A stretch of DNA of 43,375 nt, taken from positions 1 through 43,375 of the forward strand of contig CANIEC010000021.1 of the NCBI GenBank assembly GCA_947466085.1, read 5' to 3'. A program made the translations under genes and the position numbers. The notes under the pieces are model-generated. The model worked only from the letters and a program-made list of their open reading frames with translations, did no database searches and was not told where the DNA came from. The DNA comes from Rhodospirillales bacterium. GTDB taxonomy: Bacteria > Pseudomonadota > Alphaproteobacteria > Reyranellales > Reyranellaceae. Below are positions 1 to 43,375 of this stretch, piece after piece (the stretch's first letter is position 1; each line of letters opens with the position of its first letter).

Positions 1-33
1 TGTCATCCCGAGCGATAGCGAGGGACCTTTGCC
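1..33. repeat. Half copy of the GTCATCCCGAG palindromic repeat
   Basis: The first 33 bases closely match the left arm of the near-perfect inverted repeat at 16078-16150 (TGTCATCCCGAG, a short variable part, then GAGGGACCTTTGC). No right arm follows before the MATE gene, so this is a solo half or the edge of a larger element starting outside the window. Confidence 0.6.
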
Positions 34-95
34 GCACTCGATGTGACGGGAGCCCCAACGATTTCTCGAACGTCGAGGCTCGCAGAAAAGTCTCA

Positions 96-1538
96 TTGCG
101 TCGTCAGAAGACCCGAGTGTCTCCCGCAAAGAACGCTCTCCTCGAAGGTCCGATCCTTCGTTCGCTGCTGACGCTCGCCGTACCGATCGTGGCGGCTAAC
201 GTGCTGCAGTCGGCCTACCAGATCATCGATGCCTTCTGGGTCGGCCGCCTCGGTGGCGCGGCGGTGGCCGCGGTGTCGATCAGCTTTCCCGTGCTGTTCC
301 TCACCTTCGCCATCGGCTCGGGCCTGTCGCTCGCCGGCTCGACACTCATCGCGCAGTATGTCGGCGCGCGTAACGACAAGATGGTCGCGCATGTCGCGGG
401 CCAGACGCTGCTCATGGTGATCCTGGCGTCGGTGGTGCTGGGCACGATCGGCTATTTCTGCTCGCCGGCCCTGCTGCGGCTGATGGGCGTCGGGCCCGAC
501 GTCTATCCCGGGGCGCTGGGCTTCATGCGCGTCTCGTTCGTGGGCATCGTCTTCAACTTCACCTTCTTCGTTTTCCAGGCGATCATGCGCGGCATCGGCA
601 GGCCGGCTCTGCCGGTCTACATCGTGCTGGGCACGGTGTTCCTGAACTTCGTGCTGGCTCCGCTGCTGATCTTCGGCTGGGGGCCGGTTCCGGGCTACGG
701 CCTGATGGGCGCGGCCATCGCCACGCTGATCACCCAGGCGATCGCCGCCATCATCGGCATTGCCGTCCTGCGCATCGGCCTGCACGGCATCCATGTGCGG
801 CGCCGCGATTTCATTCCAGACTTCACTTATGTGAAGCGCGCGTTCTTCCTCGGCCTGCCCGCCTCCATCGAACTCTCGGCACGGGCGCTGGGCCTGATGG
901 TGCTGACGTTCCTGATCGCGAGCTTCGGCACGCTGACGCTGGCGGCCTATGGCGTCGGCTCGAACATCCTGCAGGTCGTCATGGTGCCGGCCATGGGCCT
1001 GTCGATGGCGATCTCGACCCTGGTGGGCCAGAACATCGGCGCCGGCAACATCGAGCGCGCGGCGCAGATCGGGCGCCTCGGCGGGCTGCTCGGATTCGCG
1101 AGCCTCTCCGTCTTCGGCATCATCGTCTTCCTGTTCGCGCCCCAGCTCGTTGCCGTCTTCGTGCCGGGGGATGCCGCCGTCATCGAAGCCGGCGCAGGCT
1201 TCCTGCGCATCATGTCGCTCGCCTGGGGCTTCCTCGGCCTGCAGTTCGCGCTGACCGGCGTGTTCCGCGCGTCGGGCAACATGGTGCTGACCATGGTGCT
1301 CACGCTGGTTTCGCAGTGGGTCGTGCAGTTTCCGCTCGCCTACGTCCTCTCCAAGCACACGGACCTGCACGAGCAGGGAATCTGGTGGGCCTTGCCGATC
1401 GCCAACATCGTCACGGCGCTGATCACGCTCTGCCTCTACGCCAAGGGCGACTGGAAGAAGAAGCGCCTGATCGAACCGGAAGACGAACTCGCCGGCAAGG
1501 TGACGGAAGACATCCTGGTCGGCGAAGTCTCGCGCTAG
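96..1538 (+). CDS. MATE family multidrug/cation efflux transporter
   Basis: A 480-residue inner-membrane protein, the usual length for MATE (NorM/DinF-type) exporters, which expel cationic drugs or metabolites by Na+ or H+ antiport. Hydrophobic segments run through nearly the whole chain, consistent with twelve helices in two halves. The opening after about residue 15 (GPILRSLLTLAVPIVAANVL) and the following YQIIDAFWVGRLGGAAVAAV segment are the typical MATE N-terminal signature. The C-terminus is charged and cytoplasmic. The start is a TTG; no better ATG lies near the conserved N-terminus. A TetR gene follows 41 bases downstream on the same strand, but its operator-like sites point to itself and the DUF2852 gene rather than to this exporter. 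The substrate cannot be told. Confidence 0.92.
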   Translation: MRRQKTRVSPAKNALLEGPILRSLLTLAVPIVAANVLQSAYQIIDAFWVGRLGGAAVAAVSISFPVLFLTFAIGSGLSLAGSTLIAQYVGARNDKMVAHVAGQTLLMVILASVVLGTIGYFCSPALLRLMGVGPDVYPGALGFMRVSFVGIVFNFTFFVFQAIMRGIGRPALPVYIVLGTVFLNFVLAPLLIFGWGPVPGYGLMGAAIATLITQAIAAIIGIAVLRIGLHGIHVRRRDFIPDFTYVKRAFFLGLPASIELSARALGLMVLTFLIASFGTLTLAAYGVGSNILQVVMVPAMGLSMAISTLVGQNIGAGNIERAAQIGRLGGLLGFASLSVFGIIVFLFAPQLVAVFVPGDAAVIEAGAGFLRIMSLAWGFLGLQFALTGVFRASGNMVLTMVLTLVSQWVVQFPLAYVLSKHTDLHEQGIWWALPIANIVTALITLCLYAKGDWKKKRLIEPEDELAGKVTEDILVGEVSR

Positions 1539-1562
1539 TTCCTGTTGCATCAGCCGGGATTA

Positions 1563-1581
1563 ATGTAAAGTTCCTTAACAT
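1563..1581 (+). promoter_or_regulatory. TetR operator-like inverted repeat overlapping the regulator's own start codon
   Basis: The 19-base site reads ATGTAAA, five bases, TTAACAT. Its last two bases are the first two of the ATG start of the TetR gene. The same 7+7 half-sites with the same 5-base spacing recur at 2261-2279 before the DUF2852 gene. This points to autoregulation by a TetR dimer (inference). Confidence 0.6.
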
Positions 1582-2218
1582 GAGCTGGAAGCGCAACGAC
1601 CGTGAGGAGCGGAAGTATCACCACGGCAGTCTGCGCGAGGCGCTGATCAAGGCCGCCCGCGAGCTGATCAAGGAAAAGGGACCGGCGGGCTTCACCTTTG
1701 CCGATGCAGCGCGGTCCGCGGGCGTGAGCCCGGCGGCGCCCTACCGCCATTTCCGCGACCGCGACGCGCTGATGGCCGACGTGGCGCGCGAGGGTTTCGA
1801 GCGCTTTGCGGCGATGCTGTCCACCGGCTGGGCCGCCGGCAAACCCGATCCGGTCACCGCCTTCCACAATATCGGCAAGGCCTATCTCACATTCGCACGC
1901 TCCGAACCGGCCTATTACGCGGCGATGTTCGAATCGGGGATATCCCCCGACCTCAATCCAGAGCTGCGCGCCGCGTCGGAACGGGCCTTCGCCGTGCTGC
2001 GGGCGGCCGCCGACCAGCTCGTCGTCCTGCTCCCGGCCGCGGGGCGTCCGCCCGCGCTGATGATGAGCCTGCACATCTGGTCTATGGCGCACGGCATCGC
2101 CTCGCTGTTCGGGCGCGGCGATTCCGGCCGGCGCGCGCTGCCCATGTCGGCCGAGGAACTGCTCGAGTCAGAAGTGCTCATCTATATGCAGGGGCTGGGT
2201 TTTCCCTCTTCGCGCTGA
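1580..2218 (+). CDS. TetR/AcrR family regulator with WHG C-terminal domain
   Basis: A 212-residue one-component repressor. Residues ~14-60 form the TetR helix-turn-helix (HGSLREALIKAARELIKEKG, then FTFADAARSAGVSPAAPYRHF). The C-terminal half has the WHG-type ligand domain, visible as LHIWSMAHGIASLF. The start chosen is the ATG that gives the usual TetR N-terminus; a longer open frame upstream overlaps the MATE gene and is not needed. The start codon sits inside an inverted repeat (1563-1581) that is repeated upstream of the next gene, so the protein probably represses itself and that gene. No strong Shine-Dalgarno sequence is seen. The ligand is unknown. Confidence 0.9.
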   Translation: MSWKRNDREERKYHHGSLREALIKAARELIKEKGPAGFTFADAARSAGVSPAAPYRHFRDRDALMADVAREGFERFAAMLSTGWAAGKPDPVTAFHNIGKAYLTFARSEPAYYAAMFESGISPDLNPELRAASERAFAVLRAAADQLVVLLPAAGRPPALMMSLHIWSMAHGIASLFGRGDSGRRALPMSAEELLESEVLIYMQGLGFPSSR

Positions 2219-2260
2219 AAGTTTTCGACGGGCCCTTGACTCACTGGGTCGGCGACCCCA

Positions 2261-2294
2261 ATGTAAATGTCGTTAACATTCACATCGTTAACAT
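2261..2294 (+). promoter_or_regulatory. TetR operator-like site plus an extra half-site before the DUF2852 gene
   Basis: ATGTAAA-N5-TTAACAT at 2261-2279 matches the site at 1563-1581 in both half-sites and spacing. A further GTTAACAT half-site follows at 2287-2294, in direct repeat with the first at 15-base spacing. A TTGACT at 2236-2241 could be a -35 element, which would put the operator over the -10 region and start point, a repressor position. No good -10 hexamer is evident. Confidence 0.6.
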
Positions 2295-2314
2295 CAGCAA
2301 AAGGGGGCTCCCTC

Positions 2315-2737
2315 ATGGGCCTGATCGAAAAAATAGACGACCTCGGCAAGCCGGCGTGGATTGCGCTCCTGGTGCTGAGCTTCATCCTGTTCTGGCCGGT
2401 TGGCCTGGCCCTTCTCATCTATCTCAAAGGGAGTGGACGCATGTTTTGCTCGAAGCGCTATGGTCACTGGAACATGCCCGATGGCCGCTCGTGCCGTGAG
2501 GAATTCCAGGGCTGGAAGCGCCGGTCCGGATGGGGCCGCCGCAGCAGCAGCGGCAACGTCGCCTTCGACGAGTATCGCGAGGAGACGATCAACCGCCTCG
2601 ATCAGGAGCAGCGCGAGTTCCGCGACTTCCTCGACAAACTGCGCGCCGCCAAGGACCGCGCCGAGTTCGACCAGTTCATGGCCGACCGTCGCAACCGCCC
2701 GGCGACAGAGACGCCGCCGGCGCCCAGCGCAGCCTGA
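2315..2737 (+). CDS. DUF2852 family small membrane protein
   Basis: A 140-residue protein of the DUF2852 family, whose function is not known. One membrane segment lies at about residues 10-32 (AWIALLVLSFILFWPVGLAL). A basic cytoplasmic region follows, then the family's conserved acidic helix (AFDEYREETINRLDQEQREF, then FLDKLRAAKDRAEFDQFM). The C-terminus is a short Pro/Ala tail. The ATG at 2315 is preferred because a purine-rich ribosome-binding site (AAGGGGG, 2301-2307) precedes it; the ATG 48 bases upstream lies within the operator region. It probably forms a regulatory unit with the upstream TetR gene. A clear intrinsic terminator follows. Confidence 0.85.
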   Translation: MGLIEKIDDLGKPAWIALLVLSFILFWPVGLALLIYLKGSGRMFCSKRYGHWNMPDGRSCREEFQGWKRRSGWGRRSSSGNVAFDEYREETINRLDQEQREFRDFLDKLRAAKDRAEFDQFMADRRNRPATETPPAPSAA

Positions 2738-2765
2738 GACGTCCGGACAAGGCCTGTCCACGAAG

Positions 2766-2794
2766 CGCCCGCGGTTCACCCCGCGGGCGTTTTT
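2766..2794 (+). terminator. Rho-independent terminator after the DUF2852 gene
   Basis: A perfect 9-bp stem (CGCCCGCGG / CCGCGGGCG) with a 6-base loop is followed directly by TTTTT. It terminates plus-strand transcription and separates it from the convergent unknown gene ending at 2797. Confidence 0.85.
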
Positions 2795-2796
2795 CG

Positions 2797-3501
2797 TCAG
2801 TGATCGAGCTTCATCGGCAGACGCTCGGCGTGCGCCCGCTGCGCCAGGTCGGTGAGGAGCGCAAAGGCGTAACGCGCGCACTCCTCTACGGTCCGCCTCT
2901 CGGGCGGCATCTGGCCCCATACTGCGATATCGGCGGCGGACGCCTTCCAGGTTGCCGCATTCAGGTCGGCGAGCTGGCGGCGCAGCGTCGTCACGGAGCC
3001 CATGACAACCCGCCGGCCCTCGACATCCTCGCCCTCGAAGGTGATCTCGAAAGCCACCGGCAGCCACATCTCCACGTTGCGGGCCAGATGGGAATAGCGC
3101 GAGCGAAAGCCTTCCGCGGTCGACCGCATCAGGGCGACATCGTGGTCCCATTCCTCCGGCAGGATTTCAGGCAACCGCAACGCCGGGTGCTCGGAATAGG
3201 CCGCCCACAGGACGAGCGACCCGAACCCGTCCCAGCCGGGACGATGGGTGAACCAGGGAGCCGCCTCCGTCTCGTCCCACTCGAGCGGCCTGGCAAGACG
3301 ATCGCCCAGGGCCTTTGCAAGCACGGCGCGCCAGGCGATCACTCTCGCACGGATACGATCCTGGCTCTTGGCCGCGTCGGTCGGCGTGGCCGACCGAACA
3401 GCAGGCGGCGCGCCCCGCTCACGAAGGGCTCTCTCGACGAGATTTTCCCAGGCACCGGCGTAATAGCGCGTAAGCGACCCGACATAGACGTCGAGAGCCA
3501 T
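2797..3501 (-). CDS. Conserved-looking hypothetical protein
   Basis: A 234-residue soluble protein that I do not recognise. It begins MALDVYVGSLTRYYAGAWEN and has no signal peptide or membrane segment. It is rich in Trp and charged residues, for example PLEWDETEAAPWFTHRPGWD (residues ~92-111) and LPEILPEEWDHDVALMRSTA. Codon use matches the neighbours and the frame is intact for its full length, which supports a real gene. It stands alone: convergent with the DUF2852 gene and downstream of the TctC-like gene on the same strand after about 180 bases. The ribosome-binding site is weak. No function is proposed. Confidence 0.75.
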   Translation of the reverse strand: MALDVYVGSLTRYYAGAWENLVERALRERGAPPAVRSATPTDAAKSQDRIRARVIAWRAVLAKALGDRLARPLEWDETEAAPWFTHRPGWDGFGSLVLWAAYSEHPALRLPEILPEEWDHDVALMRSTAEGFRSRYSHLARNVEMWLPVAFEITFEGEDVEGRRVVMGSVTTLRRQLADLNAATWKASAADIAVWGQMPPERRTVEECARYAFALLTDLAQRAHAERLPMKLDH

Positions 3502-3636
3502 GAAGAGGTGAATTCCTTTCCGTACGGTCGCTGACGAAATTCGCCATTTGCAGTTGCTCTACAAGTACAATTTCCACGTGCACGGACGCAATCGCAAAGC
3601 GGCGAAATTCCTCACAATTTCGGTTGTCGACATGAG

Positions 3637-3659
3637 TCGGGCGGGAACAACCCGCCCGA
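3637..3659 (-). terminator. Strong hairpin downstream of the TctC-like gene
   Basis: A perfect 9-bp stem (TCGGGCGGG / CCCGCCCGA) with an AACAA loop lies 25 bases past the stop of the minus-strand binding-protein gene. No T-tract follows on the minus strand, so termination is plausible but not canonical. Confidence 0.4.
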
Positions 3660-3684
3660 GCGCCTTTATTCCCGGTAGCTGCGG

Positions 3685-4677
3685 CTACTGTGGTTCGATG
3701 TTCAGGCCCTTCACCAGGTCGATCCAGATCGGTCCCTGCTCGGCCACGATCTTCTCGAAGAAGACGTGGTCGCGGGCGGCATTGTCGATGCCGAAGGTGG
3801 CGAGGATCTTCTGGATGCGCTCGCTCTTGCCGCCCTCGACCATGAGGTCCGAGAGCTTCTGCACGATCTCCTTGGGCATGCCCGCGGGACCGACCAGGCC
3901 AATCCAGCCCTGGACCTGGAAGGCCTTGTCGGTCACCCCCTGCTCGTAGAAGGTGGGGACGTCCGGAAGCTTCTTCATGCGTTCCATGGTCGGCACGGCG
4001 ATGGGCCGGCCATTGCCCGACTGCAGCACTCCCGACGCGGCTGCGACGCTGCCGCTGCCGCCCTGCACCGCGCCCGAGGCCACATCCTGCCACATCGGCG
4101 CCTCGCCGCGATAATGCACCGCTTCCATGCCGAGCTTGTAGTGGCGGTTCAGCGCCTCGACGGCGACGTGACTGTAGGAGCCGGCGCCGTAGGTGCCGAG
4201 GCTGGTCTTGTTGGCGCGGGCATAGTCGGCGAGCTCGGCAAGGTTCTTCACCGGCAGCTTGCTGTTCACGATGAGCGGCAGGTGGCCCGCGTCCATCCAC
4301 GAGATCAGGACGAAATCCTTGTCCGGGTCATAGGGCAGTTTCTTGAACAGCACCTTGTTCATGATCAGGGTGGTCGAGATCGTCCACATCAGCGTGTAGC
4401 CGTCGGGCGCCGCCGACTTCACCTGCTCGGCCGCGATGGCGCCGCTGGCGCCGGTCTTGTTCTCGACCGACACGGGCTGGCCGGTCTTCTGGGAGATGTA
4501 CTCGCCATAGGCTCGGGCGAAGGCGTCGGTGAGACCGCCCGCCGGATAGCCGCAGATGATCCGGATTGGTTTGTTGGGCCATGCTCCCTGCCCGATGGCA
4601 GGAGCCGGCAGGGCCGCTGCAACCGCAGCGGCAGAACCATAACGCAGCACATCACGCCGCGACGGACGCACGATCAT
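3685..4677 (-). CDS. Tripartite tricarboxylate transporter substrate-binding protein (TctC/Bug family), Tat-type signal
   Basis: A 330-residue periplasmic solute receptor of the TctC/Bug family, which bind carboxylates or other small organics. The N-terminus has a twin-arginine signal (SRRDVLRYGSAAAVAAALPA), with mature protein probably from about residue 30. The family opening WPNKPIRIICGYPAGGLTDAFAR follows, and later GAIAAEQVKSAAPDGYTLMW and the C-terminal GWIGLVGPAGMPKEIVQKLS block. The ATG at 4677 has a good GGGAGG ribosome-binding site just upstream; longer starts are unsupported. A type III CoA-transferase lies 156 bases upstream on the same strand, a common pairing for import and CoA-activation of an acid. 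No TctA or TctB membrane gene is present in the window. The ligand is unknown. Confidence 0.92.
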   Translation of the reverse strand: MIVRPSRRDVLRYGSAAAVAAALPAPAIGQGAWPNKPIRIICGYPAGGLTDAFARAYGEYISQKTGQPVSVENKTGASGAIAAEQVKSAAPDGYTLMWTISTTLIMNKVLFKKLPYDPDKDFVLISWMDAGHLPLIVNSKLPVKNLAELADYARANKTSLGTYGAGSYSHVAVEALNRHYKLGMEAVHYRGEAPMWQDVASGAVQGGSGSVAAASGVLQSGNGRPIAVPTMERMKKLPDVPTFYEQGVTDKAFQVQGWIGLVGPAGMPKEIVQKLSDLMVEGGKSERIQKILATFGIDNAARDHVFFEKIVAEQGPIWIDLVKGLNIEPQ

Positions 4678-4833
4678 CGATAGCCTCCCTGTGGCGCGAA
4701 TTATTTTGACGGTCCGGGCCGTCTCGAGCGCGCCTGGGAGGAAGCATGGCCGCGATTTCGCACTGCGTAAAGGCCATGCCTGGAGCATCGCCGCTCCCGA
4801 AGCAGCCGCGCCCTGCTGCGTGTCGAGGCGGAC

Positions 4834-6027
4834 TCAGCCCGTCCTGGTCGCGCCCGACTTGAGCATGGAGTCGATCTCACCCTGCGTAAAGCCAGCCTCC
4901 TGCAGCACCTCGACACTGTGCTCGCCCAGCCGTGGCTGCAGGCGGGTGATCTCGGGCTTGGTCTTGCTGAAGCGGGGCGGGATGTCGGTCATGCGCAGCT
5001 TCCCCTCGGTCGGGTGGTCGACTTCCTTCCAGAAGCCGGTCGCCTCGAGCTGCGGATCGACGAACAGATCGTCGAGCGTGTTCACCGGCCCGTGCGGCAC
5101 GTTGGAGTTCTTGAGCAACGCCACCCATTCGGCATTGGTGCGCTCGGCACAAAGCCCCGCAAGCGTCGAGTAATACTGCTCGACGTTCTTCAGGCGGTTG
5201 GCCAGGCCCTGGAACCGCGCGTCCCTGGCGAGGTCCTCGCGGCCGACCAGGGTGCAGAACTCGCGCCAGTGGCTGTCGGTGTAGGGCAGCAGCGCGAAGT
5301 AGCCGTCCTTGGATGGATACGGCCGGCGCTCCTTGTTCAGCACGCGCTTGTAGCCCGCCGTATCGAGCGCCGGCTTGAAGGTTTCGCCGTAGAGATGCTC
5401 GACCATCACGAACGAGACCAGCGTCTCGTACATCGGCACCTCGACCGACTGGCCCTTGCCGGTGCGCTCGCGCGCGAACAGGGCGGCCAGCAGGGCCGAG
5501 ACCACGCCGTTGGAGCTCGTCTTGTCGGCCACGATCGTCGGCAGGAAGCGCGGCTGGCCGGCCACGACGGTCTGGAGCGCGGCGAGGCCGGAACCGGCCT
5601 GGATGATGTCGTCATACGCCGCCTTGGCGCCCATCGGACCGGCAGCGCGATAGCCATAGGTCGCGAGATAGACGATGCGTGGATTGACCTTCTCGAACTT
5701 CTCGTACTCGACGCCGAGGCGCTTGGCCGGCTCGGGCCGGTAGTTGTGCATGATGACGTCGGCCGTCTCGGCCAGCTTGAACAGGGCGGCGCGGCCGGCC
5801 TCCTGCTTGAGGTCGAGCACAATGGAACGCTTGGAACGATTGCAGCCGAGATAGAAGGCCGACATGCCGGGATTGCGGGCGGGCCCGAGCTGGCGCGTCG
5901 TGTCGCCTTCCGGCGGCTCGATCTTGATGACGTCCGCCCCGAGATCGCCCAATTGCTGCGCCGCCCACGGACCCAGCACGACGGTCGTGCAGTCGAGAAT
6001 GCGAACGCCGTCCAACGGACCTGCCAT
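4834..6027 (-). CDS. Family III CoA-transferase (CaiB/BaiF)
   Basis: A 397-residue cytoplasmic enzyme moving CoA from an acyl-CoA to an organic acid, like formyl-CoA or carnitine CoA-transferases; family length is about 380-430. The N-terminal CoA-binding block is present (MAGPLDGVRILDCTTVVLGP, then LGDLGADVIKIEPPEGD). D168 in IVADKTSSNG aligns with the catalytic Asp that carries the acyl/CoA anhydride in formyl-CoA transferase. The segment RTGKGQSVEVPMYE follows, as expected for the family. A GGAGGA ribosome-binding site precedes the ATG. It heads a minus-strand pair with the downstream TctC-type receptor, suggesting uptake and activation of a carboxylic acid. The substrate is not deducible. 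Confidence 0.93.
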   Translation of the reverse strand: MAGPLDGVRILDCTTVVLGPWAAQQLGDLGADVIKIEPPEGDTTRQLGPARNPGMSAFYLGCNRSKRSIVLDLKQEAGRAALFKLAETADVIMHNYRPEPAKRLGVEYEKFEKVNPRIVYLATYGYRAAGPMGAKAAYDDIIQAGSGLAALQTVVAGQPRFLPTIVADKTSSNGVVSALLAALFARERTGKGQSVEVPMYETLVSFVMVEHLYGETFKPALDTAGYKRVLNKERRPYPSKDGYFALLPYTDSHWREFCTLVGREDLARDARFQGLANRLKNVEQYYSTLAGLCAERTNAEWVALLKNSNVPHGPVNTLDDLFVDPQLEATGFWKEVDHPTEGKLRMTDIPPRFSKTKPEITRLQPRLGEHSVEVLQEAGFTQGEIDSMLKSGATRTG

Positions 6028-6148
6028 CTGAATTTTCCTCCGCTTCTTCCTTCCCGCTTACCACAAGTTGGTCACCCTTCACGGGCGAATTCGCAGGCAA
6101 CATCCCGCTCCTGCAGACGTTTCATTCTGCAGCAAAGGAGACCGGAAA

Positions 6149-6454
6149 ATGAACATCGAGGTCCTGCGTCTGGCTGGTTCACTCGCGATCGCGGGCGCCG
6201 TCATGCTCACCGCGTCGGCCGCGATGGCCGACGACTGGAAGAAGGGCCGGGGCCACCATAAGCACCATCATCAATACTACTACGATCGCGAAGTCGTCGT
6301 CGTTCAGCCGCCTCGCCCGGTCTATTACGCCCCCCGTCCGGTGGTCGTTTACCCCGCTCCTGTCTATGCCCCGCCGGTGGCCTACGCGCCTGCGTACGGC
6401 CCAGTCTATCCCGGCGGTAATCTCAGCATCGGCGTGAACGTCCCGCTGCGGTGA
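6149..6454 (+). CDS. Small exported His/Tyr/Pro-rich protein
   Basis: A 101-residue secretory protein of unknown function. Residues 1-27 form a Sec signal peptide ending in a good AxA site (LTASAAMA, then DDW). The mature part begins with a histidine- and tyrosine-rich stretch (GHHKHHHQYYYDRE) that could bind metal. Tandem Pro/Tyr/Val repeats follow (YYAPRPVVVYPAPVYAPPVA), then a GNLSIGVNVPLR end. Such proteins are common in the envelopes of alphaproteobacteria, but no role is established here. An AAAGGAG ribosome-binding site at 6134-6140 fixes the start. It is divergent from the CoA-transferase gene and precedes a long intergenic region. Confidence 0.85.
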   Translation: MNIEVLRLAGSLAIAGAVMLTASAAMADDWKKGRGHHKHHHQYYYDREVVVVQPPRPVYYAPRPVVVYPAPVYAPPVAYAPAYGPVYPGGNLSIGVNVPLR

Positions 6455-6477
6455 CCTCATCTGATCTCCAGATCAAG

Positions 6478-6598
6478 TTCCCTCCCCCGCCATCGGGGGA
6501 GGTGTCGGCGTAATCGCCGACGGAGGGGTCAGGCACACCTCGCAACACATGACCCCTCCGGCCCTTCGGGCCACCTCCCCATCTGAATGGGAGAGGAA
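6478..6598. repeat. Palindromic intergenic repeat, family A copy 1
   Basis: One of three related ~122-bp intergenic elements (others at 19031-19157 and 35905-36027). It has the layout CTCCC..GGGGGAGGTGTCGGCG..CGCCGACGGAGGGGTCA, a spacer, ATGACCCCTCCG, a short hairpin, and CACCTCCCCATCTGAATGGGAG. The GAGGGGTCA and TGACCCCTC parts pair over the spacer, giving a cruciform-like fold. It lies between the small exported protein gene and the leuA leader. Confidence 0.8.
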
Positions 6599-6629
6599 AG
6601 CCAAGGCGAAATTGCCTCGACACCGGCGG

Positions 6630-6658
6630 TTGACGGGCGCGACCAAATCGACGATTGT
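6630..6658 (+). promoter_or_regulatory. Possible leuA promoter
   Basis: TTGACG (6630-6635) and GATTGT (6653-6658) are separated by 17 bases. The expected start point is only a few bases before the leader-peptide ATG at 6669, which would make the leader message leaderless or nearly so and would explain the missing ribosome-binding site. The -10 match is weak. Confidence 0.35.
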
Positions 6659-6668
6659 CGCCCCCATC

Positions 6669-6702
6669 ATGCTGCGACTGACGACGCTACGACTTATCGG
6701 CT

Positions 6703-6704
<2 letters not shown>
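6669..6704 (+). CDS. leuL: Putative leu leader peptide (attenuator control)
   Basis: An 11-codon reading frame encodes MLRLTTLRLIG. Four of ten residues after Met are Leu and one is Ile, and two Leu codons are CTA and CTT, rare in this high-GC genome. It ends 147 bases before leuA. A long inverted repeat (6703-6745) starts at its stop codon and is followed by a T-rich stretch. This is the arrangement of ribosome-mediated attenuation: stalling at Leu codons under leucine starvation would favour read-through into leuA. No Shine-Dalgarno is visible, but a promoter-like pair at 6630-6658 would place the transcript start just ahead of the ATG. The call rests on composition and position alone. Confidence 0.55.
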
Positions 6705-8555
<1,851 letters not shown>

Positions 8556-8560
8556 CGGTA

Positions 8561-8577
8561 CCGCCCCTTTCGGGCGG
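8561..8577 (+). terminator. Short GC hairpin after leuA
   Basis: A 6-bp stem (CCGCCC / GGGCGG) with a CTTTC loop begins 5 bases past the leuA stop. No T-run follows, so it is only a possible terminator. Confidence 0.3.
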
Positions 8578-8690
8578 GCGTTAGCATCCGCGCGCGCGGG
8601 AGACCTTCCGCGCGCCCCGCAACGTCCATGGACTGAAAAGTGGCGCTTCCCGATCCTGTTGCGACACGCCGGCGGGCGGAAGGGCCGCTC

Positions 8691-8909
8691 ATGCGCGGCG
8701 CCCGTCACGTCTGGAACGCCGCGATTTCTCTCACGCTGGGCGCGATGATCGGCATCCTCGGCCACCAGTTCGTGGCCGATGCCGTCGGACGGCTGTGGCC
8801 CGAGCAGGCGATGATCGCCGACATCGTGCGCGCCACATTCTGGACACTGGGCATCGCCGCGACAGGCGTGTTGTTCTTCTCCTACTATCTCGACGACACG
8901 GGCCGATAG
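8691..8909 (+). CDS. Small hypothetical membrane protein
   Basis: A 72-residue protein with two predicted membrane segments: around residues 7-30 (NAAISLTLGAMIGILGHQFV) and around 45-66 (ATFWTLGIAATGVLFFSYYL). It ends in a short polar tail (DDTGR). I do not recognise a family. The ATG at 8691 has a GGAAGG ribosome-binding site; a GTG 51 bases upstream (8640) would add 17 residues but lacks one. It lies 16 bases before the pmbA-like gene and may be co-transcribed with it. Confidence 0.6.
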   Translation: MRGARHVWNAAISLTLGAMIGILGHQFVADAVGRLWPEQAMIADIVRATFWTLGIAATGVLFFSYYLDDTGR

Positions 8910-8925
8910 CGCGTAGAACGGCCTC

Positions 8926-10491
8926 ATGGCCAAAGCGAAAAAGACCGCCCCCAAATCCTCCCCGAAGAAGCCGGCACGCAAGTCGGCAAAGCCCGCCACC
9001 CGGAAAGTGGTGAAGAAGGCCGCGCCGAAGAAGGCAGCGCCCGGGAAGAAAGTCGTGAAGGCGGCCCCGAAGGCTGCCAGGCGCCCGCCGCCCAAAATGG
9101 CGCGCAAGCCTGTCGCCAAGGCCGTGGCCAAGATCGCGCGCAACGCGCGGCCAGCCGGGGCTCCCGATGCCAATCTGCTGTCCGACCTGCTCAAGTGGGC
9201 GAAGGAGTTCGGCGCCGATGCGGCCGACGCGCTCTACGTCAACGGCGAGTCGATCTCGGTGGCGCAGCGACTGGGCAAGCGCGAGAAGCTCGAGAGCAGC
9301 GAGGGCCGCGACCTCGGCCTGCGCGTCTTCGTGGGCAAGCGCCAGGCCTTCGTCTCCTCGACCGACTTCGCGCCGGCCTCGCTGCGGGAACTGGCGAGCC
9401 GCGCCGTCGACATGGCGCGCGCCGTGCCGGGAGACCCGGTCTGCGGCCTCGCGCCCGAGGAATTGCTGGCCCGGTCGTGGCCCGACCTCGACCTCGATGA
9501 CAAGACGCGCCCCACGGCCAAGAAGCTGATCGCCATGGCCTCCGAGGCCGAGGATGCCGCTCGCGCCGTAAAGGGCGTCACCAATTCCGAAGGCGCCGAG
9601 GCCGGCTGGGGCCGCACCTCCGTCATGCTGGCCACCAGCAACGGCTTCTCCGGCGGCTACCGTCGCAGCGGCTTCTCCCTGTCCTGCTCGGTGCTGGGCG
9701 GCGAGGGGACCGGCATGGAACGCGACTATGAGTGGACAAGCGCGGTCCACCTGGAAGACCTGATGTCGGCCACCAAGGTCGGCCGCAATGCCGGCAAGTT
9801 CGTCGTGCGCCGTCTCAACCCGCGCAAGGCGCAGAGCGCGCGCGTGCCGGTAATCTACGACCGCCGCGTCTCGGGCGGCCTGATCGGCCATCTCGCCGGC
9901 TCCATCAACGGTCGCGCCGTGGCGCGCGGCACGTCTTTCCTGAAGGACAAGATGGGTGAGCGCGTCTTCGCCGAAGGCATCCGCATCCTCGACAATCCGC
10001 TGCGCCAGCGCGGGCTGGGCAGCCGCCCGTTCGACGCCGAAGGCCTGGCGACGTCGCGCCGCGCCGTCATTGACGACGGCGTGCTCACCACCTGGCTGCT
10101 CGACCTCGCGGCTGCCCGGCAGCTCAACCTGAAGCCGACCGGTCACGCCTCGCGCGGCGTCTCCGGTCCGCCCTCGCCCACCACCTCGAATTTCTATCTC
10201 GAGAAGGGCAAGCTGTCGGTCAAGGAGCTGATCGGCGACATCAAGAGCGGCCTCTACATCACCGACATGATCGGCTTCGGCGTCAACGGCGTGACCGGCG
10301 ACTACAGCCGCGGCGCCTCCGGCTTCTGGATCGAAAACGGCGAGCTTGCCTGGCCGGTGAGCGGCATCACCGTCGCGGGCAACCTGAAGGACATGTTCCT
10401 CAACATGACGGCCGCGAACGACCTCGAATTCAAGAGCTCGACCAACGCCCCGACCGTGAGAATTGAAGGGCTGACCGTCGCCGGCTCGTGA
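8926..10491 (+). CDS. pmbA: PmbA/TldE-family protein with Lys/Ala/Pro-rich N-terminal extension
   Basis: A 521-residue protein whose residues ~80-521 match the PmbA/TldE family, the non-catalytic partner of the TldD metalloprotease. That pair matures or degrades small peptides such as microcins and CcdA. Visible family blocks are LGKREKLESSEGRDLGLRVF, then PVIYDRRVSGGLIGHLAGSI, SGPPSPTTSNFYLEKG and the C-terminal GNLKDMFLNMTAANDLEF. As expected for TldE there is no HExxxH motif. Residues 1-75 are unusual: a basic, low-complexity tail built from AKK, PAKK and APKK units, like histone H1 or the tails of bacterial HU proteins. If the ATG at 9097 were the real start the tail would shrink to about 15 residues, but the frame is open and uniform from 8926. 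No tldD is in the window. Confidence 0.88.
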   Translation: MAKAKKTAPKSSPKKPARKSAKPATRKVVKKAAPKKAAPGKKVVKAAPKAARRPPPKMARKPVAKAVAKIARNARPAGAPDANLLSDLLKWAKEFGADAADALYVNGESISVAQRLGKREKLESSEGRDLGLRVFVGKRQAFVSSTDFAPASLRELASRAVDMARAVPGDPVCGLAPEELLARSWPDLDLDDKTRPTAKKLIAMASEAEDAARAVKGVTNSEGAEAGWGRTSVMLATSNGFSGGYRRSGFSLSCSVLGGEGTGMERDYEWTSAVHLEDLMSATKVGRNAGKFVVRRLNPRKAQSARVPVIYDRRVSGGLIGHLAGSINGRAVARGTSFLKDKMGERVFAEGIRILDNPLRQRGLGSRPFDAEGLATSRRAVIDDGVLTTWLLDLAAARQLNLKPTGHASRGVSGPPSPTTSNFYLEKGKLSVKELIGDIKSGLYITDMIGFGVNGVTGDYSRGASGFWIENGELAWPVSGITVAGNLKDMFLNMTAANDLEFKSSTNAPTVRIEGLTVAGS

Positions 10492-10504
10492 TAAACTGGC
10501 GGGC

Positions 10505-11716
10505 ATGACCTTCATGCCCCCGCTCAAGACTCTTGCCGCAACGACGGCGCTCCTCGGCAGCCTCGCGGTCGCGCCGGCCTTCGGACAGGACGGCGGCTTC
10601 CGCGATTGCCTGGCCGGCATCAAGGCCGATGCGCTGAAGCAGGGCGTGCCGGCATCGGTCATCGATCGCGCCTTCCAGGGGTTGACCCCCGACCAGAAGG
10701 TCGTCGATCTCGACAACCGCCAGCCCGAGTTCTCGCTGACCTACGCCAAGTATGTCGGCGGCACCGTGTCGCTCGATCGCATTCAGAAGGGTCAGCAGAA
10801 GCTGGCGCAGCATCGCGCCCTGCTCGACCAGCTGCAGGCGGAGTACGGTGTACCGCCTCAGTACCTGATGGCCTTCTGGGGCATCGAGACGAACTACGGC
10901 ACCTACATGGGCGACTTCCGCGTCGTGCGCTCCGTCGCGACGCTCGCCTGCATGACCAAGCGCCGCGAATTCTTCAGCAACGAGACGGTCCAGGCGCTGC
11001 GCATCCTCAACAGCAACCATATGACCAGCGACCAGATGCGCGGCTCGTGGGCCGGCGCCATGGGCAACATGCAGTTCATGCCCTCGACCTTCACCCGATG
11101 GGCGGTCGATCGCGACGGCAACGGCAGGATCGATATCTGGAACAGCCTGCCCGACGCCTTCGCCTCGGCGTCCAACTACCTGCGCGGCGTCGGCTTCAAG
11201 CCCGGCCTGCCGTCCAGCGAAGAGGTGATGCTGCCGGCGGGCTTCCCCCTGGAACAGGCCGACACGACGGTCGAGAAGCCGGTGAAGGCATGGGCCGCGA
11301 TGGGCGTGAAGAAGATGAACGGCGGCGCGCTGCCCCCGGTCGACGACGCCGCCTCGATCCTGTTGCCCGCCGGCTTCCGCGGCCCGGCCTTCATCGTCTA
11401 CCCGAACTTCAAGGCGGTGATGAACTGGAACCGCTCGACGCTCTACGCGCTCTCGGTCGGCATCCTCGCGCGCCAGATCGCCGGCGGCCCGCCGGTGCAG
11501 CAGCAGGCCCCCGCCGACGACGCGCCGATCTCGCGCGACACGGTGATCGACATGCAGATGCGCCTGGCCCGCCTCGGCCTCTACAAGGACGAGGCCGACG
11601 GGCTGTTGGGCCCCAAGACCCGCTCGGCGCTGCGCCTGTTCCAGCAGCAGCAGGCCCTGCCGGCCGACGGCCATCCGACGCAGGAGTCGGTGCGCCGCTT
11701 GCAGGCCGTCCGGTAA
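10505..11716 (+). CDS. Lytic murein transglycosylase, MltB type, with C-terminal peptidoglycan-binding domain
   Basis: A 403-residue exported enzyme that cleaves the MurNAc-GlcNAc bond of peptidoglycan with formation of anhydro-MurNAc. Residues 1-27 are a signal peptide (LKTLAATTALLGSLAVAPAF). The SLT_2/MltB catalytic domain spans about 30-325, with catalytic E128 in FWGIETNYGTYMG and the supporting GSWAGAMGNMQFMPSTF and DGNGRIDIWNSLPDAFASA motifs. A peptidoglycan-binding 1 domain fills the last ~60 residues (MQMRLARLGLYKDEADGLLG, then RSALRLFQQQQALPADG). No lipobox Cys is seen at the signal cleavage site, so it is probably periplasmic rather than a lipoprotein. It starts 13 bases after the pmbA-like gene. 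Confidence 0.94.
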   Translation: MTFMPPLKTLAATTALLGSLAVAPAFGQDGGFRDCLAGIKADALKQGVPASVIDRAFQGLTPDQKVVDLDNRQPEFSLTYAKYVGGTVSLDRIQKGQQKLAQHRALLDQLQAEYGVPPQYLMAFWGIETNYGTYMGDFRVVRSVATLACMTKRREFFSNETVQALRILNSNHMTSDQMRGSWAGAMGNMQFMPSTFTRWAVDRDGNGRIDIWNSLPDAFASASNYLRGVGFKPGLPSSEEVMLPAGFPLEQADTTVEKPVKAWAAMGVKKMNGGALPPVDDAASILLPAGFRGPAFIVYPNFKAVMNWNRSTLYALSVGILARQIAGGPPVQQQAPADDAPISRDTVIDMQMRLARLGLYKDEADGLLGPKTRSALRLFQQQQALPADGHPTQESVRRLQAVR

Positions 11717-11757
11717 CGGCGTTCCAGACTTTTCCGCTTGGAGTCGACACGCACTCC

Positions 11758-11865
11758 CTCATCCTGAGGAGCGGCCGTAGGCCGCGTCTCGAAGGATCGG
11801 CAACAGGCGCGGTGCTCGTGCCCATGCTTCGAGACACGCGCCTGCGGCGCGCTCCTCAGCATGAG
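11758..11865. repeat. Palindromic intergenic repeat with CATCCTGAGGAGCG ends
   Basis: CTCATCCTGAGGAGC..GTCTCGAAGGAT (11758-11797) and the inverted ATGCTTCGAGAC..GCTCCTCAGCATGAG (11824-11865) flank a short spacer. The outer arms pair, with smaller hairpins (CGGCC/GGCCG, CGC..GCG) inside each arm. It lies between the convergent transglycosylase and lipid-kinase genes and may act as a terminator. The ends resemble those of the element at 23116-23234. Confidence 0.75.
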
Positions 11866-11899
11866 GTCGGTGGTGGCGTTTCTATCGGATCCGGAAACT

Positions 11900-12835
11900 C
11901 TAAGCCGGCCTCAACAACCGCACGGCCTCGGTCGAGAGGCCGATCGATACTGGCAATGTCAGCGCATCGTCGCCGTCGATCTGGACGGGCTGGCGTCGCC
12001 GTTCGCCGGCATCGTTCAGAACCGAGATATTGACCTCGCGGCCGGCCACGACACGATAACCCGGTGTCCGCGGCAGCGCGCCCAGCACGAGGGCCGCGCC
12101 GAAGCGCAGCGCGTGCATCCAGCCCCAGCGCTCGAACAGGCAGACATGCAGCAGCGGCGCGTCGAGCGACGCTTCCGGCGCCACGACATAGGGGCCGGCA
12201 TAGTGTCGGGCGTGCGTCACGATCACCGACGCGGCCTCGTGGGCAACGCCGTCGATCTCCACGGCATAGCGCACCGGCCGGTAGCGCCTCGCCTCGACCA
12301 GCGAGCGCCAGACATAGGCGATCTTGCCCCAGCGCCGCTTCAGGCCTGAGCTCACGCCCGCCACCACCTTGGCGTCGAAGCCGGCGCCGGCCATCAGCGA
12401 GAAGCAGCGCGGACGCCCGGTTCCACTGGCCTGGCCCGGATGCATCAGCACTTCGCGTCCGGCGATGATCGCCTCGGCAAGCGCCGCGGCCGTCGAGCCC
12501 AGCCCCAGCTCGTGCGCCAGCACGTTGGCGGTCCCCAACGGTACGAGAGCGAGCGGCGGCGCCGTGGCGGCGCGGGCAGCGAGTCCGTTCACCACCTCGT
12601 TGATCGTGCCGTCGCCGCCGGCGACGGCAATCACGCCATAGCGTCCGGCATCGCACTGTTCGGCATAACGGCGGGCATCGCCCGGCGCCGCCGTCTCCAC
12701 GAGATCGACCGTCCAGCCCTGGGCGCGCACACGGCCCACGACCTCATCGACCAGGCCGCGGCGCCGGCGGCCGGCCGTCGGATTGAAAATGAGGAGCACC
12801 GATGTAGCGGGGCCGGTAGCCGAGGCGAATGTCAT
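11900..12835 (-). CDS. Diacylglycerol kinase-family lipid kinase
   Basis: A 311-residue protein of the DAGK catalytic family (DgkB/YegS-like), which phosphorylates diacylglycerol or related lipids with ATP. LLIFNPTAGRRRRG (residues ~14-27) is the N-terminal motif. GGDGTINEVVNG (73-84) is the glycine-rich nucleotide loop, and ALVPLGTANVLAHELGL is the substrate/ATP block. The ATG at 12835 gives the usual N-terminus; an upstream ATG at 12910 would add an unlike 25-residue extension. It is divergent from the plcP-like gene. The PHO-box-like repeat at 12829-12846 overlaps its start codon. In this setting it might recycle diacylglycerol to phosphatidate, but the lipid acceptor is not known. LCB5/sphingosine-kinase-like activity is another option. 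Confidence 0.88.
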   Translation of the reverse strand: MTFASATGPATSVLLIFNPTAGRRRRGLVDEVVGRVRAQGWTVDLVETAAPGDARRYAEQCDAGRYGVIAVAGGDGTINEVVNGLAARAATAPPLALVPLGTANVLAHELGLGSTAAALAEAIIAGREVLMHPGQASGTGRPRCFSLMAGAGFDAKVVAGVSSGLKRRWGKIAYVWRSLVEARRYRPVRYAVEIDGVAHEAASVIVTHARHYAGPYVVAPEASLDAPLLHVCLFERWGWMHALRFGAALVLGALPRTPGYRVVAGREVNISVLNDAGERRRQPVQIDGDDALTLPVSIGLSTEAVRLLRPA

Positions 12836-12846
12836 CGAACAGTCAC
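12829..12846 (+). promoter_or_regulatory. PHO-box-like direct repeat upstream of the plcP-like gene
   Basis: The 18-base sequence ATGTCAT-CGAA-CAGTCAC fits the PhoB consensus CTGTCAT-N4-CTGTCAC with one mismatch in each heptamer and the correct 4-base spacer. It is oriented towards the plcP-like gene, 113 bases upstream of its ATG, and covers the start codon of the divergent lipid-kinase gene. Confidence 0.5.
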
Positions 12847-12959
12847 AACCGATACACCTCCACGCAACGGCTCCCATACACAATCCAATGCGTACCCTGC
12901 AATCGTGCACAACATATTTTGTGTCGGTCGACCATTATCCACATGACCGTTCCTTCCAC

Positions 12960-13772
12960 ATGACACTCCACGACCGCAACCAGCCTGCCCGCCATAGAGC
13001 GATCTTCCTGTCCGACATCCATCTCGGCACACGCGGCTGCCAGGCCGAGCTGCTGCTCGACTTCCTGAGGAAGAACGAGAGCGAGCATCTCTATCTGGTG
13101 GGTGACATCGTCGACGGCTGGCGACTCAAGCGCTGGTGGTACTGGCCGCAAGCCCACAATGACGTCGTGCAGAAGATCATGCGCAAGGCCCGCAAGGGCA
13201 CAAACGTCGTCTACATTCCCGGCAACCACGACGAGGCGGCGCGGCAATACTGCCAGCTCACCTTCGGCGACGTGCGAGTCGAGGACGAGGTCATCCACGA
13301 AACACCGGACGGCAAGAAGCTGCTGGTGATCCACGGCGACCAGTTCGACGGCATCGTGCGCTATGCCCGCTGGCTCGCCATTCTCGGCGACTGGGCCTAT
13401 GCCGCGGCGCTGCGCCTGAACACCATCTTCAACTGGGGCCGCCGCAAGCTCGGCCTGCCCTACTGGTCGCTCTCGGCCTACCTGAAGCACCGGGTCAAGA
13501 ACGCCGTGCAGTTCATCAACGACTACGAGAATGCGGTGGCCAGCGAGGCCCGCCACCGCGGTGTCGATGGCGTCGTGTGCGGCCACATCCATCACGCCGA
13601 GATGCGCATGATCGACGGCGTGCTCTACTGCAACGACGGCGACTGGGTCGAGAGCTGCACGGCGCTCGTCGAGGATTTCGACGGCCGCCTGCGCATCGTC
13701 CACTGGGCGGACGAGGTGGCCCGTCGCTCGTCACGGCTTCCCTTGTCTCACGTTCAACTGGCCGCGGAGTAG
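12960..13772 (+). CDS. plcP: Metallophosphoesterase, PlcP-like phospholipase C (or LpxH-like)
   Basis: A 270-residue calcineurin-fold phosphoesterase. Metal-ligand motifs are complete: SDIHLG (D19, H21), GDIVDGW (D49), GNHD (N89-H90), H125 in VIHGDQFD and GHIHHAE (H209, H211). Proteins of this type are often labelled UDP-2,3-diacylglucosamine diphosphatase. However, the rhizobial family member PlcP is a phospholipase C that hydrolyses phosphatidylcholine and phosphatidylethanolamine to diacylglycerol under phosphate starvation. The PlcP reading is preferred because a GT4 gene follows after 3 bases (a known plcP-agt pairing), a diacylglycerol-kinase gene is divergent, and a PHO-box-like site lies upstream. 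The ribosome-binding site of the chosen ATG is poor; an ATG at 12888 is an alternative. Confidence 0.82.
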   Translation: MTLHDRNQPARHRAIFLSDIHLGTRGCQAELLLDFLRKNESEHLYLVGDIVDGWRLKRWWYWPQAHNDVVQKIMRKARKGTNVVYIPGNHDEAARQYCQLTFGDVRVEDEVIHETPDGKKLLVIHGDQFDGIVRYARWLAILGDWAYAAALRLNTIFNWGRRKLGLPYWSLSAYLKHRVKNAVQFINDYENAVASEARHRGVDGVVCGHIHHAEMRMIDGVLYCNDGDWVESCTALVEDFDGRLRIVHWADEVARRSSRLPLSHVQLAAE

Positions 13773-13775
13773 CCC

Positions 13776-14828
13776 TTGCGCATTGCCATCGTTACCGATG
13801 CCTGGCGGCCCCAGATCAACGGCGTCGTCCGTACGCTCGAGATCGTCTCGCGGCTCCTTCGCGCCGAGGGCCACGAGGTCGAGGTGTTCGGCCCCGACCG
13901 CTTTCGCACCCTGCCCTGCCCGACCTATCCCGAGATCAGGTTGTCGCTGTTTCCCGCGTCCCGCCTCAGCCACATGCTGAAGCTGTTCGCGCCCGATGCC
14001 ATCCATCTCGTCACCGAGGGACCGCTGGGCTGGGCGGCGCGGGGCTTCTGCCGCCGTAACGGCATTCCGTTCACCACCGCCTACCACACGCGCTTCCCCG
14101 AATATGTCCAGGCCCGCATCCAGGTGCCGCTCTCGTGGAGCTACGCCCTGGTGCGCCGCTTCCATGCTCCGTCGGCCGGCGTGCTGGTCGTGTCTCCTGC
14201 GATCCGCGACGAACTCAGTGAGCGCGGCTTCAGGAACCTCGTGCCGTGGTCGCGCGGCGTCGACATCACCGCGTTCAAGCCCCAGCCGCGCGAGCAGTTC
14301 AAGGAACCGCGACCGATCTGGCTCTATACCGGGCGCGTCGCCATCGAGAAGAACATCAAGGCCTTCCTCGACCTCGATCTCCCCGGCACCAAGTGGGTGG
14401 TGGGCGGCGGCCCGCAACTCAAGTCGCTGCAGCGCCGCTACACCAACGCCCACTTCTTCGGCTCGGTGGACACCGACGAACTTTCATATCGCTACGCACA
14501 GGCGGACTGCTTCGTCTTCCCGAGCGTCACCGACACGTTCGGCCTGGTCATGGTCGAGGCGCTGGCTTCGGGCGTGCCGGTCGCGGGCTACCCGGTGCCC
14601 GGACCGCTCGACGTGGTGACCGATCCCAAGGTCGGTGCCCTCGACTGGGACCTGCGCACGGCCTGCCTCGCTGCCGTCTCGCGCGACCCCGAGGATTGCC
14701 GCCGCCATGCAGAAACCTTCACCTGGGAACGCTGCGCACGGCAGTTCCTGAACGCGCTGCAGAAGATTCCCCACAGCCATTGGCAGCCCCTGCGCAATCG
14801 CGTCCTGCCCGACGCCGCCGCGCCCTAG
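13776..14828 (+). CDS. agt: GT4 glycosyltransferase, Agt-like (diacylglycerol glycosylation)
   Basis: A 350-residue GT-B glycosyltransferase of family GT4. The N-terminal MRIAIVTDAWRPQINGVVRT and EGPLGWAARGFCRRNGIPFT motifs resemble those of sulfoquinovosyl- and glycosyl-diacylglycerol synthases. The donor site has GRVAIEKN (R187, K192) and DTFGLVMVEALASGVPVAGY, a D-x7-E form (D253, E261) of the usual E-x7-E. The start is TTG with GGAG eight to ten bases upstream, 3 bases after the plcP-like stop, so the two are translationally linked. In Agrobacterium and marine alphaproteobacteria an Agt partner of PlcP makes glucosyl- or glucuronosyl-diacylglycerol, and the same role is inferred here. The sugar donor cannot be read from sequence. 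Confidence 0.85.
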   Translation: MRIAIVTDAWRPQINGVVRTLEIVSRLLRAEGHEVEVFGPDRFRTLPCPTYPEIRLSLFPASRLSHMLKLFAPDAIHLVTEGPLGWAARGFCRRNGIPFTTAYHTRFPEYVQARIQVPLSWSYALVRRFHAPSAGVLVVSPAIRDELSERGFRNLVPWSRGVDITAFKPQPREQFKEPRPIWLYTGRVAIEKNIKAFLDLDLPGTKWVVGGGPQLKSLQRRYTNAHFFGSVDTDELSYRYAQADCFVFPSVTDTFGLVMVEALASGVPVAGYPVPGPLDVVTDPKVGALDWDLRTACLAAVSRDPEDCRRHAETFTWERCARQFLNALQKIPHSHWQPLRNRVLPDAAAP

Positions 14829-14915
14829 CGGCGTATCGACCCCACTCATTGTGGGTTGCGGGTCACCCCCCAGGAAGGGTAGATGCGGCGTCCGCATTCC
14901 TGAAGGCAGACCGGC

Positions 14916-15176
14916 ATGGCTATCCAGTACTTCGCCAAGGTGACCGCTTCCGACCACGAGGTGCTGCAGCGCACCGTGAAGCACTATCCGCTCAGCTCCT
15001 ATGCCGACTGGCATCTGAAGGAGATGAGCCGCATGTCGGATTGGCGCAGCCGTCGTCACACAATCAAGATGGTGCCTGTGACGCCGCAGGAGTTCGAGGA
15101 TTACTGCAAGAAGAAGGGCGTCCCCAGCGACATCATCACCTTCAAGGCCTTCGTCTGCGACAAGGGCGGCGGCTGA
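14916..15176 (+). CDS. Small hypothetical protein
   Basis: An 86-residue soluble protein, unrecognised. It starts MAIQYFAKVTASDHEVLQRT, is rich in charged and aromatic residues (SSYADWHLKEMSRMSDWRSR) and ends in VCDKGGG. No signal or membrane segment is seen. A GAAGG ribosome-binding site sits upstream of the ATG. It lies 87 bases after the GT4 gene on the same strand and could be read through from it, but nothing in the sequence links it to lipid metabolism. Confidence 0.72.
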   Translation: MAIQYFAKVTASDHEVLQRTVKHYPLSSYADWHLKEMSRMSDWRSRRHTIKMVPVTPQEFEDYCKKKGVPSDIITFKAFVCDKGGG

Positions 15177-15258
15177 TCGTCCCGCCGCTCACCGGCGCGT
15201 AACCTGTTGAAGTCATCCGCGGCCTCCCTACGTTGAGGTCAGCCCGCAGGAGACTTCC

Positions 15259-15309
15259 ATGCCAGCCCTCAATCACCGGCTCGTCCACGTTCCGGCTGCT
15301 TCGGCCTGA
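15259..15309 (+). CDS. Possible 16-residue peptide ORF with strong ribosome-binding site
   Basis: ATG at 15259 is preceded by GCAGGAGA at the ideal distance and opens a 16-codon frame (MPALNHRLVHVPAASA) ending in TGA. It is a short peptide or the fossil start of a lost gene; what follows is the 3' end of the convergent RraA-like gene. Evidence is the ribosome-binding site only. Confidence 0.25.
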   Translation: MPALNHRLVHVPAASA

Positions 15310-15317
15310 GATGCGTT

Positions 15318-16049
15318 TCACCCGCCGGCGGGCTCACCGGCCTTGATCCACGCCTGATAGAGTTTCTTCGTTTCGTCGTTCGGCGGATAGGTGCCGGTGA
15401 TCGGATGGCCCTGTCCCACCCGGATCGCGACGAACTTCTCCAGCCGCTCCTGCTCAAAGGAATCGCGGGCGACCTCATTGGCGAGATGCCGGGGCACGAC
15501 GATGGCGCCGTCTTCGTCGGCCACGATGATGTCGCCGGGATAGACCGGAACGCCGCAGATGCCGACCGGCACCTGCACCTCGACGGGTCGCAGGTTGGCC
15601 ATGCTGGGCGGCGCCGCGGCGGCCGAGCAGTAGACGGGAAAGTCGAACTTGCCGATCACCGGAGAATCGCGCATCGCCCCATCGCTCAGCACGCCCGCGA
15701 GGCCGCGCACCTTGAGGCGCAGCGCCAGGATATCGCCCAGCGTGCCGGAGCGCGTGTTGCCCTCGGTGCCGATGACCAGCACGGAGCCCGCAGGCGATTC
15801 CTCGATCGCGGTGCGCTGCGCGTTCGGCGGATCGCTGGGGCTCGGCGCCTTGTCGATATCCTCGCGGCTCGGAATGTAGCGCAGGGTGTAGGCCGGCCCG
15901 ACGATCCGCGCCGCCGCCGGATTGAGCGGCTTCACCCCGTTCACAGCCACGTTGCGAAACCCGCGCTTCAGCATCTGCATCGAGACGGTCGCCGTGCTCG
16001 CATACATGAAGTTCCGGATCGTCTCGGCCGATAGCGGTTCAGCGGTCAT
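15318..16049 (-). CDS. RraA family protein (RNase E regulator-like / HMG-CHA aldolase-like)
   Basis: A 243-residue protein of the RraA/dimethylmenaquinone-methyltransferase-like family. Members include the RNase E inhibitor RraA and class II 4-hydroxy-4-methyl-2-oxoglutarate aldolases. GVLSDGAMRDSPVIGKFDFP (residues ~138-157) holds the Arg-Asp pair that binds pyruvate and metal in the aldolases. GDILALRLKVRG and VYPGDIIVADEDGAIVVP are family signatures. At 243 residues it is longer than E. coli RraA (about 160), with N- and C-terminal extensions, which favours an enzyme or a ribonuclease-activity-regulator subgroup common in alphaproteobacteria. A GGGGAG ribosome-binding site precedes the ATG. 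Which activity it has cannot be decided here. Confidence 0.88.
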   Translation of the reverse strand: MTAEPLSAETIRNFMYASTATVSMQMLKRGFRNVAVNGVKPLNPAAARIVGPAYTLRYIPSREDIDKAPSPSDPPNAQRTAIEESPAGSVLVIGTEGNTRSGTLGDILALRLKVRGLAGVLSDGAMRDSPVIGKFDFPVYCSAAAAPPSMANLRPVEVQVPVGICGVPVYPGDIIVADEDGAIVVPRHLANEVARDSFEQERLEKFVAIRVGQGHPITGTYPPNDETKKLYQAWIKAGEPAGG

Positions 16050-16077
16050 TGGCGCTCTCCCCTCGCAACACCATTAT

Positions 16078-16150
16078 TGTCATCCCGAGGCGAAGCCGAG
16101 GGACCTTTGCTTTGATCTTTAAAGGTCCCTCGGCTTCGCTCGGGATGACA
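16078..16150. repeat. Near-perfect inverted repeat with TGTCATCCCGAG ends
   Basis: Arms of 31 and 30 bases (16078-16108 and 16121-16150) are exact reverse complements apart from one extra base, around a 12-base AT-rich loop. The left arm matches the first bases of the window (1-33). It lies between xseA and the RraA-like gene on the same strand and would form a strong stem in either transcript. Confidence 0.9.
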
Positions 16151-16176
16151 GTTTTCATTTCATCAAGGCTCGTGCG

Positions 16177-17700
16177 TCAGAGCAACGACCCTTGATTGCC
16201 GGTGCCGTCGTCGCGACGACGCGGCGAGGCGGGCGGCGGTGCAACCGGCTTCGGTGCACCCGCGCCATCGGTCACGCGCGCGCCGATGCGGCCGTCGTTG
16301 AATTCGATGCTGATCGTCTGGCCGGTGCTGGTGCCGGCGGCCGCGAGGACGGGTTGGCCGTCCTGGTCGCGTACCAGGGCGAAGCCGCGGTTGAGGACGG
16401 AGTGGAAGGAGTAGCTCTCCAGAAGCTTGGCCGCCTGGTCGACCTGGCGCTGGCCGTTCAGCAGCAGATCGTTGCCATGGCGCTTCAGGCGGTCGCCCAG
16501 CTGGTCGAGCCGGTCGAAGGCGCGGGCGTACTTCTGCAGGGCGTCGCTCTTGAAGCGGTCGACGGCACGGGTCAGCGCGCGGCCTTCGGCGACCAGCGCC
16601 TGTTCCTTGGCGGCGATCACCGCCTGCGGGCTCACGAGGCGCGCGGCCGAGAGCTGTTGCGCGCGCCGCTCGACGAGCTGGCGCGTCGCCAGGGCCAGCC
16701 GCTCGCCGCTGACATCGACGCGCTGCTGGCGCTCCTCGATCAGGCGGCGCGGATCGCCGAGGCCACGCGCGAGGCCGGCCAGTTCCATCGACCGCTCGCG
16801 CAGCAGGCGCGTCATGCCGCTGACCAGCCGCTTGGCGTAGTCGAGCGTCTCGGTCATCAGGTCGGCGCGCACCGGCACCGCCATCTCCGCGGCGGCGGTC
16901 GGCGTGGGCGCGCGGCGGTCCGAGGCGAAGTCGATCAGGGTCGTGTCGGTCTCGTGGCCGACAGCGGAGATCAGCGGGATTGCCGAGTCCGCAGCGGCAC
17001 GCACCACGATCTCCTCGTTGAAGGCCCACAGGTCCTCCAGGCTGCCGCCGCCACGCGCCACGATCAGCACGTCGGGACGCGGCACGGGCCCGTTTTCGGG
17101 CAGTCCGTTGAAGCCGGCGATGGCGCGGGCCACCTCGCCCGCCGCCTTCTCGCCCTGGACCGCCACCGGCCAGACCAGCACGTGACAGGGGAAACGGTCG
17201 CTGAGGCGATGCAGGATGTCGCGAATGACGGCGCCTGACGGCGAGGTCACGACACCCACCACCTGCGGCAGGTAGGGCAGCGGGCGCTTGCGATCCGGGT
17301 CGAACAGGCCCTCGGCCTGCAGCTTCTTGCGCCGGTCCTCCAGCAGCTTCAGCAGCGCGCCTTCGCCCGCCAGTTCCAGCCGGTCGACGATGATCTGGTA
17401 GCGCGAGGAGCCGGCATAGGTGGTGAGCTTGCCGGTGGCAATGACCTCCAGCCCCTCCTCGATCTTGATGCCCAGCCGCGGGATCGAGCCCTTCCAGCAG
17501 ACGCCGTCGATCACGGCATTCTCGTCCTTCAGGCGGAAGTAGCAGTGGCCCGAGCGGGGGAAGGAAGGCTGGCTGATCTCACCACGCACCCGCACCCTCG
17601 GGAACGAGCTCTCGATCTCGCGCTTCAGGGCGAAGGAAAGCTCGGAAACCGAGAATTCAGGGACGTTGGAAGGGGCTGCCGGGGCGTCGAGGTTTTCCAT
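16177..17700 (-). CDS. xseA: Exodeoxyribonuclease VII large subunit
   Basis: A 507-residue nuclease subunit that, with XseB, degrades single-stranded DNA to oligonucleotides. The N-terminal OB-fold is seen at about residues 15-110 (FSVSELSFALKREIESSFPR, then VRGEISQPSFPRSGHCYFRL). The catalytic domain follows with VVGVVTSPSGAVIRDILHRL, VLIVARGGGSLEDLWAFNEE and ISAVGHETDTTLIDFASDRR. A long coiled-coil region (~280-420, ERSMELAGLARGLGDPRRLI) precedes the C-terminal SYHSVLNRGF-like segment (SYSFHSVLNRGFALVRDQDG). The last 40 residues are a Pro/Ala-rich tail ending in GNQGSLL. It is divergent from purD with 57 bases between start codons. xseB is not in the window. Confidence 0.96.
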   Translation of the reverse strand: MENLDAPAAPSNVPEFSVSELSFALKREIESSFPRVRVRGEISQPSFPRSGHCYFRLKDENAVIDGVCWKGSIPRLGIKIEEGLEVIATGKLTTYAGSSRYQIIVDRLELAGEGALLKLLEDRRKKLQAEGLFDPDRKRPLPYLPQVVGVVTSPSGAVIRDILHRLSDRFPCHVLVWPVAVQGEKAAGEVARAIAGFNGLPENGPVPRPDVLIVARGGGSLEDLWAFNEEIVVRAAADSAIPLISAVGHETDTTLIDFASDRRAPTPTAAAEMAVPVRADLMTETLDYAKRLVSGMTRLLRERSMELAGLARGLGDPRRLIEERQQRVDVSGERLALATRQLVERRAQQLSAARLVSPQAVIAAKEQALVAEGRALTRAVDRFKSDALQKYARAFDRLDQLGDRLKRHGNDLLLNGQRQVDQAAKLLESYSFHSVLNRGFALVRDQDGQPVLAAAGTSTGQTISIEFNDGRIGARVTDGAGAPKPVAPPPASPRRRDDGTGNQGSLL

Positions 17701-17757
17701 CTGGGCCCGAACCTAGCCGCTTGTGCCCACGGCGCAAACTGTGGTCAAAGCCTCGCC

Positions 17758-19029
17758 ATGCGAATCCTCGTGGTGGGCGGCGGCGGCCGCGAACATGCCC
17801 TGTGCTGGGCGATTTCGGCCTCTCCGCTCTGCACCAAGCTCTACAGCGCGCCGGGCAATGCCGGCATCGCGCAGGTGGCCGAATGCGTCGATGTCGGCGC
17901 CGAGGACATCGAAGGGCAGGTGGCGCTGGCGCAGCGCCTGAAGATCGACTTCGTGGTGATCGCCCCCGACGCGCCGCTGGTGGCCGGCATGGCCGACGCC
18001 TTCGCCGAGGCGGGCATCAAGGCCTGGGGCCCGTCCAAGGCCGCCGCGCGCATCGAGGGCTCCAAGAGCTTCACCAAGGAACTCTGCCGCGCCAACGACA
18101 TCCCGACCGCCGCCTACCAGCGCTTCACCGAGGTCGGGCCAGCCGAGGCCTATATCAGGGCCCAGGGCGTGCCGATCGTGATCAAGGCCGACGGTCTTGC
18201 CGCCGGCAAGGGCGTGATCATCGCCGAGACGGTCGAGCAGGCGATCGAGGCGGTGCGCGACATGCTCTCGGGCAACCGCTTCGGCGCCGCCGGCGCTTCG
18301 GTGGTGATCGAGGAATTCATGCAGGGCGAGGAGGCGAGCTTCTTCGCCCTGACCGACGGCGAGCACGTCCTGCCGCTGGTCGGCGCGCAGGATCACAAGC
18401 GCGCCTTCGACGGCGACACCGGCCCGAACACCGGCGGCATGGGTGCCTACTCACCCGCCCCGATCTTCGACGCCGCCATGCAGCAGCGCACGATGGACGA
18501 GATCGTGCTGCCCACCGTGCGGGCGCTCGCGAAGGCCGGCACGCCGTTCAGGGGCGTGCTCTATGCCGGCCTGATGATCGACGCCAAGGGCCCGCGGCTG
18601 GTCGAATACAATTGCCGCTTCGGCGATCCCGAGACCCAGGTCCTGATGATGCGGCTGAAATCCGATCTCGTGCCGGCGCTGCTGGCCAGCGCCGAGGGCG
18701 GATTGAAGCATCTCGACCTGCGCTGGTCGCCCGACGCCGCCGTCACCGTGATCATGGCGACCCGGGGCTATCCCGACTCCTACCCCAAGGGCAGCGAGAT
18801 CCGTGGGCTCGCCGAGGCCGCCAAGGTCGAGGGCGTGCAGATATTCCACGCCGGCACCAAGGCCGGTCCGGACGGGAAGATCCTGGCCAATGGCGGCCGC
18901 GTCCTGAACGTCAGCGCCATGGCCCCCACCGTCGAGCAAGCCCGCGCCCGCGCCTACCGGGCCGTCGACCTGATCGACTGGCCGGAAGGCTTCTACCGCA
19001 AGGACATCGCCTGGCGGGCGCTGAAGTAG
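17758..19029 (+). CDS. purD: Phosphoribosylamine-glycine ligase (GAR synthetase)
   Basis: A 423-residue monofunctional enzyme joining glycine to phosphoribosylamine with ATP, the second step of purine synthesis. It starts with the Gly-rich MRILVVGGGGREHALCWAI. ATP-grasp features include GSKSFTKELC, VIKADGLAAGKGVIIAETVE, EEFMQGEEASFFALTDGEHV, GAQDHKRAFDGDTGPNTGGM and the metal-binding EYNCRFGDPETQ. The ATG at 17758 gives the standard N-terminus; longer upstream frames overlap xseA. Length and motifs are normal. It is followed by a palindromic repeat that may terminate transcription. Confidence 0.97.
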   Translation: MRILVVGGGGREHALCWAISASPLCTKLYSAPGNAGIAQVAECVDVGAEDIEGQVALAQRLKIDFVVIAPDAPLVAGMADAFAEAGIKAWGPSKAAARIEGSKSFTKELCRANDIPTAAYQRFTEVGPAEAYIRAQGVPIVIKADGLAAGKGVIIAETVEQAIEAVRDMLSGNRFGAAGASVVIEEFMQGEEASFFALTDGEHVLPLVGAQDHKRAFDGDTGPNTGGMGAYSPAPIFDAAMQQRTMDEIVLPTVRALAKAGTPFRGVLYAGLMIDAKGPRLVEYNCRFGDPETQVLMMRLKSDLVPALLASAEGGLKHLDLRWSPDAAVTVIMATRGYPDSYPKGSEIRGLAEAAKVEGVQIFHAGTKAGPDGKILANGGRVLNVSAMAPTVEQARARAYRAVDLIDWPEGFYRKDIAWRALK

Positions 19030-19030
19030 C

Positions 19031-19157
19031 TTCCCTCCCCATTCAAATGGGGAGGTGGCGGCGTCTTGCGCCGTCGGAGGGGTCAGAGGGCGCCATGACG
19101 AGAGGGCATGACCCCTCCGTCGCTACGCGACACCTCCCCATGTGAATGGGGAGGAAA
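19031..19157. repeat. Palindromic intergenic repeat, family A copy 2
   Basis: This copy starts directly after the purD stop codon. It has CTCCCCATTCAAATGGGGAGGTGGCGGCGTC..GCCGTCGGAGGGGTCA, a spacer, ATGACCCCTCCGTCGCTACGCGACACCTCCCCATGTGAATGGGGAG. Terminal hairpins and the central GAGGGGTCA/TGACCCCTC pairing are both kept. It closely resembles 35905-36027 and 6478-6598. Confidence 0.85.
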
Positions 19158-19175
19158 TTTGCGCTACGGTGAAAC

Positions 19176-20303
19176 ATGCCTGACGCCCTCTCCGAGTCCC
19201 AGCGCCTGCTGGCCCAGCTTCGCTTTCCCTGTGGTGACGTGCCGGAACCCGGCGACATCAAGAACGTCGCCCCCGGCATCCACTGGCTGCGCATGCCGCT
19301 GCCGTTCCAGCTCAACCACATCAACCTGTGGCTGATCGAGGAGAAGGACGGCTGGACGATCGTCGACACCGGCATCAATTCGCAGGACACGCGAACGCTC
19401 TGGGAGAAGATCTTCGCCGAGAAGCTCCAGGGCAAACCGGTGGTGCGCGTGATCGGCACGCATCTCCATCCCGACCATATCGGCCTCGCCGGCTGGCTGT
19501 GCGAGAAGTGGAGCGCGCCGCTCTACATGACGCTCGGCGAGTACATGAGCGCGCAGGCCGCGCGCAACGACTTCGTCGAGAGCGAGGAAACACGGGCGGA
19601 ACACGTCAAACGCAACGGCGTGCCGCCCGACCGCATCGCCAACTTCCACCGCCACAAGGGCGGCTATGCCAAGGGCGTCGTGCCGCTGCCGACCTCCTAC
19701 CGGCGCATGATCCATGCGCATCCGATCATCATCGGCGGCCATCGCTGGGACGTCATCGTCGGACGCGGCCACGCGCCCGAACATGCCTCGCTGTGGTGCC
19801 CCGAGCTCAACGTGATGATCGCGGGCGACCAGGTGCTGCCCAAGATCAGCACCAATGTCGGCGTGTGGCCCAACGAGCCGCTGGCCGACGCGCTGACCTG
19901 GTTCCTCGACGGCTTCTCGCGCTTCCGCCGCCTGCCGGCCGACGCGCTGGTCCTGCCGAGCCACGGCTTCCCCTTCATCGGCCTGCACACCCGCCTCGAC
20001 CAGCTTGTCGCCCATCACGACGCGCGGCTGAACGACATGGAGCGGGCGATCGCCGCCAGGGGCCCGGAGGGCGCGACCGGCTGGGACATGGTGCCGGTCC
20101 TGTTCCCGCGCCATCTCGACAACAACCAGATCGTCTTCGCCTTCGGCGAGACGCTGGCGCACCTCCATTGCCTGGAGACGCGCGCGCGCGTGAAGCGTGT
20201 CATGGTCGACGGCGTGCACCGCTTCGTGGCGCTGGCCGATCTGAACACGCTGCCCCCGGCCGACGATTCGGACGGCGTGGTCATGGACATTGGCCAGACC
20301 TGA
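19176..20303 (+). CDS. MBL-fold metallo-hydrolase
   Basis: A 375-residue metallo-beta-lactamase-fold hydrolase. The zinc motif HLHPDHIG (H96, H98, D100, H101) is intact. It is followed by VIVGRGHAPEH and, about residue 218, AGDQVLPKIS (bridging Asp), with LPSHGFPFIG near residue 265. A C-terminal region of ~100 residues (from LDQLVAHHDARLNDMERAIA) resembles the winged-helix extension of LACTB2-like hydrolases. No signal peptide is seen, so it is cytoplasmic. LACTB2-type RNase and thioesterase-like activities are both possible. It lies between purD and queA on the same strand, 21 bases before queA, and may share a transcript with queA-tgt. Confidence 0.88.
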   Translation: MPDALSESQRLLAQLRFPCGDVPEPGDIKNVAPGIHWLRMPLPFQLNHINLWLIEEKDGWTIVDTGINSQDTRTLWEKIFAEKLQGKPVVRVIGTHLHPDHIGLAGWLCEKWSAPLYMTLGEYMSAQAARNDFVESEETRAEHVKRNGVPPDRIANFHRHKGGYAKGVVPLPTSYRRMIHAHPIIIGGHRWDVIVGRGHAPEHASLWCPELNVMIAGDQVLPKISTNVGVWPNEPLADALTWFLDGFSRFRRLPADALVLPSHGFPFIGLHTRLDQLVAHHDARLNDMERAIAARGPEGATGWDMVPVLFPRHLDNNQIVFAFGETLAHLHCLETRARVKRVMVDGVHRFVALADLNTLPPADDSDGVVMDIGQT

Positions 20304-20324
20304 CGCAGGCCTGATTCCCAAACG

Positions 20325-21368
20325 ATGCGCGTCGACCTTTTCGATTTTGCGCTGCCGGACGATCTGATCGCCCAGCGGCCCGTCTCCCCGCGCGACTCGG
20401 CGCGTCTGCTCGACGTCACCGGCGAGACCCTGCACGACCGCACCGTGCGGTCCCTGCCCGGCCTGCTGCGGCGCGGCGACCTGCTCGTGTTCAATGACAC
20501 CAAGGTCATCCCGGCGCGGCTGAAAGGCGTTCGGCCGGGTCAGGGAATCCGTCAGGACGTGGCGGTCGAGGCGCTGCTGATCCGCGATCTCGGGAACCGG
20601 CGCTGGTGCGCCTTCGCCCGTCCCGGGAAGCGGCTGCGGCCGGGCGATACGCTGGTCTTCCCGGGGCTTCGCGCCGTCGTCGAGTCCAAGGAAGAGGACG
20701 GCTCGCTGGTGGTGGCCTTCGACCAGGAGGGTCACGCCTTTCTCACCGCCCTCGAGCAGGAGGGTACGGTACCTCTGCCACCCTACATTCGCGGCGGCAC
20801 GGCCGACGCGCAGGACCGCAAGGATTATCAGACGCTGTTCGCCAAGCACGACGGCTCCGTCGCCGCCCCCACCGCCGGCCTGCATTTCACGCCCGAGCTG
20901 ATGGCAGCGCTTGCCGACAGCGGCATCACCACGGCGGGCGTCACGCTGCATGTCGGCGCGGGCACCTTCCAGCCGGTACGGGTCGACGACACCGACGCAC
21001 ATACGATGCACGCCGAATGGGGCGAGGTTTCCGAGGCGACTGCGCGCGCCGTCGAGGCAACGCGCATCCTGGGCGGCCGCATCGTCTCGATCGGCACGAC
21101 CTCGCTGCGGCTGCTCGAAACCGTGGCGCGCGAGCATGACGGCGCGATCAGGCCCTGGAGCGGCGAGACCGACATCTTCATCACGCCGGGCTTCCGGTTC
21201 CGCGCCGTCGACCTGCTGCTGACCAACTTCCACCTGCCGCGCTCGACCCTGTTCATGCTGGTCTCGGCCTTCGCCGGGCTGGAGCGCATGAAACAGGCCT
21301 ATGCGCATGCCGTGGAGAAGCGATACCGCTTCTATTCCTACGGCGATTGTTGTCTGTTGCGCCGATGA
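20325..21368 (+). CDS. queA: S-adenosylmethionine:tRNA ribosyltransferase-isomerase
   Basis: A 347-residue enzyme that adds the epoxycyclopentane ring from SAM to 7-aminomethyl-7-deazaguanine in tRNA, the penultimate step of queuosine formation. Characteristic stretches are [20 protein letters not shown] at the N-terminus, [56 protein letters not shown] and the C-terminal [19 protein letters not shown]. Its stop overlaps the tgt start as ATGA, so the two are translationally coupled. Length is normal. Confidence 0.96.
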
Positions 21369-22489
21369 GCCTTTCCTACGAGCTGCTGGGCAGCGACGGC
21401 GCGGCCCGCCGCGGCCGCATCACGACCGCGCACGGCACCATCGAGACGCCGGCCTTCATGCCAGTCGGCACGGCGGGCACGGTGAAGGCGATGCTGCCCC
21501 AGTCCGTCGCCGAGACCGGCGCGGAGATCGTTCTGGGCAACACCTTCCACCTGATGCTGCGGCCGGGCGCGGAGCGCGTCGCGGCTCTCGGCGGCCTGCA
21601 CAAGTTCATGAACTGGCCGGGCCCGATCCTGACCGATTCGGGCGGCTTCCAGGTGATGTCGCTCAAGGAGCTGCGCAAGCTCGACCCCGACGGCGTCACC
21701 TTCCGCTCCCCCAAGGATGGCTCGCAGCATCGGCTGACGCCCGAAAGCTCGATCGGGATCCAGCGCCTGCTCGATGCCGACATCACCATGTCGTTCGACG
21801 AATGCACCAGCTGGCCAGTCGAGGAGCCGGAAGCCGCCTTCTCGATGCGGCTCTCCATGAAGTGGGCCGAGCGCGGCCGCAGGGCCTTCGTCGATCGTCC
21901 GGGCTACGGCCTGTTCGGCATCGTCCAGGGCAGCACCTTTCCCGAGCTGCGTGCGGAAAGCGCAAAGGCGCTTATCGACATCGGCTTCGACGGCTATGCG
22001 GTCGGCGGCCTCGCCGTCGGCGAAGGCCAGGAACTGATGTTCGGCACGCTCGACTACACGGTGCCGATGCTGCCCGCCGACCGGCCGCGCTACCTGATGG
22101 GCGTCGGCCGTCCCGGCGATATCGTGGGCGCGGTGAAGCGCGGGATCGACATGTTCGATTGCGTGATGCCGACGCGCGCCGGCCGCACGGCGCAGGCCTT
22201 CACGCGGCGCGGCGAGCTCAACATGCGCAACGCCCGCCACCGCGACGATCCGCGTCCGATCGACGAGCAGTGCGGCTGCCCCGCCTGCAGGCATCACAGC
22301 CGGGCCTATCTGCATCACCTGATCCGCGCTGACGAGATCCTCGGTGCGATGCTGCTCACCTGGCACAATCTCCACTACTACCAGGACGTGATGCGCGGGC
22401 TGCGCGACGCCATCGAGAGCAAGAGCCTGGACGCCTGGATCGCCTCGTTCGAGCGCGACCAGGCACTGGGCGACATCCCACCCCTGTAG
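21365..22489 (+). CDS. tgt: tRNA-guanine transglycosylase
   Basis: A 374-residue enzyme exchanging guanine-34 for preQ1 in GUN-anticodon tRNAs. [20 protein letters not shown] and [12 protein letters not shown] (general acid Asp) are present. [20 protein letters not shown] holds the nucleophilic Asp, and the zinc site [17 protein letters not shown] is complete. The ATG lies in the 4-base ATGA overlap with queA, and earlier in-frame starts would intrude further into queA. queA and tgt together supply the last steps of queuosine insertion; the preQ1-forming genes are not in the window. Confidence 0.97.
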
Positions 22490-22501
22490 CGGAGCGTACC
22501 G

Positions 22502-23110
22502 ATGCCGAACGAGGCCCTGATCGTCGTCGACGTGCAGAACGATTTCTGCGAGGCCGGTGCATTGGCCGTGGCCGGCGCCCACGCCATCGTCCCGCTGGTC
22601 AATCGCCTGATCGCCCGCCACGACCACGTCGTGCTGACGCAGGACTGGCATCCGCCGGGCCATGCCTCCTTCGCGAGCTCGTGGCAGGACGCGGAGCCCT
22701 TCACCACGGTGCAGTTCCCCTACGGACCGCAGGTCCTGTGGCCGGACCATTGCGTGCAGGGCACGCCGGGTGCGGCGTTCCATCCCGACCTGGAGGTCAC
22801 CAAGGCGCAGATGATCGTGCGCAAGGGCTTCCACACCGGCATCGATTCCTATTCCGCGTTCCGCGAGAACGACCGCATGACGCGCACCGGCCTCGACGGC
22901 TACCTGAAGGCGCGCGGCTTCACGAAACTGATCTTCTGCGGACTGGCGCTCGACTACTGCGTCGCTTGGTCGGCCATCGACGCGCGCCAGGCGGGCTTCG
23001 ACGTGGCCGTGGTGGTCGAGGCGACGGCCGCCATCGACCTCGACGACAGCCGCAAACGCATGATGAGCGACATGCGCCGCGCCGGGATAAATCTGAACGC
23101 TACAGCATAA
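22502..23110 (+). CDS. pncA: Nicotinamidase
   Basis: A 202-residue isochorismatase-fold hydrolase turning nicotinamide into nicotinate for NAD salvage. The catalytic triad is D10 (VVDVQNDFC), K108 (VRKGF) and C153 (LALDYCVAWSA). The metal site is visible as D48-x-H50 and H54 in QDWHPPGHASF plus H83 in PDHCVQG. Length is typical. It follows tgt by 12 bases and may be co-transcribed with it, although the pathways are unrelated. Confidence 0.94.
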   Translation: MPNEALIVVDVQNDFCEAGALAVAGAHAIVPLVNRLIARHDHVVLTQDWHPPGHASFASSWQDAEPFTTVQFPYGPQVLWPDHCVQGTPGAAFHPDLEVTKAQMIVRKGFHTGIDSYSAFRENDRMTRTGLDGYLKARGFTKLIFCGLALDYCVAWSAIDARQAGFDVAVVVEATAAIDLDDSRKRMMSDMRRAGINLNATA

Positions 23111-23115
23111 CTTCC

Positions 23116-23234
23116 CGTCATCCTGAGCGGAGCCGCCCGCAGGGCGGCGAAGTCGAAGGATCTCCTTTCCGACGCACAGCGTATCGAGGCGAAAAAAGGT
23201 CCTTCGACTACGCTGCGCTCCGCTCAGGACGACG
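23116..23234. repeat. Palindromic intergenic repeat with GTCATCCTGAGCGGAG ends
   Basis: CGTCATCCTGAGCGGAGC..GTCGAAGGATC on the left pairs with GGTCCTTCGACTACG..GCTCCGCTCAGGACGACG on the right around a ~30-base spacer containing AAAAAA. An internal GCCGCCC/GGGCGGC hairpin lies in the left arm. It separates the convergent pncA and thiolase genes. Confidence 0.85.
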
Positions 23235-23248
23235 GAAGCTTTGCGTCC

Positions 23249-24451
<1,203 letters not shown>

Positions 24452-24571
24452 CTTGGGTACTCCCGACTCAGGCAATCGTTCCTGTGGGGTTAGCACCCGA
24501 CGCCTGCGGTTGCCAATGGCCCCCGCGATGCCCCTGGGACAGGGGCGCCATGTCTTTGAGGGTATGGCGGA

Positions 24572-25225
24572 CTAGGTCGCGCGCCGACAGACGGCGTACT
24601 GGGCGTAGCCGAGATGCGGCCGCTCGAAGCGCCGGACCTCGATGTCGCCGGGGAGCCGCGTCAGGGCGGACTCCAGCGCGTCGCGCGGGATCACATGGAA
24701 CAGCGCCAGCCACTGGCGCAGGCCGCCACGAAACCAGCGCGGCAGCCGCTCCTGGCCGCCAAAGTCGACGAGATGCAGTTCGCCGCCGGGCTGCAGCCAC
24801 ACGACCGATTGGGCCAGCGCCTTCTCCCAGTCCGGGATCATCGACAGCGTGTAGGAGAAGAAGATGCGCGAGAAGCCCGGCACGCCGAAGAGCAGCGCGG
24901 GGTCGAAGCGCGTGGCGTCGGCATGGGCCAGACGAACGCGGCCGCCCAGCCCCTCGCGCTCGACGCGGCGGCGCGCCGTGTCGAGCATCTCCAGCGACAG
25001 GTCGATGCCGAACAGCGGCGTGGCGGGGTGTCGATGCGCCACCGCGATCAGGTTGCGCGCGGTGCCGCAGCCGATCTCCAGCACGCGACCACCCGGCGGC
25101 GGCGCAAGGCCCTCGATCAGCCGGTCGCGGCCCAGCAGGTAGTACTTGCGGCTGAGATCGTAGACGTGGCGCTGGCGGCGATAGATCCGGTCCATGAGAC
25201 CGGCATTGGCGAGGGTCGTGCTCAC
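24572..25225 (-). CDS. btaB: DGTS N-methyltransferase (betaine lipid synthesis)
   Basis: A 217-residue SAM-dependent methyltransferase that makes three N-methylations of diacylglyceryl-homoserine to give the betaine lipid DGTS. Motif I is VLEIGCGTARNLIAVA (residues ~48-63), motif II PLFGIDLSLEMLDTARRRVE, and motif III about SRIFFSYTLSMIPDWEKALA. The opening RIYRRQRHVYDLSRKYYLLGRDRLI is the characteristic BtaB N-terminus. The start is GTG, with GTGA overlapping the btaA stop, so translation is coupled to btaA. Together they form a two-gene operon with a PHO-box-like site ahead of it. Confidence 0.9.
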   Translation of the reverse strand: MSTTLANAGLMDRIYRRQRHVYDLSRKYYLLGRDRLIEGLAPPPGGRVLEIGCGTARNLIAVAHRHPATPLFGIDLSLEMLDTARRRVEREGLGGRVRLAHADATRFDPALLFGVPGFSRIFFSYTLSMIPDWEKALAQSVVWLQPGGELHLVDFGGQERLPRWFRGGLRQWLALFHVIPRDALESALTRLPGDIEVRRFERPHLGYAQYAVCRRAT

Positions 25226-26454
25226 GGCTTCAGCACATAGAGATGGAAGCCACCATAGATGGCCGACCGGTCGCGCGCCGTGAAGGCGCGCGATGCCTCG
25301 GCCTCGTAGTGCCACTGGTCGAGCAGCTCTGGCGCGACGCGGCCGGGCAGCAGCGAGGGTTCGGCGGCGGTGCGGAAGATCACGCGGGCGCCCGGCCGCG
25401 CCGTGCGCGTGATCTCGCTCCACAGCGCATTGAGCTGCGCATCCGTCATCCAGTCCTGCGCATCGAGCAGCACGTAGCGGTCGCGCGAGCCCGCGGGACA
25501 GGAGGCGAGATAATCCGTCACCGAGCGGTTCATCACCTCGACCTTCCCGGCCCGGCGCTTCACCGCGGCAAAATTCTCCTGCCTGAGATAGGGCGGCAAT
25601 GGCCCGCTGGCATTACGCGCATAGCTGCGACCGAAAGCCTGCCAGGCGAAGTAGTTGTCGTCGAGGCTGAAACCGCAGGCCAGCCGCTCGACCCGGTCGC
25701 GCAGCACCGAGCCCATGTCGCGGCCACCGGCCAGCGCCTCGTACTGCGCCGGCGGGATGCCGAGCCCGTAGAGCGACAGCCGGTTCGACGTGGCCCAGCG
25801 CACGGCCGGCTTGTCGAACAGGGGAGCCAGCACCGTGTCGAAGAAGCGCTGCTGCTCCTCGATCGTACGCGCGGCGAGAAGCTTGCCGAAGTCGACGCCG
25901 TAGACGCGGGCGGCGACGTGCGCCGCGCCGATGAAGCGGCCGAGCACGCCGTGGCGGTAGGCGTTCTGCGCAAAGATCGAGATGCGGCGCCGGCCGCCCC
26001 GGTGCAGGCTGCGGCCTTCCCAGTAGGCGCGGCTCTCGGTATCGAGATGAGGCGCGATCTCGCGGTCGTAGACGCGCGGATTGGCGCGCGAGTCGGCGGC
26101 GCCGAAGAAGCGATAGTAGTCCGACCAGGACGGAAGTTTCTGCGCCGCCGTGAGTTTCAACCGGTTGAGCGCCACATGGGCGCGGCTGAGATCGACGGCG
26201 GTGATGGCCGCGGGATCGGCGGTGAGATAGGACAGGATGTTGCAGCCGCCCGACGCGATGGCCACGACGTGACAGTCCGGCGTCAGCGCCATCGCCTCGA
26301 GGTCGACCTCGGGATCCTCCCAGATCTGGGCGTAGACGAGACCGCGGAACAGCCGCTCGAACAGCTTCTCCAGCATCCCTTCACGGGACAGAACCTTGTG
26401 GCGGCGTACCGCCTGCTTCAGGAGCGATTGGCTCTCTGCCTGCGGATGGATCAA
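25222..26454 (-). CDS. btaA: S-adenosylmethionine:diacylglycerol 3-amino-3-carboxypropyl transferase
   Basis: A 410-residue DUF3419-family enzyme that moves the 3-amino-3-carboxypropyl group of SAM to diacylglycerol, giving diacylglyceryl-homoserine. Family blocks are HKVLSREGMLEKLFERLFRG, LVYAQIWEDPEVDLEAMALT, VVAIASGGCNILSYLTADPA and ITAVDLSRAHVALNRLK in the N-terminal SAM domain. DRYVLLDAQDWMTDAQLNAL and ARVIFRTAAEPSLLPGRV lie near the C-terminus. No ATG or GTG is placed to give the full N-terminus. A TTG at 26454 with GGAG nine bases upstream yields MIHPQAESQS and a normal length, and is preferred. btaB overlaps its 3' end. The enzyme is membrane-associated on the cytoplasmic side. Confidence 0.92.
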   Translation of the reverse strand: MIHPQAESQSLLKQAVRRHKVLSREGMLEKLFERLFRGLVYAQIWEDPEVDLEAMALTPDCHVVAIASGGCNILSYLTADPAAITAVDLSRAHVALNRLKLTAAQKLPSWSDYYRFFGAADSRANPRVYDREIAPHLDTESRAYWEGRSLHRGGRRRISIFAQNAYRHGVLGRFIGAAHVAARVYGVDFGKLLAARTIEEQQRFFDTVLAPLFDKPAVRWATSNRLSLYGLGIPPAQYEALAGGRDMGSVLRDRVERLACGFSLDDNYFAWQAFGRSYARNASGPLPPYLRQENFAAVKRRAGKVEVMNRSVTDYLASCPAGSRDRYVLLDAQDWMTDAQLNALWSEITRTARPGARVIFRTAAEPSLLPGRVAPELLDQWHYEAEASRAFTARDRSAIYGGFHLYVLKP

Positions 26455-26502
26455 CCCAACAACTCCGGTTCTACTTTGACTCAATGACGCTAGCCGCGGT
26501 CG

Positions 26503-26520
26503 GTGCCAGTTTGATGACGG
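26503..26520 (-). promoter_or_regulatory. PHO-box-like direct repeat upstream of btaA
   Basis: Read on the minus strand: CCGTCAT-CAAA-CTGGCAC. It matches CTGTCAT-N4-CTGTCAC with one mismatch per heptamer and the canonical 4-base spacer. It ends 48 bases upstream of the btaA TTG start, and TAGCGT about 10 bases further on could be the -10. The divergent ogt gene begins 56 bases away on the other side. Confidence 0.55.
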
Positions 26521-26576
26521 ACCGTGTGGGTTTCCGGACTTGACGGGTTGACTGGTTAGGCCGGAAGGTTGAGTCC

Positions 26577-27128
26577 ATGAGCGCCCAAGGTTTCGCCCTG
26601 TTCGACACGCCGATCGGCACCTGCGCCGTCGCCTGGAGCGGTCGCGGCATCGCCGGCCTCCAGCTTCCCGAGCCGAGCCCGGCGGCGACGCGTGCCCGCG
26701 TGAAGCGACGCTGGCCCGGCGTGGTCGAGGCGAGCTCGGTGCCGGCCGGCGTGCAGCGCGCGCTCGATCGCGTACAGGCCCTGCTGGCGGGCGACGCCGT
26801 CGATCTCGCCGACATCCCCCTCGACCTCGACGCCGCGCCCGACTTCCACCGCAAGGTCTACGAAGTGGCGCGCACCATCCCGCCCGGTCGCACCATGACC
26901 TATGGCGAGATCGCGAGGCGCCTCGGCGCACCGCACGAATCGCGCGAGGTCGGCCAGGCACTGGGCAAAAACCCGGTGGCCATCATCGTGCCCTGCCATC
27001 GCGTGCTGGGTGCCGACGGCAGGATGGGCGGCTTCTCGGCCAATGGCGGCGTCTCGACCAAGCGGCGCATGCTGGAGATCGAGGGCGCGGCCGAAGTCGG
27101 CGCGGGTCCGCTGTTCGCGGCCCGATGA
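26577..27128 (+). CDS. ogt: Methylated-DNA-protein-cysteine methyltransferase
   Basis: A 183-residue suicide repair protein that removes alkyl groups from O6-alkylguanine. The active-site PCHRVLG motif (C140) is preceded by VGQALGKNPVAII. The helix-turn-helix carrying the arginine finger is about RTIPPGRTMTYGEIARRLGA. The N-terminal half is degenerate, as usual for Ogt, and no Ada regulatory domain is present. The stop overlaps the start of the AlkA-like gene as ATGA, so the two alkylation-repair proteins are made together. It is divergent from btaA. Confidence 0.93.
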   Translation: MSAQGFALFDTPIGTCAVAWSGRGIAGLQLPEPSPAATRARVKRRWPGVVEASSVPAGVQRALDRVQALLAGDAVDLADIPLDLDAAPDFHRKVYEVARTIPPGRTMTYGEIARRLGAPHESREVGQALGKNPVAIIVPCHRVLGADGRMGGFSANGGVSTKRRMLEIEGAAEVGAGPLFAAR

Positions 27129-27757
27129 GCGGCTTTCCCTTCAAGCCGGCGAAAGCCATCGCGCATCTCAGGGCCGCCGATCCTGCACTGGCCGCGATCA
27201 TCGACACGATCGGCCCGTTCCGCATGCAGCTCAAGGTCTCGCGCAGCCTGTTCGGCTCGCTGGCAGAGGCCATCGTCTACCAGCAGCTCTCCAACAAAGC
27301 GGCCGCGACCATCTACGGCAGGGTCGAGGCGCTCTATCCCGATGCGCCCGACGGCTTCATGCCGCGGCACATCCTGAAGACGCCGGACGAGGCCTTGCGT
27401 GGCTGCGGACTGTCGCGCGCCAAGGTGCTGGCGGTTCAGGACCTGGCCCGCCGCGTCGAGCAGGGCGAGCTGCCGACTCTCGACGTGGCGCAGGAGATCC
27501 CCGATGCCGAGCTGATCGAGCGCCTGGTGAAGGTCCTCGGCATCGGCCGCTGGAGCGCCGAGATGTTCCTGATGTTCCGCCTCGGCCGCCCCGACATCTT
27601 GCCGCTCGACGACTACAGTTTGCGCAAGGCCTATGCGAAGGCGTTCCGGAAGCGCGTCCTGCCGTCACCGAATGCACTGGAGAAAGCAGGCCAGAAGTGG
27701 CGGCCGTATCGCACCGTTGCGAGCTGGTATTTGTGGCGCGTGCTCGACCTGCCCTGA
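27125..27757 (+). CDS. DNA-3-methyladenine glycosylase, AlkA-like (HhH-GPD)
   Basis: A 210-residue base-excision glycosylase of the HhH-GPD superfamily that removes alkylated purines. The helix-hairpin-helix is LVKVLGIGRWSAEMFLMFRL (residues ~134-153) and the catalytic Asp is D163 in LPLDDYSLRKAY, aligning with AlkA D238. It lacks the ~90-residue N-terminal domain of E. coli AlkA, as in the shorter AlkA/MAG-type enzymes. The 4-base overlap with ogt marks an alkylation-repair operon. Confidence 0.9.
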   Translation: MSGFPFKPAKAIAHLRAADPALAAIIDTIGPFRMQLKVSRSLFGSLAEAIVYQQLSNKAAATIYGRVEALYPDAPDGFMPRHILKTPDEALRGCGLSRAKVLAVQDLARRVEQGELPTLDVAQEIPDAELIERLVKVLGIGRWSAEMFLMFRLGRPDILPLDDYSLRKAYAKAFRKRVLPSPNALEKAGQKWRPYRTVASWYLWRVLDLP

Positions 27758-27780
27758 AGCAGACACAAGAGCAGGCAAAC

Positions 27781-30021
27781 ATGGTACCATCCGTCGATTC
27801 CACAACCTCACCGCGCAGATCCTCTCCGATGAAGTTCATGAGTCCTGGACACTTTCTTCTCGGCCTGCTGTGGATCATTGTGTTGGGCAGTTCCGCTTCG
27901 GCCCAGGATCCTGCGACCGTCCTGCCTGCACTCAGGACGCTCGAAGCAGCGGTCCGCGAGACAGGCCGTGAAACCGGTGATGCGCGAAACCAGGCCTATC
28001 AACTCAGAACGCTGGCTGCTGCCTACTCTTCGGCGGGGGACAATATCAGCGCCATTCGTGCGCTGAAGGACGCCGAAACCGAGCTGCTGGCGTCGACCCG
28101 TGATGCCGTCGAGAAGAGGGTCGCCCTGAGCAATCTGGCCTACAGCTACAACGAATATGCCGATACGGACTCCGTCCTCCGGCTGGCATCGCAGGATCCG
28201 GAGGCGGGTTGGGCAATTCCTGCGCTGGTGCGCGCTCACGGCAAGGATCGACTGCTGAGCGAACTGATGCAGCCTCGGTCTGCCGGGCCTGAGACCACGC
28301 GCGATGCACTCGCGGCCTTTGTCGACGGCGTACTGGAGCGCGATGGCCTGGACGCAGCGATGCAGGCCGCCGACCAACTGGTCGAGCTGATAGCTACCGC
28401 CCGACAAGAAGCCGAGGCGGCGGCGAAGCCTCTCAAGGGGCTGGCGGCAATGCTCATGGAACAGGCTTGGCCCATGGCGCCATCATTCGTGTTGGCGACT
28501 CTCCTGCAGGCCGGTGTCACCGCTGACCGCGTTGGCGAGGTCGTATCCTGGACGCAGCAAGCAAACTGGATCGGACGCGATGCGTTCGATCGGGGTGTAG
28601 CCCTTGCCGTGGAACGTCTCGAAAAACAAGGCAACGAGAGTGGTTTCGAAGCGCTTGCAGTGCTGGTCAAGAACGACAAGACGCGCGCATCGATGCTTGG
28701 CTTTACCGCATTGCGGCGGCTCGCGCGCGGACGTGTGGAGAGTGGTGCACAGGCGGCGGCACTCTTTGTGGCAGACGACAATATGCTGAAGGAAGGATCG
28801 AACCTGCCCGCCGGCGATTTCGGGCTGTGCACGAACAAGCGCCGGCCAGGCTTCAGGCTCGACCGTTATTACCAGTACACGGCGCCCGACGACTTTTGCA
28901 GCTTCACCCGCACCGACATGGTGACCTTGGCGCTCGGTGCCGCGCTTGCGCGGGCACACCAGGATGGGCTGGCCAAGGTCATCCTCGACTATTCCTTCGG
29001 CCTCGGTCGCCTCCATGGATCGACCGATCTCCCGCGCGGCGAGAGGCCTTGCCCGCCCGCGTTTCCGACGTCCAAGCTCTCGGAACACTACATGAAGGCC
29101 GGCGCGAAGCACGCGACACTCGACTACGCCGAGTATCTCGCCTATTCGTGCCCGATCGAGCAAGGAACGGCCCTGCAGATCGGCCGGATGCTGGCCTTGC
29201 TCGATGCACCGTCCGCCGTCCATCAGCTGCTGCAAGCAAAAGCCTTCACCTCACCCGACGCCGAACAGAGCCTACGGCTCGGCCTCGCCACGGCATTGAC
29301 CGAAACCGGCCGCGCCGATGAGTTGGCTGCGCTCCTGCCGACCCTGAAGGATCCTGCCGTCGCGCTCTATCAAATACACCTGCACCTCCCCGATCCGGGG
29401 ACGGCCCCGACGCGCGACAAGATCGCAGCGGCACTCAAGGTCGCGCTTCCCCTGCTGCGGGAAACCTACCTCACCGCCGACGATGAGGAACATGTTCATG
29501 AGCCTCGGTCCGCAGTCTGGCTTCTCAACTATGTCCGCGCCGGGCTTGCGGCCGACGTCCTGCCACTCATAGACCGGCTGGTCGATCAAACCATCGAGAG
29601 AGCCAATGCACTCGATGCGGAAGAGGACAAGTCCGGTTACGACACCGCCAAGGCGGCGGCCCGTCTCGGCTTGTTGTTTCTCGCCCAACTACAAGCGAAT
29701 CAATCGACCGATCCATCCGCCATCGCGCACCGGCTCAAGAAAGACCATTCGCGCGAAACCTTCCTTGCCCTCGCCGCCGAAGCACTGGCCATGAGCGGCA
29801 GGATACAGGCCGCGCACGCCGTTGCCGCTTCCATCCCACAGCACGAATCCGACCCGGATCTCCGCTATGCGAGAACCCCTTCCCAGTATGGCCGGGAAAT
29901 CATCGGGGCGACGCTCGCCCGCGTCGGCGATCTGCCGAACGCCTACAAGGCATTTGCCACCTACGGCGGATCCATAGGCTACCTGATAGTGGCCTTCCGG
30001 GACGGTGTTGCGGCTCGGTAA
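27781..30021 (+). CDS. Large exported alpha-helical repeat protein, function unknown
   Basis: About 746 residues, not assigned to a family. An N-terminal signal peptide (FLLGLLWIIVLGSSASAQDP) implies export; the mature part begins near QDPATV. The rest is alanine/leucine-rich helical hairpins, for example YQLRTLAAAYSSAGDNISAI, then VALSNLAYSYNEYADTD and LGLATALTETGRADELAALL, resembling a TPR/Sel1-like solenoid. A Cys-containing segment (GDFGLCTNKRRPGFRLDRYY, DDFCSFTRTD) breaks the pattern near residues 345-380. The start at 27781 has an AGCAGG ribosome-binding site; ATGs at 27829 and 27838 would give a shorter signal peptide. Third-position G/C bias looks weaker than in neighbours, so recent acquisition is possible. 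It follows the AlkA-like gene by 23 bases without obvious relation. Confidence 0.8.
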   Translation: MVPSVDSTTSPRRSSPMKFMSPGHFLLGLLWIIVLGSSASAQDPATVLPALRTLEAAVRETGRETGDARNQAYQLRTLAAAYSSAGDNISAIRALKDAETELLASTRDAVEKRVALSNLAYSYNEYADTDSVLRLASQDPEAGWAIPALVRAHGKDRLLSELMQPRSAGPETTRDALAAFVDGVLERDGLDAAMQAADQLVELIATARQEAEAAAKPLKGLAAMLMEQAWPMAPSFVLATLLQAGVTADRVGEVVSWTQQANWIGRDAFDRGVALAVERLEKQGNESGFEALAVLVKNDKTRASMLGFTALRRLARGRVESGAQAAALFVADDNMLKEGSNLPAGDFGLCTNKRRPGFRLDRYYQYTAPDDFCSFTRTDMVTLALGAALARAHQDGLAKVILDYSFGLGRLHGSTDLPRGERPCPPAFPTSKLSEHYMKAGAKHATLDYAEYLAYSCPIEQGTALQIGRMLALLDAPSAVHQLLQAKAFTSPDAEQSLRLGLATALTETGRADELAALLPTLKDPAVALYQIHLHLPDPGTAPTRDKIAAALKVALPLLRETYLTADDEEHVHEPRSAVWLLNYVRAGLAADVLPLIDRLVDQTIERANALDAEEDKSGYDTAKAAARLGLLFLAQLQANQSTDPSAIAHRLKKDHSRETFLALAAEALAMSGRIQAAHAVAASIPQHESDPDLRYARTPSQYGREIIGATLARVGDLPNAYKAFATYGGSIGYLIVAFRDGVAAR

Positions 30022-30077
30022 AGGCGCGTTCATCTGCCGCCACTGGAGTGACACGTTTGCCATGACATAATCGCCGC

Positions 30078-31469
30078 ATGGCCCTGCTGTTCTCCAATAC
30101 CGTCGACCGTACCCTCGAACGACTTCGCACAGCCTTCGTCGACACCGCCCGCGGCGCCCGCGAGGCGGTAGGCGCGCCGCTGCGGCCCGATCTTCCCGAC
30201 GACGACATCCCCCGCCTGAAGAGCCGCATCGATGCCTGTCTCGAAGGCAAGGGCGGCGAGACGGCGCGGCGCGGTCGTGCTGCCGAGCTGGGACAGGCCT
30301 ACCTTTCGCTCTCGGCCGCCGGCCGCAAGAAGTTCCTGCTGACGCTCGCCCGCGATTACGGCCTGCCGCGCGAGGCCGCGATGAAGACGGTCGACCATTG
30401 GCGCGCCGGCAAGGAGCCCGCCCGGGCGCTGCGTCGCGAGCTGGAGCCGCCGGCGGTGCGGCTGCTGCGCGAGTTCGTCGGCGTGCCGCAAGGTGTGAAA
30501 TTCGTCGTTGATCTCCGTGCCGAGTTGCTGGCGCTGGGCCGCAGCGACCCCGCGGCCAAGGCGCTGAGCGAGGATCTGCGCTCGCTGCTGGGCGCCTGGT
30601 TCGACGTGGCTTTCCTCGATCTCGTACGCATCGACTGGGCCTCGCCCGCCTCGCTGCTCGAAAAACTGGTGACCTACGAGGCGGTCCACGCCATCCGCTC
30701 GTGGCGCGACCTCAAGAACCGGCTCGATTCGGACCGCCGCTGCTTCGCCTTCTTCCATCCGCGCATGCCCGACGAGCCGCTGATCTTCGTCGAAGTGGCG
30801 CTGGTCGACGGCATGGCGGGTAACGTGCAGCGCCTGCTCGATGCGCGCGACGAGACGCACGATCCCAAGCGCGCCAATACCGCGATCTTCTACTCGATCT
30901 CGAACTGCCAGCAGGGCCTCGCCGGCATCAGCTTCGGCAACTTCCTGATCAAGCGCGTGGCCGACCAGCTCTCGCGCGACCTGCCCAACATCAAGGACTT
31001 CGCCACGCTGTCGCCGATTCCGGGCCTGCGCCACCATGTCGAGCACCGGTTCAAGACCGAAGGCGACGGCGCCCTGACGCAGAGCGAGATCGCTTCGCTG
31101 GGGCCGGTGACCGACGAGGCCTACGGTGCCGCCGCCGTCCTCAAGCTGCTGGCCCGACCCAGCTGGTGGGAGGTGCCCGCCATCAACAAGGCACTGCGGC
31201 CGATCCTGACGCGCCTCGCCGCCGTCTATCTCACCGCCACCGACAAGGGCCGCGCGCTCGACCGGGTGGCGCACTTCCACCTCGGCAACGGCGCCGCGGT
31301 CGAGCGGCTGAACTGGCTGGGCGACACCAGCGCCAACGGGTTCAAACAGTCCTACGGGATGATGGTGAACTACCGCTACAAGCTCTCCGACGTCGACGCC
31401 AACCACGAGGCCTATTCCGCCGGCAAGGTCGTCGCCAGCCGCGAGGTACGGGGACCGGCGAAGGGCTAA
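30078..31469 (+). CDS. Malonyl-CoA decarboxylase
   Basis: A 463-residue enzyme converting malonyl-CoA to acetyl-CoA and CO2. An N-terminal helical domain (residues ~1-150) precedes the GNAT-like catalytic domain. Visible family segments are RRCFAFFHPRMPDEPLIFVE, AIFYSISNCQQGLAGISFGN, FATLSPIPGLRHHVE with the catalytic Ser, and RVAHFHLGNGAAVERLNWLG with the catalytic His. The end DTSANGFKQSYGMMVNYRY is also typical. Length matches MatA-type enzymes of rhizobia. The malonate partners matB and matC are not adjacent, so it may instead balance malonyl-CoA in fatty-acid metabolism. It converges on the patatin gene with only 6 bases between stop codons. Confidence 0.95.
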   Translation: MALLFSNTVDRTLERLRTAFVDTARGAREAVGAPLRPDLPDDDIPRLKSRIDACLEGKGGETARRGRAAELGQAYLSLSAAGRKKFLLTLARDYGLPREAAMKTVDHWRAGKEPARALRRELEPPAVRLLREFVGVPQGVKFVVDLRAELLALGRSDPAAKALSEDLRSLLGAWFDVAFLDLVRIDWASPASLLEKLVTYEAVHAIRSWRDLKNRLDSDRRCFAFFHPRMPDEPLIFVEVALVDGMAGNVQRLLDARDETHDPKRANTAIFYSISNCQQGLAGISFGNFLIKRVADQLSRDLPNIKDFATLSPIPGLRHHVEHRFKTEGDGALTQSEIASLGPVTDEAYGAAAVLKLLARPSWWEVPAINKALRPILTRLAAVYLTATDKGRALDRVAHFHLGNGAAVERLNWLGDTSANGFKQSYGMMVNYRYKLSDVDANHEAYSAGKVVASREVRGPAKG

Positions 31470-31475
31470 GCGCGT

Positions 31476-32648
31476 CTAGGAGATGTCGATGCGGTCGAGC
31501 CCATCTGGCCTCGGCCACGCGGTTGCAGGCGCCAGGTCGGGCGCGTACCAACGGCGAACGGCTTTATCGCAGATTGCATAGCCCCAATTGACCAGCGCAT
31601 CGCGCACCGTATCGCCGGGATCGGCAAGACGAGTATCTACACGCGAAAGCACCGTTACGGCCTCGGGAGGACAAGGCAGTCCACCGACGGCATCGTATTT
31701 TCTTGGGTTGGTGCCGATCGACCAATATGCACCGCTCGCCTCACCCGTCGCGCGGCCGTCATCGAAATACTTGATGAGAGCCCGGCGGCGCAGCGAACGG
31801 ACTTGGTTGTCCTCGACACCCAGCACGCGCATTCCCTGCGCATACCAGTTCCAATAGCCTCCGCTCTCGATGGCGTGGGGCGCACCACCATCGCTCACGA
31901 GCACGATCGGCCAATCATTGACGGGCTCCAGCCCGTGATTGTCATAGGCGCCGCCATCGGTGAGGACTGCCCGCTGACGCACGAACGGTGGCATGGGCAC
32001 GGACACTTCGGTCTTGTCTCCGCGGACCGGCCAGTCGCCAATCGTGTAATTCCCCAGATTGAGGCGCAGGGGAGACAGTATGGGCGGAAACGCCGAAGAC
32101 GCGGCTACCGCCTTCGCCAGCGGAAGTTTCGGCTTATCGATCCGTCCGACGCGATAGTCTGCCATGTAGGGTCGCGAGAAGCGCCAGAGCGAGCCGGTCG
32201 ACAGGTTCGTGGCGCAAATGATGAAGCGCGGCCCTTCATCACCTGGCAAGTCCTGCAGCGTAGCGCCGCGAAACAACTTCAGATCGTAAACCCACGAAAC
32301 GAGACGCGATGCCAGCAGACCCTGAGTGAGGAAGCCGACCGTGGCGCAGTACCAGTCCATCGAATGACGAGAGAAGTGAAGTATCTCGTCGACGTAGATC
32401 TCGCCGAAGTTGGTGGCCACGCCGTCTGCCCAGGTCAGGCGCTTCCAGACCAGGCCAAGATAGGCAGCGGAGATCGATCCCCCTGAAACACTGGAAACCC
32501 GGCTGACCTGCTGCAACAGGCCAAGCTCGTTCAGGCGAATCAAGACGCCGGTATGAAACAGCATGGCGCGATAGCCGCCACCGGAGAGTGCAAGCGCGAT
32601 GCCCTTGCGTTGCTGCGACTGGACGGGCGCGAAGTCGTCGAACGCCAT
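31476..32648 (-). CDS. Patatin-like phospholipase
   Basis: A 390-residue Ser-Asp dyad acyl hydrolase of the patatin family. The oxyanion loop is SGGGYRAMLFH (about residue 22). The nucleophile elbow is VSSVSGGSISAAYLGLVWKR, a variant S-x-S-x-G in place of G-x-S-x-G. The catalytic Asp is in LTDGGAYDNHGLEP. A likely membrane-facing insertion, HSMDWYCATVGFLTQGLLAS, lies in between. No signal peptide is present. The ATG at 32648 is favoured over one at 32732 because it gives a typical N-terminus. It stands alone, convergent with malonyl-CoA decarboxylase. The lipid substrate is unknown. Confidence 0.9.
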   Translation of the reverse strand: MAFDDFAPVQSQQRKGIALALSGGGYRAMLFHTGVLIRLNELGLLQQVSRVSSVSGGSISAAYLGLVWKRLTWADGVATNFGEIYVDEILHFSRHSMDWYCATVGFLTQGLLASRLVSWVYDLKLFRGATLQDLPGDEGPRFIICATNLSTGSLWRFSRPYMADYRVGRIDKPKLPLAKAVAASSAFPPILSPLRLNLGNYTIGDWPVRGDKTEVSVPMPPFVRQRAVLTDGGAYDNHGLEPVNDWPIVLVSDGGAPHAIESGGYWNWYAQGMRVLGVEDNQVRSLRRRALIKYFDDGRATGEASGAYWSIGTNPRKYDAVGGLPCPPEAVTVLSRVDTRLADPGDTVRDALVNWGYAICDKAVRRWYAPDLAPATAWPRPDGLDRIDIS

Positions 32649-32808
32649 GGGGTCGGCCCTTGAGCGGTTGCACTTCTCCGGCACCTTGCCATTGATAGGA
32701 GAGGTTCGGCAAGTGCCCAGCAAGGGCCCCACCTATCGGGGCGCCGACAGCGGGGGATACGACACCGCGTGCGCTGCGTTCGCTGAAATCAGAACGGAAT
32801 GGGGCTAT

Positions 32809-33741
32809 CTACTTGTTCAGATATTCGAGCTTCAGGCCCGGACGCGGCCATTCGAAGCTCACGAGCTTGCCGGTCATCGAGAGCGTGGCGTAGGCGGTGC
32901 GCAGGTCAGGCCCGCCGAAGCAGACATTGGTCACCATCGGGTCGGGGAGCTTGTGCTGCGTCACCGACTTTCCATCGGGCGAGATGTCAGAGACGGCGCC
33001 GGTAATCAGGGTCGCGACACAGACGTGGCCGGCCGAATCGACAGCCAGCGAATCGAACATCTGGTAGCCGCCGAGGCCAGCGATCACTCGGCCCTTCTCG
33101 CCACGATAGGGGCCGTTGGCGTCCTTGATCGTGCCGGGCGCCGAGAGGTCGAAGGCCCACAGGCGCGCGGTCGGCGTCTCCACGACGTAGAGCGTCTTGC
33201 CGTCCGGCGAGAGGCCGCAGCCGTTGGGCCGCTCCAGCGGGAACACCTTCTGCTCGATCTTCGAGCCGTCGGCCCTGGCGTAATAGACGGCGCCGCGGTC
33301 GTTGTCGTACTCGCGCGTCTTGCCGAGGTCGGTGAACCAGAAGCCGCCGGCATCGTCGAACACCAGGTCGTTCGGGCCGTTCAGCTTGCGGCCGTCGCAG
33401 CTGTCGTACAGCGTCTCGAACTTGCCGGTCTCCGGATCGACCACCTGGATCGAGCCGCCCTTGTACGAGGCGGGCGCCGTGCCGGGGAACAGGCGGCCGT
33501 CGGGTCGCTCGACCCAGTTGAATCCGCCATTGTTGGTCACGTAAATCTTGCCGCCAGGGCCGATCGCCGCGCCGTTGGGGCCGCCGCCAAGCTTGGCAAT
33601 GACGTGCTGCTTGCCGTCCGGCGTGACGCGCGTGAGCGTCTCGCGCGCGATCTCGACCAGGATGACCGAACCGTCCGGCATGGCCACCGGGCCCTCGGGG
33701 AACTTGAGACCCGAGGTGATCTCCTTGAACGGCGTCGTCAT
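32809..33741 (-). CDS. SMP-30/gluconolactonase-family hydrolase
   Basis: A 310-residue six-bladed beta-propeller hydrolase, probably a lactonase. Metal-ligand positions of the family can be seen: the early Glu in GLKFPEGPVAMPDGS, the Asn/Asp block KLNGPNDLVFDDAGGFWFTD, NGCGLSPDGKTLYVVET, and a Asp in MFDSLAVDSAGHVCVATL. No signal peptide is seen. A GGGAGAG ribosome-binding site precedes the ATG. It lies 29 bases downstream of two enoyl-CoA hydratase genes on the same strand and is probably in one operon with them. The natural lactone is not known. Confidence 0.92.
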   Translation of the reverse strand: MTTPFKEITSGLKFPEGPVAMPDGSVILVEIARETLTRVTPDGKQHVIAKLGGGPNGAAIGPGGKIYVTNNGGFNWVERPDGRLFPGTAPASYKGGSIQVVDPETGKFETLYDSCDGRKLNGPNDLVFDDAGGFWFTDLGKTREYDNDRGAVYYARADGSKIEQKVFPLERPNGCGLSPDGKTLYVVETPTARLWAFDLSAPGTIKDANGPYRGEKGRVIAGLGGYQMFDSLAVDSAGHVCVATLITGAVSDISPDGKSVTQHKLPDPMVTNVCFGGPDLRTAYATLSMTGKLVSFEWPRPGLKLEYLNK

Positions 33742-33770
33742 GGCGGTCTCTCCCGTGGTTCTTGTCGTTC

Positions 33771-34559
33771 CTACTTGCCCTTGAAGGCGGGCTTGCGCTT
33801 GGCGAGGAAGGCCGCGACGCCTTCCTTGAAGTCCTCGCTCTTGCCCAGTTCGCGCTGGAAGTCGCGCTCGACGTCGAGCTGCTGGGAGAGCGTGTTGCCG
33901 CTGGCGCGGTTCATCGCCTCCTTGATGCGGGCGAGCGACATCGTGGGCCCGTCCGCGAGGCGGCGCGCGAGGTCGCCTGCCGTCTTCATGAGATCGGCGT
34001 CCTCGACGACGTCCCAGATCAGGCCCCAGTCCTTGGCCTGCTGGGCGCTGATCTGCGGCGCCAGCATCGCCAGCGCCCGCGCCCGCTGCTCGCCCACCAG
34101 GCGCGGCAGGAACCAGGTGCTGCCACCGTCGGGCAGCAGGCCGATGCGCGCGAAGGCCTGCAGGAAGGACGCCGACTTGCCGGCAATGGCGATGTCGGAG
34201 GCCAGCGCGAAGCTCATGCCGACGCCGGCCGCAGGGCCATTCACCGCCGCCACGATCGGCTTGGGGATGCTGCGCATCAGGCGGATCACGGGATTGAAGA
34301 ACTTGTCGAGCGCCTCCCCCGAATCCGCAGTGGCACCTTTCGCGCGGTCGGGATCGGCGAGATCGGCGCCGGCGCAGAAGCCGCGGCCCGCACCGGTCAG
34401 CAGCACCGCGCGCACCGATTCGTCCGCGGCAAGCTCTTCCCAGCACTGCTTCAGCTCGCCGATCATCTTGCGCGACACGGCATTGAGCCGGTCCGGCGCG
34501 TTCAGGGTCAGGGTGGCGAGGCCGTCTTCCTTGGCGATCTGGATCTTCTCGTAGGTCAT
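33771..34559 (-). CDS. Enoyl-CoA hydratase/isomerase, PaaG-like, copy 2
   Basis: A 262-residue crotonase-fold enzyme. The oxyanion-hole segments are LTGAGRGFCAGADL and NGPAAGVGMSFALASDIA. The active-site stretch ARIGLLPDGGSTWFLPRLVG has Asp where classical hydratases have Glu, as in PaaG isomerases of phenylacetate degradation. The C-terminal half-block (QLDVERDFQRELGKSEDFKE, then GVAAFLAKRKPAFKGK) is almost identical to that of the gene just upstream, so the two are a tandem duplication. The gap between them is 11 bases. The acyl-CoA substrate is unknown. Confidence 0.92.
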   Translation of the reverse strand: MTYEKIQIAKEDGLATLTLNAPDRLNAVSRKMIGELKQCWEELAADESVRAVLLTGAGRGFCAGADLADPDRAKGATADSGEALDKFFNPVIRLMRSIPKPIVAAVNGPAAGVGMSFALASDIAIAGKSASFLQAFARIGLLPDGGSTWFLPRLVGEQRARALAMLAPQISAQQAKDWGLIWDVVEDADLMKTAGDLARRLADGPTMSLARIKEAMNRASGNTLSQQLDVERDFQRELGKSEDFKEGVAAFLAKRKPAFKGK

Positions 34560-34570
34560 TCTTTCGTCTC

Positions 34571-35368
34571 TCAACGTCCGGTGAAATTGGGGGCGCGCTT
34601 GGCGAGGAAGGCCGCGACGCCCTCCTTGAAATCCTCGCTCTTGCCAAGCTCGCGTTGATGGTCGCGCTCGAGGTCGAGCTGCTGGTCGAGCGTGTTGGTC
34701 GCGGCGGCGTTGATGGCGCCCTTGATCGCGGCATAGGAGCGGGTCGGGCCGGTGGCGAGCTTCCTGGCAATCTTGCCGGCCTCGTCCATCAGGACGGCAT
34801 CGTCGACGACCTGCCACACCATGCCCATGCGCGCGGCCTCCTCGGCCGGCACGGAGGTGCCGAGCATCGCGAGCGCGCGGGCCCGGGCATCGCCCACCGT
34901 GTGCGGCAGGAACCAGGTGCCGCCCAGATCGGGGATCAGCGAGATTCGGACGAAGGCCTGGTCGAAGCGGGCCGAGCGCGCGGCGATCACGATATCGCAG
35001 GCAAGCGCCAGGTTGGCGCCGCCGCCCGCTGCCACGCCGTTGACGGCAGCCACGATGGGCTTGGGCAGGTCGCGCATGGCCCGGATCATCGGGTTGAAAA
35101 TGCGATCCATCGCAGCGCCGACATCACGCGGGCCCTGGGACGAGGCGTCGCCGGGACCGCCGCCGGCCAGGTCGGCGCCGGCGCAGAAGCCGCGGCCGGT
35201 GCCGGTCAGCAACACGGCTCGCACGGCATCGTCCTCGCCGGCACGCTTCAGCTCAGCGTTCATGGTTTCGATCAGTTGATGGCTCATGGCGTTCAGCCGC
35301 TGCGGGCGGTTGAGCGTCAGGGTCAGGATGCCGCCCTCGAGGGCGGTCAGAACAGGCGTTTCTTCCAT
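34571..35368 (-). CDS. Enoyl-CoA hydratase/isomerase, PaaG-like, copy 1
   Basis: A 265-residue crotonase-fold enzyme that heads the minus-strand run of two hydratases and an SMP-30 lactonase. LTGTGRGFCAGADLAGGGPG and NGVAAGGGANLALACDIVIA form the CoA/oxyanion pocket. VRISLIPDLGGTWFLPHTVG again has Asp in the PaaG-like position. Its C-terminal block, QLDLERDHQRELGKSEDFKE, is shared with copy 2. The ATG at 35368 gives a normal N-terminus (MEETPVLTALEGGILTLTLN). It is divergent from the flavodoxin gene, 80 bases away. Confidence 0.92.
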   Translation of the reverse strand: MEETPVLTALEGGILTLTLNRPQRLNAMSHQLIETMNAELKRAGEDDAVRAVLLTGTGRGFCAGADLAGGGPGDASSQGPRDVGAAMDRIFNPMIRAMRDLPKPIVAAVNGVAAGGGANLALACDIVIAARSARFDQAFVRISLIPDLGGTWFLPHTVGDARARALAMLGTSVPAEEAARMGMVWQVVDDAVLMDEAGKIARKLATGPTRSYAAIKGAINAAATNTLDQQLDLERDHQRELGKSEDFKEGVAAFLAKRAPNFTGR

Positions 35369-35448
35369 GCCCTCAAGACTGGCATGGCCGAATCGCCCGC
35401 GCCATCCGGTCGCGTCGCATCGCGGCACTCGGTCCCTTATCCGGGAGT

Positions 35449-35895
35449 ATGGCCTCAATCCTCATTCTTGTCGGCACCGAGTCGGGCAATGCCCAGATGG
35501 TGGCCGACGCGCTGCAACCCGTGCTGGCGAGTGCCGGCCACGCCGTCGACGTCACCGACAAGGCAGCGACCGCCGCCGACTTGCAGGCGCACGACGTGCT
35601 CCTCGCGATCTGCGCGACCCACGGCTCGGGCGACATCCCGACCAACATCCTGCCGCTGGTCGAGGCGCTGCAGCGCGACAAGCCCGACCTGTCGGGCCAT
35701 CGCTACGGCGTCATCGCGCTGGGCGACATGACCTACCAGGACACGTTCTGCGGCGGCGGCAAGAAGGTCGACCAGGCACTGGAGCGCTGCGGTGCCCGAC
35801 GGGTCGGCGACCGGCTCGAAATCGACGCCTCCGAACAGCCGCTGCCCGACGAGGAAGCCCTCACCTGGATCGACGGCTGGAAGACGAAGGTCTGA
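35449..35895 (+). CDS. Flavodoxin-domain protein, MioC-like
   Basis: A 148-residue FMN-binding electron carrier. The phosphate loop is LVGTESGNAQMVADAL (residues ~8-23). FMN ring-contacting loops are CATHGSGDIPTN (about residue 55) and GDMTYQDTFCGGGKKVDQAL (about residue 92). Length and sequence fit MioC or the isolated flavodoxin domain of sulfite reductase/P450 reductase rather than long-chain flavodoxins. The partner is unknown. A GGGAG ribosome-binding site precedes the ATG. It is monocistronic and followed by a palindromic repeat. Confidence 0.9.
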   Translation: MASILILVGTESGNAQMVADALQPVLASAGHAVDVTDKAATAADLQAHDVLLAICATHGSGDIPTNILPLVEALQRDKPDLSGHRYGVIALGDMTYQDTFCGGGKKVDQALERCGARRVGDRLEIDASEQPLPDEEALTWIDGWKTKV

Positions 35896-35904
35896 TCTTC
35901 CTCT

Positions 35905-36027
35905 TCTCCTCCCCATTCAAATGGGGAGGTGGCGGCGCCTTGCGCCGTCGGAGGGATCATACGCTTGCAACGCACATGACCCCATCGCCCCGTAAGACGG
36001 GGCACTTCCCCATCTGAATGGGGAAGC
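35905..36027. repeat. Palindromic intergenic repeat, family A copy 3
   Basis: CTCCTCCCCATTCAAATGGGGAGGTGGCGGCGCC..GCGCCGTCGGAGGGATCAT opens the element, and ATGACCCCATCGCCCCGTAAGACGGGGCACTTCCCCATCTGAATGGGGAAG closes it. It fills the gap between the convergent flavodoxin and cyclase genes, ending 3 bases before the cyclase stop codon. The right half has diverged, with compensating changes in the small hairpin (GCCCCG/CGGGGC). Confidence 0.85.
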
Positions 36028-36030
36028 AAT

Positions 36031-37233
36031 TCAATCCGGCAGCGTGAAGATCTCGACCGGTTCGCGGACGCCACGCAGGCGGTGCTTGCCCAGCGACTTC
36101 ATCGGGCGCGGACAGTCGGCATTGAATTCCGCGGAGGCGCAGACTCGGACGCCGAGGGCCTTGGTGAGGCCCTCCAGCCGTGAGGCGCGGTTGACGGCGG
36201 AGCCGATGACGGTGAAGTCGAGCCGATCCTCGGTACCGATGTTGCCGAAGGTCACCGTGCCGACATGCAGCCCGATGCCGAACTTGATGGGCTCGGCACC
36301 GCCCGCGGCACGCGCCTCGTTGGCGGCCTCGGCATCGGCGATCAACTGGCGCGCGGCGTCGAGAGCGGCCGCCGTCACCATCGGCATGAACAGCGCATCC
36401 TCGGCCGGGAAATAGGCCATCACGCCGTCGCCGATGAACTTCAGGATCTCGCCGCCATGTTTGGCGAGCGCATCGCCCACCAGCTGGAAGTAGTTGTTCA
36501 ACAGTTCGAGCACCTGATCGGGCGTCAGGCGCTCGTTGAGACCGGTGAAGTCGCGCAGGTCGGAGAACCACAGCACCGCCCGGATCTTCTCGCCGTCGCC
36601 GCGGCGGATCATGCCGCGCAGGATGCGCTCGCCGACCTGGCGGCCGAGATAGGTCTGGGCGACGGTCTGGGCGACGCTCTCCTCGATGTACATCTCGGTC
36701 ACCGCGCCCATCATGTCGACGAGGCGCGTCAGGTCGTCGATGTCGGTTTCGCTGAAGCCTCCCTTGCGGTCCGTCGCGAAGGCGACGACGGGCATCGGCC
36801 CGTCGCGGCGGACATGCATCGGCAAAGAAAAGTAGTCGGTGCCGCCGCCGTCTTTCACCTCGTGCAGAACGTGATGGTGACGCTCGGTCAGGCCATCGAG
36901 TCGGTACCGGACCGGGGTGCCCCCTTCACGCACCTCCTGCAGTGGGCTGCCGATATAGGCCGGGGTGAACTGAACGCCGTAGCCACGGGTTATCGTCTCG
37001 GCCCGCTCGCCGCGTCGCCACAGGAAGCCCATCGCCTGGAGCTGCGGATGGACGAGCTGCAAGCCGATATAAGTGCGCCAGACCGGCATGCCGGCCTCGA
37101 GCACACGATTCATCAGCTGCTCGAGGAAGGCGTCCGGCTTCCGGACGAGCCGGCCTTCGCGCAGCAGCCATTTCGCGACCGGCAGCAGCCGATCCGCTGC
37201 CGGTGCCGTCGCGGGAGACGCCTCGCCGCTCAG
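36031..37233 (-). CDS. Class III adenylate cyclase
   Basis: About 400 residues. The C-terminal class III cyclase domain (from ~residue 215) makes cAMP from ATP. Metal-binding D225 is in LWFSDLRDFTGLNERL and D269 in FIGDGVMAYFPAED. K265 and D339 (ILKFIGDG, RLDFTVIG) specify adenine. N348 and R352 (VNRASRLEG) are the transition-state pair, so the domain should be active. The N-terminal ~190 residues include a GAF-like sensory region (TDYFSLPMHVRRDGPMPVVA). No ATG, GTG or TTG lies near the conserved N-terminus. The best candidate is a CTG at 37233 overlapping the SDR stop as CTGA, like ATGA couplings. If wrong, the next Met is about 40 residues in. It is the last gene of a thiolase-SDR-cyclase run. 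Confidence 0.85.
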   Translation of the reverse strand: MSGEASPATAPAADRLLPVAKWLLREGRLVRKPDAFLEQLMNRVLEAGMPVWRTYIGLQLVHPQLQAMGFLWRRGERAETITRGYGVQFTPAYIGSPLQEVREGGTPVRYRLDGLTERHHHVLHEVKDGGGTDYFSLPMHVRRDGPMPVVAFATDRKGGFSETDIDDLTRLVDMMGAVTEMYIEESVAQTVAQTYLGRQVGERILRGMIRRGDGEKIRAVLWFSDLRDFTGLNERLTPDQVLELLNNYFQLVGDALAKHGGEILKFIGDGVMAYFPAEDALFMPMVTAAALDAARQLIADAEAANEARAAGGAEPIKFGIGLHVGTVTFGNIGTEDRLDFTVIGSAVNRASRLEGLTKALGVRVCASAEFNADCPRPMKSLGKHRLRGVREPVEIFTLPD

Positions 37234-38126
37234 GAGCCGCTCACGACGGCGGCGACTTCCTCGCCGGAGGTGCGGAAGACGCGGCTGGCCGAGATGTCGG
37301 CGATCTTCTCGATATTGTCGGCCACGTCCTCGACGGTCGGCGCACGGCCATCGATCCTGAGCCCCTCGGCCTCGCGATACTCGATGCGCGCGAAGGTGCC
37401 GGCGCCGGCGCTCCAGATGTCGCCGGTGCGCTGGCACTGTTCGCTGCACAGATAGGCGACCATCGGCGAGACGAACTCGGGCCTGAGCTTGGCCAGCGCC
37501 TCGGGCGTCATCAGGCTCTCGGTCATGCGCGTGGCGGCGATCGGCGCCAGCGCGTTCATCATGATGTTATACTTCTGGCCCTCGAGCCTGAGCGCATTCA
37601 TGAATCCCACGACCGCGAGCTTGGCACCGCCGTAGTTTGACTGGCCGAAGGTGCCGTAGATGCCGGAGTTCGACGAGGTCACGACGATGCGGCCATAGGC
37701 CTTGGCGCGCAGGATCGGCCAGGCGGCGTGCGTCACGTAGGCGGTGCCGAGGAAGTGGACCTTCACGACGAACTCGAAATCCTCGGTCGTCATGTTGTGG
37801 AAGGTCTTGTCGCGCAGGACGCCGGCATTGTTCACCACGATGTCGACCGTGCCGAAGGCATCGACGGCGGTCTTCACGATGTTGGCGGCGGTCGCGGCCT
37901 CGGCGACGGAATCGTAGTTGGCGACGGCCTGGCCGCCCGCCGCCTTGATCTCGTCCACGACCTTGTCGGCCGCCGCGTGGCCACCTCCCTTGCCGTCGAC
38001 CGCGCCGCCCGGATCGTTCACGACCACCTTGGCGCCCCGGCTGGCCAGCAGGAGCGCATGCGCACGGCCGAGCCCGTTGCCCGCGCCGGTGACGATGGCG
38101 ACTCGATTGTCGAAGCGGATTGTCAT
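37230..38126 (-). CDS. SDR-family oxidoreductase, MFE-2-like 3-hydroxyacyl-CoA dehydrogenase
   Basis: A 298-residue Rossmann-fold dehydrogenase. The NAD(P) motif TGAGNGLG (residues 13-20) and NNAGV (99-103) are intact, with a Ser in SSNSGIYGTF and the catalytic Y165-GGA-K169. VVNDPGGAVDGKGGGHAAAD after beta-2 is characteristic of the dehydrogenase domain of multifunctional enzyme type 2, which oxidises (3R)-hydroxyacyl-CoA. That fits its place 9 bases after a SCP-x-like thiolase, since the two would perform the last steps of beta-oxidation of an unusual acyl-CoA or steroid side chain. The stop codon overlaps the presumed start of the cyclase gene. Confidence 0.92.
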   Translation of the reverse strand: MTIRFDNRVAIVTGAGNGLGRAHALLLASRGAKVVVNDPGGAVDGKGGGHAAADKVVDEIKAAGGQAVANYDSVAEAATAANIVKTAVDAFGTVDIVVNNAGVLRDKTFHNMTTEDFEFVVKVHFLGTAYVTHAAWPILRAKAYGRIVVTSSNSGIYGTFGQSNYGGAKLAVVGFMNALRLEGQKYNIMMNALAPIAATRMTESLMTPEALAKLRPEFVSPMVAYLCSEQCQRTGDIWSAGAGTFARIEYREAEGLRIDGRAPTVEDVADNIEKIADISASRVFRTSGEEVAAVVSGS

Positions 38127-38135
38127 GTCTTTCCT

Positions 38136-39386
38136 CTACTCTTTCTTGAGAATCACGACCGAGGCCACGGCCTCTTCCATGCCGATCACGCCGCCGCCGT
38201 TTTCGGCGAGCGCGACCTTCGCACCTTCCACCTGACGGGAACCGGCCTCGCCGCGCAGCTGCGTGGCCAGTTCGGCCAGCATCGACAGGCCGGTGGCGCC
38301 GACCGGATGGCCCTTGGAAACCAGGCCGCCCGAGGTGTTGACCGGCAGCTTGCCGCCGGGGCCGGTGGCGCCCGACTCGACGAACTTGCCGCCCTCGCCC
38401 TCGGGGCAGAAGCGCAGCATCTCGCACTGGTAGATCTCGCAGAAGCTGGTGGCGTCATGGACCTCGGCGACGTCGATGTCTTCAGGTCCCAGTCCGGCCA
38501 TCCGGTAGGCCTTGTCGGCGGCCGCACGCGTCAGGCCGGGCGCGTCGAGGTTGCGGTACATGCCGCCCGAGAAGCCGACGCCCGCGATTTTCACGGCGCG
38601 GTCCTGCACGTGCTTGGGCTGCTTCGCGAGATACTCCGCGGAGCACAGCAAGGCGGCCGCCGCGCCGTCTCCGATCGGCGCACACATGGCGCGGGTCAGC
38701 GGGAAGGACACGGGACGGTCCTCCAGCACCGCCTGCGGCGTCATCTGGAAGCGGTACTGCGCCTTCTCGTTGAGCGCGCCGTAATTATGGTTCTTGGCGG
38801 CCCCGGCCGCGATCTGGGCCTGCGTGGTGCCGTACTTCCACATGTGCCACTTGGCCTGCATGGCATAGGTATCCATGAAGATCGTACGGTCATCGCCCGG
38901 CTTGAACTCGGAGCCGACCATCTTGCCCACCCGGTTCATCTCCTCGACCAGCCGGTCGTGCTGGCTGGTGATATAGCCCTGGTTGAACAGGCCGGCCGTG
39001 CGCTCCGGCGCCTCCGGGCTGAACAGCTTCTCGACACCGAGGCAGAAAGCGAGTTCGTGGGTGCCGGCCAGCACGTCCTTCCAGGCGCCCATGAAGGCGG
39101 TCGAGGCGGTGGCGCAGGCATTCTCGACGTTGAACATCGGCACCCGCTCGGGAAACAGCCCCTCCTCGACCAGCGGCTGGAACAGCGCCTGGCCGCGGAT
39201 CGAGTTCTGGCCCCAGAAGCCCATGCCGCAATTGCCCAGCCATCCCGTCTCGATGTCGCTGCCCTTGTCCATGCCGGCATCGGCCAGGGTGCCGAGATAG
39301 GCCTCCCGGGCCAGGTCGCCGAAGCTCAGGCCGGGGTGCTTCTTGAAGACGGTGGTGTAGGCGCCGATCACGTAAACGTCGCGCAT
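38136..39386 (-). CDS. SCP-x/SCP2-type thiolase
   Basis: A 416-residue thiolase of the SCP2-thiolase type. The nucleophile C91 is in FNVENACATASTAFMG. VAEVHDATSFCEIYQCEMLR contains the HDA/T motif, and GGLVSKGHPVGATGLSMLAE provides the catalytic His. As usual in this group, the second type I Cys motif (CxG near the C-terminus) is absent; the end reads LAENGGGVIGMEEAVASVVI. No DUF35 partner gene is adjacent. With the following SDR it suggests degradation of branched or steroid-like acyl-CoAs. Confidence 0.92.
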   Translation of the reverse strand: MRDVYVIGAYTTVFKKHPGLSFGDLAREAYLGTLADAGMDKGSDIETGWLGNCGMGFWGQNSIRGQALFQPLVEEGLFPERVPMFNVENACATASTAFMGAWKDVLAGTHELAFCLGVEKLFSPEAPERTAGLFNQGYITSQHDRLVEEMNRVGKMVGSEFKPGDDRTIFMDTYAMQAKWHMWKYGTTQAQIAAGAAKNHNYGALNEKAQYRFQMTPQAVLEDRPVSFPLTRAMCAPIGDGAAAALLCSAEYLAKQPKHVQDRAVKIAGVGFSGGMYRNLDAPGLTRAAADKAYRMAGLGPEDIDVAEVHDATSFCEIYQCEMLRFCPEGEGGKFVESGATGPGGKLPVNTSGGLVSKGHPVGATGLSMLAELATQLRGEAGSRQVEGAKVALAENGGGVIGMEEAVASVVILKKE

Positions 39387-39457
39387 GGGGCGGTTTCCTC
39401 AGGTTGGCTTTGGCCGCATTTGAGCGTATCCAAACGGCTTACGCTAGGAGAACGAAC

Positions 39458-40861
39458 ATGGCTGTAGCGGCCCAGGCGAGACCCCTCAACGTCGATGCCA
39501 CGATCGCCGAGCTGAAGGCGCTGTTCGGCGACCGGGTCAGCACCGCGCACGCCGTGCGTGAGCAGCACGGCAAGGACATTTCGTATCACGAAGCGCACCT
39601 GCCCGACGCCGTGGTCTTCGCCGAATCGACCGAGGAAGTGCAGCAGATCGTCCAGCTCTGCGCCCGCCACAAGACCCCGATCATCCCGTTCGGCACCGGC
39701 ACCTCGCTGGAGGGCCATATCAGCGCCCCCAACGGCGGCATCTCGCTCGACGTCAGCCGCATGAACAGGATCCTGCAGGTCAACGAGGCCGACCTCGACG
39801 TGGTGGTGCAGCCCGGCGTCACCCGCAAGCAGCTCAACGAATACCTGCGCGCGACCGGTCTGTTCTTCCCAATCGATCCCGGCGCCGACGCCTCGATCGG
39901 CGGCATGACCAGCACCCGCGCCTCCGGCACCAACGCGGTGCGCTACGGCACGATGCGCGAGAACGTGCTCTCGCTACAGGTCGTGACGCCCGACGGGCGG
40001 ATCATGCAGCTCGGCCGCCGCTCGCGGAAGTCGAGCGCGGGCTACGACCTGGTGAAGCTGTTCGTCGGCTCCGAAGGGACGCTGGGCGTGATCACCGAGA
40101 TCACGCTCCGCCTCTATGGCACGCCCGAATCCATGGTCGCCGCGACCTGCGCCTTCGACGACCTCGAGGGCGCGGTCAATACGGTGATCCAGACCATCCA
40201 GTCCGGCATCCCGGTGGCGCGCATCGAGCTGATGGACACCTACACCGTCGACACGGTGAACCAGTATTCCAAGCTCACGCTGCCGCAGAAGAACCTGCTG
40301 CTGCTGGAATTCCATGGCACCGAGGCCGGCACCAGGGAACAGGCCGAGATGGTGCAGGCCATCGCCGCCGAACATGGCGGCGGCGACTTCGCCTGGACCA
40401 ACCAGGCCGAGGAACGCAGCAAGATGTGGCAGGCCCGCCACGACGCAGCCTGGGCCGCCAAGGCCTACAAGCCGGGCTGGGGCATGTGGGCGACCGACGT
40501 CTGCGTGCCGATCAGCAAGCTCGCCGAATGCATCCTCGAGACGCAGAAGGACATCCAGGCCAACGGCCTCTACGCGCCGATCGTCGGCCATGTCGGCGAC
40601 GGCAACTTCCATCTCACCATGATGGTCGATCCCGACGACCCGACCTACCTGCCGCGCGCCGAAGGCCTCAACGACCGCATGATCGCCCGCGCCCAGAACC
40701 TCGGCGGCACCTGCACCGGCGAGCACGGCGTCGGCATCGGCAAGATCAAGTACCTCTACCAGGAGCACGGCGAAGCGATGTCGCTGATGCGCGCCATCAA
40801 GAAGGCGATCGACCCCGACAACATCATGAACCCGGGCAAGATCATGGGTCCGATCAACTGA
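39458..40861 (+). CDS. FAD-linked D-2-hydroxyacid dehydrogenase (D-lactate/glycolate oxidase-like)
   Basis: A 467-residue flavoenzyme of the FAD_binding_4/FAD-oxidase_C family oxidising D-lactate, glycolate or D-2-hydroxyglutarate to the 2-oxoacid. The PCMH FAD domain spans ~50-225: PIIPFGTGTSLEGHISAPNG, VVVQPGVTRKQLNEYLRATG, PIDPGADASIGGMTSTRASG, VKLFVGSEGTLGVITEITLR. The C-terminal domain has metal/substrate residues in GHVGDGNFHLTMM and CTGEHGVGIGKIKYL. An AGGAG ribosome-binding site favours the ATG at 39458 over one 54 bases upstream. No GlcE or GlcF subunit is adjacent, so it resembles single-chain Dld2-type enzymes. It is divergent from the SCP2-type thiolase gene. Confidence 0.93.
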   Translation: MAVAAQARPLNVDATIAELKALFGDRVSTAHAVREQHGKDISYHEAHLPDAVVFAESTEEVQQIVQLCARHKTPIIPFGTGTSLEGHISAPNGGISLDVSRMNRILQVNEADLDVVVQPGVTRKQLNEYLRATGLFFPIDPGADASIGGMTSTRASGTNAVRYGTMRENVLSLQVVTPDGRIMQLGRRSRKSSAGYDLVKLFVGSEGTLGVITEITLRLYGTPESMVAATCAFDDLEGAVNTVIQTIQSGIPVARIELMDTYTVDTVNQYSKLTLPQKNLLLLEFHGTEAGTREQAEMVQAIAAEHGGGDFAWTNQAEERSKMWQARHDAAWAAKAYKPGWGMWATDVCVPISKLAECILETQKDIQANGLYAPIVGHVGDGNFHLTMMVDPDDPTYLPRAEGLNDRMIARAQNLGGTCTGEHGVGIGKIKYLYQEHGEAMSLMRAIKKAIDPDNIMNPGKIMGPIN

Positions 40862-40866
40862 TCATC

Positions 40867-40902
40867 GCTGGGAGCGCGCCACTGGAGTGGCGCGCTCCCA
40901 GC
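40867..40902. terminator. Perfect 16-bp hairpin between convergent genes
   Basis: GCTGGGAGCGCGCCAC and its exact complement flank a TGGA loop, 5 bases past the dehydrogenase stop. AAAAAA follows on the plus strand, so on either strand the T-run is not on the 3' side. It may block transcription from both sides but is not a canonical intrinsic terminator. Confidence 0.5.
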
Positions 40903-40918
40903 AAAAAAGGGACGGCGA

Positions 40919-43375
40919 TCAGATCAGAAAGTCGAATTTGGACGGGTCCGCCGGCCCTGTCGCGGTGAAGCCGAAGCTCACGTCGGCCTCTGCATCGACC
41001 TTCCCGTTCCAGGCTGCGTTGCGGACCACGTAACCACTGGCATCGTGCGACACGATCTCCGCATTCCATATGCTGGTGATCTCGCTAAGCGTCTCGATTT
41101 CGAGTTGCCAGCCGGAGATGGCTCCCCCGTCGTTATGGATGGTCACGGCCGCGTTGAAGCCGCCGTTCCATGAATCCACCACTGCCATCAGGGCCTCCAG
41201 ATCGCCACTCGACGTTCCATAAGCCGTCGTATCGGTGACGGGTGGCGATGGTGGCGACGCAGGCGCCGCATCGTCGTTCTTGATGGTGGCCGTTGCGGTG
41301 CCGCGTCCTATGACGGCGCCCTGAGCATCGGTCAGCGTGACCATGAACTTTTCGTTGCCTTCGGCCAGCTTGTCCCCGGCAAGGGGCACCTGGATGACCT
41401 TGCTCTGCTCGCCCGCCGCGAAGGTGAGTGTGCCCGACTTTGCCGTATAGTCCGAACCCGCACTCGCGGTGTCGTTAGCGGTGCCGTAGTGAACCGTCAC
41501 CGGACCCGCGGCCGCCTTCGACAGCGACACGGTGAAGTCGAGCATGGCCGTGCCCGAATCTCCCTCGGCCCGCGTGGCATCCGATATCGAAAGGCTTGGC
41601 AGGGCCGGCGCGGGTGCCGGCGTCCCGCTGCCGGACGGCATGCCATTGAGCGTAAAGCCCGTAGCCGCTGTCCCATCGCTGCCCGGCGTCGCCTGGAAAC
41701 CGAAGCTTGTCTCCTGGTGGGGGCCGACCGTGCCGTTATAGGACATGTTCTTGATGACGTAGTGATTGCCAACGTGGCTCACGATCTGGGCGTTCCAGAT
41801 GTTGGTGATGTCGAACGCCGCGTCGAACTCGACGGTCCAGCCCTTCAGGGCCGTAGCGCCGGCGGCAACCTGCATGTTGCCGATGAAGCCTGCGCCCCAG
41901 TTGTCGCTGACCTTATAACCAACCGCTGTCCCGCTGGGCGGGACAGCAACGTCGTCGTTGGTAATCGTGCCCGTGCCGGAGCGGTCGGCAATCCTGGCAC
42001 CGCTGGCGCGCGAGAGGTTCAGCGTCAGCGTCTCGTTCGCCTCGACGGCGGCATCGCCCGATACGGCCACGGAGACCGTCTTCGAGGTCTCGCCCGCCGC
42101 AAAGGTAAGTGTGCCCGACTTCGCCGTATAGTCCGAACCCGCACTCGCCGTGCCGTTGGCGGTGCCGTAGCGAACCGTCACCGGACCCGTGGCCGCCTTC
42201 GACAGCGACACGGTGAAGTCGAGCATGCCCGTGCCCGAATTTCCCTCGGCCCGCGTGGCATCCGATACCGACAGGCCTGGCAGGACCGGCGCGGCCCCAT
42301 CGTCGTTGGTGATCGTGCCGGTGCCCGAGCCGTCGGCAATCGTGGCGCCGACCGGCGACGACAGCAGCACGGTGAATGTCTCGTCAGCCTCGGCGACGCT
42401 GTCGCCCAGGATATCCACGTGAATCATCTGCGAGGTCGTGCCCGGCGCGAACGTCACCGTCCCCGTGGCAGGCGCGTAGTCCACGCCGCCGGCCGCGCCG
42501 CCATCGACGGTCCTGTACTGCACCGTCACCGGCACGGACGATGCCTTGTCCAGCGTCACGGCGAACATGAAGTGGTTGTGCTCGCCGTTACCCTCCCTGG
42601 TCGACAGGTCTGCGATGGAGATGGCAGGCGGCGCGGCGGGCTGCGCATCGATATCGTCGTTGACGATGGTGCCCGTGGCCTGACCCTTGGCAATCGTGGC
42701 TCCTGTCGGCGACGACAACGACAGGGAGAAAGTCTCGTTGGTCTCGACGAGGGTATCGCCCAGAATGTCGACGCTCACCGTCTTGGCAGTCTCGCCTGCC
42801 GCGAACGTCAGCGTACCGACAACCGATGCATAGTCCTGGCCGGCAATGGCCGTACCGTTCACGGTCGTATAGCCAACCGAAACGGGGGCGGTCGCTGCCT
42901 GCGAAAGCGTGACGGTGAAGACCATCTGGCTCTTGCCGGCATTGCCCTCGGCGAGGGTGCCGTTGGCGATCGAGAATTGCGGCACGACTGCCACAGGTCC
43001 CTCGGCCGAATCGATCAGCTGCTGCCATTCCGCGCGCGCCGTGGCGTCGCGGGCAGCGATGTTGTTGTGGTCAAGTTCCGCAAGCGACACGCCCGTCAGA
43101 ACGTAGGTCTGGCGGTTGCCCTCGATGCTGATGACCGTCGAACCATCGACCTCTTTGACCGAGAATTCGCTGGCCTTGAACCAGCCGAAATCGAGCTTGT
43201 CCTTCGACGGATCGAAGGCGATGGCGATATTGGTGCCATAGTGCCAGTCGATGATGGTCGTCGTTCCGGCCTGACCGGAGGGAGGCGCCCCGTTACCCGT
43301 GCCCGTCGGCCAGTTGTTCGTGCCGGCGACCGGCACGCCTTGCGGCTTGATCTGCGAATCCGGAACCGAACCGAA
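40919..43375 (-). CDS. Secreted Calx-beta and CBM2 repeat protein (5' end outside the window)
   Basis: At least 818 residues; the frame is open to the window edge, so the N-terminus is missing. The visible start (WHYGTNIAIAFDPSKDKLDF, then YVLTGVSLAELDHNN) resembles the linker after glycoside hydrolase domains in some alphaproteobacteria. Four Calx-beta domains follow (VGYTTVNGTAIAGQDYASVV and three related units, each closing with GTGTITNDD-like ends). Two family 2 carbohydrate-binding modules are present, one between Calx-beta 3 and 4 (YKVSDNWGAGFIGNMQVAAG) and one at the C-terminus (DSWNGGFNAAVTIHNDGGAI). CBM2 binds cellulose or chitin; Calx-beta domains bind Ca2+. The hydrophobic end (DPSKFDFLI) suits type I secretion. 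A catalytic domain is expected beyond the right edge but is not visible. Confidence 0.88.
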   Translation of the reverse strand, partial: FGSVPDSQIKPQGVPVAGTNNWPTGTGNGAPPSGQAGTTTIIDWHYGTNIAIAFDPSKDKLDFGWFKASEFSVKEVDGSTVISIEGNRQTYVLTGVSLAELDHNNIAARDATARAEWQQLIDSAEGPVAVVPQFSIANGTLAEGNAGKSQMVFTVTLSQAATAPVSVGYTTVNGTAIAGQDYASVVGTLTFAAGETAKTVSVDILGDTLVETNETFSLSLSSPTGATIAKGQATGTIVNDDIDAQPAAPPAISIADLSTREGNGEHNHFMFAVTLDKASSVPVTVQYRTVDGGAAGGVDYAPATGTVTFAPGTTSQMIHVDILGDSVAEADETFTVLLSSPVGATIADGSGTGTITNDDGAAPVLPGLSVSDATRAEGNSGTGMLDFTVSLSKAATGPVTVRYGTANGTASAGSDYTAKSGTLTFAAGETSKTVSVAVSGDAAVEANETLTLNLSRASGARIADRSGTGTITNDDVAVPPSGTAVGYKVSDNWGAGFIGNMQVAAGATALKGWTVEFDAAFDITNIWNAQIVSHVGNHYVIKNMSYNGTVGPHQETSFGFQATPGSDGTAATGFTLNGMPSGSGTPAPAPALPSLSISDATRAEGDSGTAMLDFTVSLSKAAAGPVTVHYGTANDTASAGSDYTAKSGTLTFAAGEQSKVIQVPLAGDKLAEGNEKFMVTLTDAQGAVIGRGTATATIKNDDAAPASPPSPPVTDTTAYGTSSGDLEALMAVVDSWNGGFNAAVTIHNDGGAISGWQLEIETLSEITSIWNAEIVSHDASGYVVRNAAWNGKVDAEADVSFGFTATGPADPSKFDFLI

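Follow-up and report, generated by a model that had tools for sequence, protein, structure and literature searches.

The 43,375-nucleotide stretch of DNA analysed here (the window), which comes from a Reyranella-type bacterium (Reyranellaceae) with a genome of 5.17 Mb, appears to carry the plcP-agt unit, known from other bacteria but new to this genus, behind a strong PhoB-type box. A lipid-kinase neighbour that starts inside this control site is the less familiar addition to the known core (Table 1). Judged from their sequences, the genes look like a phosphate-switchable set for removing phosphate from membrane lipids under scarcity. In phosphate-starvation lipid remodelling, PlcP frees diacylglycerol for phosphorus-free lipids. 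What prevents the re-phosphorylation of this diacylglycerol has, to our knowledge, been little studied, and a kinase that shares the plcP promoter region, with a box whose direction differs by family, makes the question directly testable.

Table 1. Features of the window, with the basis of each assignment (site scores in bits from the pstS-only matrix;. no strand assigned)
Feature	Position	Strand	Basis
YegS/DgkB-type lipid kinase	11900..12835	-	PF00781 and PF19279; ATG 12835-12833
PhoB box, half-sites 1 and 2, plcP-directed	12829..12846	+	20.7 bits, top of window; ATGTCAT 12829-12835, CGAA 12836-12839, CAGTCAC 12840-12846
Probable third half-site GATACAC	12851..12857	+	11 bp in register; by eye
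Invariant block TACACAATC	12877..12885	.	identical in 36/36 distinct genus sequences
TTATCCACA before plcP	12935..12943	+	exact in 28/36, at most 1 mismatch in 35/36 distinct genus sequences
plcP, calcineurin-like phospholipase C	12960..13772	+	ATG 12960; identity and tree versus LpxH
agt, GT4 glycosyltransferase	13776..14828	+	TTG start; identity to P. aeruginosa Agt1
Methyltransferase adjoining btaA, candidate btaB	24572..25195	-	PF13649 and kin; BtaB by position only
btaA-like gene (DUF3419)	25222..26376	-	PF11899, 372.6 bits
Second PhoB-type box CCGTCATCAAACTGGCAC, before btaA-like gene	26503..26520	-	14.6 bits, second in window

As a whole, we consider the following model highly probable. 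When phosphate is low, phosphorylated PhoB would bind the 11-bp repeats at 12829-12857 and drive transcription of plcP-agt; PlcP would then split phospholipid into diacylglycerol and a phosphate-bearing head group, and Agt would glycosylate the diacylglycerol to a phosphorus-free glycolipid. The second PhoB box, 13 kb from the first, would serve a btaA-like gene that provides another phosphorus-free outlet for diacylglycerol, and the YegS-type kinase would compete for the same diacylglycerol to make phosphatidic acid. In this genus PhoB and the polymerase heading for plcP would overlie the kinase start codon and leader, so that starvation would probably hinder kinase transcription; where the box faces the kinase, as in several other families, the kinase would probably be induced alongside plcP. 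What the sequences show are the genes, their families, and the boxes with their conservation and orientation; PhoB binding, the activities and substrates of the enzymes and the sign of kinase control are predicted from them.

The phosphoesterase is 57% identical to a P. aeruginosa protein and 54% identical to a S. meliloti protein, both of which we take, from gene order and names, to be characterised PlcP proteins, and the gene directly after it encodes a protein that shares 51% identity with P. aeruginosa Agt1 across 330 residues. Since LpxH is also excluded (see below), these identities mark the locus as a plcP-agt unit, whose second product, an Agt-type GT4 enzyme by homology, would glycosylate diacylglycerol. 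The coupling of the two genes, proposed in the earlier note, is borne out by the 3 bases between the plcP stop codon and the TTG start of agt. Across 37 genomes of the genus, plcP gave no match in 4 and fragments at contig ends only in one, and an Agt match was found in 76 of 80 named loci, one of which (L077) reached just 29% identity.

The heptamer pair and spacer upstream of plcP behave as a strong PhoB-type box, at which PhoB would be expected to bind. With a matrix built from pstS promoters alone, taken from 20 genomes of the genus, this was the highest-scoring site of the window, and no site scoring as well was found on either strand of 2.6 Mb of order-3 Markov sequence. The pattern TGTCAYNNNNNNGTCAY occurs exactly 7 times in the 5.17-Mb genome (reversed control pattern, 0), and three of these places are accounted for: one is the plcP box, one lies in the pstS promoter and one falls between phnG and a pstS-like gene. 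Ranked against the pst boxes, as the earlier note had proposed, the plcP box came close behind: the matrix scores were 22.5 for pstS, 22.5 on the phnG side and 20.7 for the plcP box, then 17.6, 13.7, 13.6 and 9.3 bits, the six other places being scored at their best register within about 30 bp. The longest frame that can be drawn for the pstS-like gene includes the phnG-side site, and since the domain begins only at residue 80, the site is placed before that gene by inference. Elsewhere, the pattern on contig C52 is found roughly 450 bp upstream of a HisKA_2 kinase frame, and those on C83, C100 and C188 are apparently within reading frames.

The box is also conserved in relatives, which disposes of one objection anticipated in the earlier note: its plcP-directed score, ranging from 11.2 to 24.7, was significant against dinucleotide shuffles at p<0.05 in 36/36 distinct genus upstream sequences and at p<0.01 in 35/36. 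When the matrix was applied to two plcP upstream regions as positive controls, that of P. aeruginosa gave 13.2 bits and the best site in that of S. meliloti just 8.8 bits. Where codon 2 of the kinase encodes threonine it is ACA in 30 of 31 cases, whereas six genes of the window use ACA for 9 of their 106 threonine codons; this bias suggests that the first half-site is preserved as DNA within the kinase gene. PhoB itself scored above its family cut-off in 37/38 genus genomes, and in the genome studied phoB lies downstream of pstS and of apparent pstC, pstA and pstB genes (Pfam was run for pstS and phoB only). The 113 bp between the box and the plcP ATG count against the model, as does the negative sigma-70 scan given below.

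The kinase matches DAGK_cat (100.9 bits) and YegS_C (63.0 bits) of Pfam, each above its cut-off. Since its best NCBIfam score, 108.5 bits, lies under the cut-off for each of the 11 families listed, we infer, rather than assign, diacylglycerol as its substrate. Its ATG lies within the first heptamer, as the earlier note had described, and it is in frame within the box in 36/36 distinct genus sequences; in L021, from a member of the Reyranellaceae that does not belong to the genus-like set, the kinase start is likewise inside the box. An in-frame stop precedes this ATG, ahead of other starts, in 22/36 sequences, the window not among them. In 12/36, the window included, the frame runs open to a further ATG 14 codons upstream (12877-12875 in the window), so that a longer kinase frame beginning upstream of the box may be considered for the window itself, and two further sequences have neither stop nor start within 14 codons. 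The association of the divergent kinase with the locus is conserved: a kinase match was found in 61/80 named loci, 59 of them divergent and within 450 bp of plcP, and the 30 plcP-linked kinases placed in a tree are separate from three genus paralogs. In the complete genus genome G016, the stretch between rraA and the transglycosylase gene has no agt or plcP and retains only the last 32 residues of the kinase, and plcP was not found elsewhere in this genome; this joint loss need not imply joint function, since a single deletion would remove neighbours together.

How PhoB affects the kinase can be read in three ways, the first of which, that in this genus PhoB by design activates plcP-agt while repressing the kinase, we hold tentatively. 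Blocking is possible in Reyranella from the position of the kinase start codon within the box, a position common to all the genus sequences and L021. The two start codons are 124 bp apart, so the promoters must overlap, and within the genus a kinase-directed site attains p<0.05 in 4/36 sequences and p<0.01 in 0/36. However, of 42 loci from other genera, 24 have a box directed at the kinase and 8 have one directed at plcP; 4 show both directions, and 14 lack a significant box either way (control strand-windows, 10/252). Moreover, a study of P. putida BIRD-1, in the part covered here (PMC5082522), lists both PlcP and DagK among the Pi-depletion proteins and describes them as PHO-dependent, and compaction could itself produce the overlap of box and start. 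The PlcP-Agt pair, the PhoB-type box and the kinase start within it stand as the earlier note had them, whereas activation of degradation coupled to blocking of re-phosphorylation is not supported as a general rule.

It is also possible, if short of probable, that the box serves plcP only and that the kinase is a housekeeping neighbour on which the overlap has no effect. Nothing in this genus indicates regulation of the kinase, but its divergent placement in 59 of the 80 named loci, and its loss with plcP-agt in G016, speak against indifference. Rather doubtful, in our judgement, is co-activation in both directions, Reyranella included, with the kinase salvaging or buffering the diacylglycerol that PlcP frees. 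The kinase-directed boxes outside the genus and the P. putida precedent favour it, as do four Telmatospirillum-like loci, where TATAGA lies 22-23 bp beyond the box and in-frame kinase ATGs come after it; in Reyranella, however, the kinase-directed score is non-significant in 32/36 sequences and the plcP-directed box overlies the kinase start. An unlikely but wider generalisation would be a PhoB-controlled divergon for diacylglycerol fate in Rhodospirillales and their kin, in which plcP and an orthologous lipid kinase are served by a common control region, with the kinase switched on in several families and off in Reyranellaceae through a box that has turned towards plcP and taken in the kinase start codon. 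If so, Reyranellaceae would reserve diacylglycerol for glyco- and betaine lipids, in cells without an apparent LPS pathway.

That the phosphoesterase is instead LpxH and the unit part of lipid A synthesis, as the label UDP-2,3-diacylglucosamine diphosphatase carried by relatives in public plasmid records would have it, is virtually excluded as far as sequence can tell: it scored 42.5 bits against the TIGR01854 (LpxH) cut-off of 190.35 of NCBIfam (42 in the genome search), in the tree a branch of 100% SH-aLRT support separates it, together with the proteins of S. meliloti and P. aeruginosa, from 27 LpxH proteins (sequences over the LpxH cut-off), contrary to a grouping with true LpxH that the earlier note had allowed for, and a lipid A pathway was not found, with LpxB and LpxI each in 0/38 genus genomes and LpxC and LptD each in 1/38. 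The public label would thus seem misleading for such proteins. Contamination is possible in G013 (listed 6%), the sole genome with LptD, whose kinase shows 40-42% identity.

The arrangement is therefore in part familiar. A plcP-agt operon with an upstream Pho box, of the same gene order and homologous to ours, has been described as type 2 (PMC4796936) and as PA3219-PA3218 of P. aeruginosa (PMC8528852), and the operon also occurs in Methylosinus trichosporium (PMC9239053); in the parts of these papers covered, the divergent YegS-type kinase with its start in the box and the separate btaA-like gene with its own box distinguish the present locus. The type 1 plcP-btaAB unit (PMC4796936, same part) resembles it insofar as this genome region also contains a btaA-like gene preceded by a PhoB-type box, but here that gene is in its own unit 13 kb away and not downstream of plcP. 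P. putida BIRD-1 DagK likewise ties a diacylglycerol kinase to PlcP in the Pho response, but the part of that study covered describes no divergent plcP-kinase promoter (PMC5082522). Nor did the literature found on plcP-kinase pairing contain one.

The btaA-like protein belongs to DUF3419, which we take to be BtaA, and had no match in NCBIfam. Its gene has in-frame TTG starts at 26454 and 26484 besides the ATG at 26376. In all 16 of the 18 genus regions compared that contain the gene start, a site lies 143-145 bp before the ATG and is the top site of its region.

Between kinase and plcP, the block TACACAATC is possibly the plcP -10 element and/or a piece of the kinase promoter; a sigma-70 consensus scan of 12700-13000 found none. 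TTATCCACA has the DnaA-box consensus. By eye, many relatives have GATTCAC at the position of the third half-site, and genus pstS promoters carry further half-sites at 11-bp steps, which GATACAC matches.

The plcP-agt core in the window is a newly found member of a known system, described with a Pho box in passages of PMC4796936 (section 13) and PMC8528852; PMC9239053 likewise reports a plcP-agt operon. What is new is the divergent lipid kinase, whose start codon lies inside the box, and the direction of the box, which differs between families. It is possible that PhoB activates plcP-agt while blocking the kinase, the switch proposed in the earlier note. In the literature searched, most subscription journals being outside its reach, no description of a divergent plcP-kinase promoter was found. 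The assembly to which the window belongs comprises 5.17 Mb in 322 contigs, and Reyranella records are among its closest named relatives.

Features of the window
Feature	Position	Strand or direction	Remark
Lipid kinase	11900-12835	-	divergent from plcP
PhoB-type box	12829-12846	plcP-directed	ATGTCAT CGAA CAGTCAC
Conserved stretch	12877-12928		between kinase and plcP
DnaA-box consensus	12935-12943		directly before plcP
plcP	12960-13772	+
agt	13776-14828	+	TTG start
btaA-like unit with box	24572-26520
Second-best PhoB-type site	26503-26520	-	before DUF3419 gene

The coupling of plcP to a TTG-started agt, separated by a 3-base gap, was read directly in the sequence, and the second gene is GT4 Agt-like (51% identity to Agt1 over 330 residues). 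PlcP shares 57% identity with a P. aeruginosa protein whose gene, on a plasmid copy, precedes that of a glycosyltransferase, and 54% with an S. meliloti protein whose gene has LuxR and AHL-synthase genes nearby; judging by their names and gene order, we take these to be the characterised PA3219 and SMc00171. An LpxH identity was rejected, the LpxH model giving 42.5 bits against a cut-off of 190.35. In a tree of 40 rows, from which a motif filter left out 6 of 13 further PlcP loci, the window protein sides with the P. aeruginosa and S. meliloti proteins, apart from 27 over-cut-off LpxH sequences, as the assignment to PlcP had anticipated; of three sequences that score below the cut-off, two group with PlcP, and the third, whose branch is very long, groups with LpxH. 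LpxB and LpxI were each found in 0/38 genus genomes (G000-G036, G061), LpxC in one (G034, 75% complete) and LptD in one (G013, 6% contamination). Judged by gene content, the genus seems to be without lipid A synthesis and LPS export, an absence for which no description was found in the literature searched.

Upstream of pstS, 2-4 half-sites in 11-bp steps were recognized by eye in 20 genus genomes, and 35 distinct 18-mers from these regions formed a PhoB-type matrix. The box before plcP scores 20.7 bits, the top of the window (runner-up 14.6), a value matched by no site in 2.6 Mb of Markov-3 sequence. The pattern TGTCAYNNNNNNGTCAY occurs 7 times in the genome, against 0 for the reversed control; three copies lie in this box, in the promoter of the pstS that heads the pst genes and phoB, and between a pstS-like gene and phnG, directed at the former. 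Best scores near the six other places were 22.5, 22.5, 17.6, 13.7, 13.6 and 9.3 bits. The PhoB-like site with 17.6 bits (L174:1641-1658) is followed, some 450 bp further on, by a reading frame for a HisKA_2 sensor kinase.

The conservation on which the proposal depended is borne out. Among 47 genus-like loci (17 named and 30 unnamed, some from the same genomes), the top site lies within 400 bp before plcP in all 47 and is the plcP-directed box in 46; in the exception, L101, a reverse site (13.5) outscores the box (11.2). Against dinucleotide shuffles, the plcP-directed site passes p<0.05 in 36/36 distinct genus sequences and p<0.01 in 35, and the kinase-directed site in 4/36 and 0/36.

The divergent gene scores above cut-off for both DAGK_cat and YegS_C, as expected of its proposed family, and its start codon is 124 bp from that of plcP. 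The first half-site doubles as kinase codons 1-3, and the placement of the kinase start within the box holds throughout the genus, CAT being an in-frame kinase ATG in 36/36 distinct sequences; a stop lies upstream of this ATG, ahead of any other start, in 22. At codon 2, 31 of the 36 encode threonine, 30 of these 31 by ACA, a codon that makes up 9 of the 106 threonine codons counted across six genes of the window (binomial p ~1e-32, relatedness ignored). From this codon usage we infer that selection at the first half-site acts on the DNA and not on the protein.

A kinase match accompanies plcP in 61 of 80 named loci, 17 of them genus-like; outside the genus, 42 of 44 kinase loci are divergent and at most 450 bp from plcP, the genes being farther apart in L050 and L062. 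In a tree of 30 plcP-neighbouring kinases and four other genus kinases, three of the four are separate, and the remaining one, a G013 kinase, groups with those next to plcP. The complete genome G016 lacks agt, plcP and the kinase, except its last 32 residues, between rraA and a transglycosylase gene.

Of the 42 outgroup loci, 24 have a kinase-directed site at p<0.05 (17 at p<0.01) and 8 a plcP-directed one (4 at p<0.01); at p<0.05, 4 loci have sites in both directions and 14 in neither, figures to be read with a matrix from another family, kinship among loci and uncertain start codons in mind. Control windows of low GC content, taken from these loci, gave 10/252 and 2/252. The box is kinase-directed in 9 of 12 Azospirillum loci (plcP-directed in 0), 2/3 Magnetospirillum, 2/2 Telmatospirillum and 1/3 Nitrospirillum; four Telmatospirillum-like loci (L039, L059, L061, L073) show box, 22-23 bp, TATAGA, 8-15 bp and in-frame kinase ATGs. 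L021, labelled Reyranellaceae, has a plcP-directed site with an in-frame kinase ATG inside, and in the 19 loci without a kinase match the site points toward plcP in 6 and away in 5. In P. putida, PlcP and DagK are among the Pi-depletion proteins, called PHO-dependent in the discussion; the mutant passage of that paper names PlcP, and DagK is absent from it (PMC5082522).

The window's runner-up site precedes a DUF3419 gene adjoined by a methyltransferase gene. DUF3419 is presumably the BtaA family. Across 18 genus regions, 16 contain the start of this btaA-like gene, one its end only and one lacks it; in all 16 a PhoB-type site of 13.7-17.3 bits, the top of its region, lies 143-145 bp before the gene.

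Between kinase and plcP, TACACAATC and TGCAATCG...ATTTTGTGTCGG are strongly conserved, with inverted-repeat character by eye. The DnaA-box consensus TTATCCACA before plcP is exact in 28/36 distinct genus sequences; the 5.17-Mb genome holds 8 copies, against 18 of the reversed pattern.
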